From: Aliarcobacter thereius LMG 24486
Lineage (GTDB): Bacteria > Campylobacterota > Campylobacteria > Campylobacterales > Arcobacteraceae
Length of the DNA stretch: 64,000 nt
Assembly (NCBI RefSeq): GCF_004214815.1
Contig: NZ_CP035926.1
Coordinates: 1,178,001-1,242,000 of the forward strand
Direction of reading: 5' to 3'
Positions 1 through 64,000 of the stretch are shown here, piece by piece. The translations under genes and the position numbers were made by a program. The number at the start of each line of letters is the position of its first letter. The stretch's first letter is position 1. The notes under the pieces were generated by a model that saw nothing but the letters and a program-made list of their open reading frames with translations, had not been told where the DNA came from and made no database searches.

Positions 1-288
1 TTCAACACCAGCTAAAACTGTATTGCTTACACTTTTTATACTACTTTTTGCACTATGAGAGAAGTCATCATTTGACTCTTTTGTATCAATTTTTAGTTCT
101 GATTTAATCTCTGATTGAATATAGCTAGAAATATCAGCTTTTGCTAAAGTTATTGCTTCTTCATAACTTTTTCCTACTCCATAACCAATTATCTCATAAT
201 CTTTTGAAGGAATTTTATAAAACCAAGTTGCATTTGCATTTACAAATGAAGCTAGTAATAAAACCATAAATATATTTTTAAAACTCAA
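1..288 (-). CDS. LPP20-like secreted protein, partial (C-terminus off window)
   Basis: The reading frame runs off the left edge. Translation from ATG at 267 (or an in-frame TTG at 288 overlapping the stop of the caspase gene) begins with a short hydrophobic leader, VLLLASFVNANA, then WFYKIPSKDYEIIGYGVGKS and an alanine/lysine-rich helix. The aromatic start, the IIGYG motif and the following EEA.TLAKADI helix resemble the LPP20 lipoprotein family known from Helicobacter and relatives. No lipobox cysteine is visible, so a plain signal peptide is more likely than lipidation. It lies directly downstream of the caspase-like gene on the same strand, so the two are probably co-transcribed. The family assignment is inference from the N-terminal third only. 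Confidence 0.55.
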   Translation of the reverse strand, partial: MSFKNIFMVLLLASFVNANATWFYKIPSKDYEIIGYGVGKSYEEAITLAKADISSYIQSEIKSELKIDTKESNDDFSHSAKSSIKSVSNTVLAGVE

Positions 289-2827
289 GATTTATTTTTC
301 CCTCTTTTGTTGGTTCTTGTTGATAAACATCTCCCATATTCCAAGATACATCTTTTACTTTTGTGTAAACTTTACTATATAGTAAATCTAAATCTAATTT
401 ATCTTCTTTTGCCATAGTTTCAACTAAATAGTAACTAAATAGCCTATGAGGTTTTTGGGGGTGTGCATTACTAAACTGATTATTTGTACCAGCTGTTAAA
501 ACTGTCATTTTATTTTGATTAAAATCTATTTTTTTTGTTCTAAAAAGTCCAGCAGCTACACCTTTATAGTTTGCTATATTATCTGTTTTACCACTAAAAC
601 AAGAATCCACAAATGCAACAACTTGTGAGGCATTACTATTTGATAATTTATAATATATATTTCTAGCTTTTAAGTTATCCTCTTTTGTAACATAATCAAC
701 TATTTTATCTTTTGGAAGCAAGTATGCTTCTCCTGATTTTGGGTCAGGAATACCATGACCTGAGTAATAGAAGTATACACTGTCACCTTGTTTTACATTT
801 TTTAAAAATCTATCTAAATGATCATTTAAAGCTGTTGTTGTTGCTTTGCTATCTATATATACATAACTATTTCTTTGGCTAATACCCAATCTTTTTTGCA
901 TAGCTTGTGTAAATATCTCAGCAGAGTTTTTCGCATATAAAACACTATCTGTTTCATCATAATTCTCAACTGCAAAAACAAATAACCACTTTTTATTATC
1001 AATTGGTGCTTGTTTCATTTTTGCTACCATTGAAGCTAAATCATCTTTTCTATCACCTTTAAACTCAATTATTTTTGTTTCATATCTATCTATTAAGTTT
1101 GGGTTTTGAGGAATACTTTCAAGTTTTTTATCACTAAGAGCAACTTTAACAACTTCTGGTTTAAATGATTTATCTGTTAAAGTAGCACTATATGTACTAA
1201 ATACTCCACCAAAGATATTGATTTCTTTTACATATAGTTCACCAGAGGCATTAAAACTAAAAATTATAGAGTGGTTTGACATATTTGGATTTTCAAAAAG
1301 TTTTTTAGCACTATTTGGATCTATTTTAAAACTAATATTTTGTTTAAAATCACTTCTTGCTCCATAAACCTCACCATGAGCAGTTTGTGTTTCTGCATCA
1401 TAAGTGAGTGATTTTAAAAGAGGTTTCCCAAAAAGAGTATTAATATACTCTTGCATAAGTTCTAATCGCATATTTTCAACATTTGCTCTTCTTTCTTCTA
1501 ACTTTTTATTTCTAAGCTCAACATCTTTTCTATATTTATCTTGTAACTGTTCAATCTCTTTCTCTCTTTTTGCTCTTGTGTTTTCAACTCTTTGTTCAAA
1601 CTCTTTTTTTGTTTCAAATTGACTCTTTACTAAATCTTCTTGTGGTGGTAAAGTTGGAGTTGGAACTAAAGGAAGTGTTAGATAATCATCTAAAGATTTT
1701 TGAACTATATTTGAGATATCTTTAAAATTATATTTATTATTGTAAATTTTTTTAAAATTAAAAATTTTTATTGTTTCATCATCACTTCCAGAGACTATAT
1801 AGTTATTATCATTACTTATTGCTACAGAATATGTAGTGCTATAATAATTATAGCCTCTAAAAGTTTTTAAAAGTTTTCCACTATTTACATCCCAAAGTTT
1901 AACTGTATTATTCCGATCTCCAGAAACTACATATCTACTGTCGTTACTTATTGCAACAGAATTAACTTTATATGAATATCCACTAAATGTTTTTAAAAGT
2001 TTTCCACTATTTACATCCCAAAGTTTAATAGTACTATCACCACTTCCAGAGACTATATACTTATTATCACTACTTATAACAACTGAATTAACCCTTTCTA
2101 AATGTCCACTAAAAGTTTTTAAAAGTTTCCCACTATTTACATCCCAAAGTTTAATAGTATAATCCCCACTTCCAGAGACTATATACTTATCATCTCTACT
2201 TATAGCAACTGAATCAATACGGTTTGAATGTCCACTAAATGTTTTTAAAAGCTTTCCACTTTTTATTTCCCAAAGTTTAATAGTACTATCATAACCTCCA
2301 GTAGAGACTATATATCTACTATCACTACTTATAGCAACTGAATTAACCCTACCTAAATGTCCACTAAAAGTTTTTAAAAGTTTCCCACTATTTACATCCC
2401 AAAGTTTAATAGTATAATCCCCACTTCCAGAGACTATATACTTATTATCTCTACTTATAGCAACAGATTCAACACTTTCTGAATGTCCATAAAAAGTTTT
2501 TAAAAGTTTCCCACTATTTACATCCCAAAGTTTAACTGTATTATCCCGACTTCCAGAAACTATATATCTATTATCACTACTTATAACAACAGAATAAACA
2601 CTATTTGAATGACCATTTAAAGTTTTATAGAAATCTGAATTGCCATTCCATTTAATATCAAAATTTGATAATTTTTCTTCATTTTTTATTTCTGGCTTTG
2701 GCTCAATTATTTCTGGCTTTGGCTCAATTATTTCTGGCTTTGGCTCAATTATTTCTGGCTTTGGCTCAGTTGTAGAACATCCAATAAATAAAAATATAAT
2801 AGATATTATTAGTAATATTTTTTTCAA
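278..2827 (-). CDS. Lipoprotein with seven WD40 repeats and C-terminal caspase-like (C14) protease
   Basis: The 849-residue product starts at a TTG preceded by AGGAG. A lipoprotein signal ends in the lipobox IGC, followed by four tandem EPKPEII units. Seven consecutive WD40 repeats follow (about residues 65-370, each ending in a KLWD-like motif), enough for one closed beta-propeller. Next come a charged coiled-coil stretch (about 400-450) and a C-terminal peptidase C14 domain (about 610-849). Both members of the caspase catalytic dyad are visible: His in YYSGHGIP and Cys in VDSCFSGK. The protein should be anchored in the envelope with a periplasmic protease domain. Substrate and trigger cannot be read from sequence. 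The neighbouring LPP20-like gene is probably in the same operon. Confidence 0.88.
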   Translation of the reverse strand: MKKILLIISIIFLFIGCSTTEPKPEIIEPKPEIIEPKPEIIEPKPEIKNEEKLSNFDIKWNGNSDFYKTLNGHSNSVYSVVISSDNRYIVSGSRDNTVKLWDVNSGKLLKTFYGHSESVESVAISRDNKYIVSGSGDYTIKLWDVNSGKLLKTFSGHLGRVNSVAISSDSRYIVSTGGYDSTIKLWEIKSGKLLKTFSGHSNRIDSVAISRDDKYIVSGSGDYTIKLWDVNSGKLLKTFSGHLERVNSVVISSDNKYIVSGSGDSTIKLWDVNSGKLLKTFSGYSYKVNSVAISNDSRYVVSGDRNNTVKLWDVNSGKLLKTFRGYNYYSTTYSVAISNDNNYIVSGSDDETIKIFNFKKIYNNKYNFKDISNIVQKSLDDYLTLPLVPTPTLPPQEDLVKSQFETKKEFEQRVENTRAKREKEIEQLQDKYRKDVELRNKKLEERRANVENMRLELMQEYINTLFGKPLLKSLTYDAETQTAHGEVYGARSDFKQNISFKIDPNSAKKLFENPNMSNHSIIFSFNASGELYVKEINIFGGVFSTYSATLTDKSFKPEVVKVALSDKKLESIPQNPNLIDRYETKIIEFKGDRKDDLASMVAKMKQAPIDNKKWLFVFAVENYDETDSVLYAKNSAEIFTQAMQKRLGISQRNSYVYIDSKATTTALNDHLDRFLKNVKQGDSVYFYYSGHGIPDPKSGEAYLLPKDKIVDYVTKEDNLKARNIYYKLSNSNASQVVAFVDSCFSGKTDNIANYKGVAAGLFRTKKIDFNQNKMTVLTAGTNNQFSNAHPQKPHRLFSYYLVETMAKEDKLDLDLLYSKVYTKVKDVSWNMGDVYQQEPTKEGKINLEF
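2706..2768 (-). repeat. 21-bp tandem repeats encoding EPKPEII units
   Basis: Three perfect 21-bp units (2706-2726, 2727-2747, 2748-2768) plus a near-perfect fourth at 2685-2705 encode the proline-rich linker just after the lipobox of the caspase-like lipoprotein. Because the unit is a multiple of three, gain or loss of units would change linker length without shifting the frame. Confidence 0.9.
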
Positions 2828-3370
2828 AAGCTTTCTCCTAGTCCATTTTTAATCGTAGATTTTAGCAAATTGTTCTTAAATTTGTTTGAAATATTCAATT
2901 TTTATCTTTTCCATTATTTCTCTTTTATTAAAATTATTTTATATTTGTAATTTTAAAGTAAAACCCAAAGCTATTAACTCTTTTCCTTGTTAGAGGTTTA
3001 TCAAAAATATCTAGTTTTTTAGATAGTTTTTCTATTTTTTTAATGTCTTTTTGCTCTAAATTATTTTCTATTAAAATCAAAGTTTATCTCTTGTTCTATT
3101 ATCAATCCTTGATATTATTTTATTAGATTGACACGGAATTTCTAACACTCCCTTTTTTATTTATTTTATTAATTTTAACATTGTGGATTCAAATTTCATT
3201 AATATTTTTTTAAATAAAAGATTAAATTAGACAAAATTTTGAGAATTATAGTATTTAAGGTTTTTAAGCACCTGAGTTAGACCTGTTGCTATTTTGTCTA
3301 TTATTAGGGGGGAATAGAAAATAAACTAACTCAAGTAAAATTATTATAATATTTTAATCTTAATCTATTT
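2828..3370. other. Intergenic region with possible gene relic
   Basis: No convincing complete gene. On the minus strand 2934-3080 a short open frame (possible TTG at 3080) encodes about 48 basic residues ending SFGFYFKITNIK; it may be the tail of a decayed gene. An 8-bp inverted repeat, TGAGTTAG at 3273-3280 and CTAACTCA at 3326-3333, brackets 45 nt. The start-proximal part (2828-2900) should hold the promoter of the caspase-like gene. Confidence 0.35.
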
Positions 3371-4066
3371 TTATTTTATATATGGATTAAAGTTACCTTG
3401 AATTTTAGCGACCCTTTTATTTTTTTCAATTTCCCATTCACTTATTGGGTCTTGTTTATTCCAAGCTTCCATTAGTTTTCTTTCTTGGTTTGAAAGTTTT
3501 ATATTATATTTATCGCTCATATAAAGATAAATCCTAGCAATATCACCTCTTATCTCTTTTCTTGGGTATGCTCTTCTATCTTTAAAGTTTACTTCAAACT
3601 CACAGTTACCATACATTCCTTTTTTTGGTAAATCAGCACCATATCTATAATTACTTCTATCTGCATTTACTTCACCAATAGCAGGAACTAAGTTATGCAT
3701 ATCAGCTTCCATTTGATTAAATAGTTTATCTTTGCTACAAGCTTTTCTTCCACCCTCTTTCCAACAAGGTAAATGTCTTCCAAAGTTTTCAGCAGGAAAT
3801 ACATGCTCCCACTCTACTCTTTTTGCTCTAACATTTTCATTACCTTTTTTTGTGAAAGCATTTCTGGGAGTATAATATCTATCATTTTGAATAATTAAAG
3901 TAACTTCTTTATTTTTAACTCTAGTTATCTCATAAGGGTTAGAGCAATAAAAGCTTACTTTATTATCATGATATATCTGTTTTAATAGTATCTTTTTTGA
4001 TTTACTAAAATTATTAGCAAATAGTGAAATTGAAATAGTTATAAGTAGTATTATAATTTTATTCAT
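3371..4066 (-). CDS. dns: Endonuclease I family extracellular/periplasmic DNase
   Basis: The 231-residue protein starts with a cleavable signal peptide (hydrophobic IIILLITISISLFA) and continues as an endonuclease I domain. Diagnostic motifs are RVEWEHVFPAENFG, with the His-Val-Phe-Pro catalytic core, and EADMHNLVPAIGEVNADRSN, the metal-binding helix. Cysteines around residues 41, 131, 139 and 184 suggest disulfides in the periplasm. Family members cut double-stranded DNA non-specifically; relatives such as Dns limit natural transformation. It is a single gene, and the next gene upstream (4153) is divergent. Nothing appears truncated. Confidence 0.9.
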   Translation of the reverse strand: MNKIIILLITISISLFANNFSKSKKILLKQIYHDNKVSFYCSNPYEITRVKNKEVTLIIQNDRYYTPRNAFTKKGNENVRAKRVEWEHVFPAENFGRHLPCWKEGGRKACSKDKLFNQMEADMHNLVPAIGEVNADRSNYRYGADLPKKGMYGNCEFEVNFKDRRAYPRKEIRGDIARIYLYMSDKYNIKLSNQERKLMEAWNKQDPISEWEIEKNKRVAKIQGNFNPYIK

Positions 4067-4152
4067 ATTTGATTTTACCTTGTGAAATATAGTTTAATTT
4101 ATTTAATATTTTGTATAGTGTACTAAATTAATTTTAAACTAAAAGGATATTG

Positions 4153-4578
4153 ATGAAAAAAGTAATTCAAATTCTAATAATTTGTGTATCAATTATACTC
4201 TTAGGTTGTACAAATAAAAATCAATCAGTTAAAAATAGTAATGTAAATAGTAGTAAAATAAATACTGAGTTATACTATTTTGGAAATAAAAGTGATTATA
4301 TTAAAAAACTTACATTTTTTTATGGTTTAAATAAACAAATTGTTTTTTACATAGATAAATTTCCATATAAACAAGAGTTTGATTTATGTAAAAATAGTAA
4401 TAGTTCATGTAAAAGCTACTTCTATTTAAAAGAAGAAAAATCAAGTACAACAATATATCTTCCAAAAGTTAGTATTACTTTTCCAGATAGAAGTAAATTT
4501 GATACATATGGCACATTTTTAACAAATGGAATGAATATTATTGAAAGAATAAAACCTATTAAAATTTTAATAGAATAA
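4153..4578 (+). CDS. Small putative lipoprotein of unknown function
   Basis: ATG at 4153 is preceded by AAAAGGATATTG, giving a good AAGGA site 6-7 bases upstream; an in-frame TTG lies one codon earlier. The 141-residue product has a lipoprotein signal, ILIICVSIILLGC, with lipobox cysteine near residue 20. The remainder is a soluble basic domain of about 120 residues with a Cys pair (LCKNSNSSCKSYF). I do not recognise the family. It is divergent from the endonuclease I gene and shares its short intergenic region (4067-4152). Confidence 0.7.
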   Translation: MKKVIQILIICVSIILLGCTNKNQSVKNSNVNSSKINTELYYFGNKSDYIKKLTFFYGLNKQIVFYIDKFPYKQEFDLCKNSNSSCKSYFYLKEEKSSTTIYLPKVSITFPDRSKFDTYGTFLTNGMNIIERIKPIKILIE

Positions 4579-4704
4579 AAATTATAAATATTTTTGAGCG
4601 ATTTTTCTTATAAAATTGAAAATTGTATAATGTTGTTTGTTGGTTTTTTACTAAAAAATAGCCAATTAATTCTGACTACTTTATAAAATCTATTCAATGA
4701 AAAA

Positions 4705-4923
4705 TTAAACTGCTAAGATTTTATTCTGAAGTCTTTCAATGTCTGCTAGTGTAGTTTTATGAACACTTCTATCTCTATTCTTTAGAGATATTTTTGCAGC
4801 TAGATATTTATCAGATGCAGTATAAGTTTTAATAGCTTGATAATTTGAAGAATTCTTAAATTCAGATACTTTTTTTAATATATCTGGTTTAATATTTTGT
4901 TTTAAATAATCTTCTAAACTCAT
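4705..4923 (-). CDS. Small protein translationally coupled to zeta toxin; candidate antitoxin
   Basis: This 72-residue, lysine-rich, mostly helical protein overlaps the upstream zeta-toxin gene by four bases (ATGA), the classic sign of coupled translation. No DNA-binding motif is obvious. Its position directly behind a lone zeta toxin, where no other antitoxin candidate exists, makes it the best partner, although in epsilon/zeta systems the antitoxin normally precedes the toxin. Antitoxin function is inference. Confidence 0.6.
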   Translation of the reverse strand: MSLEDYLKQNIKPDILKKVSEFKNSSNYQAIKTYTASDKYLAAKISLKNRDRSVHKTTLADIERLQNKILAV

Positions 4924-5573
4924 AAAATTTCTCCTGCCAATAAAATATAAAATTGTTTTTCATCTACATCTTCGTGAATTATATCATTTTCTCTATCAAA
5001 AATATTTAAAATGATAGCATCTTGAAAAATAGATTTAATAAGTAATGTTGTATCGAATGAATTTTTAAAACTACTTTTGACAACATCTAAAGGAACTTTC
5101 CTTTTTGTAATTGATTCTCTTTGTTTAGCAAATTCAAAACTTTTTTGAATATCTCTAAAAATATAGTTTATTTCAACTACATAACCTTTGTCTAAAAGTC
5201 TTTGAATATTACTTTGAGCAATAGTAGCTTCAGCAAAATTTGAATCTAATATAAAAGAATAACCTTTTTTAGTTGCTCTATCAAATAACCAATTTACACC
5301 TTTTGAAGCTGGTTTTTGATAATCACTTGAATTTGTGCCATTATATCCAATAGGTGAGAAGAACTCTCTAATATAATCAATATCCATGTGTAATAAAAAA
5401 GGTTCTTTCTCTTTTCTACTTATTGCATATTCTGTTTTACCTGCTCCGCTTGCACCTGCTGTAAAAATTGCAGTTTTTATATCGTGGACTTCATAACCAC
5501 ATAAATATTTTTCTAAAAAATCTTTTTTGTTTTCTTTTAAATATTTTAAAGCCTGATCTTCTGTTTTATTCAT
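4920..5573 (-). CDS. Zeta toxin family kinase
   Basis: The 217-residue protein has a Walker A motif AGASGAGKT at residues 39-47, followed by HMDIDYIREFF, which fits the substrate-binding Asp of zeta toxins, and RES.TKRKVP further on. Characterised zeta toxins phosphorylate UDP-N-acetylglucosamine-type substrates and block wall synthesis; a few homologues act on other nucleotides. The length is shorter than classic plasmid zeta (about 287) but normal for chromosomal minimal forms. It is the first gene of a two-gene unit with the 72-residue protein behind it. No epsilon-like gene lies upstream. Confidence 0.85.
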   Translation of the reverse strand: MNKTEDQALKYLKENKKDFLEKYLCGYEVHDIKTAIFTAGASGAGKTEYAISRKEKEPFLLHMDIDYIREFFSPIGYNGTNSSDYQKPASKGVNWLFDRATKKGYSFILDSNFAEATIAQSNIQRLLDKGYVVEINYIFRDIQKSFEFAKQRESITKRKVPLDVVKSSFKNSFDTTLLIKSIFQDAIILNIFDRENDIIHEDVDEKQFYILLAGEIL

Positions 5574-5899
5574 AATTTAAATCTTTACCTTTTATTGATT
5601 GATTTAATTATAATGTTTTATTATAAAATTTAAAATTATAGATTCTAGTAAGGTTGGCAAGATAATATCTATATTTTTAGAATTTATTTGAAAATATTTT
5701 TTAAAGCTATCTAAATCATAAGTAGTTGCTTATGTTTAAATAGTTTTAAAATGGTATTTTTAGTTCTATAAATTCATTACATTTTTTATTAAATTAAGAT
5801 ATATTTTCCAAGATTTTTATAAATTATGCACTTCAAGTACTTAAAAATCATACTTTTTCTGATAAAATGCAAAATTATATTTTAATATGGAGATTTTAA
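5574..5899. promoter_or_regulatory. Intergenic region with HU promoter
   Basis: 326 bases without a gene, divergent promoters for the zeta unit and HU. GATAAAAT near 5860 fits a sigma-70 extended -10 for HU, and GGAG just before ATG 5900 is its ribosome binding site. No other structure seen. Confidence 0.5.
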
Positions 5900-6181
5900 A
5901 TGAATAAAAATGAATTTATTGATGCAGTTGCAGAAAAAAGTGGTTTAACAAAAAAAGACTCAAAAGCTGCTGTTGATGCTGTATTGGAAACTATTACAGA
6001 AGCTTTAGTTAAAAAAGATTCGGTTGCATTTGTTGGATTTGGAACATTCTTAGTAGGACAAAGAGCTGCTAGAGTTGCACAAGTTCCAGGAACTGGAAAA
6101 ACTGTAAATGTACCTGCTACAACTGTTGCTAAATTTAAAGTTGGAAAAGCTTTAAAAGAAGCAGTTGCTAGTTCTAAATAA
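5900..6181 (+). CDS. hup: HU family DNA-binding protein
   Basis: A 93-residue histone-like protein beginning MNKNEFIDAVAEKSGLTKKD. It shows the HU/IHF signature: an N-terminal helix pair, then GFGTFLVGQRAAR, and the beta-arm region with QVPGTGKTVNVPA that wraps the DNA minor groove. Length matches the family (about 90). It bends and compacts DNA as a dimer in the nucleoid. It is monocistronic, with GGAG ahead of the ATG and a strong terminator behind. Its composition is richer in G and C than the flanking accessory genes, typical of a highly expressed gene. Confidence 0.95.
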   Translation: MNKNEFIDAVAEKSGLTKKDSKAAVDAVLETITEALVKKDSVAFVGFGTFLVGQRAARVAQVPGTGKTVNVPATTVAKFKVGKALKEAVASSK

Positions 6182-6203
6182 TTAGATAATTAAATCTATT
6201 TAG

Positions 6204-6227
6204 CCACTTCAGAGATGAAGTGGTTTT
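6204..6227 (+). terminator. Rho-independent terminator of HU gene
   Basis: Stem CCACTTC (6204-6210), loop AGAGAT, GAAGTGG (6217-6223), then TTTT. It sits between the convergent HU and S24 repressor genes. Confidence 0.85.
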
Positions 6228-6232
6228 AATTA

Positions 6233-6901
6233 TTAAACAAGCCCAACTTTACCAACAACTTTACCTAAGATTTGAATAGTATCAAGTTCACTTTTTTGTA
6301 TTATTTCACTATTATAGTTTTTGTTATCACTTATTAACTCTATTGAACCATCAATTTTTAAAGATACTCTTTTTACAAACAATCCTATATTTGTAGATAC
6401 TATAAATATTCCACCTTTTGAGATATCTGTATTATCTTTATCAAATAAAATTATCTCTTTATCATTTAGTGTTGGCTCCATTGAATCACCAGTTACATTT
6501 AAAGCAATAATAGATTCAGTTTTACTAGAGTTTGATTTATATAAAGAGTTTAATATATTTTTATCAATATTTAGATACTCAAAATTCTCATCATAATTAA
6601 ATCCCCCTCCTCCAGCACTTGCATTTATATTTATAAAGTGTTTTACTCTTATATATTTTTCTGTTTGTTCTTCTAGTGATTTTGGAAGTTGATCAAATAA
6701 AACCCAATTAATAGAAATTTTTCTTTTTGCACAAAACTTTGCAATTTGTTCATAAGGAATAGAATTTTTCTTTTTCATAATAGATAATGACTCTTTAGAT
6801 ATATTTAAAGAAGCTGCTACATCTTTATCAAATACTTTTTTATTATCTAATTCATTTGATAATATATCTTTTAATTTATCAATAATCTCATTAATATGCA
6901 T
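6233..6901 (-). CDS. LexA/CI-like repressor with S24 self-cleaving domain
   Basis: 222 residues: an N-terminal HTH of the CI type (about residues 20-70) and a C-terminal peptidase S24 domain. All features of RecA-stimulated autocleavage are visible: an Ala-Gly scissile bond in NASAGGGG (A96-G97), catalytic Ser in GDSMEP (S140) and catalytic Lys in LFVKRVS (K177). It is divergent from a Y-family polymerase across 83 bp containing a perfect palindrome. This suggests a local DNA-damage switch: repressor cleavage would release the polymerase. Well-studied Campylobacterota lack canonical LexA, so this is likely a mobile-element regulator. It could also act as a prophage CI, but no other phage genes are near. 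Confidence 0.88.
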   Translation of the reverse strand: MHINEIIDKLKDILSNELDNKKVFDKDVAASLNISKESLSIMKKKNSIPYEQIAKFCAKRKISINWVLFDQLPKSLEEQTEKYIRVKHFININASAGGGGFNYDENFEYLNIDKNILNSLYKSNSSKTESIIALNVTGDSMEPTLNDKEIILFDKDNTDISKGGIFIVSTNIGLFVKRVSLKIDGSIELISDNKNYNSEIIQKSELDTIQILGKVVGKVGLV

Positions 6902-6914
6902 ATCTTACCTTTTT

Positions 6915-6933
6915 AGTTAAATATTATTTAACT
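6915..6933. promoter_or_regulatory. 19-bp palindromic operator between repressor and polymerase
   Basis: AGTTAAAT-ATT-ATTTAACT is a perfect inverted repeat in the 83-bp divergent region. A second perfect palindrome, AATTATAATTATAATT (6951-6966), lies nearer the polymerase start. Binding by the S24 repressor is inferred from position. Confidence 0.6.
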
Positions 6934-6984
6934 TTTTAATTCATCTGTGCAATTATAATTATAATTTCTTTAATTAATATTATT

Positions 6985-8289
6985 ATGGAATTAAATATGA
7001 AGATACATTTAGATTTAGATTGTTACTTTGTAAGTGCAGAAAGAACTAGATACCCTTTTCTAAAAGGAAAGAATGTTGTTGTTGCAAAAAGTAGTGATAA
7101 AAAAATATTTTCAAATGAGAAAAAGCAAAGTGTTTTATTAGGTGATACAGGAGCCTTTAATAGTGTTTTAGAGTTTAAAAACTCTTATGACACTAATAAT
7201 ATATTAAAAGCATGGAGAGATGAGTTTTTAGATGAAAATGGTGAAATTCATGGAATAGTAATTGCAAAAAGTTATGAATGTAAACCTTATGGCATAAAAA
7301 CAGGCACACCCTTAAGAGAAGCTATACACATGTGTCCAAACTTAATTATAATTCCTAGTGATCATCTGTTTTATCAACAACTTTCTCAAAAGCTAAAAAC
7401 CTATTTAGAGTTTAAAATACCAGTACTTGAACAATACTCAATTGATGAGTTCTTTGGAGATTTAAATGGTTGGGTTAAAAATAATGATACATTAGAATTT
7501 ATCAAAGATCTAAGAGATGATATAAAAGATAAATTTGATTTACCAATTACAATTGCAGGAAGTAAAAGTAAATGGATAGCAAAACTCTTAACTGATTGTG
7601 TAAAACCATTTGGAGTAATTGCTTTAGAGCAAGAAAAAGTATATGAATATACAAATCATATTAGTGTAAATGATTTTCCAGGTATTGGAAGAGCAATTAG
7701 TAAAAAGTTAGCTGATTATAGAGTTAAAACATTAGGAGAATTAAGAGCTAGACCAAATTTATTATACTTATATGGTAAAACAGGAGTTGAATTATATGAA
7801 AGAATTTGTGGAACTGATAACGACAAAGTAATACCATATAATGATAGAAGAGGTATTGGAATTAGTAGAAACTTTAAAGCCACTATAGACAGAAATGAAA
7901 TATATAGAAGAGTAATGATACTTGCTAGATATCTTAGTTATACAATTTCAAAACTAAAATTAAATCCAACAACATTTTATTTTAAAATAAGATATGAGTA
8001 TGGAGTTAAAAACCATCAATCAATTAGTGAGAATAGACTATTTAATGAAAAGTTTTTAATAGATTTAGCACTAAAAATGTTTCAAAAACTAGATACTAGA
8101 AAAAACTATAAAATACACTATCTAGCAATTAGTGCATCAAACTTTGCAACAAACCATAATATAAAAACCTTCTCAGTAATAGAGTATGAAAAAGATCTAA
8201 AATATAAAGCACTAAATGAAAAGCTAATAAAGATAAGAGACAAATATGGTGTTGATATAGTTAGGTATGCAAGGGAGAATCAGGTGTGA
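6985..8289 (+). CDS. Y-family translesion DNA polymerase (UmuC/DinB-like)
   Basis: 434 residues. Catalytic acidic residues are visible in HLDLDCYFVSAER (D10, D12) and YSIDEFFGD (D154, E155). A helix-hairpin-helix region follows (NDFPGIGRAISKKLADY) and then a little-finger domain. About 55 extra residues (36-90) sit between the VVVAK strand and the AKSYECKPYGIKTG.P segment, unlike standard DinB. ATG 6985 is possible, but 6997 (MKIHLDLD) matches the start of the paralogue at 37687-38979 and has GGA upstream. Such enzymes copy past damaged bases. Divergence from an S24 repressor suggests damage-inducible control. No UmuD gene is adjacent. Confidence 0.88.
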   Translation: MELNMKIHLDLDCYFVSAERTRYPFLKGKNVVVAKSSDKKIFSNEKKQSVLLGDTGAFNSVLEFKNSYDTNNILKAWRDEFLDENGEIHGIVIAKSYECKPYGIKTGTPLREAIHMCPNLIIIPSDHLFYQQLSQKLKTYLEFKIPVLEQYSIDEFFGDLNGWVKNNDTLEFIKDLRDDIKDKFDLPITIAGSKSKWIAKLLTDCVKPFGVIALEQEKVYEYTNHISVNDFPGIGRAISKKLADYRVKTLGELRARPNLLYLYGKTGVELYERICGTDNDKVIPYNDRRGIGISRNFKATIDRNEIYRRVMILARYLSYTISKLKLNPTTFYFKIRYEYGVKNHQSISENRLFNEKFLIDLALKMFQKLDTRKNYKIHYLAISASNFATNHNIKTFSVIEYEKDLKYKALNEKLIKIRDKYGVDIVRYARENQV

Positions 8290-8385
8290 GTTTGTTTGTC
8301 ATAGCATCAATTGGGATATTTAATGAATCATTGATAAAATTTACAATAAGTAAAAGACAATAACCACTTAAATACAAAGATAAAA

Positions 8386-8440
8386 TTTGACAAATGTGTA
8401 CACCAAAATAGTTTTGTCAATTTGACAAATGTGTACAGGT
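8386..8440. repeat. Two copies of TTTGACAAATGTGTACA (IS-end-like)
   Basis: Copies at 8386-8402 and 8421-8437 (the second followed by GGT) lie in the 349-base space behind the polymerase gene. Two more copies in the same orientation are at 14616-14635 and 14681-14700. Paired repeats like these resemble the multiple terminal repeats of IS21-type elements, but no IS21 transposase is present. The surrounding stretch 8290-8638 has no convincing gene. Confidence 0.7.
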
Positions 8441-8638
8441 TAAGCTTTTTGTCAAATCTTAAAAATATTATGGAAGATTTAAAAGTTTTTGTTAATTCTG
8501 CACTTTGGTAATATACACTTCCTCTCATATTACTTACTCCTTTTTTAAAAGGTATTCATAATTTGTTTTGAGTATATTTTTTGTTTATGTTTTTTTTAAG
8601 TACAGGTCTATATAAAAAGGCTTGAATATGTTAAAAAA

Positions 8639-8743
8639 CTAATGAGACTTTTTATCTTTTTTACTTTTTAAATATTCATTATGTCCAAGGGTATATGTTA
8701 TTCCTATAAAAGCAATAATCCCTAATATTATAAAAATTTCCAT
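8639..8743 (-). CDS. 34-residue single-span membrane protein
   Basis: ATG at 8743 is preceded by AAGGATAA with ideal spacing. The peptide starts MEIFIILGIIAFIGITYTLG, one transmembrane helix, and ends in a charged lysine-rich tail (KSKKDKKSH). It has the same architecture as the tiny proteins at 12367-12914 and 23374-23593. Function unknown; small toxin, membrane-complex subunit or regulator are all possible. Confidence 0.6.
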   Translation of the reverse strand: MEIFIILGIIAFIGITYTLGHNEYLKSKKDKKSH

Positions 8744-9446
8744 ATATTATCCTTTTTTGAATATCTCTAATTAATACAAAATTATATCAAAATTTATTTA
8801 ATACCATAATTTCTATTTTTTTGTTTTCCTATCTCTAAATCATAGGTTTGTGTTAAGTCCATCTATTTTTATTTTTACTTGTAAAAACATCAAATCAAGA
8901 TTAGCATTTGCAATGTAGCTGCTAATATCACTTCAAAAGAGCTTTTCTCTCTTACTACTTAAACAAATAAGTAGCTAAACAGTTTTATAAAGACTGTGAA
9001 CTTTACATATAACAAAATATGCTTCATAGTTTTTAATTAGTCTAGTTATAAAAGATTCTAGTAAACTTTAAATATCTAGCTTGGCTTTAGATCATTGTTC
9101 CAACTCAATGCTTGTGAATACAAGTTAATTTTTAATAAGAAAATTATGATGAAATTATAGTTGATATTTTGTAAAATGCAGTTGCTATTAGTTTATATTT
9201 TATAGTTGCAAATTTATTTGCCACTGTTTCCTTATTTTTATAAAACTATCTCAAAGCATTACTATTTAAAGCTTTTAAAGAAATAATTTACAATATATAA
9301 AAGCTTTGATTTTACAATCAAATTTACAAGATTTTACAGTTTAGTTTACAGAGATTTAATAGAATCAAAGTATAAAACTGATTAAACTAACAATATTTTA
9401 TAGTATTATTATGCCATTTATGGCATAATAATCAAAAGGATTTGAT
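8744..9446. other. Non-coding stretch before the XRE-Fic unit
   Basis: About 700 bases without a supported gene. Two small hairpins are visible: CTACTT/AAGTAG at 8955-8974, and ACAGT/ACTGT a few bases downstream. The right end holds the palindromic operator and promoter of the XRE gene. Confidence 0.5.
9405..9432. promoter_or_regulatory. 28-bp perfect palindrome, operator of XRE-Fic operon
   Basis: Arms ATTATTATGCCAT (9405-9417) and ATGGCATAATAAT (9420-9432) flank a 2-bp centre, ending 14 bp before the XRE start codon and overlapping the likely -10 region. The geometry fits autorepression by the XRE protein. Confidence 0.8.
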
Positions 9447-9827
9447 ATGACTAGATTAGAATTAATACAAAAAATTGAACATAGAAAAAAACAAATTAAT
9501 ATCAGTATAGAAAATCTCGCAAGATTGAGTCATTTAGGAGTTAGAACTGTAAATAGATTTTTTGCAGGTGAAGATGTAAAACTTAGTACTATAGAGAAAA
9601 TTACAAACTTACTAGGTCTTGATTTTGCAGGAAATGAAGTAGTACCACTAAAAGAGTTAGAAAAACAAAGAGCAAAAGAAAAAGCTATATTTATGGCTTC
9701 TTTAGTTCAAAGCACATCAGCTTTAGAAGTTCAAGGACTTGAAACTGACTCTTTAAATAAAATAATTGATAAATTTGAAAAAGAGTTTTTACAAGGGCAA
9801 TATAAAAATAGATTGTGGGTTGCATAA
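9447..9827 (+). CDS. XRE-family HTH protein, antitoxin partner of Fic protein
   Basis: 126 residues. The N-terminal half is an HTH (IENLARLSHLGVRTVNRFFA, about residues 20-40), then a linker KELEKQRAKEKA and a helical C-terminal segment likely to contact the toxin. AAAAGGA lies 6 bases before the ATG. Its stop codon abuts the ATG at 9828 that would start the Fic gene, so the two form one operon. The 28-bp palindrome upstream is its probable operator. HTH-Fic pairs of this kind resemble those annotated as mobile mystery proteins A and B; exact family membership is inferred. Confidence 0.82.
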   Translation: MTRLELIQKIEHRKKQINISIENLARLSHLGVRTVNRFFAGEDVKLSTIEKITNLLGLDFAGNEVVPLKELEKQRAKEKAIFMASLVQSTSALEVQGLETDSLNKIIDKFEKEFLQGQYKNRLWVA

Positions 9828-9852
9828 ATGATTGATAGCACAAAACCTATAG

Positions 9853-10443
9853 ATGATGCAACACCACTTAATGATACATCTGGATTTAAGTTACCACTCC
9901 AAACTTCCTAAAAATAAATCTTATACATTAAAAGAGATTTATATAAAAGAAGCTGAAAATATTGCAGATGCAACAATTAAGTATTTGTCTGCAATTCCAA
10001 CAAAAAAAGAAGCTCCTTTTACATACGTTTGGTTTTTAAAACTTCATACTGAGATGTTTGGAAATGTTTGGGATTGGGCAGGAAAGCCAAGACAAATAGA
10101 ACTGTCAATTGGAATAAAAGCATATCTTGTTCCAATGGAATTAAAAAAACTAAGTGATGATTTTTTATTTTGGGATAAAAATAAATCTTTTGATGTATAT
10201 GAAATAGCTTCAAGATTGCATCATAGAGCAGTTCAAATTCATCCTTTTCAAAATGGAAATGGCAGATGGAGTAGGATGCTTACAAATATCTATCTTAGAC
10301 AAAAAGGTTTAATGCCTGTAAAATGGCAAGAAGATTTACTTGCAAGTGAAAATCCAAAAAGAAGTGAATATATTCAAGCTTTGAAAAAAGCTGATAATAG
10401 AGATTATACTGGTTTAATCGAGATGCATAAAATTACATATTAA
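9853..10443 (+). CDS. Fic-domain protein, N-terminus apparently frameshifted
   Basis: The Fic motif HPFQNGNGRWSRM is intact with its catalytic His, preceded by FGNVWDWAGKPR, as in mobile mystery protein B-type Fic proteins that transfer AMP or related groups. The natural start is probably ATG 9828, directly after the XRE stop; that frame reads MIDSTKPIDDATPLNDTSGF and then stops. Removing 13 bases (about 9890-9905), where AAGTTACC and AAACTTCC look like a small imperfect duplication, joins the frames as SGFKLPKNKSY. As the sequence stands, translation could still start at ATG 9853 or 9856 and give a complete Fic core of about 195 residues. Activity is therefore uncertain. Confidence 0.75.
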   Translation: MMQHHLMIHLDLSYHSKLPKNKSYTLKEIYIKEAENIADATIKYLSAIPTKKEAPFTYVWFLKLHTEMFGNVWDWAGKPRQIELSIGIKAYLVPMELKKLSDDFLFWDKNKSFDVYEIASRLHHRAVQIHPFQNGNGRWSRMLTNIYLRQKGLMPVKWQEDLLASENPKRSEYIQALKKADNRDYTGLIEMHKITY

Positions 10444-10488
10444 TTTTATAAAATAATCTTGCTATTTTTTATTTAATATTTTAAAAAC

Positions 10489-10517
10489 TTGCCAAAATCA
10501 AATATCACTTGTATAAT
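10489..10517 (+). promoter_or_regulatory. Sigma-70 promoter shared with 23.7-kb paralogue
   Basis: TTGCCA (10489-10494), 17-bp spacer, TATAAT (10512-10517). The segment from about 10484 is almost the same as that ahead of the paralogous gene at 23768, including AAAAACTTGCCAAAAT. Confidence 0.75.
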
Positions 10518-10545
10518 TCTTTAAAAATTACACAAGGATATAAAA

Positions 10546-10731
10546 ATGAAAATTGGATATTTAACTATTATGATTTTTACAAATCTTTTAGCTGTTGGTA
10601 TATTTCATGCTGATTATGAAAATGCTCAAACTGATGCACTAATTATTCTTTTTACTGGAATGGCATCTATATTTGTTATTTGGAAACAAGATCATCCAAT
10701 TATTAAAAAAATAGTTGATGATTTCTTTTAA
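10546..10731 (+). CDS. 61-residue two-span membrane protein
   Basis: A small protein with two hydrophobic segments (about residues 5-20 and 33-46) and a charged tail with IWKQDHPIIKKIVDDFF. AAGGA precedes the ATG by 7 bases. It is a paralogue of the protein at 23768-23953, which shares the length, the IWK motif and the KKI.(D/N).FF ending, and the promoters are also conserved. Function unknown. Confidence 0.7.
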   Translation: MKIGYLTIMIFTNLLAVGIFHADYENAQTDALIILFTGMASIFVIWKQDHPIIKKIVDDFF

Positions 10732-10752
10732 ATAATTAAAATATTTAAACTT

Positions 10753-11520
10753 CTATTTTATACAACAATCATTTATATCATCTTCAAAATCTATCCAAGA
10801 TTTTAGTTCTTCATCTTTTTCATAAATCTCATCCAATAAAACTTTATGAATAAATTTTTCAATTTCATTTCTATACCAATCATATGGTTTTGGATTTTTA
10901 ACTAAAGTATTTATTCCCTCATCATTATCTTTTTCATAAAATAGATCTTTTGATTGTATATTTCTATAAAGATGCTCTGTATTTGATGTTATATGGTTTT
11001 TTAAATAATCATTTACGAATTTTTTAGGAGTAATAAATTCTTTTTCTAAAACATAATAAATATCAAATAAATCTCTATACTTTTTTCTATTCCAAAAAGC
11101 CATTGTTTTCATATAGATAAGAGTTTCAAGAGAAGAAACTTTTAAGTCACTATTTTCATAATATGTAAATTTGTCATTTTTCCAAATTTCTTCTTCAAAT
11201 AAATTAAATGGAGGTGTAAAAAATTCAACTTTTACACCACTTAACAAAAATTTCATATAGCTATAATTTATATCTGCACCATCATTTGAAACATAATCTT
11301 CCATTGTTTTATCATGTTCTATTATTGTTCCACCATATTTAAAAATCATATTACTAATCTCTTTTGGAGATAAATTTAAAGTTGCAAAATCTAAATCCTC
11401 AGATAATCTATGATTTATTCTATAACTTAAAGCTGTTCCACCAACAAATCTAATATCAAAGTTTTTAAATAAATCATCATTACAAATAATCTCTAAAACT
11501 TCTTTTGTTTTTTCTAGCAT
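10753..11520 (-). CDS. AbiEii-like nucleotidyltransferase toxin
   Basis: 255 residues of the AbiEii/AbiGii nucleotidyltransferase family. The core motif is GGTALSYR...SEDLDF near residues 27-45, giving the GG, Ser and paired Asp residues of the polymerase-beta-like active site; a helical C-terminal half follows, with MAFWNRKKYRDLFDIYY. Characterised relatives act as toxins that modify tRNA or other RNA using nucleotides, in bicistronic abortive-infection or toxin-antitoxin systems. The start codon directly abuts the stop of the upstream HTH gene, so the pair is translationally linked. Confidence 0.85.
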   Translation of the reverse strand: MLEKTKEVLEIICNDDLFKNFDIRFVGGTALSYRINHRLSEDLDFATLNLSPKEISNMIFKYGGTIIEHDKTMEDYVSNDGADINYSYMKFLLSGVKVEFFTPPFNLFEEEIWKNDKFTYYENSDLKVSSLETLIYMKTMAFWNRKKYRDLFDIYYVLEKEFITPKKFVNDYLKNHITSNTEHLYRNIQSKDLFYEKDNDEGINTLVKNPKPYDWYRNEIEKFIHKVLLDEIYEKDEELKSWIDFEDDINDCCIK

Positions 11521-12090
11521 CTATATTTTCCTTATATATTTTAAATGAGTATTAAATGATTTTAAAAGTTTGATATCCTTTTGTTTAATGATATAAGGCT
11601 TTAATCTATCTTCTCCAAAATATTTAATAAGAAGCATTAATCTCTTATCATTCCATGATGATAAAACAATATTTATAAAATTTGGTATGTCATATATATG
11701 ACCATTTTCTACACTATAAAATAGCTCTTCTCCAAAAATCTTTTTATCTAAAACAATCTGTTTTTGAGATACTTCAATAATTGGTTTTATTAAATCATTT
11801 TGTAAATATTTTTCATCTGTTTTTTTACTTGTTCTTTGTTTTTGCTCATCAAATTCAAAACTATTTAAAAACTTTAGAAATTGATCATCTTTATTTAGTT
11901 TAATTAATATTTTCAGATAATTTTCAAAAGATATTTTTCCACTTTGCTCAAAAGTTTTATAAGTTGCATATTTTATATCAACAAAATCGGCAAACTCTTC
12001 TTGAGTTAAGTCTAAAGCAATTCTTTCTGCTCTTATTTTTACTTTTGATAAAGCAATCAATTTGTCTAAATTTTTATTTAGCATATACAT
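11521..12090 (-). CDS. HTH antitoxin paired with AbiEii-like toxin
   Basis: 189 residues: an N-terminal XRE-type HTH (LDLTQEEFADFVDIKYATYKT, about 26-46) and a C-terminal part of unknown fold. ATG 12090 has AAGG only one base away; the in-frame ATG at 12084 has AAGG at 7 bases and is the better start. It is the first gene of the unit, with the nucleotidyltransferase immediately behind. Two AATTGATA/TATCAATT-type inverted repeats upstream are its likely operators. AbiEi antitoxins usually carry a winged helix, so this XRE form is a variant pairing. Confidence 0.78.
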   Translation of the reverse strand: MYMLNKNLDKLIALSKVKIRAERIALDLTQEEFADFVDIKYATYKTFEQSGKISFENYLKILIKLNKDDQFLKFLNSFEFDEQKQRTSKKTDEKYLQNDLIKPIIEVSQKQIVLDKKIFGEELFYSVENGHIYDIPNFINIVLSSWNDKRLMLLIKYFGEDRLKPYIIKQKDIKLLKSFNTHLKYIRKI

Positions 12091-12108
12091 ACCTTAAGTA
12101 TTTATTTT

Positions 12109-12180
12109 AATTGATACTATTATATCAATTGATATATGAAATTGCAAATATATTATACTAATTGATATTATTATATCATT
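12109..12180. promoter_or_regulatory. Tandem inverted-repeat operators of the AbiE-like unit
   Basis: Site 1: AATTGATA-N6-TATCAATT (12109-12130), perfect. Site 2: AATTGATA-N6-TATCATT (12160-12180), one base short of perfect. Both lie upstream of the HTH gene, consistent with cooperative autorepression. Confidence 0.65.
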
Positions 12181-12366
12181 TATACTTAATAGATATATTT
12201 TTTTAAATAAACTTAATTGAAGAAAAGTTTTTACACTCTTTTTGGTGTTTAGCATAAATAGTAAAAAGAGCAACAGTAGGCAACAAAAAATCCTCCAGAA
12301 TTAACTGGAAACTAAATCAACAACAATATATTATTTGATTAGTTTGCTAATGGTTTAGCAGGATTT

Positions 12367-12495
12367 TTATTTATTCGTAGATTTTATTTTAAAATGTTGA
12401 TTTGTGTTTCGCTTTTTAGCTGAAAACAATGCTACTCCAAGTAATCCAATTACCAAAGGCAATGCAATAATTGCTCCTGTAATGAAAGTTGTCAT
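12367..12495 (-). CDS. 42-residue single-span membrane protein
   Basis: ATG 12495 follows AAAAAGGAAAATCT, a good ribosome binding site. The peptide has one transmembrane helix (IIALPLVIGLLGVALFSA) followed by a basic tail beginning KKRNTNQH. It lies about 200 bases downstream of the main tiny-protein operon on the same strand. Function unknown. Confidence 0.6.
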   Translation of the reverse strand: MTTFITGAIIALPLVIGLLGVALFSAKKRNTNQHFKIKSTNK

Positions 12496-12699
12496 AGATT
12501 TTCCTTTTTGATTTTATTTTATTTTCTCTTTTATGTATCTAAACAATGTTGATATGATTATACCATATATTCCAAGGAACCAAATTGTTTCAGCATTTAA
12601 TACTATCGTATCTCAGGCAACAGTTAATAATTTTAATAATATATTTATACTCTTTATGATTTTAAATTATTTTTTAAAGATCTATCATGTTTCTTTTTT

Positions 12700-12801
12700 T
12701 TATTTTTTATTTTTTTCTTTTATGCTCAGGTATATTATTCCAAATAGGGCCAATACCATTGGCGAAAAAAGAAATACTCCATCTAATATTAAGCTTTTCA
12801 T
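12700..12801 (-). CDS. 33-residue single-span membrane protein
   Basis: Starts within the stop of the preceding 38-residue gene (ATGA overlap). It begins MKSLILDGVFLFSPMVLALF and ends with a lysine-rich KEKNKK tail. It is the last clear member of a tightly packed minus-strand operon of small membrane proteins. Behind it, about 12530-12620, the minus strand encodes another hydrophobic stretch (ETIWFLGIYGIIISTLFRYI) without a usable start codon, probably a decayed sibling. Confidence 0.6.
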   Translation of the reverse strand: MKSLILDGVFLFSPMVLALFGIIYLSIKEKNKK

Positions 12802-12914
12802 TTTTTATCCTTTTTCTTTGGAGCTTTCATAAAGATATTCATTAATATTGGAATTAAAGCTACAATTGTAGTAAATGTTCCTAATGCTATTAGTCCTTGA
12901 GTTTCATTAACCAT
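12798..12914 (-). CDS. 38-residue single-span membrane protein
   Basis: ATG 12914 follows AAAGGAAGATAAA. It begins MVNETQGLIALGTFTTIVAL with one helix and ends KAPKKKDKK. It starts one base beyond the stop of the 90-residue gene and overlaps the next by four bases, so it belongs to the same operon. Function unknown. Confidence 0.62.
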   Translation of the reverse strand: MVNETQGLIALGTFTTIVALIPILMNIFMKAPKKKDKK

Positions 12915-12915
12915 T

Positions 12916-13188
12916 TTATCTTCCTTTATATGATCTTATTCTTTTAATTCTTAGATATTTTTTATATCTTTTAAATTCTCGTTTAAATTTATCATTTATG
13001 TCAATTGCTAGAAGTATTAACATAATCAACCACAATACAAAAGCTATATCTATTTGTCCATCATTTATTCCAAAATATATATTTGTTGCAATATAGATAG
13101 CTAAAATATAAATATATAATTTAAATGAATTTGCAAAATTATATAAACAAATAAATAAAAATTTATCTAATCTATTTATTGGTAACAT
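12916..13188 (-). CDS. Small membrane protein (90 aa)
   Basis: About 90 residues with two predicted membrane segments (about 20-40 and 48-65) and a strongly basic C-terminus (KFKREFKRYKKYLRIKRIR). It is spaced two bases from the upstream gene and one base from the next. The basic tail should lie in the cytoplasm. No family recognised. Confidence 0.65.
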   Translation of the reverse strand: MLPINRLDKFLFICLYNFANSFKLYIYILAIYIATNIYFGINDGQIDIAFVLWLIMLILLAIDINDKFKREFKRYKKYLRIKRIRSYKGR

Positions 13189-13190
13189 TT

Positions 13191-13475
13191 TTAATCCTTT
13201 ATTTCACATATTGTAACTGGAATATTAGTTGAACCTTTAAAAAAACTATTTTTATCTACACTCCAGTTATCAGCTTTTGAGACATCAATTTTTAAAGAAC
13301 CTATATTACAAATAAGCTCTTTATTGTTATTAAAGTCATCTATTAAATTAGCTCTTTCATTTAGATGAAAATATAAAACTATAAATGGTAATGAAAATAC
13401 AACTAATATTATAAAAAATTGTGTTCTTATTTTACTTGATAGATATTCATATTTTTTTAATCTTTTTTCATTCAT
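13191..13475 (-). CDS. Small membrane protein with two-cysteine external domain
   Basis: 94 residues: a basic N-terminus, one transmembrane helix (about 19-36) and an external domain of about 55 residues containing FNNNKELICN and ending ITICEIKD-like. It is paralogous to the first gene of the operon (13772-14053), which has the same helix position, F.NN.ELIC motif and C.IK ending. The two conserved cysteines suggest a periplasmic disulfide. Function unknown. Confidence 0.65.
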   Translation of the reverse strand: MNEKRLKKYEYLSSKIRTQFFIILVVFSLPFIVLYFHLNERANLIDDFNNNKELICNIGSLKIDVSKADNWSVDKNSFFKGSTNIPVTICEIKD

Positions 13476-13477
13476 GG

Positions 13478-13756
13478 TTATTCTTCTTTCTTAGTTATAT
13501 CATCTTTACTATCTGATTTTAAAAAGCTATTAGGGCTTTTATCAATTATTTTTACTCCAATAGCTAATAACACTACCCAAAATCCAATATATAAAAGTCC
13601 ATTATTAAAATCAAAATATTCATATTCATTATTAAAGAAAAGTGCATAAACCATAACAAATAAAAGTGAACCTAATAAAACTAAAATAGATATTACAAAA
13701 AGAAGTTCACCTAGTTGAGAAATATATTTATTCATACTCTTATAAAAATTACACAT
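13478..13756 (-). CDS. Small two-span membrane protein (92 aa)
   Basis: About 92 residues with two hydrophobic spans (about 15-40 and 52-70) separated by an acidic loop (NNEYEYFDFNNG), and a charged C-terminus (KSDSKDDITKKEE). ATG 13756 is possible; a second ATG at residue 8 (MNKYIS) is an alternative start. It sits two bases from the next gene. No family recognised. Confidence 0.62.
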   Translation of the reverse strand: MCNFYKSMNKYISQLGELLFVISILVLLGSLLFVMVYALFFNNEYEYFDFNNGLLYIGFWVVLLAIGVKIIDKSPNSFLKSDSKDDITKKEE

Positions 13757-13771
13757 AGCTATTTTCCTTTT

Positions 13772-14053
13772 TTATTTTATTCTACAATGATAAATTGTAA
13801 ATATATTTACACCATTAGTTATTTGATAAGTTCTTTTTTTATCAAATTCATAACCTAGTTCTTTTGAAACAATATTGTTCTTGCATATTAATTCTTGATT
13901 ATTTTTAAATGCGTCTTCAATCTTTTTTTTATCAGATTTATTATCATAGTATAACCACCATATAAATAGTAGGAATATTGCACCAACAGCAAAAATCCAC
14001 ATATATGAGAAAAACAGTTCTTTCTCTTTTTTACAATCAATTTCTGTTTCCAT
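13772..14053 (-). CDS. Small membrane protein with two-cysteine external domain, first gene of operon
   Basis: 93 residues with one helix (about 16-35) and an external domain carrying FKNNQELICKN and a final YHCRIK. AAGGAGAC lies 7 bases before the ATG. Paralogue of 13191-13475. It is the first gene of the minus-strand operon, divergent from the HTH gene at 14194 across a region with repeated TAGATA motifs. Confidence 0.66.
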   Translation of the reverse strand: METEIDCKKEKELFFSYMWIFAVGAIFLLFIWWLYYDNKSDKKKIEDAFKNNQELICKNNIVSKELGYEFDKKRTYQITNGVNIFTIYHCRIK

Positions 14054-14068
14054 TTTGTCTCCTTATAT

Positions 14069-14177
14069 TATCTAAAATAGATATTATTTTATATATTATA
14101 TTCTATTAAGGATAATATGTCAAGAAATATAACCTATAATAGATAAATTTATGATACAATTAAAACTATATTAGATA
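14069..14177. promoter_or_regulatory. Divergent control region with TAGATA repeats
   Basis: TATCTA-AAA-TAGATA (14069-14083) is a perfect palindrome just upstream of the membrane-protein operon. Further TAGATA copies at 14140-14145 and 14172-14177 lie on the HTH side. This arrangement suggests control of both directions by the HTH protein; inferred. Confidence 0.5.
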
Positions 14178-14193
14178 ATAAATAGGATAATTT

Positions 14194-14412
14194 ATGACAA
14201 AAGAAGAGTTTTGTAAAAGATTAAAGGATATTAATCTTACACAAAAAGAGTTTTCAGAGATAACTCATGTTCCTTACTCTACACTAAACAATTGGGGATT
14301 TCATGATATACAAGTTCCAAAATGGGTAGGACCATTTATAGAACATTATGAAAAAGCAAAGAAGTATGATGCAATTAAGAAGATGATATTAGATTCAAAG
14401 GAAGTTTTATAA
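14194..14412 (+). CDS. Small HTH regulator
   Basis: 72 residues, essentially one helix-turn-helix domain: LTQKEFSEITHVPYSTLNNW at about 15-34, then a helical tail. AGGATAA precedes the ATG. It resembles phage and plasmid Cro-like regulators. Divergent from the small-membrane-protein operon and followed after 11 bases by a 37-residue membrane protein, so it probably controls the whole locus. Confidence 0.72.
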   Translation: MTKEEFCKRLKDINLTQKEFSEITHVPYSTLNNWGFHDIQVPKWVGPFIEHYEKAKKYDAIKKMILDSKEVL

Positions 14413-14423
14413 GGAGGACTATT

Positions 14424-14537
14424 ATGGGAACTATTTTGACTAGCTTGATGTTGGGCGGGATTATTTGGGTTGCTATTTACATTGTTAGTTTCATTTGGCA
14501 TAGTAGTATGAACCTTATTAGAAGAATCTTTAAGTAA
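14424..14537 (+). CDS. 37-residue single-span membrane protein
   Basis: ATG 14424 follows the strong site AAGGAGGA. The sequence begins MGTILTSLMLGGIIWVAIYI and ends with a basic SSMNLIRRIFK tail. It is in the same operon as the HTH regulator. Its single helix and basic tail resemble small hydrophobic toxins or phage coat and holin peptides, but no homology is claimed. Confidence 0.62.
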   Translation: MGTILTSLMLGGIIWVAIYIVSFIWHSSMNLIRRIFK

Positions 14538-14615
14538 AGCTTTATCTTTAGAATTACCAAACATTTTATTATAAGCTAAGTACCATTAGCATAATAATAA
14601 TTATTCATTAGATAA

Positions 14616-14700
14616 TTTGACAAATGTGTACAGGTATAAATAAAGAAACTCCCATTTTTAAGTGTTGAAATTTTTTTTGACTTGACAAATGTGTACAGGT
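14616..14700. repeat. Two copies of TTGACAAATGTGTACAGGT (IS-end-like)
   Basis: TTTGACAAATGTGTACAGGT at 14616-14635 and CTTGACAAATGTGTACAGGT at 14681-14700, immediately left of the IS3 element. They match the two copies at 8386-8440 in the same orientation, so similar repeat pairs bracket about 6.2 kb. Confidence 0.75.
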
Positions 14701-14746
14701 GAATAGTTTGATCTGTCAACACTTTATAGGACAAAAAATTTATAAT

Positions 14747-15574
14747 TTAACTAACCATTTCAAAACGTAACATTTTATCTTCAAATTCACTTGGAGACAT
14801 ATATCCATTTGATGAATGTAATCTTTGTCTATTGTAAAAAATCTCTATATATTCAAATATTTTTTCATTTGCTTGTGAGCGTGTTAAAAACTTTTCATGA
14901 TGAATTAATTCAGTTTTTAGAGAATGAAAAAAACTCTCTGCAACTGCATTATCCCAGCAATCTCCTTTTCTACTCATACTTTGAACTATCCCATATTTTT
15001 CTAAAAGATTTTTATGTTCATAAGAGGCATACTGACTTCCTCTATCAGTATGATAAATTAGTCCTTTAGAAGGATTTCTTCTTTTTAATGCCATTAATAG
15101 TGCATCATTAACAAGTGAAGTTTTTAAACTATAATTCATAGACCATCCAACAACTTTTCTTGAGTAAATATCGATTACAACAGCCAAATATAACCATCCC
15201 TCATTTGTTGGAATATATGTAATGTCTCCAACATAAACTTTATCTATTTGTGAGCTATAAAAATCTCTATTTAGATGATTTGGTGCAATTGGTAGAGTAT
15301 GATTTGATGTTGTTGTAATTACTTTAAATCTTCGTTTCATTTTTACTTTTAGATTTAAATATTTCAGAGTTCTTTGAAGTTTCCTTCTTGAAACTATAAG
15401 ACCATATCTTTGTTTTAAAACCTCTTTCAATCTTCTTGTTCCATAAGTTGCTCTTGCTTGTTCAAAAATGTTTTTTACAAGTTCATTTAGCTCTTTATCA
15501 ATTTTATTTACAATACAACCTTTGTCAATCCAGTTGTAGTAACAACTTCTACTAACTTTAAATAGTTTACACAT
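14747..15574 (-). CDS. IS3-family transposase OrfB (DDE domain)
   Basis: The catalytic half of the transposase. An HTH_21-like N-terminal region ([20 protein letters not shown]) precedes the rve integrase core with DDE residues visible in [29 protein letters not shown] and DNAVAESFF. Its frame is open upstream of ATG 15574 back to the slippery site, so the active product is the OrfAB fusion made by -1 frameshifting. Nothing essential appears lost. Confidence 0.93.
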
Positions 15575-15621
15575 AAGTTGTACATTAAAACTCTTTGAGT
15601 GTTCTTTTATCCATGCATACT

Positions 15622-15915
15622 TTACAGAGTTTCTTTTGCAAAGTATGCTGCTGCCTTTTTTAATATCTCTTTTTCTTGTTTTAAAATTGCAAGTTCTTTT
15701 TTTAGTCTTTTATTCTCTTGCTCTAGAGTCTCATTTTTTAAATCATTTACAGGTAGTAAATTATTTTTAGCTTTGTACTCATTTACCCATAAAGCTAAAG
15801 TTCCTTTATTTAGTCCTAAATCTCTTGCTATACTTGAAATTGATCTATCACTATTATCAATACAAAACTTTATTGTTGATTCTCTAAACTCTTGTGAGTA
15901 ATTACTTTTTCTCAT
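15622..15915 (-). CDS. IS3-family transposase OrfA (HTH)
   Basis: 97 residues: an HTH_Tnp domain ([10 protein letters not shown]...[20 protein letters not shown]) that binds the terminal repeats, then a leucine-zipper coiled coil ([20 protein letters not shown]). It ends shortly after the A AAA AAG slippery heptamer. OrfA alone usually represses transposition. Confidence 0.92.
15655..15661 (-). other. Programmed -1 frameshift site A AAA AAG
   Basis: On the minus strand the OrfA frame reads TTA AAA AAG; slipping one base back at this heptamer continues into the OrfB frame (GGC AGC AGC ATA CTT). It is the standard mechanism in IS3 elements. Confidence 0.8.
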
Positions 15916-16263
15916 TTTTATTCTCCGATTTCACTAATTTTAACATAGTTATTTTCTATGTCCTATTTAGTGTAGCCAGATCAATCACCTTAATATACAT
16001 ACATTATGTACTACTATTATCATCTAAATATCGACAATAAACATACATAAAAAGCATATCATAAACTAAAAGTTTATTTAAGAAGCATCTCTATTTCCAA
16101 TGTTTTTTATAGTAATATCTATAAAAATGCCTTATTTAAGGTGATTTTGATATACGACACTTTTAGTGCATGTTATTTGTTGATTTTTAGGGTGTTTTAT
16201 ATATAATGTATGTTCAATAAAGAGTTGTATGCAGATGAGAATATGAACTAATAGGAGCAATTA

Positions 16264-19200
16264 ATGACACCATCAGAGTTTTACAAACAAAGAAGACCTG
16301 AATTATTCTCAGACTCAAAAATAATTACTCAAACCACATTACCAAGAGAAGTATTAGCTTATGAACTAAGTAAAATTTCTACTAATCAGAAACAAGACGA
16401 ATTTGAAACGCTATGTAGACGTTTAGCCGAAAAATATATTTCACCAAATTTAATTCCTCAAGTTGGTCCTACCGGTGGAGGAGATGGTAAAACAGACTCA
16501 GAAACTTATCCAGTATCTGAAACTATATCCAATAGGTGGTTTACTCCTGAAAATGGTTGGGATAAAGATGAAAACTGGGCTTTTGCAATTAGTGCTAAGG
16601 AAGAATGGAAAGGAAAAGCAAAGGGTGATGTGATAAAGATTGTTGAAACTAATCGAGGATATACTCGTGTTTACTTTATGTCAAATCAATTAATCTCAAG
16701 TAAAAAGAAAAAAGATGCACAAGATGAATTTATTAAAGAATTTGAAATAGATGTAGTTATTCTTGATGGTGAGTGGATTTTAGAAAAAATATATAACAAC
16801 AATTTAATTGATTTAGTCGTTGACTCTTTAAACTTATCTTCTATTTATAAAAATAAAGAAACCAAATTAGGTAGCAATGATACGAGAAGACTAGAGGAAC
16901 TTGAAGCACTAGAAGAAAATATTAATAATCCAAATAGATACTCTGAATATGATTTTCAATTAACAGAAGATGCTATAAGAAGTGCAATATTATCAAGGAT
17001 GTTAGAAAAACCTAGAGATGAAATTGAAGGTAAGTTTGATAGAGCATTACGATTTTGTAATAAATTAAAAAATAAAAGACAGTTAATGAGAATATATTAT
17101 CAGAAAGCATGGACTTATATGAATTGGTATGATGACTATGCTTTGTTTGTAGAAAATTTTAATAACTATAAATCTTTTATTTCAAAAGAATCAAATTTAT
17201 CTGAAATTGAAGATTATTGTACTTTATTCACATCATTATATAGTTTGAAAAGGTTAGAAAAAAAAGAACTTGAAAATTTAAATATTAATTTAGAACTTGA
17301 AGAAAAAAAAATAACTAAATTATTAGAAAATATTGTTAGTGATTCTAACAGACCAACATCCTCATTATTTGCTAAAACACAGTTGCTATTTTTTAAATTA
17401 TTACAACAAAAAACGGATATATCTCAAATTTTCAATGAGTTATCAACAATTATTGAACAAAGCAAAAGTCATTTAGACTATCCTTTTGATTCAACACGTA
17501 AAATTATAGAAGAGATATTTAGTGAAATATTTTTCGATAATGATGAATTTGATAATTTAATTGATGTATTAGCTTCAATATCATCTGAAAGAAATTCAGA
17601 ATTAGAAGCTGGACAAATATTTTTAAGAAGAGCAACAAAAAAACTTCAATCAGAAAATTATAAAGACAGTATTATATATTTTGGTAAGTCAATAAAAAAA
17701 TTAGCAAAAGAAGAAACTCAAAATGAAATGTATTTTGCATTAATTGGATTAGCTATTGCATATAAAAATTTAGGTTTAATTTGGGCTTCTAATAATTGCT
17801 ATATAACGGCATGTAATTTTTCATTTAAACTATCTGATGAGAAAGGTACTATTTCAGAGAAAACATATAGAGCAGTAAAAGAAATTTTAACAAATGAACT
17901 TTTTATAGGAAGAATACCTTATCTTTTAACTTGGCATGAAATGTTTTTAATTTTTCAAAGAACTTTAACAATAGATGAAAATAAAGATGAAATTGCATTC
18001 GATTCTTTATGTGATGGTACATTTGCGGTTAGACTAATTCATACTAAAAGTACTACTAATGATGAATTGAAATATCTACCCGATATGCTTGCAAGACAAG
18101 AATTATGGTTATCTCAAGACACAGCTTTGTATAAACAAGGATATATAGAAATATGTATGCAAGAACGTGAAGATATTAAAAAAGAAAAAGAACTTGATGA
18201 ATATTATAAAATGGTGGCAAATCAACCTTTTGTAGAACAAATATTATATGATACAAATTATATGTCAGAAGATAAGTTATCTTTATATTCTAATATGTTA
18301 GGTTGCCAATTTCAAATTAATTTTTCTAAAGATATTGAAATGCTTTTAGTATCAGAAACTTTACTTGCTTATCTTGAAAGCTTTGTTGGAACTTCTTTAT
18401 CAAATATTCATGCACATAGAGAAAAAATCATAATTAATGTTTTAGATAATACAGAGAGCACTGATATATATTTCATATATAATAAGGACACTTATGAATA
18501 TAACTTTTATATCAAAAATTTCAATACACAAGAAAAGGAACATAGTTTAGTTTGGAATAAAATGATTGAATTTACTGTTGATATTTTATTGAAGAATTTT
18601 ATAGTAAATGATGCAGAAAATCATTTTAAAAAACTTTTTGAAAAAGATGAAGTTCACGAACGATTAGCTCTTATCTTTGGGCATAGAAATAGTGTTTTAA
18701 ATATTTTAGGAGATAATCCAAAACTATTTTTAGATGATTGGATTACTTACTATAAACCAAAACAATATACTATGAAGTGGAAAGAACCTATTTCATTCGT
18801 ATATGAAAAAGTACAAGATGAAAATCATCAAAAATATACAAAAGAAGATATAGAAAAAATTAGTCATAATAAAATTAAAACACATACTATTATCAATATG
18901 GCATTATGGGATAAAGCTAAATGGAAAGGGTTTGGTTTTACATTTGATTCTCAAAATGGAATGGGCGTATTTTTAGCATTTGAGAATGCTAATAATGCAA
19001 AAAAAATATTTGATGAATGGATAAACAAAGTTGGAACTGTTGATAAAGAAGAACTTATAAGTATTACAATTATCAAAGGAATAAATAAAGAACATCCATA
19101 TTGGTACAAAGTTGCTGTAAGTATAAATGAAAAAGTAATACAAGTATCTACAACTGATAAATTTTTTCAAATCCCATCAAGATTTCTTCAAATGACTCCA

Positions 19201-19470
19201 AAAACTCCTGAAAATTTAAATAACTTAATTTATGGATTTAAAAGCTTCAAAAAATATAGCCTCTTTCCTGCTTCAATGGATGGGAGTGGTAGAGTTGATC
19301 CTTTTTTTGATAAAGGGATATTAAAAACATCATTGAAAATAAAAGATGCTTGGGAAATTGGAGAAAATGATTTAGAAAGAGCTGTTATTCAAAAGGATGA
19401 CAATCCTATTATTCCAGATGAACATAAGGATAATGCTCCAATTTTAGTTATATTAAAAGCAAATAGATGA
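16264..19470 (+). CDS. Large putative nuclease with helical-repeat body; candidate defence protein
   Basis: 1068 residues. The N-terminal domain has GGGDGKTDSE (71-80) followed by FAISAKEEW with Lys112, the spacing of a PD-(D/E)XK-like restriction nuclease core. Residues of about 240-800 are almost all helical with TPR-like character (for example YFGKSIKKLAKEETQNEMYFALIGLAIAYKNLG); the C-terminal 200 residues contain WDKAKWKGFGF and a beta-rich segment. AGGAGC precedes the ATG. The stop overlaps the ATG of an SMC-like ATPase gene by four bases, so the two were one operon. Nuclease plus ATPase next to mobile DNA fits an anti-phage system; I cannot name a known type. The nuclease call rests on motif spacing only. 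Confidence 0.6.
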   Translation: MTPSEFYKQRRPELFSDSKIITQTTLPREVLAYELSKISTNQKQDEFETLCRRLAEKYISPNLIPQVGPTGGGDGKTDSETYPVSETISNRWFTPENGWDKDENWAFAISAKEEWKGKAKGDVIKIVETNRGYTRVYFMSNQLISSKKKKDAQDEFIKEFEIDVVILDGEWILEKIYNNNLIDLVVDSLNLSSIYKNKETKLGSNDTRRLEELEALEENINNPNRYSEYDFQLTEDAIRSAILSRMLEKPRDEIEGKFDRALRFCNKLKNKRQLMRIYYQKAWTYMNWYDDYALFVENFNNYKSFISKESNLSEIEDYCTLFTSLYSLKRLEKKELENLNINLELEEKKITKLLENIVSDSNRPTSSLFAKTQLLFFKLLQQKTDISQIFNELSTIIEQSKSHLDYPFDSTRKIIEEIFSEIFFDNDEFDNLIDVLASISSERNSELEAGQIFLRRATKKLQSENYKDSIIYFGKSIKKLAKEETQNEMYFALIGLAIAYKNLGLIWASNNCYITACNFSFKLSDEKGTISEKTYRAVKEILTNELFIGRIPYLLTWHEMFLIFQRTLTIDENKDEIAFDSLCDGTFAVRLIHTKSTTNDELKYLPDMLARQELWLSQDTALYKQGYIEICMQEREDIKKEKELDEYYKMVANQPFVEQILYDTNYMSEDKLSLYSNMLGCQFQINFSKDIEMLLVSETLLAYLESFVGTSLSNIHAHREKIIINVLDNTESTDIYFIYNKDTYEYNFYIKNFNTQEKEHSLVWNKMIEFTVDILLKNFIVNDAENHFKKLFEKDEVHERLALIFGHRNSVLNILGDNPKLFLDDWITYYKPKQYTMKWKEPISFVYEKVQDENHQKYTKEDIEKISHNKIKTHTIINMALWDKAKWKGFGFTFDSQNGMGVFLAFENANNAKKIFDEWINKVGTVDKEELISITIIKGINKEHPYWYKVAVSINEKVIQVSTTDKFFQIPSRFLQMTPKTPENLNNLIYGFKSFKKYSLFPASMDGSGRVDPFFDKGILKTSLKIKDAWEIGENDLERAVIQKDDNPIIPDEHKDNAPILVILKANR

Positions 19471-20846
19471 AAGATACAACAAAACCTAGCACCGAACAGA
19501 AAACTGTCGGTGAAGTCAGTCGTTATACAAAAAGGAATTAAAATATTGAAAATAATACAGAAGAGATAAAAACGCTTGAAACAGAAATTAAGGAGTTTGC
19601 TAATTCTCAACCATATTGGGCAAAATATCTGTGTTCTGAAGTCTTAGCAGGCAATGAAATTACAGATACTATTATTGATACTTCGTATTCTTATTTGCTT
19701 GAAAAATTAGATCTTAAAGAAGAAACCTACAAACCAGAACTTTTCATTTCCTACAACCCTAATGCCTCTGATGATTTTAAAGAAAATTTAACCTTTGTAT
19801 CTCTGACAAATGTTGAAGGAGTTAATGCACTTACTGAAAATCAAACCATTGAATTAACACCAAACCTTACTATAATTTATGGAGGTAATGGTGCAGGAAA
19901 GTCTGGGTATGTTCGACTTTTGAAAAATGTTTTTTATTCGAAAGATAAAGAAGATATTCTTCCAAATATCAATATTAAATCAGGGCACAAACCAACTACT
20001 GCAACATTTAATTTTTCTTCAGATAGAACTGACATTTCACTAAGATATCCTGGTGATATTGGAAATGGTATATTTAATCAATTTGCCATTTTTGATGGAG
20101 ACATTGGTAAAAAGCACCTTAGCGTAAGAAATAATTTTCATTTCCGTCCTGCTGGTTTACAGTTATTCAATGAATTAAACTCCGCTTTAGAAAAGTTAAA
20201 CGCAAAGTTACTCAGTGATATTCAAACAAAAAGTATTGCAAATCCGTATGTAGATGATGATATTTTTCAGGGAGAATCTGAAATCAAAACTTTTCTAACT
20301 CAGCTTTCGCATAATTCAAAGTTGGAAGAATTAAGAGCTCACTTGCCTTATACTGATGAGGAAAAAGCAAAAAAAACTCAATTGGATAAAGAATATGATG
20401 ACTTAAAAGTTGCCCTCGCTCAAAAAGATAAATCACTCAAAGAATTAAAAAACATAAAAACGCAATTAGTGGATCGAAAAAAGAATTTAGAAACACAAAA
20501 TTTATGGTTTACTCAAACACAGTTAGGCAAGGTAATATCAGCTATCATTAATTGCAAAATAAAAGAAGACACTGCTCAAAAAGAAGGCGTTGAAAAATTC
20601 AAAACTGATAAAGTTCAAAATGTCGGTTCTACTGAATGGAAACAATTCATACAAGCGGCTGAAACTTTTGCCTCAACCCAAGGTGAAAATGAGTATCCCA
20701 AAATTGGAGACAACTGCTTATTATGCCATCAATCAATCAGCGATGATATACCTAAAAATCTGATAAACAGTTATTGGGCATATATAAAAAGTGTGGCTGA
20801 ACAAGAAGCCAAAACAGCGAACGAGAAGCTTATCGAAATGGAATGA
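19467..20846 (+). pseudogene. SMC/AAA_13-like ATPase, nonsense-interrupted and 3'-truncated by IS remnant
   Basis: ATG 19467 overlaps the nuclease stop (ATGA). The frame reads 24 codons, meets TAA at 19539-19541, then stays open in the same frame to 20846. The continuing part begins ENNTEEIKTLETEIKEF and has a Walker A motif GGNGAGKSGYVRLLK, then FAIFDGDIG, a coiled coil and a CLLCHQ pair typical of a zinc hook, as in Rad50-, RloC- and PrrC-like ATPases. The frame ends exactly where an IS end (TGACCCCAAGATGG) begins, so the second coiled-coil arm, Walker B and signature are missing. A TTG at 19695 could give a 383-residue fragment. The base composition is less AT-rich than that of its neighbours, suggesting separate origin. 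Confidence 0.75.
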
Positions 20847-21009
20847 CCCCAAGATGGTAGACACTTTTTTATTCAGTTAACACCTTGGGTTGAGTAACAC
20901 TATCATTGTATCTTTTCTCAAATTCATTTGGATTTATAAAATCTAAAAAACTATGTCTTCTTTTTGAGTTATAAAACATTTCTATATATTCAAATATTTT
21001 ATCTTTTTA
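20844..21009 (-). mobile_element. Remnant of a second IS3-family element
   Basis: The left end TGACCCCAAGATGGTAGAC (20844 on) is followed on the minus strand (21009-20869) by the last 43 or so codons of an OrfB: KIFEYIEMFYNSKRRHS, NPNEFEKRY, then a stop. This tail differs from the intact IS3 copy, so it is a separate subgroup. The rest of the element is deleted. Confidence 0.8.
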
Positions 21010-21118
21010 GGAATTAATTAATCTAATATATTGTCTTAATATTTAGTGGCATTATAGAATATAGTATAGAGAATATTAATAATTTAACTATTGAAAATAA
21101 TGCAAAAGAGGTTGAATA

Positions 21119-21931
21119 ATGTCATTAAATGAAGAGCTAAGATACAAATATGCTTTAGATATAACTAGGGCTTTTAGTAGTGAAGAACACATAAAAAAGT
21201 TTCTTAATTTTTTTATGGATGAAGCTACCTCATTTGCTAATGAAATTGACAAGAATGGCAATCAAATTCCATATCCAATTATATATAGTGACAAGGGTTT
21301 TGTGTATCAAACTGATTACAATTTCTTAATACATTGTATTGCTAAATATTTTGCTTCTATTAATGTTAGCATTGATATTTATTTAAGCATTTTAAACATA
21401 TTTGGTATTAGAACTGGCAAGAATGATAAGAATGTTTTTAAGCAAAGAAGAAGAGCATATTTAATCTTTTTATTGGAGTATGTTACTGGATTATTTAGTT
21501 GTAACAATCAGAATAATAAGACTACTTCTATTCAAAATTCTACTGCTATTTTATATGAATTTAAAGGAAATTATTTTCAATATAAAGTAATTTCTATGCT
21601 TGGTACTTTTAACACTACTAGTAATTTATTTGGTATTCCTTTGTATATTGGAGAAGAAAAATGGGTTGCTTTTAGAGAAAGATTTAAGCATAATTTTGAT
21701 GAAAATAATATGAAACAAGTAGCTTTTTTACAGAGAAACATTGATACTTTTTTGAAAGAAAATGATGTTAAAAAGTTCAACTATTTTGTAATTAATACTG
21801 TACAAATTAAAGAATCTAATAGGTATATTAAGTACGATGAAATTTCAAGAATTAATTATCTTGAAGACTTAATTCGTATTGATATTCAAAAAATAGCAAC
21901 TCAAGAACATAGTGAAGATGATGAAGATTAA
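21119..21931 (+). CDS. Unknown 270-residue protein next to palindromic repeats
   Basis: The frame starts at ATG 21119 or 21120-adjacent, after AAAAGAGG. The product is mixed helical, with an aromatic and lysine-rich central part (KQRRRAYLIFLLEYVTGLF) and an acidic tail (EHSEDDED). No catalytic motif, membrane segment or signal peptide is seen. It is directly followed by three AT-rich palindromic repeats (21937-22111). It could be a replication or RNA-binding protein acting on those repeats, but nothing in the sequence proves this. Confidence 0.55.
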   Translation: MSLNEELRYKYALDITRAFSSEEHIKKFLNFFMDEATSFANEIDKNGNQIPYPIIYSDKGFVYQTDYNFLIHCIAKYFASINVSIDIYLSILNIFGIRTGKNDKNVFKQRRRAYLIFLLEYVTGLFSCNNQNNKTTSIQNSTAILYEFKGNYFQYKVISMLGTFNTTSNLFGIPLYIGEEKWVAFRERFKHNFDENNMKQVAFLQRNIDTFLKENDVKKFNYFVINTVQIKESNRYIKYDEISRINYLEDLIRIDIQKIATQEHSEDDED

Positions 21932-21936
21932 TTTGC

Positions 21937-22111
21937 CTATATATATATTTAATAATATATATAGCAAAACAAGGCTTTTTTACTCTTTTTGCTTGAATAA
22001 GCAGTATCTATTTTCGCCTATATATATATTTAATATATTAATAGTCTTTTTTCATCAGATGGAAAGACTTAGAGTATTTTTTACTATATATATATTTAAT
22101 ACTATTAGTAG
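21937..22111. repeat. Three AT-only palindromic repeats with structured spacers
   Basis: Each repeat starts CTATATATATATTTAATA and closes with a TAG-ending complementary arm: 21937-21964 (a perfect 10-bp stem), 22018-22044 and 22084-22111. The two spacers are 53 and 39 bases and each holds its own hairpin: TGCTT/AAGCA at 21990-22003 and AGTCTTT/AAAGACT at 22043-22069. Unequal spacers and unlike closing arms argue against CRISPR. Iterons or a repeated structured RNA are possible. Confidence 0.7.
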
Positions 22112-22143
22112 TAGAAAATTTGATTTTTTTAAAAGAAGAACTT

Positions 22144-22461
22144 ATGAGTAATTTAGAATATTTGTTGTATTTAATTTTACTATCAATTTCGATTGTTTTT
22201 TTAGTAATTGTTTATTTTTACAATAAGCGACACGCAAAACCAAAACATATCAGAAAAAACAAAGAACATGTTTTTTTAAAAGAAAACAAAGAAGTTATTT
22301 ATAAACGAAATGAAATGTTTGATTGGGATGTTTATAAAGATGAAGTAAATCTCAATGAGTTAAAATTTCTAGGATTAGATATTTGGGAAGAACAGGGAAG
22401 AGCAATTAAAAGATTAAAAGAATTAAAAAAGAGTTTGAAGAAAATAAATATATTCATTTAA
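22144..22461 (+). CDS. Membrane-anchored protein, 5' part of a frame-split gene
   Basis: From ATG 22144 (an in-frame ATG 22120 also exists) the product has an N-terminal membrane anchor (LLYLILLSISIVFLVIVYFY) then a charged cytoplasmic part ending in LKELKKSLKK. At 22425-22431 the frame contains A AAA AAG; a -1 slip there continues as EFEENKYIHLNVIEMLFLLE into the next frame. The two pieces therefore look like one gene of about 326 codons. No family recognised. Confidence 0.6.
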   Translation: MSNLEYLLYLILLSISIVFLVIVYFYNKRHAKPKHIRKNKEHVFLKENKEVIYKRNEMFDWDVYKDEVNLNELKFLGLDIWEEQGRAIKRLKELKKSLKKINIFI

Positions 22462-22472
22462 ATGTTATAGAG

Positions 22473-23123
22473 ATGCTTTTTTTATTAGAAGATTCATCTG
22501 ATCAAATATCAATAAGCGAGAATGGAAATTATTATGTTCATTCGTTTGGAATTAAAACTTTGTTAGAAAAAGTTTACGATGTTCAAACAAAGAAAAAAGT
22601 TGAGCAAATAAAAGCTAATTTAATTAATTTAAATAAAGAGATTGAGATAGATGCAAAGAGATTATTTTTTATTATGAAAAATGCTAAAAATTTTGGACTA
22701 GATAGAATTTCAGATAACTCAATATTCTTTCAATTTTTAACAAGAAAAAATGAAAAGATTGTTATTGATTTAGAAGCCGAAGAGAATATAATTAAAGATA
22801 ATAAAATTAAAGTTACTCTTAAAGAATTTAAAGAAGATGATGAAATAGAATCTAAAAGAGCTTTGGGAATAAGCAGTCCAGAAGAAAGAGATTTAACAAA
22901 TACTTTTAGAGAAATGACAGAAGAATTTAAAAGAGAAAACAAAGTAACTAATCTTGAAGGTGGTGTAACTGAAATAATTTATTCCAATGGACTTCAATTA
23001 AAAAAGAAAGGTCCGTGGGAAATTATTGATGTAAAAACAAAAGAAGATATAGAGAAAGCAAAAGAAGAATCAGTAAAAGCTGAAAATAAAAAAGAAACAA
23101 ATATTTTTTCTTTAATATGCTAA
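22473..23123 (+). CDS. Unknown protein, 3' part of a frame-split gene
   Basis: The frame is open from about 22432, upstream of ATG 22473, and reads naturally as a continuation of the membrane-anchored gene before it. The 216 residues after ATG 22473 are charged and alpha/beta, with EEFKRENKVTNLEGGVTEII near the end and a C-terminal coiled coil. No ribosome binding site is evident at 22473. Function unknown. Either a homopolymer indel has split the gene or it uses programmed frameshifting. Confidence 0.6.
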   Translation: MLFLLEDSSDQISISENGNYYVHSFGIKTLLEKVYDVQTKKKVEQIKANLINLNKEIEIDAKRLFFIMKNAKNFGLDRISDNSIFFQFLTRKNEKIVIDLEAEENIIKDNKIKVTLKEFKEDDEIESKRALGISSPEERDLTNTFREMTEEFKRENKVTNLEGGVTEIIYSNGLQLKKKGPWEIIDVKTKEDIEKAKEESVKAENKKETNIFSLIC

Positions 23124-23134
23124 ATCATCAAAAT

Positions 23135-23152
23135 AAGCTCATTAACGAGCTT
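23135..23152. terminator. Hairpin AAGCTC/GAGCTT
   Basis: AAGCTC-ATTAAC-GAGCTT lies 12 bases after the stop at 23123. The T-tract is weak on both strands, so it is only a possible bidirectional terminator. Confidence 0.5.
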
Positions 23153-23373
23153 AAAACAATAACCATACCTTAGCATTAAGTTATCCAGTTTCGTTCGTTT
23201 TAGAGTATTTAAATGCGTTTAAAACACTATTTAATATTAATATTTTTATAAATTAATAATGTAAGCATTTATAATATTGATTTTTTGAGATTCTAAAAAA
23301 GTAGGAGTATTTGAATAACAAACAAAAAAACCCATAGGGAAATGTTATTCATACCCCTATTCAGGTGTTGTTT

Positions 23374-23478
23374 TTATTTTGTAGTTTTTGTAAACTCTTC
23401 TTTGCTGTAGCTTCTTATTAATAAGAAAACTAAAATAGCACCTGTTAGCATTATGGCACTTAGGATATATTCAATCAT
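23374..23478 (-). CDS. 34-residue single-span membrane protein
   Basis: ATG 23478 follows TTGGAGGCTGAAA, a strong GGAGG site lying inside the end of the preceding small gene. It begins MIEYILSAIMLTGAILVFLL and ends with a charged SKEEFTKTTK tail. Overlaps its neighbour by 8 bases. Same architecture as the tiny proteins near 8.7 and 12.4-12.9 kb. Confidence 0.6.
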   Translation of the reverse strand: MIEYILSAIMLTGAILVFLLIRSYSKEEFTKTTK

Positions 23479-23593
23479 TTTCAGCCTCCAATTTGTTTAG
23501 TGTTTTTTGAACTTTTATATGTAAGTAAATTATACAATAAACTAAAGCAAATAAAAATAAGCCTATAGATATTTGTAGCAAGATACTATTCAT
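23471..23593 (-). CDS. 40-residue single-span membrane protein
   Basis: ATG 23593 begins MNSILLQISIGLFLFALVYC and ends in a charged HIKVQKTLNKLEAEND tail. The same frame is open upstream and encodes another hydrophobic segment (LNKFLIGGLVAVIAAIISWI) preceded by a CTG after a stop, so the original gene may have been longer with a mutated start. Function unknown. Confidence 0.5.
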   Translation of the reverse strand: MNSILLQISIGLFLFALVYCIIYLHIKVQKTLNKLEAEND

Positions 23594-23706
23594 TATCAAA
23601 GTTCCATTTACTATCCAACTAATTATGGCTGCAATTACAGCAACTAGCCCACCAATAAGAAATTTATTCAGTTAATTAAAATAACAATTTAGAGAAAATT
23701 AAAAAC

Positions 23707-23735
23707 TTGCCAAAATGAAATATCTACTATATAAT
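23707..23735 (+). promoter_or_regulatory. Sigma-70 promoter shared with 10.5-kb paralogue
   Basis: TTGCCA (23707-23712), 17-bp spacer, TATAAT (23730-23735). It shares AAAAACTTGCCAAAAT and AAATATC with the promoter at 10489-10517. Confidence 0.75.
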
Positions 23736-23767
23736 TTTATATCAAGAATTAACACAAAGGATAAACT

Positions 23768-23953
23768 ATGAAAATTGATTTCTTAAGAATCTTAGCATTT
23801 ATAAATATTACTCTAATTTTTATACTAGCTATATATTTAGAAGGATTAAAAAATACTCTTTTTGGACTATTAATTATTGGAACTGTTGTTGTATTTTTAA
23901 TTTGGAAAAAAGAAGATTATAGAGTAAAGAAATTTATAAATAATTTCTTTTAA
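23768..23953 (+). CDS. 61-residue two-span membrane protein, paralogue of 10546-10731
   Basis: Two hydrophobic segments (about 5-24 and 30-45) and the tail IWKKEDYRVKKFINNFF. Same length and C-terminal pattern as the 10.5-kb copy, with a matching promoter. AAAGGA precedes the ATG. The two copies have diverged strongly in the middle, so the duplication is not recent. Function unknown. Confidence 0.7.
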   Translation: MKIDFLRILAFINITLIFILAIYLEGLKNTLFGLLIIGTVVVFLIWKKEDYRVKKFINNFF

Positions 23954-24001
23954 TTTTAGACCGTTAAATATTTACCTTTTTTTTATTGAGATAATATTTT
24001 A

Positions 24002-24274
24002 CTAGCTATTAAATAATTGATTATGTGTACCTATTCTTGTTAATTTTAAATAACCATCTTCTATTATATAAATTAAAAGCATATCACCACTAATATGACA
24101 CTCTCTAAAGCCAAGATAATTTCCAACAAGTTCATGATCTAAAGCTTCTGATGGTAGTTTCTTATTTTCCAATAATAAACTAACAAACTTTATATATTTT
24201 TCATAGTGTTTATCAGACAGCTTTGTTTTACCATAATCTTTTATAAACTGTTTTGTTCTAAATAGTTTATACAT
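24002..24274 (-). CDS. yafQ: YafQ-family mRNA interferase toxin
   Basis: 90 residues of the RelE/ParE superfamily, YafQ branch: FRTKQFIKDYGK at the start, LDHELVGNYLGFRECHISGDMLLIY in the middle, and the C-terminal RIGTHNQLF with the catalytic His. YafQ cuts mRNA at the ribosome. It is three bases downstream of the DinJ-like antitoxin gene. Length and catalytic end look intact. Confidence 0.9.
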   Translation of the reverse strand: MYKLFRTKQFIKDYGKTKLSDKHYEKYIKFVSLLLENKKLPSEALDHELVGNYLGFRECHISGDMLLIYIIEDGYLKLTRIGTHNQLFNS

Positions 24275-24277
24275 ATT

Positions 24278-24511
24278 TTATAAATCTTTTAAAGTGATTT
24301 CTTCACCCTTAAACTCTTTAGCTTCTTGCATAGCTTTTAGAGTATCTTTATTTGGAATTTTTACCTCAAATGGAATACCATTATTAAGTTTTACCATATT
24401 TAAAAACATCACTATTGCTTGAGATGTACTAAGTCCTAACTTTTTAAAAATAGCTTCTGCTTCTTGTTTTAAATCACTATCAACTCTAGCTCTAACTGTT
24501 GAATCCATCAT
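24278..24511 (-). CDS. dinJ: RelB/DinJ-family antitoxin
   Basis: 77 residues with the RelB/DinJ ribbon-helix-helix pattern: DSTVRARVDSDLKQEAEAIF then KLGLSTSQAIVMFLNMV, and a toxin-binding tail rich in Glu and Lys. AAGGA precedes the start. First gene of the pair, presumably repressing its own promoter in 24512-24578. Confidence 0.9.
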   Translation of the reverse strand: MMDSTVRARVDSDLKQEAEAIFKKLGLSTSQAIVMFLNMVKLNNGIPFEVKIPNKDTLKAMQEAKEFKGEEITLKDL

Positions 24512-24578
24512 TTTTAAATCCTTTTTGTTTATTGTAGCCTATTTGTGCTACAAAGTCAATATATAATAAATTTTTTTA

Positions 24579-25664
24579 TTATAATCCTAAATTAATAACT
24601 GCTTCTCTTCCACTATCAGGAGCTAGTTTTGCATATCTCATAGTCATTTTTATATCTTTATGGTTCATTAGTTTTTGAATAGTAAATATTGGTGTTCCAT
24701 TAATAGCTAAGTGACTTGCGAATGTGTGTCTTAATGTATGGATTACAACTTTGTTTTTTCTATCACTATTATCAATGCCTTCATTAAAAAGTTCATCTAA
24801 AATTGCTCTTAATCTCTTTTCTGGATTAGTTGTAAAGATTTTATCATTTAAAGATAAATTTGCTGTTCTAAGCTCTAGCAAATGCTTTAAATCATCTGTT
24901 AAAAATGACTTATAGGTTGAATTGTTTTTAAAATCCTTTAAAGTAATAAGATTATGAGCAAAATCTATATCTTTTTTATGTATATTCAAAATAGTTGCAA
25001 GTCTAGCTCCAGTATTTAAAGCCAATTTAAAAAATAAATAAATGATATTATCTTCTTTTGTTTCATTATATAAAATTTGTATCTCATCTTTTGTTAAAAA
25101 TCTCTCTCTTGCATTATCTATATTACAAGTAGTAATATATTTTGTGAAATCATTTTTCAGTAAATCATTTTTCAAAGAGTATTTACCAATTGTTTTTAAA
25201 ATATTTAATATGTTATTGATTGTTTTCGGAGCTAAAGGCTTTTTAGTATTAATTGTAATCTTTTGTTCTAAAAAATGTTTAAAATTTTCAATATCTTTTT
25301 TTGATAACAAATCAATATCGAATGTTTTAAAGTAAGGTAATATATGCACCTTATAATGATTTAGAGTAGAGCCACTAATATTTTTCTCTTTAAAGTAAGC
25401 ATCAGCTAAAGTTTCTATCAATATTTTTTGTTTCTTTTTTCTAGCTGCTATTACGGGTGCCTCTTCTCCATTTCTTTGTTTTGTTAAAATCTCATTTCTT
25501 TTTTGATTACAATATGTTTCCCTAATACCTTCACTATATTTACCAATCTTTATCCATATCTTTTTATTATTTTCATCTTTGTATGTGATATAATAAACTT
25601 TATCAGTTTTATCATTAGTAATAATTTCCCTAAAATATATTCCAGTTAATCTTGTTTTAGTCAT
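24579..25664 (-). CDS. Tyrosine recombinase (integrase) of the left island
   Basis: 361 residues: an arm-type N-terminal domain, SAM-like core-binding domain (about 85-170) and catalytic domain with Arg in TGARLATI, HTLRHTFASHL and the Tyr nucleophile in MTMRYAKL. It is transcribed away from a tRNA 3' fragment (25835-25883) about 170 bases from its start, the usual integrase/att layout. It appears intact. Confidence 0.92.
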   Translation of the reverse strand: MTKTRLTGIYFREIITNDKTDKVYYITYKDENNKKIWIKIGKYSEGIRETYCNQKRNEILTKQRNGEEAPVIAARKKKQKILIETLADAYFKEKNISGSTLNHYKVHILPYFKTFDIDLLSKKDIENFKHFLEQKITINTKKPLAPKTINNILNILKTIGKYSLKNDLLKNDFTKYITTCNIDNARERFLTKDEIQILYNETKEDNIIYLFFKLALNTGARLATILNIHKKDIDFAHNLITLKDFKNNSTYKSFLTDDLKHLLELRTANLSLNDKIFTTNPEKRLRAILDELFNEGIDNSDRKNKVVIHTLRHTFASHLAINGTPIFTIQKLMNHKDIKMTMRYAKLAPDSGREAVINLGL

Positions 25665-25834
25665 TCTTTTTTCTACCCTATTTATACCCTTGTAATATTT
25701 TTAACAGTTTATAACAATGTCTATTAATGTTTATTAAAATTTATGAATTATTTAAAAATGCTTATTTTAAGGCTTTTCAAGGCTTATTTATGTTTAAATT
25801 GTTTTTTAAAGGTTTACTATGAAATATGTTGAAA

Positions 25835-25883
25835 TCGGCTCATAACCGAGTGGTCGAAGGTTCGAGTCCTTCACGACCCACCA
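25835..25883 (+). repeat. 3' fragment of a tRNA with CAT anticodon; attachment site
   Basis: From TCGGCTCATAACCGAG through the T-arm GAAGGTTCGAGTCCTTC to the acceptor end CGACCCACCA. The 5' half is absent. The anticodon loop CTCATAA indicates a Met-type tRNA (initiator, elongator or Ile-CAU not distinguished). It marks one end of an element whose intact tRNA is not in the window. Confidence 0.82.
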
Positions 25884-26067
25884 CTTTTCAATTCAATACA
25901 ATCCAAAAAAGACTAAAAACCACTATAAAATCGAACTTCTAAAGATTACTTTAATCTAGCACTATCTATAATAATTCATATAAATACAACTATAATGTAG
26001 GGGTAAAATAAAAAACCCTATTTTTACAAAAAGATACCCCCAAGATTTTCTTTACAAGGACTACTAT

Positions 26068-26310
26068 ATGGCTGTTATTATTGTACTTAAAGATATTCAA
26101 ACAAAACAAGCAAAACCTAAAGCAAAAAACTATTCTTTAAATGATGGTGGAGGTCTTAGGATAAAAATTGCTTCTAATGGAAATAAAATTTGAGAATTTT
26201 ATTATAAATTTAATGGTAGAAGAAAAGAAACTACTTTTAAAAGTTATCCAATATTACTTTATATAGTGCAAGATTTTAAATATCTATTTAAAATCATTAT
26301 AAGCTATTAA
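26068..26310 (+). pseudogene. Relic of a P4-type integrase N-terminus
   Basis: ATG 26068 after AAGGA encodes VIIVLKDIQTKQAKPKAKNY-like residues and LNDGGGLRLKI-type sequence, the DUF4102 arm-binding start of P4-like integrases. A TGA replaces the conserved Trp of KIWEFYYKF, and homology fades after FKSYP. The rest is lost. It sits 185 bases from the tRNA fragment and may be an older integrase for that site. End coordinate approximate. Confidence 0.75.
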
Positions 26311-26373
26311 TATTTTAACAGATACATTTATGCGCTTTTATGTACAATACAAAATTATAAAAAAAGGCAAAAA

Positions 26374-26640
26374 GTGATTAATATAAAACTAGAATTAAAA
26401 AATTTAATTGAAAAGACTATGATTCCAGAATCAAAAGATTTTATAGAAGAATTAAATGATTTAATAAATAACAACAAAGCTACAAAAGATGATGTAGAAG
26501 CAAAAAAAGAGATGCTAGTATTTTTATCTGAACTTGAAACTATACTAAGTGCTATAAATAAAGATGATATAACAGATGAAGAAGCAGCAGATATTTATGA
26601 AAAAATCATACATATGCTTGAATATCATTCTGAAGATTAA
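26374..26640 (+). CDS. Small acidic helical protein of unknown function
   Basis: 88 residues from GTG 26374 (AAAAAGGC upstream). The protein is rich in Glu, Asp and Lys and predicted all-helical, with no membrane segment or signal. It lies in the 780-base scrap between two islands, so it may be original chromosomal sequence. No family recognised. Confidence 0.55.
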   Translation: MINIKLELKNLIEKTMIPESKDFIEELNDLINNNKATKDDVEAKKEMLVFLSELETILSAINKDDITDEEAADIYEKIIHMLEYHSED

Positions 26641-26661
26641 ATTATTAGGTATTATGATATT

Positions 26662-26706
26662 TTGGCGACCCCAGAAAGATTCGAACTTTCGTCATCAAGA
26701 GGAAAT
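26662..26706 (-). repeat. attL: 45-bp 3' end of tRNA-Glu
   Basis: Identical over 45 bp to 39238-39282 inside the intact tRNA-Glu gene, from the CCA end to the anticodon loop. Downstream similarity is patchy. It marks the left end of the tRNA-Glu element. Confidence 0.92.
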
Positions 26707-26844
26707 TTTGAAGTCTTATATATCCATTTATTTACAATTCTGATTAATTAAACCATCTTATAAGGGTTTTAAGGTTTTATATTAATATTCATTTTATATA
26801 TTTACAGATATTTACACGAATATTTGACACCTTAAAGGATACCT

Positions 26845-27927
26845 TTGGCAATACCAAAAACTACGAAAACTATTTATCCTGGAATAGGATATTATCAAGA
26901 TAACTTTAAAGGTAAAGTATTTGTTGCAACCTTTACGATAAATTCTAAAAAATATAGAAAAATTATTGGTTATGAAAATGATCAATTCAAAACAAATGCA
27001 AAAATTGCATTTTTGAAAAAAGAAGAGTTAAAAAGTGATATTATAAATAACAACTATATAAAAAAAGATTTAACTTTTAAAGAACTATTTAAAATATATA
27101 TAGAACATTTAGAAAATTCTAGATCAGTAGTTAGTAGAACAATTTTAGCAAAGAAAAGTAATTATAATGCTCATTTCAAATCTATATTTGATAATTTATT
27201 TATTAATAATATTCAATCTTTTCAAATTCAAAATCTAGTTAATACTTTATTAAAATCAAAAGCTCCTAAAACTGTTGATAATTTATTAGCTGACTTATCT
27301 GCAATTTTTAAATATGCAATGAAGAATAAATATATAACTAATAATCCAGTTTTATTAGTTGATAAACCAAAATATGACAATTTAAGAGATTATCCATTAA
27401 ACATAGATGAATCAAAAAGGTTATTTAGAGCTATTATAGATTTTAAAGAACCATTATACAAAGAGATATTTACATTTTTACTTCATGGTAGAAGAAAAGA
27501 TGAAGTTCTTAGTTTAACTTGGGATATGATTGATTTAGAAAAAAGAGTTTATTACATAGGGTTTGAAATAAATAAAGCTAAAAAAAATATGAGTTATGAG
27601 ATTACAGATGAACTTTATGAAATTTTAGCAAATAAAGAAGATAAAGCTGGTTATGTTTTTAAATCTTTAGTTACTGGAGATAAAGTTAAAAATCTAAGAT
27701 GGGCTTGGAAAAGAATATTGGAAGCTGCTGAAATTACAAAACCTATAAGAATACATGATTTAAGACATTTAATTGGTGAAATATCTTTAAATGAAACAGA
27801 TAATAGTATGGAAGTAGTTGCTGCTATTTTAGGACATAGTTCTACTCGCCCTACTCGTAGATATGCAAAAGTTCAACAAAAAGTAGCAGCTCAAGGATTA
27901 AAAAAGGTTTTTGATACTTTGAAGTAA
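26845..27927 (+). CDS. Tyrosine recombinase of the tRNA-Glu element
   Basis: 360 residues from TTG 26845, with AAAGGA 5 bases upstream. An arm-binding N-terminus (PGIGYYQDNFKGK), SAM-like core and catalytic domain with HGRRKDEVLSL, HDLRHLIGEI and LGHSSTRPTRRYAKV, giving the Arg, His-x-x-Arg, His and Tyr residues. It begins 138 bases inside attL and reads into the element. The last 22 bases before its stop region recur at 28631-28652. Confidence 0.92.
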   Translation: MAIPKTTKTIYPGIGYYQDNFKGKVFVATFTINSKKYRKIIGYENDQFKTNAKIAFLKKEELKSDIINNNYIKKDLTFKELFKIYIEHLENSRSVVSRTILAKKSNYNAHFKSIFDNLFINNIQSFQIQNLVNTLLKSKAPKTVDNLLADLSAIFKYAMKNKYITNNPVLLVDKPKYDNLRDYPLNIDESKRLFRAIIDFKEPLYKEIFTFLLHGRRKDEVLSLTWDMIDLEKRVYYIGFEINKAKKNMSYEITDELYEILANKEDKAGYVFKSLVTGDKVKNLRWAWKRILEAAEITKPIRIHDLRHLIGEISLNETDNSMEVVAAILGHSSTRPTRRYAKVQQKVAAQGLKKVFDTLK

Positions 27928-27972
27928 TTTTTTATATTTTAATATTATCTGTTTTATATAATAAGAGTAAAG

Positions 27973-28113
27973 TTATTTATTTTCTATATATTTTTTTGCA
28001 ACTTTGATACATAATCCAGATTTTGAACTTGCATCTATTATATTTTCACCATCATTAATAAGTCTTAATAAAACTAATTTCTTAATTCTTATACTAATAT
28101 TTGTTATTGACAT
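27973..28113 (-). CDS. 46-residue basic protein
   Basis: ATG 28113 follows AAAGGAGAAGATT, a strong site. The peptide begins MSITNISIRIKKLVLLRLI and contains IIDASSKSGLCIKVAKKYI, which could form a short helix-turn-helix. It follows the cold-shock gene on the same strand after an inverted repeat. Function unknown. Confidence 0.6.
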   Translation of the reverse strand: MSITNISIRIKKLVLLRLINDGENIIDASSKSGLCIKVAKKYIENK

Positions 28114-28141
28114 TAATCTTCTCCTTTATAATTTTATTTTA

Positions 28142-28172
28142 GAGCATAGTTTAATATTTATAATCTATGCTC
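28142..28172. terminator. Hairpin GAGCATAG/CTATGCTC behind cold-shock gene
   Basis: A perfect 8-bp stem with a 15-nt AT loop, 10 bases beyond the cold-shock stop. The T-rich flank is on the plus-strand side, so termination of the minus-strand transcript would be inefficient. Confidence 0.45.
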
Positions 28173-28181
28173 ATTTTATTA

Positions 28182-28400
28182 TTAGATTACTCTAACATTC
28201 TTTGCTTGAGGACCTTTTTCATTTTTACCAATTTCAAAAGATACTCTTTGTCTTTCATCTAAAGATGATCTTCCATAACTTGATGAATTAATTTCACTAT
28301 GATGAACAAAAAACTCATTGCTTTCATTTTCTAATTGGATAAATCCAAAACCTTTTTCATTATTGAACCATTTTACGATTCCAATATTTTGATTTGCCAT
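28182..28400 (-). CDS. Cold-shock domain protein
   Basis: About 72 residues beginning [20 protein letters not shown], with the two RNA-binding motifs KGFGFIQ and FFVHHSEI and the C-terminal [10 protein letters not shown]. An in-frame TTG at 28406 exists, but ATG 28400 with AAGGA 6 bases upstream is better. It binds single-stranded nucleic acid. It is unusual inside an integrated plasmid and lies between 22-bp direct repeats. Confidence 0.92.
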
Positions 28401-28630
28401 GTGCAATCCTTATTTATTTATTTGCTCTAAATTAAAGCTATGAATAAAGTGTAATGTGGAGTTATATGTTACTATTTAAGTTAGTTAGTATTAATTTTTG
28501 TAGATATCAATAAAAGCAAACGAAAGATGTGATTAAACTCAAAATCATCTTTAACACATACACTATATCTGAAAAAATAAATAATTGCAAATTCACTATT
28601 ATATTAATTGATATAATAACTTAAAGATTG

Positions 28631-28652
28631 AAAAAGGTTTTTGATACTTTGA
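28631..28652 (+). repeat. 22-bp copy of integrase 3' end
   Basis: Identical to 27901-27922 (starting AAAAAGGTTTTTGATACTTT) with weaker similarity for about 8 bases upstream. The 708 bases between the copies hold a small basic protein gene and a cold-shock gene. Confidence 0.75.
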
Positions 28653-28687
28653 CACAATATTATAAATTAAATAAATGTTTATTTATA

Positions 28688-29050
28688 TCATTTAATTCTT
28701 TGCTTCTCTATTTTTTCAATCTTCTCTTTTGTAGTTAAAAGTAAAAGTTTTTCTAGCTCTTCAAGTCTTCCAAATGTTCTCATTACTTTAATGAAATTTA
28801 TCATTGAGATACTTCCTTTTTGTTCATAGTTAGAATATGTTGAAGCAGAACTTAATTCTGCTTCTTTTGCAAAATCACTCTGTTTTTTATTTTGAGAAAG
28901 TCTCAATTGCTTTGCTCTAAGAGCTAATACCATTGCTATTTCTTCATCTGTAAGAGTTCCAAAAGCACTATTTATATTAAGATTGTTTTTAAGTTTTTTC
29001 TTAACCTTTGTTTGTAAATCTTGAAGTTTTTTTAATAAATCACTACTCAT
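28688..29050 (-). CDS. hipB: HipB-like XRE antitoxin
   Basis: 120 residues: a helical N-terminus and an XRE HTH (LRLSQNKKQSDFAKEAELSS, about 50-70) followed by helical tail. Its ATG shares one base with the HipA stop (TAATG), so translation is coupled. The toxin-first order is reversed relative to E. coli hipBA. Confidence 0.82.
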   Translation of the reverse strand: MSSDLLKKLQDLQTKVKKKLKNNLNINSAFGTLTDEEIAMVLALRAKQLRLSQNKKQSDFAKEAELSSASTYSNYEQKGSISMINFIKVMRTFGRLEELEKLLLLTTKEKIEKIEKQRIK

Positions 29051-30300
29051 TATAGTACTCCTTGTAATGTTCTTTTATTTGTGTTTTCTAAAATTTGTTT
29101 TTGTTTTAAAGATGCAACTTCATAATCTTTAAGTAGTTGTGGAAGTTCATTATCTCTTAGGTTTTTCATTTTTTCTAAAGAACTTGCAACAAACTCTAAA
29201 TCAATTGAAAATTCTGTAGCTAATGTAGTAATATCTTCGATATTAATTTTTGATAAAGCTTTACCATATAAAGATAATTGATGCTCTACAGTTTGTTTTT
29301 CTCCTTTGGCAAATGTTAAATCATAAGCTGGTGTAGCTTTATATTTAAAATCACTATCACACATAAAAGAGAAGTTTCTACTATGGTCATCTTGATTTAC
29401 AAACATATAATTAAAAAGCATTTGTAAAAACAACTGTTTTAGACTTCCTATCGCTCCTAATTTTACTGCTGTTCTAAGTAAATCTTCATATCCTACTGTT
29501 CTTGGGATATTATAATCTAAGTGAAGTAATCCAGCAAATGAATGAACATGATATCTTTTTCCATTTGGTTCTATATCAAATCTTTTTGTTACAAAATGAT
29601 GTTTATCATCAGTTTGAACTAAATAACAATCTGACATATCTATACCACTTTTTTTAGCAATTAAATGATAAATATATTCTACTTTTGAGTATGTTGATTT
29701 ATTCTCATCATCATTTGATGTATCATCATACTTTATAATTGCGTGCATAAAACCTTCACTTAATTGTTTTGTACGATCTCCTAAAAAAACCTCTTTTGTA
29801 TCAAGATTTATTGCTCCAACTGCTTTACTTCTTGCACCACCTACAAATGAATGTGCACTTATCAAAAAAGCATCTTGTAAAGAGTGATAATCTCTTCCTT
29901 TTTTTAATTCCTTAGCTTTCTCAAACATGCTTTTTAATTCTAAAGTTTCTATAAAGCCATTTGATTTTTCCATTACAGGTTCGTATGTAATTGCTCCCAG
30001 TCCCCTATTCCCAATAAACAGTAATTTATCACTTACTGTTGGATAAATATTCTTATTTTGTAAAAAGAAATTGTTTAATATTTCATTACCAAAATGTCCT
30101 GGTAAAGAATCACTAATGAATCCAGCAACTCTTTCAAGATGTACTAAATGTGTTGTATCTATCTCTTTTTGATTAGAACTTAGCATTAAAGGACTTACTT
30201 TATGACATAAATCATCAATTTGTTTGAGATATACTCTATCTCCATCTTGATACATATCTGCTATATGTTTATCGAATATATATATTGAAATTTTCTGCAT
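29050..30300 (-). CDS. hipA: HipA-like serine/threonine kinase toxin
   Basis: 416 residues with the HipA N-terminal subdomain (FISDSLPGHFGNEIL) and the kinase domain. Catalytic features are visible: MFVNQDDHSRNFSFM, matching the HipA catalytic loop with Asp and Asn, and PAYDLTF, the metal-binding Asp. Known HipA enzymes phosphorylate aminoacyl-tRNA synthetases and induce persistence. It is the promoter-proximal gene. TGTAATTA (30326-30333) and TAATTACA (30351-30358) upstream form a candidate HipB operator. Confidence 0.88.
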   Translation of the reverse strand: MQKISIYIFDKHIADMYQDGDRVYLKQIDDLCHKVSPLMLSSNQKEIDTTHLVHLERVAGFISDSLPGHFGNEILNNFFLQNKNIYPTVSDKLLFIGNRGLGAITYEPVMEKSNGFIETLELKSMFEKAKELKKGRDYHSLQDAFLISAHSFVGGARSKAVGAINLDTKEVFLGDRTKQLSEGFMHAIIKYDDTSNDDENKSTYSKVEYIYHLIAKKSGIDMSDCYLVQTDDKHHFVTKRFDIEPNGKRYHVHSFAGLLHLDYNIPRTVGYEDLLRTAVKLGAIGSLKQLFLQMLFNYMFVNQDDHSRNFSFMCDSDFKYKATPAYDLTFAKGEKQTVEHQLSLYGKALSKINIEDITTLATEFSIDLEFVASSLEKMKNLRDNELPQLLKDYEVASLKQKQILENTNKRTLQGVL

Positions 30301-30737
30301 TTTTTAATCCTAATTCATACTAGTTTGTAATTATAGCATAATATTTAGTCTAATTACAGATATATATGTCTAAAATATTTTGCTAATAAATTATAATCAT
30401 AATTAATAACTACTTCTAGTCAACTATTTAGATAATTTTAAAACTTTTTTATAATATAGTTTTGTGAATTGTAACGAAAACAGACATTCATAAAATATTT
30501 ATATTTAAAATTAAATTCTATCTTTAATATTGTAACTGTTACTTTTATATGAAACTTTGTATTTGTTACTCTGTATTTGTAGCAAAAGTATTTTTCTATC
30601 TATCTTCATATAATGCTTTCAACTGCTAAGTAGTATAAATTTTTTATACCACCCAATATAAAATTTTTATACTTCTTTTTTTTATTTCTAAATTCCTCTA
30701 AGATTTCGTTTATATAGTACGATATAAAAGGAAATGA
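30301..30737. promoter_or_regulatory. Divergent control region of hipAB and SprT-like gene
   Basis: 437 bases without a gene. It contains the TGTAATTA/TAATTACA inverted repeat close to hipA. AAAAGGAA precedes the SprT-like ATG, and TATATAGTACGATATAA near 30715 may be its -10 area; the same string recurs at about 37638. Confidence 0.5.
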
Positions 30738-31508
30738 ATGAAAAAGAATAAATCTACAACTTTAGAATATTATGAATATTTCCAAGAGATATTTAATATT
30801 TTTAATAAAGAACTTTTTTCAAATGAACTTCCTAATTGTATTATTACTATAACTAGACAAAAAAGAGTTATGGGATATTTTAGTCCAAATAGATGGATTA
30901 GTAGTAAAGGTAAACAAAACCATGAACTAGCATTAAATCCTTCTTATTTCTCAAGTTCTAACTTTATAGAGATATTTCAAACAATAGTACATGAGATGGT
31001 ACATCTTTGGCAATATGAATTTAGTACTCCTTCACAAAGAAGTTATCACAATAAAGAATGGGCTGACAAAATGGAAAGCTTAGGATTAATTCCATCTTCA
31101 ACTGGTAAACCTGGTGGTAAAAAAACTGGTCAAAAGATGAATGATTATCCTCTAAAAAACGGAATATTTGAAAAAGTATGTATTGAGATATTTAAACAAG
31201 GTTTATTTTTAAAATGTTTTGATAGATATTCAAATAAATCAACATTTATCATAAATGATGAAGAGCTTAATGAAGAAGATATAAAAGAGATGATTGATAC
31301 AAACAATGAAGAAGAGATATTAACATCTTTATATACAACTATTGGATCTATAGTAAAAGATACTTTACATATTGAAGAAGTTGTCCTGGAAGAGAGTAAA
31401 AATAAAAGTAAATATTGTTGTGAATGTGGTTGTAATGTTTGGAGTAAAAAAAATTTAGATATTACTTGCAATATATGTGGAAATGATTTTATTTATATTA
31501 GTATTTAA
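30738..31508 (+). CDS. SprT-like zinc metalloprotease
   Basis: 256 residues. The SprT-like domain has the zinc-binding motif VHEMVHLWQ (HEMVH at 85-89) and a further His in SYHNKEWADKM. The C-terminus ends in a four-Cys zinc ribbon (CCECGCNVWSKK...CNICGNDF). Eukaryotic relatives (Spartan) degrade DNA-protein crosslinks; bacterial plasmid versions are mostly uncharacterised. Plasmid-borne SprT proteins are common, fitting the integrated plasmid context. Confidence 0.85.
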   Translation: MKKNKSTTLEYYEYFQEIFNIFNKELFSNELPNCIITITRQKRVMGYFSPNRWISSKGKQNHELALNPSYFSSSNFIEIFQTIVHEMVHLWQYEFSTPSQRSYHNKEWADKMESLGLIPSSTGKPGGKKTGQKMNDYPLKNGIFEKVCIEIFKQGLFLKCFDRYSNKSTFIINDEELNEEDIKEMIDTNNEEEILTSLYTTIGSIVKDTLHIEEVVLEESKNKSKYCCECGCNVWSKKNLDITCNICGNDFIYISI

Positions 31509-31620
31509 AAGTATTTAATATATTTATTAAGTATCCTTTAATATTCTAAATTGTAACATTATAAAGTATTTAATAGTATTTTAAACTATTATAAATACTA
31601 TTAAAATAAAAGGAGTAAAA

Positions 31621-31764
31621 ATGAAATTTGGGAAATATATGTTTGAAAGTTATGAAGAGTTCCAAAACATTCTAAAATTGGCGTTAGAGAATGGAATTGG
31701 AACAATGAAAGAATTTGGTGAATTCTTAAGATTAAATTGTAGCCAATTTATGGTTAAAAATTAA
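31621..31764 (+). CDS. 47-residue soluble protein
   Basis: ATG 31621 with AAAAGGAGTAAAA upstream. Begins MKFGKYMFESYEEFQNILKL, contains MKEFGEFLRLN and ends in VKN. First of a run of small genes (31621-32235) leading to the ParA-like gene. The peptide looks helical; function unknown. Confidence 0.6.
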   Translation: MKFGKYMFESYEEFQNILKLALENGIGTMKEFGEFLRLNCSQFMVKN

Positions 31765-31778
31765 AAGAGAAAATTGAA

Positions 31779-32072
31779 ATGCAAAATTTAAATACTATAA
31801 AAACAGCTGAAGATTTAAAAAATCTACCTATTAGTGATGTGTGGCTAAAAATAGATAAAAGTGATAAATATCACATAAAAAGAGATACTAAAAATTGCTT
31901 TATGCTTTCAGATAGTGAGTTTTATTGTGGTTCTATTATTAAAAACAAAAAGAAATATATAGTTGCAGCAACTCTTCATAATCTTAGTTATGAATTAGAT
32001 TTTGAAACATTAGAAAAAGCTTTTGATTTTTTAATTGAAAAAGCTAAAACTATCTACATAAAAGAGAAATAA
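31779..32072 (+). CDS. 97-residue unknown protein
   Basis: Mixed alpha/beta, starting with AEDLKNLPISDVWLKIDKS and with CFMLSDSEFYCGSII in the middle; no membrane segment. It lies 14 bases after the preceding small gene and one base before the next, so these form an operon. No family recognised. Confidence 0.62.
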   Translation: MQNLNTIKTAEDLKNLPISDVWLKIDKSDKYHIKRDTKNCFMLSDSEFYCGSIIKNKKKYIVAATLHNLSYELDFETLEKAFDFLIEKAKTIYIKEK

Positions 32073-32073
32073 A

Positions 32074-32235
32074 ATGAAACAATTTACATTTAGGGTTAGC
32101 TTTAAATTACCATATTCAAATATTATTTCAATGACTACAATTGAAGCAAATGGAATTGATGAAGCAATTGCAAAATGCTATAAAAAATTCTCAAATAGAA
32201 CAATAAATAAAATTGAAGTTCTAAAAATAGATTAA
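32074..32235 (+). CDS. 53-residue unknown protein
   Basis: ATG 32074 lies one base past the previous stop. Begins MKQFTFRVSFKLPYSNIISM and contains TTIEANGIDEAIAKCYKKF, an alpha/beta pattern seen in small phage and plasmid proteins. Ends 10 bases before the ParA-like start. Function unknown. Confidence 0.6.
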   Translation: MKQFTFRVSFKLPYSNIISMTTIEANGIDEAIAKCYKKFSNRTINKIEVLKID

Positions 32236-32245
32236 GGAGTAAAAA

Positions 32246-32887
32246 ATGAAACTAATTACACTAGCAAATTTAAGAAGTGGTGGTAAAAGTTCTATTGCAA
32301 GACTTTTAGCAGAAAAGTTAAATTCTGCAATTTTAAATTTTGATAAAAAGAGAGATAGCGAAGTATATAATGTTATCTCAACTATCAATATTCCAGAAGA
32401 CAAAACACTTGAGAGAAGAGAAGATTGTTTGATTTTAAAAGATAAAATCGCAGAACAATCAATAAAAACAAAATCAGATTATTTGATTTGTGATTTAGGT
32501 GGATATTTTGATGAGAGATTGATTGATCTAAAAAGTGATTTCTATATAATTCCATCTTTTGATGATTATGAGAGTATTAGTGAGAGTATGAGAACAGCTC
32601 ATTTAATATTAAAGAGCAATATAAAAGCAAAAATAATATTTGTTTTAAATGGTGCATTTATTACAGATAAATATATAAGAGAAGAAAAGATAAAAGAGTT
32701 TAATGAACATATTGAAGTAAATGGATTTAATAGGTTTCCTCTTTTATATCTTCCAAAAACAAATTTAATGAGAAAGCTAGTTGATGAAGCTTCTAAACAA
32801 AAAGAGCTAAAGAATAAATATGAACAAGAAATAAAATATATAAATATAGATAAGTTTTTAGATGAACTTATCTTCAACTTTAAATAA
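32246..32887 (+). CDS. ParA-like ATPase
   Basis: 213 residues with a deviant Walker A at residues 9-16 (LRSGGKSS), ILNFDKKRDSE, then DYLICDLGGYFDE as Walker A' and B equivalents and a C-terminal helical part. Small ParA proteins without an HTH (type Ib) partition plasmids with a tiny DNA-binding partner encoded behind. AAGGAG precedes the ATG. The ribbon-helix-helix protein at 34198 could be that partner. The first loop is unusual (GGKSS in place of KGGxGK), so the variant should be noted. Confidence 0.8.
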   Translation: MKLITLANLRSGGKSSIARLLAEKLNSAILNFDKKRDSEVYNVISTINIPEDKTLERREDCLILKDKIAEQSIKTKSDYLICDLGGYFDERLIDLKSDFYIIPSFDDYESISESMRTAHLILKSNIKAKIIFVLNGAFITDKYIREEKIKEFNEHIEVNGFNRFPLLYLPKTNLMRKLVDEASKQKELKNKYEQEIKYINIDKFLDELIFNFK

Positions 32888-32987
32888 GGATTAAAAGTAT
32901 TTTAAATAAAAAAATATATAACTCTTTAGGAAATATAGAAAAAAGTTTTTTAAATTATAAAAATGAATATACAATAGGAAGACTGGA

Positions 32988-33908
32988 ATGCAATTATCAA
33001 AAATAAAATATGGAATAAAAATTTTATTAAACGAAGAACAAATCAAAAATCGTAAATTAGAAGATATATCCAATATTCTTGATAATTTCGCAGAAAACTT
33101 GGAAATGATAAAAATAGACAAATACTATTATATTACATTTATAGATTTAGGATATATAAAATTTATTAAAGGCTTAGAAGAAAATAATTGGTTTAATTTA
33201 AGTTCTGATTATTTCAATATAGATAATATAAAAAAAGTATCTTTAAATGAATTTTATAAGGATGAACTGAGTAACGACTTACAAATTACATTAAAAAATT
33301 GGATAAATGGTGATAGAAAAACAATTGATGTAACTCTTGATGATTGTAATAAAAACCATAAAGAAATCCCAATAATTATTGAAGCTTATAATGAAGATTT
33401 TAATTCAGAAAAATCAAGAGTTATATTTTCTAATTTTTTAATATATGATATTAAATTACCATTTAAAAAGGGAATGTTTAAAATAATAAACTATGATGAT
33501 AGCTTTTTAGAAATTTATTTTCACGAAATAAATAACACATTAAAATTTTCAAGCAAAAGTTTTTTAAAAGATATTTTACTTAATATATCCTCTAAAGAAA
33601 AAATTGGAAATATATTATTAAGACAAAATATTGATACTATATCTTATGAAACTATATTAAATTGTTTTTCAATTTTCCAATATATAATCAATTTTCGTAA
33701 CGATAACGATAAAATAGAAGAAATTAAACAGATAGATTTACTTAAAATTAAAAAAGGAATAAGAAAAACAAATTGTACTTTTATTGTTAGAGGACATTGG
33801 AGAAATTACAATAATGAATTAATATGGATTAATCCTTTTTTTAAAGGAAAAGGTAAAATTAATCAAAAAGTTCATAAATTACAAAAGAAATTGTATTCTT
33901 CTTTTTAA
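32988..33908 (+). CDS. Unknown protein with C-terminal VRGHWR...WINPF motif
   Basis: 306 residues, mostly alpha/beta. Near the C-terminus it has FIVRGHWRNYNNELIWINPF followed by FKGKGKI. A similar VRGH(W/F)R...IWI.P ending occurs in many plasmid and phage proteins of unknown role, including relatives of the anti-CRISPR AcrVA2 as I recall them; no function is claimed. AGGAAGACTGGA precedes ATG 32988. It follows the ParA-like gene by 100 bases. Confidence 0.55.
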   Translation: MQLSKIKYGIKILLNEEQIKNRKLEDISNILDNFAENLEMIKIDKYYYITFIDLGYIKFIKGLEENNWFNLSSDYFNIDNIKKVSLNEFYKDELSNDLQITLKNWINGDRKTIDVTLDDCNKNHKEIPIIIEAYNEDFNSEKSRVIFSNFLIYDIKLPFKKGMFKIINYDDSFLEIYFHEINNTLKFSSKSFLKDILLNISSKEKIGNILLRQNIDTISYETILNCFSIFQYIINFRNDNDKIEEIKQIDLLKIKKGIRKTNCTFIVRGHWRNYNNELIWINPFFKGKGKINQKVHKLQKKLYSSF

Positions 33909-33980
33909 TCGTTTTAGATAATATCTTCTTCTAGAAATTTTAAGCAAAATTAGGATAGACTTCAATCCTAATTTTTAAGT

Positions 33981-34057
33981 GCGTCTGTAGTTCAACTGGA
34001 TAGAATACTCGGTTTCGACCCGAGGGGTTGTGGGTTCGACTCCTACCAGGCGTACCA
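33981..34057 (+). tRNA. tRNA-Arg (anticodon TCG) carried by the mobile element
   Basis: A complete 77-base cloverleaf: acceptor GCGTCTG with CAGGCGT, D-stem GTTC/GAAT, anticodon stem CTCGG/CCGAG with loop TTTCGAC, T-stem GTGGG/CCTAC with loop TTCGACT, and encoded CCA. First base pair is a G-U wobble. Located well inside the element, not at an att site. Confidence 0.9.
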
Positions 34058-34197
34058 TTAGACAAACTAACTCAATCTAAAAAACCTTATAAAAATTGAT
34101 GAAATATAAAAGTATTTAATACTATATTTAAGTATTTAATATTATTTAATATAGTATTATAATATAATTAAGGATTTAAAAGTATAAGGATTTAAAA

Positions 34198-34443
34198 TTG
34201 GCAAAAAGAAAAATAGAAGCTTCAAATATAGATGATATTATTATTGAAACAAAAGTTTTAAATAATGCAAAAGTTGGACGACCTAAAAAAGATAATAAGA
34301 AATCTATCCAGGTAAATTTATATTTTACAGAAGGACAACTTGAAGCAGTTGAAGGAAAAATGAAAGAGATTGGTTTTTCAGTTAGACAAGATTATTTTAG
34401 AAAGCTTTTAAGAGCTGATATAGAAAATTTTGATGAACTTTAA
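34198..34443 (+). CDS. Ribbon-helix-helix plasmid protein
   Basis: 81 residues from TTG 34198 with AAGGAT upstream. A basic GRPKKDNKKS linker precedes a CopG-like RHH core (IQVNLYFTEGQLEAVEGKMK) and GFSVRQDYFRKLLRADIENFDEL. The last part recurs nearly unchanged at 34850-34940. It could be the centromere-binding partner of the ParA-like ATPase or a copy regulator. Confidence 0.7.
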   Translation: MAKRKIEASNIDDIIIETKVLNNAKVGRPKKDNKKSIQVNLYFTEGQLEAVEGKMKEIGFSVRQDYFRKLLRADIENFDEL

Positions 34444-34743
34444 AGGCTAATTTAAAACTAGATAATACAAAATAAAGTGAATTTGGATATAATTTTTTTG
34501 TGAGGTTTTGCCAAAGGCTGCAACCTCTGGCAAAAATTCTACCTCTCGAAAAGAGGTGAGGTTTTGAACCAATTTTTAATCATCGTAATTATACTATGTT
34601 TCATCGTAGTAGTCAAGACTTATTAAGTCTTGCCCTTAGGGGTTACTTTGATTTTAAATACCACCTTTGGCTTAAAATTATTACTACTATAAGAAAACAC
34701 TGCAGGAGTGATTAACCTGCTATAAAAAAGCCAAAACAATATA
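34444..34743 (+). ncRNA. Hairpin-rich non-coding region
   Basis: No gene. At least four strong hairpins are visible: TTTTGCCA/TGGCAAAA, ACCTCTC-GAAA-AGAGGT, CAAGACTT-ATT-AAGTCTTG, and GCAGG-AGTGATTAA-CCTGC (34702-34720) enclosed by TTTGGCTT/AAGCCAAA. The AGTGATTAA loop recurs at 36398-36406 and, on the minus strand, at 36591-36601. It is likely a structured RNA or a plasmid control region; transcription is inferred. Confidence 0.5.
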
Positions 34744-34958
34744 ATGATTGATGATAATATTATAAATCTTGTAAATACTATTTATGGATTTGCAAAAGAA
34801 AAAAACTAAATACTCCAGTTAATATTTATCTTTCACAAGGTCAATTAGCTGCAATAGATGAAAAGATAAAAGAGATTGGTTTTTCTGTAAGACAAGATTA
34901 TTTTAGGAAATTACTAAGAGCTGATATAGAAAACTTTGATGAATTAGGAGAATTAAAA
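34744..34958 (+). pseudogene. Duplicated ribbon-helix-helix gene, frame-split
   Basis: ATG 34744 reads MIDDNIINLVNTIYGFAKEKN and stops. The neighbouring frame from 34806 reads LNTPVNIYLSQGQLAAIDEK and then the GFSVRQDYFRKLLRADIENFDEL segment of the 34198 protein. GAA AAA AAC at the junction is a slippery A AAA AAC heptamer or a homopolymer indel. The second frame runs without a stop into the YwbE-like sequence. Confidence 0.65.
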
Positions 34959-35150
34959 TTGGATCCAAAAAAAAGATTAAATATAAAAGCTGGACTAAAA
35001 GTTAATATAGTTCTTAAAGCAGACCAAAGAACAAATAAACTAACTCAAGGAATTGTAAAAGATATTCTAACAAATTCATCATCTCATCCACATGGTATAA
35101 AAGTAAGATTACAAGATGGTCAAATAGGAAGAGTGCAAGAAATATTATAA
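34959..35150 (+). CDS. YwbE-like protein (DUF2196)
   Basis: 63 residues beginning DPKKRLNIKAGLKVNIVLKA and containing HPHGIKVRLQDGQIGRV, the hallmark of the YwbE family. TTG 34959 has AGGAG 10 bases upstream. The same frame is open into the ribbon-helix-helix relic before it, so a fused protein is also possible. The family's function is unknown to me. Confidence 0.8.
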   Translation: MDPKKRLNIKAGLKVNIVLKADQRTNKLTQGIVKDILTNSSSHPHGIKVRLQDGQIGRVQEIL

Positions 35151-35221
35151 AGTTAATTTAGAAATACAAAATAAGTTAATAAACAATGAACCCTTAGAAG
35201 CAATTCATGAAGCTAAAGAGT

Positions 35222-36289
35222 TTAAAGGTGCATATATAATCCTATGCCTTTAGATATAGCTTTATCTATCTTTTTAAGCTGGTCTTTTATAATAACAGCA
35301 TTTCTTGCTCTGTCCATAACCCCTAGCTCTTTATTTACTGCTTTTAAACTTTTTTCTAAAGTATTTTTATAGTTAGTTAGAGTTGTTTTTAAAGTTAATT
35401 TATCTTGATTTAGTTCATTTGTAAAATAAACTTTTTTAAAACTTTCATAATCAAGTTTACTTTTTTTAAATGCTTCATTAAAATCTATTGGATTTTTATC
35501 AAGCCCCTCTCTAACATATTTATCAAAGAAATCTTTATCTTTTGTATTATAAATTAAGATAGAATTATTTAAAAAATTTTCCGTATCTTTAGATAATTTA
35601 GCAACATTTTTTATAAAATCTTTTTTTAAACCTTTTAATATATCTTTATGTTCAACTTTTTCAAAAATAGAAACTTTGCTTTTACTAACTTCATCAATAG
35701 CTTTTTCTATTGAGTTTGATTCATTTAGTAAGCTTGTTAATCCAGCTTGAACTTCTAAAAGTTTATTACTTGTAGATTTAACAGCTAAATATCCCACCAC
35801 ACTCTTTTCATACTCTTTTAGGTGTTTTAGCTTGTAAATATTTAAATCTTCTTTTTTTATTTCTGATAAATCTTTATCTTTAAAAAAATCATTTGATACA
35901 GTTTTAAAGTTTATCTCTTTTATTTCTTCTTTTCTTAATAAAGCTTTAAAAGAAGATTCTCTATTTATAATGTTTTGTTCCTTTATGGATTTCTGAATAT
36001 TATTTGGTTCCTTTATAGATTTCTGAAAATCTCTTGTTTCATTTATTGAATTATTGAAAGAAGATATATCTAGATTTTGATTAATATCTTTTTTACTATT
36101 TTCATAATCTATATTTATAATAAAATCTTTTTTATAAATATTATTTTTTTCAAAATCAATAAATTCTATTTCAGCAGTTTCATTTAATATATGTTCATTT
36201 TTATAATTTAAAAAATTTTCTGGAGTCATTCCAGTTATAGAACAATACCAATTAAAGCCAAAACTCCTTTTTATTTTAAAAATAAACAA
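35222..36289 (-). CDS. Helical mobilization-type protein, possibly the C-terminal part of a relaxase
   Basis: 355 residues from TTG 36289, without a good ribosome binding site; the frame stays open about 60 bases upstream with no ATG. It contains a short repeated KSIKEPNN.QKSIKEQN linker and a long coiled-coil C-terminal half. No relaxase HUH motif is present. The position beside mobC and the lack of a proper start suggest that an N-terminal relaxase domain was deleted; inferred. Confidence 0.5.
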   Translation of the reverse strand: MFIFKIKRSFGFNWYCSITGMTPENFLNYKNEHILNETAEIEFIDFEKNNIYKKDFIINIDYENSKKDINQNLDISSFNNSINETRDFQKSIKEPNNIQKSIKEQNIINRESSFKALLRKEEIKEINFKTVSNDFFKDKDLSEIKKEDLNIYKLKHLKEYEKSVVGYLAVKSTSNKLLEVQAGLTSLLNESNSIEKAIDEVSKSKVSIFEKVEHKDILKGLKKDFIKNVAKLSKDTENFLNNSILIYNTKDKDFFDKYVREGLDKNPIDFNEAFKKSKLDYESFKKVYFTNELNQDKLTLKTTLTNYKNTLEKSLKAVNKELGVMDRARNAVIIKDQLKKIDKAISKGIGLYMHL

Positions 36290-36337
36290 ATGCTGAAAGC
36301 AATTAAAGAATCTAAATAGTGGTGTAAATTCTAAATA

Positions 36338-36366
36338 TTGACAACTATTTTATAGTTTGATATAAT
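36338..36366 (+). promoter_or_regulatory. Perfect consensus sigma-70 promoter
   Basis: TTGACA (36338-36343), exactly 17 bp, TATAAT (36361-36366). Its reading direction leads into a short non-coding stretch ending at a strong terminator. Confidence 0.85.
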
Positions 36367-36372
36367 TCAATC

Positions 36373-36458
36373 ACTAAAAGCATTTTAGCCCCATAGGAGT
36401 GATTAACCTACTTTTGGCATTGTAAAAGGTAAGGATTTATTTCCTTACCTTTTTTTTT
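36373..36458 (+). ncRNA. Predicted ~86-nt small RNA
   Basis: Between the consensus promoter and a strong terminator there is no open reading frame of note. The RNA would contain TAGG-AGTGATTAA-CCTA (36394-36410), enclosed by GCC/GGC, followed by the terminator hairpin. The loop is identical to that in the 34702-34720 hairpin. The start is estimated 7 bases after the -10 box. Confidence 0.65.
36424..36458 (+). terminator. Rho-independent terminator of the small RNA
   Basis: GGTAAGGA (36428-36435), loop, TCCTTACC (36442-36449), then nine T. Confidence 0.92.
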
Positions 36459-36583
36459 GCGGGTAGTGTAGCAATTTAAAGGGTGGGGGTGGGAGTGCCA
36501 ACCAAAGAGTTAGTTATGCTTTTTCGTATAGTAGTATTAATTTTGGTATGTTTAGTTTTCGCAACTAAATTATATTAATAAAA

Positions 36584-36607
36584 GGGAGAGAATTAATCAC
36601 TCTCTCC
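36584..36607 (-). terminator. Hairpin behind mobC with AGTGATTAA loop
   Basis: On the minus strand GGAGAG-AGTGATTAATT-CTCTCC followed by CTTTTATT, 27 bases after the mobC stop. It can act as the mobC terminator. Its loop shares AGTGATTAA with two plus-strand hairpins in the element. Confidence 0.65.
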
Positions 36608-36633
36608 TGGTACTACTTGCCTTAAATCATCTT

Positions 36634-37203
36634 TTAAACTTTTCTTTTCTTAATCATCTTGTCTAATTCTTCTGTAATCATTTTATTTTGTGCCACAAGA
36701 TATTTAACTTCTGGAAGTAAATTTTCTCTATTTGCTAAATCTCTTTCTATCCATCTGCTAGGATGCTCTCCACTATTATAAGCTTTTAGTATTTGATTTA
36801 TATTTGATGATAAGTTTGCAATAGCTTGTCTTGTTCTCATAGTATCTATTCTTAATTTTTCAAGCTGCTCTATTTCATTTACATAATCTTCTGATAAACT
36901 AGACTTTAACATTTCTCTTGCAAATGTAGAAATATTTTTATATCCATTATCAAAAGCTTTTTTAGTAAACAAAGCTTTATCTTCTTCTGTAACATTAAAC
37001 TTTATATATTTATTCATACTTTTATTTTCGGAGTTTAAATCAAATGTATTTAATTGGCTTCTATATATTTCTGAAAAATCTTTTTTCATTTTAGCTCTAA
37101 AAAATTCTGAAAAAGTTTTATATCCTTCTTTTTTTGCTATCTTAAAAAGCTCTTCTTTCTCTACTTCACTATTTAATCTTACTTCAATTCTTATACTTTT
37201 CAT
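36634..37203 (-). CDS. mobC: MobC-like mobilization protein
   Basis: 189 residues. Two RHH-like regions (IRIEVRLNSEVEKEELF and IKFNVTEEDKALFTKKAF) and a MobC domain with RQAIANLSSNINQILKAYN followed by SGEHP. MobC proteins help the relaxase open oriT. Transcribed away from the nic-like site at 37269 and the iterons, as expected for a mob gene. The 36290-36633 space lies between it and the possible relaxase remnant. Confidence 0.85.
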   Translation of the reverse strand: MKSIRIEVRLNSEVEKEELFKIAKKEGYKTFSEFFRAKMKKDFSEIYRSQLNTFDLNSENKSMNKYIKFNVTEEDKALFTKKAFDNGYKNISTFAREMLKSSLSEDYVNEIEQLEKLRIDTMRTRQAIANLSSNINQILKAYNSGEHPSRWIERDLANRENLLPEVKYLVAQNKMITEELDKMIKKRKV

Positions 37204-37268
37204 TTAATTCCTTTTTTGAATTATATCATTAAAGAAATTAAAACCGTACAATAAGAACCAATACCCCG

Positions 37269-37276
37269 TATCCTGC
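37269..37276 (+). other. oriT nic-like core TATCCTGC
   Basis: TATCCTG followed by CC matches the nic consensus YATCCTG|Y known for MOBP-type origins such as RP4. It is 66 bases upstream of the mobC start, where an oriT would be expected. A short motif, so position is the main support. Confidence 0.6.
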
Positions 37277-37338
37277 CTCTCTTAATTATTCAATTTTTTC
37301 TACAAATCAACAAATTTGGAGAAAAAACAGCTTTTTTG

Positions 37339-37432
37339 AGGTAACTATCTCATTTTTATAGGTAACTATTTGATTTTGCAAGGTAACTATTATGGTTTTG
37401 TAGGTAATTAATTCATTTTATATGGTAACTAG
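37339..37432 (+). repeat. Five iterons with exact 21-bp spacing
   Basis: AGGTAACTAT at 37339, 37360 and 37381, AGGTAATTA at 37402 and TGGTAACTAG at 37423. All starts are 21 bp apart, two helical turns, and the intervening 11 bases are T-rich. This is the signature of a theta-type plasmid origin bound by a Rep protein. No rep gene is present in the element. The wider non-coding stretch is 37204-37686. Confidence 0.88.
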
Positions 37433-37686
37433 CTTTTTTTAACTGTTGCATTTAGTTTATGTGAAAGTTCTATGATAATTATTAAACCATTACAATTATT
37501 TAGCTAGAACTTACCCAAAAGCTTTTTAAAAAATTTACATTTTTTAAACTCTGCTTTTTGGCTCTTAACTTCTAATACAACTTTTTTTATTCTCCAGGTA
37601 ATCTATTTAAAAAGATAAGTTGAATTTTTATATTTATATAGTACGATATAATGTTATAAGTAAAAGGATAAAGTGTAAAATAAATA

Positions 37687-38979
37687 TCATTTTTGATATT
37701 CTCTAGCATATCTAATTATATCAACACCATATTTATCTCTAACTTTTGATAGTTTTTCATTTAAAGCTTTAAATTTTAAATCATTTTCGTAATCCATCAC
37801 TGAAAATGTTTTTATATTATTATTTGAAGCAAAATTAGAAGCATTGATTGAAAAGTAGTGTATTTTATAGTTTTTTTTAATATCTAATTTCTGAAACATT
37901 TTTAATGATAAATTTATTAAGAACTTTTCATTAAATAGTCTACTTTCACTAATTGATTCAGAACTTTGTATTTCATATTCATATGTTATTTTAAAATGAA
38001 ATGTTGTTGGGTTTAAATTTAATTTAGTAATTGTATAACTAAGATATCTTGCAAGTATTATTACTCTTCTACCAAGTTCATTTCTATCTAATATAGCTTT
38101 GAAATTTCTACTTACTCCAATAGCTTTTCTATCATTATTAGGAATTACTCTTTCATTATCTGTTCCACAAATTCTATTATATAAATCTCTTCCAGTTTTT
38201 CCATATTCATAAAGTAAATTTTTGTTTTCTCTTAATTGTCCTAATGTTTGGACTCTATAATCACTTAACTTTTTTGATATTACTCTACCAATTCCTGGAA
38301 AATCATTTACATTATAGTTTTTTGTATAATCATAGACTTTTTCTTGGGGTATGGCAATTGTTCCTAAAGGTTTTACCTTATCAGTTAATAGTTTTGCAAT
38401 CCATTTACTTTTACTTGCAGCTATTGTTATTGGTAAATCAAATTTATCTAATATCTCTTTTTGTAAGTCCTTTATAAAATCTAGTGTATCAATATCATTA
38501 ATCCAACCATTCAAATCTCCAAAGAACTCATCAATTGAGTATTGCTCAATAATTGGAATTTTATATTCTAAAAAAGATTTTAGTCTTTGTGATAATTCTT
38601 GATAAAATAGATGATCACTTGGAATAATGATTAAATTAGGACACATAAAAATAGCTTCTTTTAAAGGTGTTCCTATTTTTATGCTATAAGGTTTACATTC
38701 ATAACTTCTTGCAATTATAATTCCATGAATATCTCCATTTTCATCTATAAATTCATCTTTCCATGCTTTTAATATATTATTAGTATCATAAGAATTTTTA
38801 AATTCTAATACACTATTAAATGCTCCAGTATCACCTAATATTACCCCTTGCTTTTTATCATTTGAAAATATCCTTTTATCACTACTTTTTGCAACAACAA
38901 CTTTTTTACCTTTTAAAAAAGGATATCTAGTTCTTTCTGCACTAACAAAATAACAATCTAAATCTAAATGCACAAGCAT
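37687..38979 (-). CDS. Second Y-family DNA polymerase
   Basis: 430 residues, closely similar throughout to the protein at 6985-8289, with the same additional segment after VVVAKSSDKR. Catalytic residues are present in HLDLDCYF and YSIDEFFGDL. It starts MLVHLDLD at 38979. No repressor gene lies beside it and the 19-bp operator of the first copy is absent, so its control differs. It is the last gene of the tRNA-Glu element. Confidence 0.88.
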   Translation of the reverse strand: MLVHLDLDCYFVSAERTRYPFLKGKKVVVAKSSDKRIFSNDKKQGVILGDTGAFNSVLEFKNSYDTNNILKAWKDEFIDENGDIHGIIIARSYECKPYSIKIGTPLKEAIFMCPNLIIIPSDHLFYQELSQRLKSFLEYKIPIIEQYSIDEFFGDLNGWINDIDTLDFIKDLQKEILDKFDLPITIAASKSKWIAKLLTDKVKPLGTIAIPQEKVYDYTKNYNVNDFPGIGRVISKKLSDYRVQTLGQLRENKNLLYEYGKTGRDLYNRICGTDNERVIPNNDRKAIGVSRNFKAILDRNELGRRVIILARYLSYTITKLNLNPTTFHFKITYEYEIQSSESISESRLFNEKFLINLSLKMFQKLDIKKNYKIHYFSINASNFASNNNIKTFSVMDYENDLKFKALNEKLSKVRDKYGVDIIRYAREYQK

Positions 38980-39238
38980 ATAAACAACTCCTATTTTAAA
39001 AGGTTCTATTTACCTTATTATATAAAATTAGAATAAATATATTTAAATTCATTGCAAAATGTAATGTAACTGATGAGAAATATTTAAATAGATAATTGAT
39101 TCATTTAGAAAGAGTTGATAAACATTTTAATTAAATAAATAGACATTGCTGGACACCTACAAAGCTACCTTTATAGTTTTAATTAAAATATTATTTTTTA
39201 AACTTACTTCAAATATCGTTATAATAATACTTTGGAGT

Positions 39239-39314
39239 TGGCGACCCCAGAAAGATTCGAACTTTCGTCATCAAGAGGAAATCTTGAGGTCCTTGGCCGC
39301 TAGACGACGGGGTC
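39239..39314 (-). tRNA. tRNA-Glu (TTC), intact; attR of the element
   Basis: On the minus strand: acceptor GACCCCG/TGGGGTC, D-arm TCGTCTAGCGGCCAAGGA, anticodon stem TCAAG/CTTGA with loop ATTTCCT, and T-arm GTTCGAATC, ending GCCA. The 3' 45 bases equal the left repeat at 26662-26706. Confidence 0.95.
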
Positions 39315-39377
39315 ATAAAAAAGAATAGAGATTATAGTTAAGTTTCTGTTTTATATTGCTTAAAATCTCTATATATT

Positions 39378-39821
39378 CTATCTCATTCGTCTTAATCTCT
39401 TTTTATATAATCTATAAATTTTTGAAGAACTAGTTTCAAATAAACCATTTTTCTCTACAACTTCAATATCTGAATTATCTATAGCAAAATCATATTCATA
39501 AGAGTTTTTTGTTTTATTTGCCGAAGTAGAAGATAAAATTTTAAATTTTTTTATAAAAGAGTGAAAAGAAGAATCTTTTGATATAACTCTAAAAGAGTTT
39601 AAGTTTGGATAGATAAAAGTAGTTTTAATACTTAATCTTACAAGTCTTTTAAAGTTCTTTGGAACCCTTGTAAACTCTTTCAAAGTAGTAAAGCTATCAA
39701 CTGTTTTTAATATTTTCTGATTAATATCTCTTTTTTTTATATTTGATAGTTTCTCATCATTGATTGATGAGAAACCAACAGTTGTATCTGTTTGTACCAA
39801 ATATACTAAATTTGGATTCAT
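39378..39821 (-). CDS. Sua5/YciO/YrdC-like protein
   Basis: 147 residues starting NPNLVYLVQTDTTVGFSSIN, with the KR.QKILK, TTFIYPN and FKILSSTSANKTK motifs of the YrdC fold, which binds RNA and ATP and makes threonylcarbamoyl-adenylate in tRNA t6A synthesis. Shorter than full TsaC (about 190) but typical of the short Campylobacterota version. It follows carB by two bases. A second, standard TsaC may exist elsewhere. Confidence 0.75.
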   Translation of the reverse strand: MNPNLVYLVQTDTTVGFSSINDEKLSNIKKRDINQKILKTVDSFTTLKEFTRVPKNFKRLVRLSIKTTFIYPNLNSFRVISKDSSFHSFIKKFKILSSTSANKTKNSYEYDFAIDNSDIEVVEKNGLFETSSSKIYRLYKKRLRRMR

Positions 39822-39823
39822 AT

Positions 39824-42800
39824 TTAAAAGTTTAGATACTCTTGAATAGATTTTGGAGCTGAAACATCAGATATTTTTAACTCTTTAATTGCATCACTAG
39901 CTGCTTGTGCACCAGCAATTGTTGTAAAATATGGAACTCCAACTCTAAGAACGGCTCTTCTTATCTCTTTTCCATCATCTTTAGAACTACTTTGTTCTCC
40001 ACTTGTATTTATTGCCATAGCTATATCACCATTTGTTAAAAGGTCAGTTATATTTGGTCTTCCTTCACTCACTTTTAAAACTTTTTCACAAGCAATTCCT
40101 GCTTCACTTATAATTTTTTCTGTTCCACCAGTTGCAACAATAGTAAATCCACTATCAACTAAGCTTTTTGCAATACTTGAAGCATATGATTTATCTAAAT
40201 CACATAAAGATATAAATACCTTTCCAGACTTAGGAAGAGAGTTTTTAGCTGCATTTTGAGATTTTGCAAATGCCATTGCAAAATTTGAAGCTATACCCAT
40301 AACTTCACCAGTTGATTTCATTTCTGGGCTTAAAAGTAAATCTGCACCTGTTAATTTATTAAATGGGAAAACCGACTCTTTTACAGCAACAAGGTCTTTT
40401 AATTTTGGTTTTAAAACACCATTATCTTCATAAACTATACCTTTATCATACACTTTAAGAGCATCTCTTAAGCTCTCATTCCACATAACTCTAGTTGCAA
40501 TTTTTGCAAGAGGCATTCCAGTAGCTTTTGAAACAAAAGGAACTGTTCTACTTGCTCTTGGATTTACTTCAATTAAATAAATTTGTCCTTTATGAATAGC
40601 ATATTGTACATTCATAAGCCCTATAACACCTAAAGCCAAAGCCATATCTTTTGTTTTTGTCTCTAACTCTTTTATTAATTTATCTTCAATACTAATTGGA
40701 GGTAATGAACAAGCACTATCTCCTGAGTGAATTCCTGCTTCTTCAATATGTTGCATAATTCCACCAATATATGCCTCTTTACCATCACAAATACAATCAA
40801 CATCAAGTTCTATTGCTCTATCTAAGAATTTATCAATTAAAACAGGTGCATCATTTGATACAGAAACTGCTTCATCCATATATTGTTTTAATTCATTTGT
40901 AGAGTAAACAATCTTCATTCCTCTTCCACCAAGAACAAATGATGGTCTAACTAAAACTGGATATCCAATTTTCTCTGCTATTACTATTGCTTCATCAAGT
41001 TTTACAGCTGTTCCATTTTCTGGTTGTAAAAGTCCAACTTTTTCAACAAATGTAGCAAATTTCTTTCTATCTTCTGCTAAATCAATAACATCTGCTGTTG
41101 TTCCAATTATTTTTGCTCCAGCTTTTGTAAGAGCTTGTGCTAGTTTAAGTGGAGTTTGTCCTCCAAAATGTACAATAACACCATCTGGTTGCTCTTTTTC
41201 AACAACACTTCTTACATGTTCAAAATCTATTGGTTCAAAATATAAAACATCTGATGTATCATAATCTGTACTTACAGTTTCAGGGTTGCAGTTATACATA
41301 ATTGTTTTTACACCCATTTCTGCTAATGCAAAACTAGCATGTACACAACAATAATCAAACTCTATTCCTTGACCTATTCTATTTGGTCCACCACCAATAA
41401 TCATAACTTTTTTATCACTTGATTTTTTTGTTTCAATTTTTGGAAGTTTTGATACATTAATTATTGAATATAAATATTGATTTAAAGCTTTAAACTCTCC
41501 TGCACAAGTATCAACTTCATTGTATTCGAAATCAATATTTAAAGCTTTTCTTGCACTATAAACATCTTCTTCATTTTTTCCTATTAAGTTTGCAATAAAT
41601 TTATCACTAAATCCATTTGATTTAACTCTTCTTAAAAGCTCTTCATCTTTTAATATTGCTGGAGTAATTGATAACTCTAATTCATAAATTTCTCTAAATT
41701 TAGCTAAGAACCAAGGATCAATTTTTGATAATTCAAAAATATCATCATTTGTTAGACCTTGTCTTAATCCATCCATTAAATATTGAAGTCTTTTATCATT
41801 TGGTCTTCTAATCTCTTTTTTAATGAGTTCTAAATCAGTTGTTACTGAATCAAATCCACAAATTCCTGTTTCTAAAGAACACATAGCTTTTTGAATTGAT
41901 TCATTAAAGTTTCTTCCTATTGCCATAACTTCTCCAACAGATTTCATTGAAGTTGTTAAAGTTGAATTTGCTTTTGGGAATTTTTCAAAAGTAAATCTTG
42001 GAACTTTTGTAACAATATAATCAACTGCTGGTTCGAAACAAGCTTTTGATCCTGTCATATCATTTGTAATTTCATCTAAAGTAAATCCAACTGCAAGAAG
42101 TGTAGAAACTTTTGCTATTGGATATCCTGTTGCTTTTGAAGCAAGTGCTGAACTTCTACTTACTCTTGGATTCATCTCAATTACAAGCATTCTTCCCGTG
42201 TTTGGACACATAGAAAACTGTACATTTGATCCACCACTATTTACTCCAATTTCTCTTAAAATAGCAAAAGAAGCATCTCTCATCTTTGCATACTCTTTAT
42301 CAGTTAATGTAAGTGCTGGTGCAATAGTTATACTATCTCCTGTATGAACTCCCATTGGATCAAGGTTTTCAATAGAACAAACAACAATACAATTATCATT
42401 TGTATCTCTTATAATCTCCATTTCATACTCTTTCCAACCTAAAACTGATTCTAATATCTCAATTTCATTAATTGGTGATGCATCAAGTCCAGCTTGTGCA
42501 AGAATTTTGAACTCTTCAAGATTATAAGCAACTCCACTTCCAGCACCTGCAAGTGTAAACGAAGCTCTACTAATAACTGGGAATCCAATATCTTTTGCAA
42601 CTCTGATAGCTTCCTCAAGATTATAGGCATTTTCACTTCTTGGAAGATCTAGCCCTATTTTTCTCATAGCTTCACTAAAAAGATGTCTATCTTCACCTTT
42701 TTTAATAGCTTCTGGATGAACTCCTAAAAAGTTAATCCCTTCTAAAAGTCCTTTTTCATACATAGAAGTTGCTACATTTAGTGCAGTTTGTCCACCCATT

Positions 42801-43066
42801 GTTGGCAAAATTGCATCTATATTCTCTTTTTTAATTATATTTAAAACAACTTCTTCAGTAATTGGTTCGATATATGTCTTATCAGCAAATTCTGGATCTG
42901 TCATTATAGTTGCTGGATTTGAATTTACCAAAACTACTCTATATCCTAGTTCTTTTAAAGTTTTTGTTGCTTGTGTTCCTGAGTAATCAAACTCACACGC
43001 CTGCCCTATTACAATTGGTCCTGAACCAATTAACAAAATGTTTTTTATATCTTCTCTTTTTGGCAT
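39824..43066 (-). CDS. carB: Carbamoyl-phosphate synthase large subunit
   Basis: 1080 residues, full family length. Two homologous ATP-grasp halves: the first begins after [20 protein letters not shown], the second after [29 protein letters not shown] and [11 protein letters not shown] carry metal ligands of the two active sites, and the MGS-like allosteric domain lies at the C-terminus ([12 protein letters not shown]). It makes carbamoyl phosphate for arginine and pyrimidine synthesis with CarA, which is not adjacent. Confidence 0.97.
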
Positions 43067-43176
43067 AACTTTCCTTTCGCTGATTTTAAAAATTTGGCAA
43101 GTTTATCCAAAAAACACTTAAGTTTTTGTTAGATAAATCCGATTCAATGAGTCTTATAGATAAAAAGCACTGTTTT

Positions 43177-43377
43177 TTAGGCTTTGTTTTGAGTTGTAAA
43201 TACTATTTTTGCATCTTCTAAAAGTTTTTGAGCAAGTTCTAATTCTTTTAAACCTTCGCTATATAGCTTTAAACTATCACTTAAAGTAATATCATTTTTA
43301 GAAAGTTTTTCTAAAATATCTTTTGCTTTTAATACTTTAGTTTCAAAACTCTCTTCATTTAACTTATTTTCTTCCAT
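43177..43377 (-). CDS. xseB: Exonuclease VII small subunit
   Basis: 66 residues with the XseB helical hairpin: SFETKVLKAKDILEKLSKND then LSLKLYSEGLKELELAQ-like sequence (exactly LSDSLKLYSEGLKELELAQK) and a short tail. It forms a complex with XseA. It starts one base after the metX stop, so the two are co-transcribed. Confidence 0.88.
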   Translation of the reverse strand: MEENKLNEESFETKVLKAKDILEKLSKNDITLSDSLKLYSEGLKELELAQKLLEDAKIVFTTQNKA

Positions 43378-43378
43378 T

Positions 43379-44494
43379 TTAATCCTTTAAAATATCTTGT
43401 ATATGTTTTTCAAATTTAGGAACTTCAACCAAAAATGAGTCATGACCACTTGAACTATCTACTTCAAGATAAGTAACTTGTTCTTGTTTTCCAATTTTAA
43501 TCATAATATCTTCAATCTCTTTCATCTCTTCAGGAAAAAACAACATATCATCTTTGAAAGATATAAGATGAAGTTTCCCAATAATTTTCATAAAAGAGTA
43601 CTCAAGTTTATCCTTATTTCTTCCAGCATCAAAAATATTTATTGTTTTACAAATGTATAAATATGATAAAGGATCAAAAAACTTTGGAAAACTATATGAA
43701 TTATGTTCAAGATATTTTTCTATTTCAAATCTTCCAAAAAGTTCATAAAGCCCATCTGTATCAACATAATCTCTAGCAAATCTTCTATTAAAAAATGATG
43801 GACTTAAATATGCTATTAATCCTGCCATTCTTCCAACAGCTAATCCTACAAGTCCTTTTGCTTTTAAATCATCTTTTTCATAATTTCCATTCTTAAAACT
43901 AGGATCATGCCTTATAGCCTCAATTGCAATTTTATTTAAAGCAATTGCCCAAGGTCTTGTATAAGCTGTACATGCCATAGCTATATAATGTTTTGCAAAA
44001 TTTGGATGTTCAATGCTATAACACAAAGTTTGCATTCCTCCCATACTTCCCCCAATTACAGCAATAGCCTTTTCTATTCCTAACTTTTTATAAAGTTTCA
44101 TCTGAGCATTTACAATATCTGATATTGTTAAAACAGGGAATTTTAATCTATACTCTTTTTTTGTTGCTGGATTTATACTTAATGGACTTGTAGAACCATA
44201 AGAACTTCCAATATTATTTGAACAGATTACAAAATATTTTTCTGTATCAATAGTTTTTTTATCTCCAATAAACTTATCCCACCATCCAGCTTTTGCTTCA
44301 TTTTCATATCTTCCTGCTGCATGATGACTTCCTGAAAGAGCATGACAAATTACTATTACATTTGATTTATCTTCATTTAGTGTTCCATAAGTTTCATATA
44401 TTATTTCAAACTTTTCAAGTAATCTTCCACTTTCAAGATATAAAGCTTCATCAAAACTTGCTATTTTTGTCTCTATTTTCAAACTATTTTCCAA
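43379..44494 (-). CDS. metX: Homoserine O-acetyltransferase
   Basis: 371 residues, alpha/beta-hydrolase fold. Nucleophile elbow GGSMGGMQTL, oxyanion region VICHALSGSHHAAG, and the catalytic His in SSSGHDSFLVE. It activates homoserine with acetyl-CoA for methionine synthesis in the cytoplasm. Length is standard. Followed by xseB. The promoter should lie in 44495-44655, divergent from the 84-residue gene. Confidence 0.95.
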   Translation of the reverse strand: MENSLKIETKIASFDEALYLESGRLLEKFEIIYETYGTLNEDKSNVIVICHALSGSHHAAGRYENEAKAGWWDKFIGDKKTIDTEKYFVICSNNIGSSYGSTSPLSINPATKKEYRLKFPVLTISDIVNAQMKLYKKLGIEKAIAVIGGSMGGMQTLCYSIEHPNFAKHYIAMACTAYTRPWAIALNKIAIEAIRHDPSFKNGNYEKDDLKAKGLVGLAVGRMAGLIAYLSPSFFNRRFARDYVDTDGLYELFGRFEIEKYLEHNSYSFPKFFDPLSYLYICKTINIFDAGRNKDKLEYSFMKIIGKLHLISFKDDMLFFPEEMKEIEDIMIKIGKQEQVTYLEVDSSSGHDSFLVEVPKFEKHIQDILKD

Positions 44495-44655
44495 ATATTT
44501 TTAATTTTATAAGCATAAAGTCTATCTAAACTAAGATAAAAAAGCCTTTTAGTGACAATATTTAATAAAGATTAAAAAAAACTATTTTTTTCCTATATTT
44601 ATAAGTAATTTTATATATAATTATAGTTTGAAATTATAAAAAGGATTTTTAGAAT

Positions 44656-44910
44656 ATGATTAATAAACTAAAAAAGATTTTAGATGAAGGTGTTTTACCA
44701 GAATTAAAAGCTGAAATAGAAGCTTTAGAAAAATTACTAAACAAAAAAAAAGATAGTGAATTAGAGTATGAATTAAATTATTTTAAAGAGGTAGAAAAGT
44801 TTTATAAAGAGGCTAGAAAACTGATTTTAGAAAATAAATTAAGCGAAAAAGAAGCAAAAAATATTTTACTAGATTTAGAAGATATGGAAGAAGATGAGGA
44901 GCAATTATAG
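44656..44910 (+). CDS. Small coiled-coil protein
   Basis: 84 residues, very rich in Glu, Lys and Leu with a heptad pattern (KKILDEGVLPELKAEIEALE). AAAAGGA precedes ATG 44656. The TAG stop shares its G with the GTG start of the transporter gene, so the two are translationally coupled. It may be a cytoplasmic partner of the transporter; function unknown. Confidence 0.7.
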   Translation: MINKLKKILDEGVLPELKAEIEALEKLLNKKKDSELEYELNYFKEVEKFYKEARKLILENKLSEKEAKNILLDLEDMEEDEEQL

Positions 44911-46001
44911 TGTTTGATTTAGAAATTTATCAAATAGTTTTTATACTATTTTTTATAATAGCATTTGTATTTGGTTTTATAGCTCAACAAAAACAGTTTT
45001 GTTTTAGTGGAAGTATAAAAGATTATTTACAAATAAAATCGACAAGAAGAGCTGCAAGTGTTGTTATGGCAATGATTGTTGCAATAATATCTACTCAGTT
45101 TTTAGTTTACTTTTTTAATTTAGATCTTAGTTCTAGCTCTTATTTTAAAAACAATATAAACTACTTTGCAATTATTTTAGGTGGATTATTATTTGGTGCT
45201 GGAATGATGATAGCAGATGGTTGCAGTAGTAGAAGTATTGTAAAATTTGCACAAGGTGATATAAATGCTTTAATAACTCTTATATTTATAGCAATTTTTG
45301 CATTTGCTAGTACAAGAGGTGTTTTATATCAAGGTGTTGATTTTATTGTATCTAATGAATTTTTAGTAAATATATCTTCTTATTTAGAAAACTTTATATT
45401 AAATATTTATTTTGTACTTTTTGTACTTTGTACATTGTTAATGTTCTTAATCAAAAAAGTAAAAAGAGTTTTATCTTTACTTGATGGTTTTGTAATTGGT
45501 CTTTTAGTTGCTTTAGCTTGGTTTGTTTCAGCATATATTGGACTTGAAAGCTTTGAAAGAGAGATACAAGCACAAGCTATAAGTTTTGTATATCCTAGTG
45601 CAAAAACTTTAGAGTTTATTACAAGTTATGAAATTAGTGAATTATCTATTGGTGTTTGTTTAGTTCTTGGAGCTATTATTGGTGCATATATCTCATCATT
45701 TTTTAATAAGAAATACAGTTTTGGTTGTACATCTCAAATAACTTTTAATAAATTAAAATATAATATTATTGGTGGTTCACTAATGGGAATTGGTGGAATT
45801 ATGGCTATTGGTTGTACAGTTGGGCAAGGTTTAAGTGGAGTATCAACTCTTCTTCTTAGTTCATTTTTGGCAATAATTTCTATCTTTGTTGGTGGATATT
45901 TTACTGGTAAATTTCTGCTTAAAAAAGATAAACTTCCTATGTGTTTCTTATTTGAATGGGAAGATGAAAAAGATAATAAACCTTTAAATTTTGATATATA
46001 A
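44910..46001 (+). CDS. YeeE/YedE family sulfur-compound transporter
   Basis: 363 residues, about nine to ten membrane segments. Conserved cysteines of the family appear in QQKQFCFSGS, IADGCSSRS, KYSFGCTSQ and AIGCTVGQGLSG. Members such as TsuA import thiosulfate. It starts at GTG 44910. A two-repeat architecture is visible, with each half carrying two of the motifs. Substrate not proven by sequence. Confidence 0.88.
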   Translation: MFDLEIYQIVFILFFIIAFVFGFIAQQKQFCFSGSIKDYLQIKSTRRAASVVMAMIVAIISTQFLVYFFNLDLSSSSYFKNNINYFAIILGGLLFGAGMMIADGCSSRSIVKFAQGDINALITLIFIAIFAFASTRGVLYQGVDFIVSNEFLVNISSYLENFILNIYFVLFVLCTLLMFLIKKVKRVLSLLDGFVIGLLVALAWFVSAYIGLESFEREIQAQAISFVYPSAKTLEFITSYEISELSIGVCLVLGAIIGAYISSFFNKKYSFGCTSQITFNKLKYNIIGGSLMGIGGIMAIGCTVGQGLSGVSTLLLSSFLAIISIFVGGYFTGKFLLKKDKLPMCFLFEWEDEKDNKPLNFDI

Positions 46002-46029
46002 AAGAGAAGCTTTTTTAAGCTCTTCTTTT
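46002..46029. terminator. Bidirectional terminator between transporter and ftsZ
   Basis: A hairpin around AGAAGCTT...AAGCTCTTCT with A-rich left and T-rich right flanks, one base beyond the transporter stop and reaching the ftsZ stop. It serves both convergent genes. Confidence 0.7.
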
Positions 46030-47185
46030 AATAAAGTGTATATTGAATAATATAATCTCTCATTCTAGGTGGAGTATCTAATTTAGACTCACAATTTTCA
46101 GTTTTTTGCTCTTTATTATTTACTTCATTTTGCTCTGAATATAATTCTATATTTTCATTATCACCTTTATTTTTACTTTCAAAACCTGTTGCAATAATTG
46201 TAATTTTTACTTCATCTGGTGCAAAAGTATTATCATAAGAAATTCCATGAATAATTTGAGCATATTTATCTACTCTTTCTCCAATATTTGAGAAAATTGC
46301 ACTAACTTCAAAAAGACCAATTTCTCCACTAATTGTAAGGTGAACTAAAACTCCTTTTGCTCCATCTAAAGGAACTTTCTCTAAAAGTGGTGAATTAATA
46401 GCATTTTCTAAAGCTCTAAAAGCTGAATTCTCACCTTTTGCTTTCCCAATTCCCATTAATGCAATACCTTTATGCTTCATAATAGTTCTTACATCAGCAA
46501 AGTCAGCATTTTGATCACTTCCACTTCCAGGATTTAAAATAACTTGGCTCATTCCATTAACAGCTTGATATAATATATTATCAACTACTTTATAAGCATT
46601 TTTAAAAGATATTGCTTCATCAACTGATTCTAATAATTTATCATTTGAAATAATAATTAATGAATCACTAACTTTTTTTAATTCTTCAAGTCCTGTATTT
46701 GCAAGTCCTGCTCTCATAATTCCTTCATGAGAGAAAGGTTTTGTAACAACTGAAACAGTTAAAGCTCCACTCTCTTTAGCTGCTTTTGCAACTATTGGAG
46801 CAGCTCCTGTTCCTGTTCCTCCACCTAATCCAGCAGCCACAAAAACAATATCTGAACCTTTTAAAATTTCTTTTATTTCTTCATAACTTTCAAGTGCAGC
46901 ATCTCTTCCAACTTCTGGATCCATTCCTGCACCAAAACCATTTGTAAGTTTTGGTCCTAGTTCAATCTTTTTTGGTGCTTTTGATACATGTAAAACTTTT
47001 AAATCTGTATTTGCAACAATCAAATCAATTAGATGAGTTCCCTCTTCTATCATATGATTTACCATATTACAACCACCACCACCAACTCCAATTACTGCAA
47101 TTTTTGGAAGATTATTTGAAAGTGCTTTAGTTGGCATTTGCTCTGTTACAATTATATCATCCATTTTAAATAGATTATTTCCCAT
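46028..47185 (-). CDS. ftsZ: Cell division protein FtsZ
   Basis: About 385 residues. The tubulin-like GTPase has [19 protein letters not shown], the T4 signature [10 protein letters not shown] and the T7 synergy loop; the C-terminal tail ends [14 protein letters not shown]. The open frame extends to a GTG at 47194, but ATG 47185 overlaps the ftsA stop (TAATG), which makes it the likely start. It polymerises into the Z-ring at midcell. It is the last gene of the ppiD-like-ftsA-ftsZ cluster. Confidence 0.96.
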
Positions 47186-48543
47186 TAAAACCACTCCGTA
47201 AGTCTAGTAAATAGTCCTGTTTTTTTCTTTTGTTGAATAGGCTCAAGAAGAGTATTAGTTTCCAATTGCTCTTTTTGTAATCCTATTTCTTGATTGAAGT
47301 TATCACTTATATTTTCCACTGGTTTTTCTTTTCTTATTGGTTTAATTAATCTTTTATTTGAATCAATTTGATAAGCTCTATTAATTCCTAAACCAAACAT
47401 CATAAGTCCAACAATAGAAGACATATTTAATTCATCAAATCTAACTCTAAATGCATTTGGAAGAGCTTTAGGTGTAGCAATAGCAACAGGAATACCTTCA
47501 AAAACTTTTTTTGATAACTCTTTTATTCCTATTGTTTCACTCATTCCACCTGTAAGAACTATTCCTGATCCTATATTGTCTAAAATTGCATATTTTTTTA
47601 ACTCATTTCTTACAAGAACTAAAGTCTCTTCAACTCTTGCATGAACAATTCCTTGTATAAAATCAAGTGCAATATCAGAAAAAACATCTTCATCATTTAT
47701 TCTAGGAATAGATACCTTTGCAGCCTCTTCTTGTGTTGAATAATTTTTAATTAAAGAACCATGATCTTTTTTTAATTGCTCAGCAAATGGAATTGGTGTT
47801 TGAAGAGTTAGTGATAAATCATTTGTAATATTGTTTGATCCAACAGGTAAAAAACCATTATAAATAATAGAGTTCCCTTTATAATAGACAAATTCTGTTG
47901 TTGTAGAACCAAGATTTATAACAACAGCTCCAATTTTCTTTTGTTGTTCATCTAAAACAGATAGTGCTGCTGCATAAGAGTCAAGTACAAAACTTATATC
48001 TTCTATTCCAAAAACTCTTAAAGCTGATTTTATATTTATAAGAGCATTTCTTTTTGCTGCAACTATATAAACATTTACTTCAAGCCTTGATCCATTCATT
48101 CTTATTGGATTATCAACTTCAACTCCATCAACAACAAAAGATGTAGGAATTACATGAACTACATCATAATCAATATTAATAGTAGAGTTAGAAAGAGCCA
48201 TCTGCATAGCTTGTGATATATGAGATTCTGTAATCAAACCATTTTGGATAGTTACAGCTCCTTCTCCTTTTATTCCTGATGTATAATTCCCTGATATAGA
48301 AACAACAGTTGAACCAATAGTAATATCAGCTGCACTCTCTTTTGCTTTTAAAATAGCTGATTTTATTGATCTTGAAGCTTCTTCTATATTTATAATTAAA
48401 CCTTTATGTACTCCACTACTTTGAACACTACCAAAACCTAAGATTTCAATACTATTATCAATATCATACTTAGGTTTTGAAATAGCTGCTACAATGGAGC
48501 TTGAACCTATGCTTAAAGATAATAAAACATCTGTATTATTCAA
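47185..48543 (-). CDS. ftsA: Cell division protein FtsA
   Basis: 452 residues, actin-like fold: VLLSLSIGSSSIVAAI (phosphate 1), GAVVINLGSTTTEFVYYK (phosphate 2) and GSGIVLTGGMSETIG (adenosine). It ends in an amphipathic helix GLFTRLTEWF that tethers it to the membrane. It recruits FtsZ and the divisome. Two bases from the upstream chaperone gene, overlapping ftsZ by one base. Confidence 0.95.
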   Translation of the reverse strand: MNNTDVLLSLSIGSSSIVAAISKPKYDIDNSIEILGFGSVQSSGVHKGLIINIEEASRSIKSAILKAKESAADITIGSTVVSISGNYTSGIKGEGAVTIQNGLITESHISQAMQMALSNSTINIDYDVVHVIPTSFVVDGVEVDNPIRMNGSRLEVNVYIVAAKRNALINIKSALRVFGIEDISFVLDSYAAALSVLDEQQKKIGAVVINLGSTTTEFVYYKGNSIIYNGFLPVGSNNITNDLSLTLQTPIPFAEQLKKDHGSLIKNYSTQEEAAKVSIPRINDEDVFSDIALDFIQGIVHARVEETLVLVRNELKKYAILDNIGSGIVLTGGMSETIGIKELSKKVFEGIPVAIATPKALPNAFRVRFDELNMSSIVGLMMFGLGINRAYQIDSNKRLIKPIRKEKPVENISDNFNQEIGLQKEQLETNTLLEPIQQKKKTGLFTRLTEWF

Positions 48544-48545
48544 AA

Positions 48546-50009
48546 TTACTCCTTATTTTGCATATAAGTTTTAATCTCATATTTTAGTTCTAGTTTTTTT
48601 AATAAATTTACTAAAATTTCATTTTCTATTAAAGACTCTATTTCTGGTTTTACTAAGTCAAGATCTTCATTTGATAGCTCTTTAAACTTAGAATCAAGAA
48701 CTCTATAAAGAACAATTTTATCTTCTAGTTCAACAAAAGACTCTTTTGTTGTTGTTATAAATAAAGCACTTAAAAGTTCTTGAGCTTCATTTTCATTTAA
48801 ATCTTTAAATGCTTTTATACTCTCTCTATTTATATTTTTATAAACTTTTCCTTTAAATGTAGATAAGTCGCTATTTGCTTTCTCTTTTAGAAGTTTATAT
48901 CTCTCTTCATTTAATGCATCTTTATAAATAGTAGTTTTTGCTTCTTCAAAACTCAAAGGTTTTGGTGCAATATTTTTAATCATTTTTACTATATAAAAAC
49001 TTCCATTATCTAAAAATGGCTTCCCTATTTCACCATCTTTTAGAGAAGTTACATTATCAATATTTTCAGCTAAAAAAGGTAATTTATTTTCTGAAAAAGT
49101 TTTACTTGAATCAAAGTTTATTTCACCTTTTTTTAGTTTCATATATAAAGTTAATGCCTCTTTTTTACTATTACTTTCATCTAAGTTTTCAATAACTTCA
49201 GCTCTTGCTTCTTCAAAAGTTTTTAACTTTCCATCTTCAAACTTATAATCACTTTTAAATCTATCAAAATATTTTTTAATATCATCTTCTGAACTTGTTC
49301 CATTTTTTACATTTAGTTTTTTAATATCAAGTTCATAAGCTCTTTGACTATTATATTTCATTCTGTTTTTTTCAAAAAACTCTTTTGCTTTTTCTTCATC
49401 TATTTTTACACTAATATCATTTAGTGATAAAATTTTATATTCAATATCATCTTCTAAAAATAGTAATTTACCAATATTTTTTAAACTATTTTCAGAAACA
49501 TTCATTGTAAATAGAGCTTGGATTTTTTGGAAAAGAGCTGCATCTCTTAAACTAAGTTCAAATTGAGCTGGAGTTATTCTATTTTGTGTAAGAACTTTAA
49601 TATATTGCTCTTTACTAAATTTACCATCTATTTTAAAATCTTCATATTTTAAAATTTCTTTTACAACTTCTTCTTCAGTAGATTTAAGACCTAAATCCTC
49701 TCCATAAGCCATTATAAGTCTTTTTTGTAATAGTTGTGAAAGTGCAATATCTTCTAATCTTAACTGTTTTGCAATCTCTTGATTAAATGATGATCCAAAA
49801 AGTTGTGAATATTGATTATATAAACTTGAATACTCTTGGTTTAACTCTTCAAATTTAATCTCTCTATCTCCAATTGTAGCTACTACTCCTGATTTTGAAC
49901 CATAACTATATGATCCCCAACCAACGAATCCAGCACCCACAAATGCTATTGTACTTATCCAAATAGTAATAACTAACCATCTTTTATGTCTTTGCATCCA
50001 AGTTATCAT
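48546..50009 (-). CDS. PpiD/SurA-like periplasmic folding chaperone
   Basis: 487 residues: an N-terminal membrane anchor (RWLVITIWISTIAFVGAGFV), a SurA_N-like helical domain (GDREIKFEELNQEYSSLY), a parvulin-like PPIase region (about 225-370, with GEIGKPFLDNGSFYIVKM) and a C-terminal helical part. It helps outer-membrane and secreted proteins fold at the inner membrane surface. First gene of the ftsAZ cluster. The parvulin catalytic motifs are degenerate, so isomerase activity is unsure. Confidence 0.85.
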   Translation of the reverse strand: MITWMQRHKRWLVITIWISTIAFVGAGFVGWGSYSYGSKSGVVATIGDREIKFEELNQEYSSLYNQYSQLFGSSFNQEIAKQLRLEDIALSQLLQKRLIMAYGEDLGLKSTEEEVVKEILKYEDFKIDGKFSKEQYIKVLTQNRITPAQFELSLRDAALFQKIQALFTMNVSENSLKNIGKLLFLEDDIEYKILSLNDISVKIDEEKAKEFFEKNRMKYNSQRAYELDIKKLNVKNGTSSEDDIKKYFDRFKSDYKFEDGKLKTFEEARAEVIENLDESNSKKEALTLYMKLKKGEINFDSSKTFSENKLPFLAENIDNVTSLKDGEIGKPFLDNGSFYIVKMIKNIAPKPLSFEEAKTTIYKDALNEERYKLLKEKANSDLSTFKGKVYKNINRESIKAFKDLNENEAQELLSALFITTTKESFVELEDKIVLYRVLDSKFKELSNEDLDLVKPEIESLIENEILVNLLKKLELKYEIKTYMQNKE

Positions 50010-50071
50010 ATATATAAATCCTCTTAAAAATTTTTAGATATCATATTACTAAAAACTTGCTTTTATCATAT

Positions 50072-52411
50072 TTAAATAGGAATAGATATACTATTTGTTT
50101 CTAAACTTTTCTCTTCTAATACTATGTTTTTACTTAAAATATCATTAACAACACTCTCTCTAATTGTTACCTCTATTTTTTTACAAGCACTTTTAAAAGC
50201 CTCTTCTTCTCCTACAACAAAGCACATCTTTTTTGCTCTTGTAATTGCTGTATAAAGTAGTTTTGTATTGTGCATTATATAGTGTGAAAAACTCATAGGT
50301 ATAAGTGCATTTTCATACTCCATACCCTGAGTTTTATGGATTGTTAAACAATATGCTAGATTTAAAAGATTATTTATATTATCAAAATCATAGAAAACAA
50401 CCATATCATCATTTGGATATAAAACAATGCATTTTTCATCATCAAAATCAAGCTTAATAATCAATCCTAATTGTCCATTATAAACTCTTCTTTCAAGAAA
50501 TTCGCTAGAGTTATTTTTATACATACTCATAGTTTGAGCCTTCATATTTTCATTTTTAATATGTATAACTTTATCAGTTAATTTATACTCCATATCTTTT
50601 ATTTTTAAACTTCTATTTTTTGTATGATTAAATAATTTTTGTAGTTCAATATTTATATTCTCTACTCCTAAAACTCCACCTTTCATAGGAGTTATTACTT
50701 GAAAAAGAGTTAATGCTTTTCCTATGCTTTTATCTTTTATAAAAGAGTAATAATCTACTATAAACTCACTTGCAATATTTAAAATAGTATTTAATATAAG
50801 TTCACTATTTTCAAATCTCATATTTGAAAACTCACTATTACTCAAAGAGTTTTTTATTCCATAATAGTTGTTTATTGAAACATCTACAAATTTAAAATCT
50901 TCATAATCTTCTTTATAGTTTGGTAATTCACCTTTTCTTATCTCATTTGCAATTAAAGCAATTGCTTGGTTCTCATTTTGTCTATAAATTTTTGTAAGCT
51001 TACAAATTGGAGCTAATTCATATTTTATACTATCAGCTAATATATTTCCAGCTCCAATTGCTGGAAGCTGTCCATCATCACCAACTATTATAAAAACTGT
51101 ATCATCAGAAATTTTGCTTATTATTTGATAGAAAGTTATAGAATTTACCATTGAGGCTTCATCAAGAAGTATCACTTTATAAGGAAAAAAATCTTTCTCT
51201 TTATGTTTTACTAAAAGGCTTTGAATTGTACATGAGTTATATCCTGTTGTATCACTTATTCTTTGACTTGCAATTCCAGAAAGTGCAATTGTCATAATAT
51301 CATCATAAGATACAACTTCTCCTAGAAGTTCTAAAATAGCCCTACTTGAAGTAGATTTTCCAGTTCCAGCATATCCAATTAAAAATAGTGTTTTTTCTCC
51401 ACTATTTATAAGTTTAACAGCTTTTTTTTGTTCATCACTTAAAATAAATCCTAAACTTTCCTGCTTTTTTTCTAAATATTCATCAAAGTTTTCTACAATT
51501 TTTCTATTTTTATCATCTTTTCTTCTATTAAAAAACTCTAAAATAGATCTTTCAGAATAATAAAGCATTGATAAGGCAACTCTATTCTCTTTTGTAGAAA
51601 AAAGCTCTTCTTTTGCCAACATTTGTATGATAACCTCTTCATATAAAAGCTCTTCATTATCAAATCTTAAACTATCATCTAAAAGTTTATATAAATGATA
51701 TTTATCTATTGAAGAGTTACCATTATTATCGCAATACTCTTTTAAAGTATAATTTATACAAGATCTTAATCTAAAAGCAGATTTAGGATCTATTCCTAAA
51801 GATTTTGCAATCTCATCTGCTCTTTTAAAACCTATTCCTTTTATGTTTGTTAAAATATATGGATTCTCTTTTATCTTTTCAATTAAGTTTTCAATCTCAC
51901 TAAAAGTTGAATATATTTTTGTAATAAGACTTGAACTTACTTTAAATTTTGCTAAAAAAGCTCCTAGTTCTCTTAAATGTTTAAAAGAGTGCCAAGATGA
52001 TAGAATCATCTTTAATTTTTTCTCTTTAATTCCTTTAATATTTAAAAGTTCATTTGGATTGTTTTCTAAAATATCTATTAACTTCTCTTCTCCATATTTA
52101 TCCAAAATCTCACTTGCTGCTTTTTTTGTAAAGCCTTTTACTATTTTTGTAAGAAAAAAGAAAAGCTCTTGCTCTTTTACTTCCAAAGTATCAAATTCAA
52201 ACTGAACTCCATATTTACTATGAGTTATCCAGTTTCCTTTTAAAAGTATCTCTTCTCCAACAAGTTTTTCAATATTTGTATCAAAATATGTTCCACAGAT
52301 TTTTTGATTATTATCTAATACTGCAATTACATATTTATTCTCATCATTTTGATAAAGTACCTTTTTAAGTACACCACTTAAATTGTACTTTTTTTCAGTT
52401 TCCATCATCAT
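50072..52411 (-). CDS. recD2: RecD2-like ATP-dependent DNA helicase
   Basis: 779 residues. N-terminal helix-hairpin-helix repeats (GIKEKKLKMIL, NIKGIGFKRADEIAKSLGID), Walker A GYAGTGKSTSS, Walker B VILLDEASM, VGDDGQLPAIG, and C-terminal LAYCLTIHKTQGMEYE and YTAITRAKK, the SF1B RecD motifs. It unwinds DNA 5' to 3'; no RecBC is adjacent, so it is of the D2 type. It overlaps the 121-residue gene by 17 bases. Confidence 0.93.
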   Translation of the reverse strand: MMMETEKKYNLSGVLKKVLYQNDENKYVIAVLDNNQKICGTYFDTNIEKLVGEEILLKGNWITHSKYGVQFEFDTLEVKEQELFFFLTKIVKGFTKKAASEILDKYGEEKLIDILENNPNELLNIKGIKEKKLKMILSSWHSFKHLRELGAFLAKFKVSSSLITKIYSTFSEIENLIEKIKENPYILTNIKGIGFKRADEIAKSLGIDPKSAFRLRSCINYTLKEYCDNNGNSSIDKYHLYKLLDDSLRFDNEELLYEEVIIQMLAKEELFSTKENRVALSMLYYSERSILEFFNRRKDDKNRKIVENFDEYLEKKQESLGFILSDEQKKAVKLINSGEKTLFLIGYAGTGKSTSSRAILELLGEVVSYDDIMTIALSGIASQRISDTTGYNSCTIQSLLVKHKEKDFFPYKVILLDEASMVNSITFYQIISKISDDTVFIIVGDDGQLPAIGAGNILADSIKYELAPICKLTKIYRQNENQAIALIANEIRKGELPNYKEDYEDFKFVDVSINNYYGIKNSLSNSEFSNMRFENSELILNTILNIASEFIVDYYSFIKDKSIGKALTLFQVITPMKGGVLGVENINIELQKLFNHTKNRSLKIKDMEYKLTDKVIHIKNENMKAQTMSMYKNNSSEFLERRVYNGQLGLIIKLDFDDEKCIVLYPNDDMVVFYDFDNINNLLNLAYCLTIHKTQGMEYENALIPMSFSHYIMHNTKLLYTAITRAKKMCFVVGEEEAFKSACKKIEVTIRESVVNDILSKNIVLEEKSLETNSISIPI

Positions 52412-52760
52412 ATCTATCTTTTTTATGTTTATCTTTTTTATATCTTGTTTTATTTTTCTCTTTTTGTAAAAGATTTGCCTCTTTTAATAATATTGCCCTT
52501 TCTTCTTCAAAAGTTTCACTAGAATTTTTTAAATATGAAAGTACTTTTTCGACAAAACCATTTAATATTGCATAATATTCTGAATATAGCTCTACTTTCT
52601 TTGTTTTAGAAAAATCTTCATAGTTTTTCTCTGTTCTTTTTAAAAAAAGCTCTTTATCAAAATTTTCAAGCTTTAAAAGTGATATTGTTTTAGTAAAAAA
52701 CTTCTCTAAAACTCTTATATATTTTACTCTTTCTTGCTTCTCATTTGTACTAAAATTCAT
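52395..52760 (-). CDS. Unknown 121-residue charged protein
   Basis: Predicted helical, with KYIRVLEKFFTKTISLLKLE and a final lysine/arginine-rich tail (KKDKHKKDRYDDGN). It sits between the ArsC-family gene and recD2, overlapping both by 10-17 bases, so it is surely in their operon. No membrane segment or known domain recognised. Confidence 0.7.
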   Translation of the reverse strand: MNFSTNEKQERVKYIRVLEKFFTKTISLLKLENFDKELFLKRTEKNYEDFSKTKKVELYSEYYAILNGFVEKVLSYLKNSSETFEEERAILLKEANLLQKEKNKTRYKKDKHKKDRYDDGN

Positions 52761-53106
52761 TCAAAATCTCTTCAATTTTTAGTGGTGGTCTTGCTATAAA
52801 AGCTTTTGTTTCTCCAATTATAATTGGTCTTTGAATTAAAATTGGATTTTTTGAAACTATTTCTAAAAGATTTTCATCATCTTGTATCTTTTGTATATCT
52901 AAGTCATAATATAGTTTTTCGCTATCTCTTATAATATCTTTTATTTTTAGATTTAACTTTGTTAATAGCTCTTTTAACTCCTCTTTACTTGGTGGATTAT
53001 CTAAATAATCTCTTACTTTTACAGCTATTTTATTACTATCTAAATAATCTTTTGCACTATTTGATTTTGAACAAGATTGATTGTGCCAAATCTCTATGTT
53101 TTGCAT
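52750..53106 (-). CDS. ArsC/YffB-like thioredoxin-fold reductase
   Basis: 118 residues. HNQSCSKSNSAKDYL carries the N-terminal catalytic Cys of ArsC-family proteins, and NPILIQRPIIIG with RPP near the end forms the substrate-binding cis-Pro region. Family members include arsenate reductase ArsC and YffB/Spx; no ars genes are nearby, so arsenate is not assured. First gene of the operon with recD2. Confidence 0.85.
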   Translation of the reverse strand: MQNIEIWHNQSCSKSNSAKDYLDSNKIAVKVRDYLDNPPSKEELKELLTKLNLKIKDIIRDSEKLYYDLDIQKIQDDENLLEIVSKNPILIQRPIIIGETKAFIARPPLKIEEILNEF

Positions 53107-53259
53107 ATTTACCTCTAAAGTATTTTAAAATTTGTTTGATTATATCTAAAAAATATTTTATATATAAATAAGATTACATTTTGCAATGCTATTAAATAAA
53201 GGGAAATAGTATATTTTTTTTGATAAAATATATATCAATAATTCAAAAAAGGATAAATT

Positions 53260-54537
53260 ATAAAAACTTTTTCAAGCTTAAATTTAGACGAAAATATTTT
53301 AAAAGCTCTCAATGATTTAAATTATGAAAATCCAACTGCAATTCAAGAAAAAGCTATTCCTTTAACTTTAAAAGGAAAAGATATAATTGGAATTTCACAA
53401 AGTGGTACAGGGAAAAGCTGTGCTTTTATTCTTCCTATTTTACAAAATTTAATAGAAGAGCAAAAGAAATCTTCAAATAATATTTTAAGAGCTTTAATTG
53501 TAGCTCCTACAAGAGAACTAGCAAAACAGATAGTAAACTCAATAGATGATTATTCAAAATATTTAGATATAAAAAGAGTTGCTGTTTTTGGTGGTGAAAG
53601 TAAAAATCTACAATCAAAAAAATTAAGTGCTGGTACAAATATTGTTGTGGCAACTGCTGGAAGACTTCTTGAACATATAAAAGAATCTAGTATAAATCTT
53701 GCAAGTGTTAAATATGTTGTAATAGATGAACTTGATGTTATGCTTGATATGGGATTTGTAAAAGATTTAGAGATGATTTTACCAAATATTGGGAAAAGTA
53801 GACAAATTTCTATGTTTAGTGCAACTATTAATTCAACTGTAAAAAAACTTGCAAAAGAGTTTTTAAATAATCCAGCAGTAATTGAAGTAACAACACAAAG
53901 ACAAAGTGTAACAAGTATAAATCACGAGGCAGTTTTAGTTGATCAAGATAAAAAACTTGAAGCACTATCTTTTTTGATTGGTTCAAAAAACATAAGCCAA
54001 GCTTTAATTTTTGTAAATAAAAAAGATGAAGCAAATAATATTGTAGAAAATCTTATTCTTGATGGAATCAAAGCATCTTGTATTCACGGTGATATAAGAC
54101 AAAGTTCAAGAGCATTAGCTTTGCGAAAATTCAAAGAAAAAGAGATACAAGTTCTTGTATGTACAGATATTGCTGCACGTGGAATTGACATTGAAAATTT
54201 ACCTTGTGTTATAAATTTTACACTTCCACAAAGTATAAATGATTTTACTCATAGAGTTGGTAGAACTGGTCGTGCTGGTAATATTGGAACAGCAATAAGC
54301 TTTTTAAGTGTAAAAGATTATAAGTTTTTTACTGAGATAGAAAAAGAGCTTATTTTAAATGTAAAAAGATATGAGCTTGATGGCTTTGAAACTTTAGAAA
54401 AGAAACCAAGAATTAAACAAAAAACTGTAAAATCTATAAAAGATAAAAAAGCTTTATCAAAGACAAAAGAACAATCAAATAGTAGTAAAAAAACTAAAAA
54501 AAGTGATAAATTTAGAAAAATTACAAAAAGGGCTTAA
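53260..54537 (+). CDS. DEAD-box RNA helicase with apparent ATA start codon
   Basis: 425 residues. Q motif ENPTAIQEKAIPLT, Walker A SQSGTGKSCAF, APTRELAKQI, DELD, SATI, ARGID and HRVGRTGRAG are all present; a basic tail follows. ATG is absent at the N-terminus. The frame begins after TAA 53254; ATA 53260 has AAGGA 6 bases upstream and yields KTFSSLNLDENI, while ATT 53257 is the alternative. Starting at the first standard codon (53647) would delete the ATPase motifs. It unwinds RNA, probably in ribosome or mRNA metabolism. It is 2 bases before the UPF0323 lipoprotein gene. Confidence 0.9.
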   Translation: MKTFSSLNLDENILKALNDLNYENPTAIQEKAIPLTLKGKDIIGISQSGTGKSCAFILPILQNLIEEQKKSSNNILRALIVAPTRELAKQIVNSIDDYSKYLDIKRVAVFGGESKNLQSKKLSAGTNIVVATAGRLLEHIKESSINLASVKYVVIDELDVMLDMGFVKDLEMILPNIGKSRQISMFSATINSTVKKLAKEFLNNPAVIEVTTQRQSVTSINHEAVLVDQDKKLEALSFLIGSKNISQALIFVNKKDEANNIVENLILDGIKASCIHGDIRQSSRALALRKFKEKEIQVLVCTDIAARGIDIENLPCVINFTLPQSINDFTHRVGRTGRAGNIGTAISFLSVKDYKFFTEIEKELILNVKRYELDGFETLEKKPRIKQKTVKSIKDKKALSKTKEQSNSSKKTKKSDKFRKITKRA

Positions 54538-54539
54538 TT

Positions 54540-55178
54540 ATGAAAAATAAAAATTTTAAACAACTAAAAAACTTTGCAAAAATTGGTGGAATAAGTAGTT
54601 TCTTAATTTTTGGTTTAACAGCTTGTAATGATGCAAATAGTCAAAACCAAAATCAAGGGCAAAATAGTAATACTATTTCAAATGCCAGTCAACAACAGGG
54701 TGCTTTTGTAATTGTAGAACAAGATGTAAATGGAAACTACAAAATTGCAGATGAATTTCCAGCTTCAAAAACAACTATTGTTTTAAGAAATCCAGATGGT
54801 AGTGAAAGAATTTTATCTCAAGCAGAAATTGATAAACTTGTAAAAGAAGAAGAGAAAAAAATTGATGCAGGAACATCTGCTCTTACAAATCCTGAAATGA
54901 GTAGTGGTGGAATGGGTCTTGGTGGAGTTTTATTATCTTCAATAGCTGGAGCTATGATTGGTTCTTGGCTTGGTAATAAACTATTTAATAATCAAAATTT
55001 TAATAATCAAAGAGCTGCTCAATATAAATCTCCTCAAACTTATAGTAAATCTCAAAATTCATTCAATAATAGAAATGCAGGTACAAAATCAAACGCAAGT
55101 AGTAGTAGAAAAAGTGGTTTTTTTGGTGGAAACAATTCATCAAACAGATCTTCATCTAATTCAAGTTTTGGTGGTTAA
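54540..55178 (+). CDS. UPF0323 family lipoprotein
   Basis: 212 residues. Lipoprotein signal with lipobox FGLTAC, a conserved domain (QGAFVIVEQDVNGNYKIADE ... PSERILSQAEIDKL-like), a glycine-rich hydrophobic hairpin (GGVLLSSIAGAMIGSWLGNK) and a Ser/Asn/Gly-rich tail. The pairing with the ligase-like gene 5 bases downstream recalls E. coli YgiB-YgiC. Role unknown. Confidence 0.88.
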   Translation: MKNKNFKQLKNFAKIGGISSFLIFGLTACNDANSQNQNQGQNSNTISNASQQQGAFVIVEQDVNGNYKIADEFPASKTTIVLRNPDGSERILSQAEIDKLVKEEEKKIDAGTSALTNPEMSSGGMGLGGVLLSSIAGAMIGSWLGNKLFNNQNFNNQRAAQYKSPQTYSKSQNSFNNRNAGTKSNASSSRKSGFFGGNNSSNRSSSNSSFGG

Positions 55179-55183
55179 ATATT

Positions 55184-56362
55184 ATGAAATTAGAGAAATT
55201 AAAACCTCTTTCAAATGATTATTTAGAATCAATTGGATTTATTTGGCATACAGATAGTGATGAAAGTTCATATATTAGCGATGAGCTTGTTGTAATAAGT
55301 GAAGCTGAAGCTGAAGCATATTATGAAGCAGCAAATGAACTTTATGAGATGTTTAGTGAAGCTGGTCAATATGTAATAGATAATGATCTTTTTCATGAAT
55401 TAAATATTCCTTTTAATTTAGTTGAACTTGTAAAAGAGTCGTGGGAAAATGATGTTCACTGGCATCTATATTCAAGATTTGATTTAGCAGGTGGTTTAGA
55501 TGGAAAAGCTATTAAACTTATTGAGTTTAATGCAGATACTCCAACTTCACTTTTTGAAACAGCTATTATTCAATGGGCTATATTAAAACAAAATTCTTTA
55601 GATGAAACTAGTCAATTTAATAATCTTTATGATGCACTAATTGATAATTTCAAAAGAATTATCACTTTAAATAGTGATATTGAAAATTTTGAAGAGTACT
55701 ATAATAAACTTGGCTGGAAAATACTTTTTTCAAGTATTTCAAGCTCAAGTGAAGATATAAATACAACAAAACTTTTACAACATATCGCATCTGAAGCTGG
55801 ATTTAATACAGATTTTGAATTTATTGAAAATGTTGAATTTAGTGATGATGGTATATTTAAAGGTGATGAGCTTTTTGAATTCTGGTTTAAACTTATTCCT
55901 TGGGAAGATATAGCTATACAAGAGAATGAATTAGCACTTATATTAACAGAAATTATAAAAGAGAAAAAAGCAATTATCTTTAATCCTGCTTATACTTTAA
56001 TTTTCCAATCAAAAGCATTTATGAAAATATTGTGGGATTTGTATCCAAATCATCCTTTACTTTTAGAGACATCTTATGAACCATTAGAAGGTAAAAAATA
56101 TGTTGAAAAAAGAGCATTTGGTCGAGAAGGAGCAAATATAAAAATAGTAAATTCTGATGGCTCAACTGATATAGAAACAGATGGTGATTATGATGGTCAT
56201 AAGGCAATTTATCAAGAGTATGTAGATTTTCCAAAAGATTCAAATGGTAATTGGTATCAAGCTGGAGTTTTTTATGCTTATGAAGCTTGTGCTTTAGGTT
56301 TTAGAAGAGGTGGAAAGATTTTAAATAATATGTCAAAATTTGTAGGACACTTTATAAAATAA
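55184..56362 (+). CDS. Glutathionylspermidine synthase-like ATP-grasp ligase
   Basis: 392 residues of the GSP_synth family (YgiC/YjfC type). Features: RFDLAGGLDGKAIKLIEFNAD, PTSLFETA, GWKILFSSI, HPLLLETSYEP and VEKRAFGREGANIKI. It lacks the amidase half of true GspS. YgiC has been described as an ATP-using peptide ligase; the substrate here is not known. The gene lies in one operon with the UPF0323 lipoprotein. Confidence 0.88.
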   Translation: MKLEKLKPLSNDYLESIGFIWHTDSDESSYISDELVVISEAEAEAYYEAANELYEMFSEAGQYVIDNDLFHELNIPFNLVELVKESWENDVHWHLYSRFDLAGGLDGKAIKLIEFNADTPTSLFETAIIQWAILKQNSLDETSQFNNLYDALIDNFKRIITLNSDIENFEEYYNKLGWKILFSSISSSSEDINTTKLLQHIASEAGFNTDFEFIENVEFSDDGIFKGDELFEFWFKLIPWEDIAIQENELALILTEIIKEKKAIIFNPAYTLIFQSKAFMKILWDLYPNHPLLLETSYEPLEGKKYVEKRAFGREGANIKIVNSDGSTDIETDGDYDGHKAIYQEYVDFPKDSNGNWYQAGVFYAYEACALGFRRGGKILNNMSKFVGHFIK

Positions 56363-56486
56363 GATTAATTTATGTTACTTTTATTCAATAATTTATTATT
56401 AATATAGATTTGAAGATCTTTTTTAACGAGAATATATATATTTTGAATACAATTGTACTTTTAAAAAATAATTTTAAGGATATTAG

Positions 56487-56963
56487 ATGAATGAAGAAGT
56501 AAAAAGAGAAAAATCTCTTACAATGTCTATGCTTATGACTCCAGAAAAAGCAAATTTCTCTGGAAAAAATGTTCATGGTGGAGAGATTTTAAAAATGCTA
56601 GATCAAGTTGCTTATGCTTGTGCTGCTAGATATAGTGGAAACTATGCAGTTACTCTTTCTGTTGATATGGTATTATTTAAAAATCCAATTAAAATTGGTT
56701 CTTTGGTTACTTTTCATGCTTCTGTAAATTATACTGGAAGAACTTCTATGGAAATAGGTATTAAAGTCATTTCTGAAGATATTAAAGACCATACTATTAA
56801 AAATACAAATGTATGCTATTTTACAATGGTTAGTGTAAATGAAGATGGAATCCCTGTTCCTGTTCCAAAACTTGATTTAGTAACAGAAGATGATAAAAGA
56901 AGATATAACGATGCTCTAAAGAGAAAAGAGTTTAGAATGTCTTCAAGACATGCAAAGCAATAA
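56487..56963 (+). CDS. Acyl-CoA thioesterase (YciA/BACH type)
   Basis: 158 residues, one hotdog domain: MTPEKANFSGKNVHGGEILK with the conserved Asn and His, MLDQVAYACAARYSG with the catalytic Asp, and VDMVLFKNPIKIGSLV. It hydrolyses acyl-CoA in the cytoplasm. AAGGAT precedes the start at 56487. Single gene with its own terminator. Confidence 0.92.
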   Translation: MNEEVKREKSLTMSMLMTPEKANFSGKNVHGGEILKMLDQVAYACAARYSGNYAVTLSVDMVLFKNPIKIGSLVTFHASVNYTGRTSMEIGIKVISEDIKDHTIKNTNVCYFTMVSVNEDGIPVPVPKLDLVTEDDKRRYNDALKRKEFRMSSRHAKQ

Positions 56964-56990
56964 AGCCTAGTAGATTTATCTACTAAGCTT
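56963..56990. terminator. Bidirectional terminator
   Basis: AAAGC...TAGTAGA (56968-56974), loop TTTA, TCTACTA (56979-56985), GCTTTATT. It lies between the convergent thioesterase and ABC-F genes. Confidence 0.82.
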
Positions 56991-57003
56991 TATTATATTT
57001 AAT

Positions 57004-58599
57004 TTAAGCAATAGCTTTTTGTTCTAAGAACTCTTCGTAAGTTCCTTTAAAATCAATTATTGAGCCATCAGCTTGAATCTCTATAATTCTATTTGCATAT
57101 GAGTCAAGTAACTCTCTATCGTGTGTAACACAAATAACAGATCCAATATATTGATGTAGTCCCTCACCTAAAGCAATAATAGCTTCTAAATCAAGGTGGT
57201 TAGTAGGTTCATCAAGAACTAAAAAATTTCCTTGCTCTAACATAATTTTAGAAAGCATCATTCTATGTTTTTCTCCACCACTACAAGAATTAACTTTCTT
57301 TTCTTGTTCTTGACCATTAAATAACATTCTTCCTAAACAATTTCTAATCTCTGCAATATCAGCATCTCTATCAAAATCTCTTAACCAATCATATAAAGTA
57401 ATATCACCATTTATCATATCAGTTGTATTTTGTGGGAAATATGAGTTTTGAATAGTTGCTCCCCATAAAACCTCTCCATTATCTGCTTTTAAATTACCCA
57501 TTAAAATCTCACATAATGTTGTTTTACCAACTCCATTTGGTCCAATAAGTGCAATTTTATCTCCTTTTTCAAGAGAGAATGATATATCTTTTAATACTAC
57601 TTGGTCATCATATGATTTTGAAATATTTTTTACAGTTAAAAGCTCTTTTCCAACTTCTCTTTTTTGTCTAAAGATAATCGAAGGATCTCTTCTACTAGAT
57701 ACTTCAATAGCCTGAATATCTAACTTATCAAGTTGTTTTTGTCTACTTGTTGCTTGTTTTGCTTTTGAAGCATTTGCACTAAATCTTGCAATAAATTTCT
57801 CAAGTTCTTCTTTCTCTTTCTGCTTTTTATTTACATCTGTTTGTTGTTGTTTAGCTATAAGTGTTGAAGCGATATACCAATCATCATAAGTTCCACTAAA
57901 TTCTCTAATTTTTTTGAAATCAACATCTAAAATATTTGTACAAACAGCATTTAAAAAGTGTCTATCGTGAGATATTACAACCATTGTTCCATCATGATGT
58001 TGTAGTTGATTTTCTAACCATGAAATAGTTTCTATATCAAGGTTATTCGTAGGCTCATCTAAAAATAGAATATCTGGTTTTGGGAAAAGAACTTGTGCTA
58101 AAAGGATTTTAACTTTATCACCACCTGTTAAGCTACTCATTAAATTTTGATGACTTGAAGCTGGAAAACCTAAATCTTCAAGAATTTTTGTAACTTTAAT
58201 ATCATATTCATAAGTTGGATCTTCCTCACAACAAATTATTTCAAGTTCTGCTAATCTATTATTTACCTCATCAGTAAACTCAGGACTCATATAAAGTTCT
58301 TCTTTCTCTTTAATTGCATCATATAGTTTTTTATTTCCCATTAAAACTGTATCAAAAATTGTACATTTTTCAAAAGCAAATTGGTTTTGAGATAATACTC
58401 CTACTTTTTTACCATTTTGAATTTGTACTTCTCCTTCTGTTGCTTCTTCTTCTCCTGAAAGAATTTTAAGGAAAGTTGTTTTTCCAGCACCATTTGCTCC
58501 AATTAGTCCATATCTTTTACCACTATCTAGTTTTAAATTTATATCGGCAAATAGAACTCTAGCACCAAATGATTTCTTTAAATTAACTGTTTGAACCAT
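57004..58599 (-). CDS. ABC-F family ATPase (YbiT-like)
   Basis: 531 residues with two ATPase domains: GLIGANGAGKTTFLKIL with LDEPTNNLDIETI, and ALIGPNGVGKTTLCEIL with LDEPTNHLDLEAI. The linker between them (about 240-310) is the charged ABC-F interdomain. No membrane segments. Such proteins act on the ribosome E-site; YbiT is the closest by length and linker. Monocistronic. Confidence 0.93.
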   Translation of the reverse strand: MVQTVNLKKSFGARVLFADINLKLDSGKRYGLIGANGAGKTTFLKILSGEEEATEGEVQIQNGKKVGVLSQNQFAFEKCTIFDTVLMGNKKLYDAIKEKEELYMSPEFTDEVNNRLAELEIICCEEDPTYEYDIKVTKILEDLGFPASSHQNLMSSLTGGDKVKILLAQVLFPKPDILFLDEPTNNLDIETISWLENQLQHHDGTMVVISHDRHFLNAVCTNILDVDFKKIREFSGTYDDWYIASTLIAKQQQTDVNKKQKEKEELEKFIARFSANASKAKQATSRQKQLDKLDIQAIEVSSRRDPSIIFRQKREVGKELLTVKNISKSYDDQVVLKDISFSLEKGDKIALIGPNGVGKTTLCEILMGNLKADNGEVLWGATIQNSYFPQNTTDMINGDITLYDWLRDFDRDADIAEIRNCLGRMLFNGQEQEKKVNSCSGGEKHRMMLSKIMLEQGNFLVLDEPTNHLDLEAIIALGEGLHQYIGSVICVTHDRELLDSYANRIIEIQADGSIIDFKGTYEEFLEQKAIA

Positions 58600-58696
58600 A
58601 ATAATTTAACTCCGTTTTTATATAATTTTTTATTTTATTTGATTAATTTTTGGCGATTATATCCAAATTTAAAGCTTTTTGCCTTAAGAAAAAGTT

Positions 58697-60190
58697 TTAT
58701 AACTCTTTCTCAAAAGCTAGTTTCATAATATCATCTTCACTTATAATATCGCTGTTATCTTCATTTGGTGGATTTTTTATCCATAATACTTTAGTTTTAA
58801 GTTGATCCAATTGATATTTTGTAAGATTTTTTATAAGTTGGTCTGTTACCATCTCTTTTGTTAAAGTATTTGCATTTAACATTTTTTTGATAACTTTTTC
58901 TAAGTTTTTCTTTGTAGATTCAAATGCTTTTTCTTCATCTGTAAGCGAAATATACTCTTCATCAAGATATTTCATAACAGCATCTCCTGGATACTTATAA
59001 GTTGTAATTCCTTTGTAGTTATACTTTTGACATTTAAGTCTTGGAATATAAACTCCTGTAAATACATATCCTAAAACTGTATTTATACCTTCAAGAGTTC
59101 TTAGTGGGTTATGTGAACATATATAATCATCTTTTACAACTGTTGGTGAGTTTTGAAGTGAAGTTATATTGTTGTGTAAAATAACAAAACTTCCTTTTAC
59201 CTCTTTTGGTCCACCTCTTAAAGATACTAACTCATTTTTATGTGCAAAAAAACTTCCTCCCACTCTTGTAGGACTTCCTTCTAGTGATATTAATTCATTT
59301 TCACTAATATCAAAATCTCCATCAACATAGTTGAAATTTAAAGGAAGTTTTGTAAGATTTGGTAATCTATTTGATAGTTTTACATCTCCTTGAACATCAA
59401 CAGAGTTATCAGGTAAAATTGTAGTTCCCTTTATATCAAACTTATCCAACCAAGCTTGAATATCTTCTTCATTTGTTAAAGCAACTAAAGGTCTATAAAT
59501 ATGTGAAACTGCTTCTCTTCCGTTATATCTAAAAACTTGATCTTCTTCTGATTTTGGATTTATATTTAATCTTATATCAGTAACTAAATCTCCACCTATT
59601 TCATCTGCAACACCATCAAGCTCACTAATTCTATTTGTATTACATATATAGTCTTGCTTAACTGTAATTGGTCCGCCCATTAAATTTTCTAAAATATTAG
59701 AAGAACAATCAAAATAAGTATCTATACTTTTTGGTCCACCTTCTAAAGTAGAAAGCCTATTATTATTACATTTAAAATGTCCTCTTACTGTTCTTGGACT
59801 TGCTTTAATTGATGTTAATTCATTATGCGAACAATCATAAAAACCTCTAACCTCTTTTGGTCCATATGATAGATTTTTTAGATTATTATTTGAACAATCA
59901 AAATCCCCAACCTCAACTGGACAATCAAATAAAGATGTTAATTTATTGTATGAACAATTAAAATCTTTCATAACAATTTTTGGACAACCTTCAAGACTTG
60001 GAAGTTCATTGTTACTTATATCAAAATAACCATCTATTCTATCAAACTTAACAGGTAGCTTCTCACCTTTTAGTTTTTCACTTAAATTTACATTTCCTTG
60101 TACTGAAATATAAAAATCATCTGATATATGATAGTTGTTTATTCCATATTCTCTTAACCAATTTTCAATTTCACTTATATTAACCAGCAT
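58697..60190 (-). CDS. Internally duplicated leucine-rich-like repeat protein
   Basis: 497 residues, no signal peptide. About 20-residue repeats of the form F.CS.N.L.SL.G.P (for example FNCSYNKLTSLFDCP, FDCSNNNLKNLSYGP) fill two blocks. Each block is preceded by a similar module: ENWLREYGINNYHISDD ... VQGNVNLS and QAWLDKFDIKGTTILPD ... VQGDVKLS. The C-terminal 90 residues are helical. Repeats suggest protein binding; partner unknown. Confidence 0.75.
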   Translation of the reverse strand: MLVNISEIENWLREYGINNYHISDDFYISVQGNVNLSEKLKGEKLPVKFDRIDGYFDISNNELPSLEGCPKIVMKDFNCSYNKLTSLFDCPVEVGDFDCSNNNLKNLSYGPKEVRGFYDCSHNELTSIKASPRTVRGHFKCNNNRLSTLEGGPKSIDTYFDCSSNILENLMGGPITVKQDYICNTNRISELDGVADEIGGDLVTDIRLNINPKSEEDQVFRYNGREAVSHIYRPLVALTNEEDIQAWLDKFDIKGTTILPDNSVDVQGDVKLSNRLPNLTKLPLNFNYVDGDFDISENELISLEGSPTRVGGSFFAHKNELVSLRGGPKEVKGSFVILHNNITSLQNSPTVVKDDYICSHNPLRTLEGINTVLGYVFTGVYIPRLKCQKYNYKGITTYKYPGDAVMKYLDEEYISLTDEEKAFESTKKNLEKVIKKMLNANTLTKEMVTDQLIKNLTKYQLDQLKTKVLWIKNPPNEDNSDIISEDDIMKLAFEKEL

Positions 60191-60237
60191 TTAAACCCTT
60201 GTTTAAAAAATATCCTTAGATATTAACATTTTCCTAC

Positions 60238-60867
60238 TTAGTTTATGAACTCAACTATATCTTTAAACTCTTCTCTTAATTGCTTACTTTGTTCATTTAT
60301 TCTATATCCAAAAGGTAATACAACTGATACTTGATATTTTGTTTTATCAAGATTCAAAAGTTCTTCCAGTTTATCTTTTTCAAATCCTTCAATAGGACAA
60401 GAATCTACACCTTTTACAGCAGCAGCTGTCATCATATTTCCTAAAGCAATATAAGTTTGTCTTGCACTCCATGCAAATGTTGTTTTATCTGAAACAAAAT
60501 CATCTTTTAAATGATTTGCATATTTTTCTACATATGCTTCAACAGCCTCTTTTGGTAATCCTCTTCTATTAAACTTTCTTAATACTTCACTACTCTCTGC
60601 TTTTACATCTTTAATCTTTGCTAAGATAATCACAAGATGAGAACAAGATGTAATTTGAACTTGATTCCAACAAGCTGGTCTTAACTTCTGTTTTAACTCT
60701 TGATTAGTTATAACTAAAAATTTCCAAGGTTCTTGTCCAAAAGATGATGGAGATTTTCTACCTGCTTCTAAAATATAGTTAATAGTTTCATCACTAATCT
60801 TTTTTGTATCATCAAAAGCCTTACAAGCATGTCTAAAATCCATAGCTTCCATAAATGTTTTTTCCAT
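60238..60867 (-). CDS. NAD(P)H-dependent nitroreductase
   Basis: 209 residues, nitroreductase fold: RHACKAFDDTKKISDETINY, RKSPSSFGQEPWKFLVIT (FMN binding), TFAWSARQTYIALGNMM and GVDSCPIEGFEKDKLEEL. Resembles the NfsB/RdxA-type enzymes; RdxA in Helicobacter activates metronidazole. Flavoprotein in the cytoplasm; physiological substrate not evident. AGGAG precedes the ATG. Monocistronic. Confidence 0.92.
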   Translation of the reverse strand: MEKTFMEAMDFRHACKAFDDTKKISDETINYILEAGRKSPSSFGQEPWKFLVITNQELKQKLRPACWNQVQITSCSHLVIILAKIKDVKAESSEVLRKFNRRGLPKEAVEAYVEKYANHLKDDFVSDKTTFAWSARQTYIALGNMMTAAAVKGVDSCPIEGFEKDKLEELLNLDKTKYQVSVVLPFGYRINEQSKQLREEFKDIVEFIN

Positions 60868-61036
60868 ATTATTCTCCTAATCATAAAAGTTTTTTTATTT
60901 TTTTAAATCCTTATTATATAGTGCCAAACTTAATCCTAAAATAATTTTGTTTTGTTTTTTATAAAGATATTATTTAGGCTATTTTTTTTATTTTTTTATG
61001 TTAGAGTTCAAAATTATTTATATTTTAAGGTATTAT

Positions 61037-61936
61037 ATGGAAAATATACTATTAATTTTATTTGCTCTATTTTTGGGTTATATGTTAAATCGTCTTAATA
61101 TTATGCACAAAGATGGTTCTATTGCTTTAAATAAATTTGTACTTTATGTATCTTATCCTGCAATTGTACTTTTACAAACTCCTAAGATAAACTTCTCTTT
61201 TGATCTTATGATTCCTGTTTTAATAGCTTGGATTGTTATGACATTAAGTGCAGTTTTAATACTTTTTTTATCAAAATTATTTAATTTTACTAAAGAAGTA
61301 ACTGGAAGTTTAATGCTTGTTGCTGTTTTAACAAACAGCTCATTTTTAGGAATTCCTTTAATTGAAACTTATATGCCAGATAAAGATTTTATGCCTTATT
61401 TACTTGTATATGATCAACTTGGAACTTTTTTAGCCTTTGCTATTTATGGTACTTTTATAGTATCTATTTATACAAGTAAAACAAAAATTACATTTAAATT
61501 AATTACTATAAAAGTAATAACTTTTCCACCTTTTTTATGTTTAATTATTGCACTATTTTTTGTAGGTGTTGAATTTCATCCAACTATTACAAAAGTTTTA
61601 GAAGCTTTTGCTATCACAACTGTTCCTGTTGCTTTAGTTGCTGCTGGATTACAAATGCAACTAAAACTTCCAAAAGATGATATAAAACCTTTTTCTATTG
61701 CATTAATTATTAAACTTGTTTTTGCTCCAATTGTTGCAATTATTATTTGTAAAATATTTGGCTGGGAAGGATTAGCTAGTGATGTTTCTATACTTGAAGC
61801 TTCTATGGCTCCAATGATAACAGCAGGTGCAATAGCAGCAATGGCTGGTCTTGCTCCAAGACTTAGTTATGCAATTATTGGTTATGGTATTTTAATATCA
61901 TTTGGGACAAGTTATATTGTTTCTTTAATATTATAA
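61037..61936 (+). CDS. AEC family transporter
   Basis: About 300 residues, ten membrane segments, beginning MENILLILFALFLGYMLNRL. ATG 61037 has TAAGG 7 bases upstream and suits the AEC start; an in-frame ATG 39 bases earlier lacks a site. Motifs: NKFVLYVSYPAIVLLQTP, TNSSFLGIPL and SMAPMITAGAIA. The auxin efflux carrier family exports organic acids or related solutes. Substrate unknown. Confidence 0.9.
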   Translation: MENILLILFALFLGYMLNRLNIMHKDGSIALNKFVLYVSYPAIVLLQTPKINFSFDLMIPVLIAWIVMTLSAVLILFLSKLFNFTKEVTGSLMLVAVLTNSSFLGIPLIETYMPDKDFMPYLLVYDQLGTFLAFAIYGTFIVSIYTSKTKITFKLITIKVITFPPFLCLIIALFFVGVEFHPTITKVLEAFAITTVPVALVAAGLQMQLKLPKDDIKPFSIALIIKLVFAPIVAIIICKIFGWEGLASDVSILEASMAPMITAGAIAAMAGLAPRLSYAIIGYGILISFGTSYIVSLIL

Positions 61937-62001
61937 ACAACTATTTTACTTAAGATTAACTATATTTTAGTAATATACAAAAAAATTTAAAAAGGAAAAA
62001 A

Positions 62002-62742
62002 ATGTTAAAGCAAATAAAATTGGCTTTACTTTTATCTCTGTTTCTTGCAATATTTGCACAAGCAGATTTTATAAAGTTAAAACAAAACGAAATTTCAGAA
62101 TTTGAAAAATTAGAGCTTTTCAAAAGAGCAAATATTAAAGTTGAGAAAGGTTTTGATACAGGAACATTTTATCTTCTTAGTATAAGTGTTCAAGGGAATA
62201 AAGATGAAGTTTTTCTTACAAAAGATAAAAAATATATTATAAGTGGTTCAGTTATTGAAAGCTCAAGTGGAAAACCTCTTAAAGCTCCTGCTGATTTATC
62301 TTCTTTAAAAGGTAAAGAAGTATTTACTTATGGAAATGGGAAAGAAGAGTTAATCTTATTTACAGATCCAGAATGTCCTTATTGTAAAAAATTTGAGTCA
62401 TATTTTCCTCAATTAAAAGATAAAGTAAAAATCAAAGTATTTTTCTATCCTTTAGATTTTCATCCAAAAGCAAGAGAAATAAGTAAATATATTTTAAGTA
62501 AAAAAACAGAAAAAGAGAAGATAGATGCTTTCTTTGAGTTTGATATAGGAAGTGATTTATCAAAAGTTGATAATGCTAAATATTCAAAAACAGAAGAAGA
62601 AAGATTAAATAAACTTTTAAATGAACAAATTGACTTAGGTATAAAACTTGGTGTTCAAGGAACTCCTTCTTTATATGATAAAAATGGTCAAAATGTAATT
62701 TGGATACAACTTTTAGATAAATATGGAATTAAATTAGATTAA
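62002..62742 (+). CDS. DsbC/DsbG-like thiol-disulfide protein
   Basis: 246 residues: a signal peptide (LALLLSLFLAIFAQA), an N-terminal dimerisation-like domain and a thioredoxin fold with the active site FTDPECPYCKKFE and cis-Pro in QGTPSLYD. Periplasmic; probably isomerises or reduces disulfides. AAAAAGGA precedes the ATG. Length matches DsbC plus signal. Confidence 0.88.
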   Translation: MLKQIKLALLLSLFLAIFAQADFIKLKQNEISEFEKLELFKRANIKVEKGFDTGTFYLLSISVQGNKDEVFLTKDKKYIISGSVIESSSGKPLKAPADLSSLKGKEVFTYGNGKEELILFTDPECPYCKKFESYFPQLKDKVKIKVFFYPLDFHPKAREISKYILSKKTEKEKIDAFFEFDIGSDLSKVDNAKYSKTEEERLNKLLNEQIDLGIKLGVQGTPSLYDKNGQNVIWIQLLDKYGIKLD

Positions 62743-62866
62743 GATTTATTCTATTTTTATTTATTTTGGTTAGAATTTCAGCCTTAGGTCTCAGGTTGAG
62801 ATTCCACCATTAATTTTTTTAAATTTAATGAATGGACAAAATTAAACTATAATTTTGGAGATTCAT

Positions 62867-64000
62867 TTGAATAATCAAAATCACTGTATATCAATCTTTA
62901 CAGGAAATTTACCTCCATCAAAAGCTCTCTTTTTAAGATTAGAAAATGCATTTTTAATCTGTAATACTTATGAGATAATTGAAATTGTCTCTTTCAAAGA
63001 GTTTATTGAGACAGAACTTCGTGCTTGGGCAAGATTAAAAGGACATCTTTATTTAGGTAGAGAAAAACTAAAGAATCAATACTCTTACAAAATACAAAAA
63101 ATAGTAAAAAATGACTACCTACAAAAAGCATCATGGGGAAAAAAGATGCAAGGAATAGATACTTCCAATCCAAAATTAAAAGATTTGGATTTAAGCGATG
63201 ATATTCTTGTAAAAGCTCCTGATAATAACGGTCTTTTAACAAGAGGAATAGTTACACAAGAAAATAGCCCAATTTATGATTTTGAATTATCTTATAAGGA
63301 GCAAGTTTGGTCAAATCCTATTTCTGTTTTATATGAAGAGGGTAAAAATTTACAATGGAATGCAACAACAGATATTCCTTGGAATGAAATCCCAAATCTA
63401 AATCCTATTTTAGAAAGAGCAATTTGTCAAATTATGACTTATTTAGTAGAAAATGAATTCTCTGCTTTATATATTCCAGCAAAATTTGTTAGTAAAATAA
63501 ATCCATATTATATGGAAGTTCCCCTGTTTTTATCATCTTTAATGAATGATGAAGCAAGACATATTGAAGTTTTTACAAAACGAGCAAATGCAAATGGTGG
63601 AGGTTTTCAATACTCAAGTGAAGTTACACAAAAATCTCTTTTTTCTTTATTTAAAGAAGATGATTATATAAAAAGCTCTTTTTTACTTCATGTTATGGGG
63701 GAAGGAACTTTTGTTGATTTATTAAGTTTTTTAGAAAAATATATGCCAGATGAAGCTACAAAAAAGATTATAAGACTATCAAAAAGAGATGAAATGCGTC
63801 ATGTTGCTTATGGGATTGAACATGTAAAATCTGCCATTGAACAAAACCCAAATAGAATAAATGCTCTTAAAAATACGGCTTTTAAAAGAAAAGAGTTTAT
63901 GGATGAAGTAAATGGAGAATCATCTTTACTTATTGAGTCCCTAGCTATTTTAGCAGGAGGAAGTGATGAGCCAGATGCTTATAAAAGAGGTTTTGATTTA
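62867..64000 (+). CDS. TusA-like plus ferritin-like diiron protein, partial (C-terminus off window)
   Basis: From TTG 62867 (GGAG 6 bases upstream) the frame is open to the window end. An N-terminal TusA/sulfurtransferase-like domain (ISIFTGNLPPSKALFLRLEN ... ETELRAWARLKGH) is followed by a ferritin-like helical domain with ExxH iron ligands in NDEARHIEVF and KRDEMRHVAYG. A diiron oxygenase or oxidase is likely. 378 codons are visible. Function and exact family not determined. Confidence 0.78.
   Translation, partial: MNNQNHCISIFTGNLPPSKALFLRLENAFLICNTYEIIEIVSFKEFIETELRAWARLKGHLYLGREKLKNQYSYKIQKIVKNDYLQKASWGKKMQGIDTSNPKLKDLDLSDDILVKAPDNNGLLTRGIVTQENSPIYDFELSYKEQVWSNPISVLYEEGKNLQWNATTDIPWNEIPNLNPILERAICQIMTYLVENEFSALYIPAKFVSKINPYYMEVPLFLSSLMNDEARHIEVFTKRANANGGGFQYSSEVTQKSLFSLFKEDDYIKSSFLLHVMGEGTFVDLLSFLEKYMPDEATKKIIRLSKRDEMRHVAYGIEHVKSAIEQNPNRINALKNTAFKRKEFMDEVNGESSLLIESLAILAGGSDEPDAYKRGFDL

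Follow-up and report, generated by a model that had tools for sequence, protein, structure and literature searches.

A mobile S24 repressor and Y-family polymerase pair with a predicted private operator: a probable DNA-damage switch beside a predicted SOS-like regulon in Campylobacterota

The window analysed here, a stretch of 64,000 nucleotides (G000:C1:1178001-1242000) from a complete, AT-rich genome of 1.915 Mb whose closest relatives in the sample are Arcobacteraceae, contains two divergent open reading frames that encode an S24 repressor and a Y-family DNA polymerase (Table 1). Among those relatives, G333 and G187 agree in every value with the loci named Arcobacter vandammei and A. cryaerophilus. 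The repressor combines an N-terminal Phage_CI_repr HTH (4.6e-8, residues ~22-70) with a C-terminal Peptidase_S24 domain (1.2e-19, residues 93-216), and the residues associated with autocleavage (Ser-Ala-Gly at the putative scissile bond, and the Ser and Lys of the catalytic dyad) are retained in every one of 70 S24 homologues examined from Campylobacterota, as well as in an alignment of 12 relatives. The preliminary description of this DNA had posited the same divergent pair, a full autocleavage set (Ala-Gly, Ser140 and Lys177) and a perfect 19-bp palindrome between the genes; the coordinates and Pfam assignments agree with the first of these claims, the residue numbering proved to be right, and the palindrome was found.

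Table 1. Features of the repressor-polymerase locus and of core-type sites elsewhere in the window.
Feature	Coordinates	Strand	Basis or remark
S24 repressor, 222 aa	6233..6901	-	Pfam PF07022 + PF00717, AlphaFold fold matches
Putative scissile bond Ala96-Gly97, codons	6611..6616	-	invariant, 70/70 homologues
Catalytic Ser140 (GDSM), codon	6482..6484	-	invariant, 70/70 homologues
Catalytic Lys177 (VKR), codon	6371..6373	-	invariant, 70/70 homologues
Private operator (predicted) AGTTAAATATTATTTAACT	6915..6933	.	sole perfect AGTTRAA-N5-TTYAACT in genome; covarying palindrome, 18/18 window-type loci
Symmetric TATAAT-containing element AATTATAATTATAATT	6951..6966	.	sequence and inverted-repeat scan
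Y-family DNA polymerase, 434 aa	6985..8289	+	PF00817 + PF11799, motifs
Second Y-family polymerase, same subfamily, 78% identical to window polymerase, no adjacent S24	37687..38979	-	
Core-type operator (predicted) ATTGCAAAATGTAAT	39051..39065	.	79 bp before second polymerase
Core-type operator (predicted) ATTACATTTTGCAAT	53173..53187	.	74 bp before arsC/spx-like gene

An AlphaFold model of the repressor (mean pLDDT 80.5, pTM 0.57) displays two domains whose relative position is uncertain, and a fold search with that model returned the phage 186 and lambda repressors, UmuD' and LexA, the last also in its complex with RecA. These predicted similarities support competence for cleavage, short of demonstrating it; a sequence search of the PDB gave no match at E 0.001. 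The polymerase matches the IMS (3.5e-35) and IMS_C (4.2e-5) domains, has intact active-site motifs (LDLDCYF and SIDEFFGDL), and scores under all NCBIfam cut-offs for Pol IV or UmuC; its translation could well begin at Met5 (6997) instead, and no obvious beta-clamp motif was seen. The identity of the repressor as a canonical LexA was considered and rejected: the S24 domain, the Ala-Gly bond and the Ser/Lys pair are all present, but a CI-type HTH stands where PF01726 would be expected, and a PF01726 search found no canonical LexA elsewhere in the source genome. A UmuDC (Pol V) operon was likewise rejected, because an HTH is present in the S24 protein, whose gene is transcribed divergently from that of the polymerase.

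The palindrome (AGTTAAAT-ATT-ATTTAACT) lies 13 bp ahead of the repressor start codon, and the chance of a nine-pair palindrome in this spacer, as estimated by dinucleotide shuffling (P ~0.016), is by itself only weak evidence in so AT-rich a sequence. Comparison across window-type loci indicates that its conservation is not due to chance: the pattern RRTTRA-N7-TYAAYT is matched at 12 of 12 positions in 15 of the 18 spacers (0.07 expected) and at 11 or more positions in all 18 (1.14 expected), these expected values being somewhat flattering in that the pattern was derived partly from the loci on which it was scored. Furthermore, both arms covary between loci, reading AGTTGACAATTTGTCAACT at locus L013 versus AGTTAAATATTATTTAACT in the window. 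A scan of the genome for the palindrome, which the preliminary description had proposed as a check, gave a single perfect copy of AGTTRAA-N5-TTYAACT, located between repressor and polymerase; at no more than one mismatch there are 30 sites versus 8 for the reversed pattern, and since all 29 of the imperfect sites fall within open reading frames, that excess is attributable to coding sequence, no second target was found, and a wider regulon for the window repressor was rejected. The neighbouring element AATTATAATTATAATT, which presents TATAAT in both directions, probably serves both divergent promoters as their -10 region.

Ten relatives (56-86% identity) all retain the divergent Y-family polymerase, and the genes surrounding them vary from genome to genome (HU, Sir2, integrase, metabolic or plasmid genes); the pair is also carried by three plasmids, namely pACIB of Aliarcobacter cibarius, pSULFM1 of Sulfurimonas aquatica and pSDCE1 of Sulfurospirillum diekertiae. 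In a phylogenetic tree, the window-type repressors, with the exception of L083, form one clade (100/99) that is separate from the chromosomal S24 repressors, and the segment corresponding to the recognition helix varies in parallel with the type of operator, being KESLS.(L/M)KK for window-type proteins, Q(A/V/M)NFATMK for those of the chromosomal or 'core' type, and PE(H/N)LS.LKKRN in family f5 of the sample. The association of the two genes is not obligate, as one genome (G371, locus L053) has a window-type repressor and operator but no Y-family polymerase detected, at the threshold applied, either next to them or in the rest of the genome, and several others harbor window-type polymerases without a repressor. 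Arcobacter-like pairs were also encountered on MAG contigs labelled Gracilibacteria (L016) and Helicobacter pylori (L009 and L010); the repressor of the former is nearly identical to that of the A. cibarius plasmid, and such labels therefore look wrong or contaminated.

The source genome encodes one further S24 protein and no others: a chromosomal (core) paralogue, 45% identical to the window repressor, in which only the S24 domain passes in Pfam and the HTH is recognised by alignment. In a profile search at E 1e-20, 213 of the 397 Campylobacterota genomes in the sample, representing 53 of 68 genera, contained a member of this S24 family; the weaker of these matches, in families f2 and f3, may be prophage repressors. 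The same two families are home to most of the genomes without a repressor and are probably Helicobacteraceae and Campylobacteraceae, an assignment made by elimination. The LexA_DNA_bind domain (PF01726) was detected in 1 of the 397 genomes and is absent from the other 396, in agreement with the earlier statement that well-studied members of this phylum lack LexA.

Throughout the Arcobacteraceae, the core gene is preceded, at a distance of 16-28 bp from its start, by a palindrome of the form TATTDCA-N3-TGHAATA, which is present at 12 or more of 14 positions in 33 of 33 cases (2.3 expected) and perfect in 28 of them (0.01 expected); the copy in the source genome is slightly degraded (13 of 14). 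The same core operator precedes 11 of 12 unlinked Y-family polymerases from that family (0.7 expected). Across 41 Arcobacteraceae genomes the core pattern occurs at 126 sites, versus 33 for its reversed counterpart, and 38 of the 42 distinct sites that were inspected are intergenic. Genes located behind these sites include recA, radA, a radical-SAM DNA modification or repair protein, an alkylation-repair protein and a Dam methylase, as well as integron integrases (called as short reading frames, L212 1523-1834 and L219 2103-2612), the last of which recalls the control of integron integrases by LexA elsewhere. The only perfect 17-bp core site in the source genome lies 76 bp ahead of recA.

The relationship of this operator to recA was assessed more broadly, within limited sampling, using the pattern TATKDCA-N3-TGHMATA and a cut-off of at least 12 of 14 positions. 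All 43 recA promoters from four families carry it (~2.4 expected), comprising 30 of 30 in Arcobacteraceae, 6 of 6 in f7, 4 of 4 in f4, and 3 of 3 in those f10 genomes in which the polymerase is unlinked. The pattern was found at recA in none of 7 genomes without a detected S24 relative, and in none of 10 from families in which S24 and polymerase genes form linked pairs (f5, f8, f11 and part of f10). At unlinked polymerases it is present in 13 of 13 cases from f10 and is weaker in f7 and f4. It is the core paralogue, and not the window repressor with its single operator copy between the paired genes, that has an operator at recA.

Within the window, two observations touch upon these core-type sites. 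The second Y-family polymerase adjoins a tRNA-Glu (39239-39314) and lies near a MobC-like gene (36634-37203), which suggests an integrated mobile element. The arsC/spx-like gene (52750-53106, minus strand) is an unexpected candidate member of the regulon; the same gene and site are found in another genome (G106, L202), and a similar gene at L193 also has a core operator.

S24 and Y-family polymerase genes are unlinked in several families. Divergent pairs with an S24 protein of the chromosomal type are found in f5, f8, f11 and part of f10, and this distribution points to an old origin of the two-gene unit within the phylum. Family f10 includes Sulfurospirillum, as the S. diekertiae plasmid is present in genome G056. 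In f5 and f8, palindromes of the type TTAACAA-N-TTGTTAA, often two of them, lie between the S24 and polymerase genes (L110-L124) and constitute a third type of operator.

Taken as a whole, the locus is probably a self-contained, horizontally mobile DNA-damage switch, whose repressor shares its protein family with the predicted chromosomal S24 substitute for LexA. By analogy with other members of that family, a repressor dimer would occupy the single palindrome, which would adjoin the polymerase promoter at its -35 region and lie just downstream of the -10 of the repressor's own promoter, next to the start region of the latter, so that both divergent genes would be repressed. Upon DNA damage, RecA would assemble on single-stranded DNA, and the resulting filament would stimulate cleavage at Ala96-Gly97 in a manner dependent on Ser140 and Lys177; repression would then be lifted, the translesion polymerase would be made, and resynthesis of the repressor would reset the switch. 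The core repressor, in turn, would act as a substitute for LexA in much of the phylum, controlling recA, itself and other Y-family polymerases through a different operator. Polymerases may arrive with a private repressor and later come under the control of the core repressor, a course of events that the second polymerase in the window would fit.

These observations modify the proposal, made in the preliminary description, that the pair could supply a private SOS-like switch where LexA is lacking. The notion of a private switch is well supported in silico by the exclusive operator, the conserved divergent pair, the invariant cleavage site and dyad, and mobility as a unit, but there is no such support for a role as stand-in where an SOS system is missing, since the same genome possesses a core S24 repressor with operators at recA, at the second Y-family polymerase and at its own gene. 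That apparent core regulon leads instead to the view of the window pair as a mobile private switch operating beside a widespread, LexA-independent, SOS-like regulon.

Several other explanations of the pair were considered. The CI-type HTH, together with the finding that the phage proteins closest to the window repressor, at 35-41% identity, are prophage repressors from Helicobacter and Campylobacter, could indicate a prophage remnant, or the CI of a lysogeny module, that came to lie beside a polymerase by chance and forms no dedicated damage switch. This is very unlikely, and the identity was rejected: phage genes do not flank the pair, which stays together as one unit across the varied contexts described above, its operator lies between both genes, and phage repressors branch outside of the S24 repressor family in the tree (100/100). 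The matches to the operators might, alternatively, reflect nothing more than promoter composition in an AT-rich genome, in which the window palindrome considered alone is of modest significance. We regard this as extremely improbable, as the recA motif is missing from dinucleotide-shuffled controls just as it is from genomes without S24 and from families with other operators, and both the excess over the reversed pattern and the intergenic position of the inspected sites speak against it.

Two additional possibilities concern how the repressor would act. Many phage repressors respond to inputs other than RecA, and a CI-type repressor could control the pair independently of RecA, with derepression brought about by an antirepressor, a protease, temperature or redox state; the invariance of the scissile Ala-Gly, Ser and Lys in all homologues examined, and the placement of the core paralogue's operator at recA, an expected SOS target, make such a cue improbable. 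A second role for the S24 protein, as a UmuD-like subunit that would activate the polymerase through its C-terminal half once cleaved, is also rather improbable; such a fusion of repressor and UmuD, in the manner of UmuDAb, would complement the switch without taking its place. A weak match of the repressor to the model for the Pol V autoproteolytic subunit, its structural match to UmuD', and the frequent pairing of S24 with a polymerase are consistent with that role, whereas the polymerase stops shortly past the conserved KYG...RYA segment and has no long UmuC-type tail, S24 and polymerase are unlinked in several families, and some polymerases occur without a window-type S24.

A damage response run by an S24 protein other than canonical LexA has been described for HdiR, UmuDAb, the Bacteroidetes CI-type LexA (PMC8565304) and FddR (PMC13148647), and several traits of a non-canonical, CI-type LexA-like regulator are found here: a CI-type HTH joined to an S24 domain in the window repressor and, in silico, palindromic operators both at the gene for the regulator and at those for error-prone polymerases. 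FddR of Francisella similarly is an S24 repressor of phage-like origin that regulates itself through a palindrome in bacteria that lack a canonical LexA response, and in some species it is divergent from a Y-family polymerase (dinB), with the palindrome of the present locus also placed in the spacer; its motif (GTG-N11-CAC) differs, however, from AGTTRA-N7-TYAACT, its network is local whereas the core paralogue has operators at recA, and its homologues were reported to be absent outside Francisella (PMC13148647). The non-canonical LexA of Bacteroidetes shares the CI-type N-terminal domain, the S24 domain and the replacement of LexA as the regulator of a repair regulon, but belongs to a different phylum, recognizes CTAA-N5-TTAG rather than RRTTRA-N7-TYAAYT or TATKDCA-N3-TGHMATA, and has had its induction by damage measured (PMC8565304). 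HdiR (Lactococcus, Streptococcaceae) is a LexA-like S24 repressor of itself and of a UmuC homologue, acting after damage and in dependence on RecA, that comes from low-GC Gram-positives and is reported to have a minimal regulon only (PMC8565304). UmuDAb of Acinetobacter likewise is an S24 protein in the place of LexA as repressor of error-prone polymerases, but is derived from UmuD, requires the corepressor DdrR and has no CI-type HTH (PMC11332147). The polymerases themselves likely belong, judging by host group, to an epsilon-proteobacterial PolIV-like subfamily (type Arcobacter nitrofigilis), for which the relevant portion of its description gives no repressor or operator (PMC6511836). Systems of this kind are known; what looks new is the member described here, its phylum, and the coexistence of a mobile private switch and a core regulon.

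For the group as a whole, Campylobacter jejuni, in which LexA is missing and ciprofloxacin elicits no typical SOS induction, had stood as the example, epsilonproteobacteria including Campylobacter and Helicobacter being described as without a LexA ortholog (PMC2390758); the genome paper for Arcobacter butzleri mentions neither LexA nor SOS (PMC2147049), and a literature search covering a minority of subscription papers found no account of such a regulator for Arcobacter, Sulfurimonas or Campylobacterota. The distribution described above suggests that an SOS-like circuit is present after all in many relatives of C. jejuni, food- and animal-associated Aliarcobacter among them, and its absence from some Campylobacterota may represent loss. 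An S24-based, SOS-like regulon appears to replace canonical LexA in much of the phylum. Fairly probable, in our judgment, is the fuller reading in which a damage-inducible regulon under a CI-type S24 repressor, with recA, Y-family polymerases, radA, the radical-SAM repair protein and integron integrases as its targets in Arcobacteraceae and related families, grew from an older S24/polymerase unit of two genes that persists in several families, does not extend to recA in those genomes of the sample that lack the repressor, and coexists with mobile units bearing a re-coded private operator. Growth of a network from divergent units was proposed for Francisella (PMC13148647), and intermediate stages of such growth would be visible here. 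The predicted circuit would be tied to sources of variation, namely polymerases and integron integrases, and its regulator and two operators are now directly testable.

Two further features of the window were recorded. An IS3-type transposase pair (orfA/orfB) occupies 14747-15915, near a toxin-antitoxin-like region at 10753-12090, and the minus strand at 278-2827 encodes a protein of 849 aa with WD40 repeats, the C-terminal part of which is caspase-like (SGHG and DSCFSG motifs).
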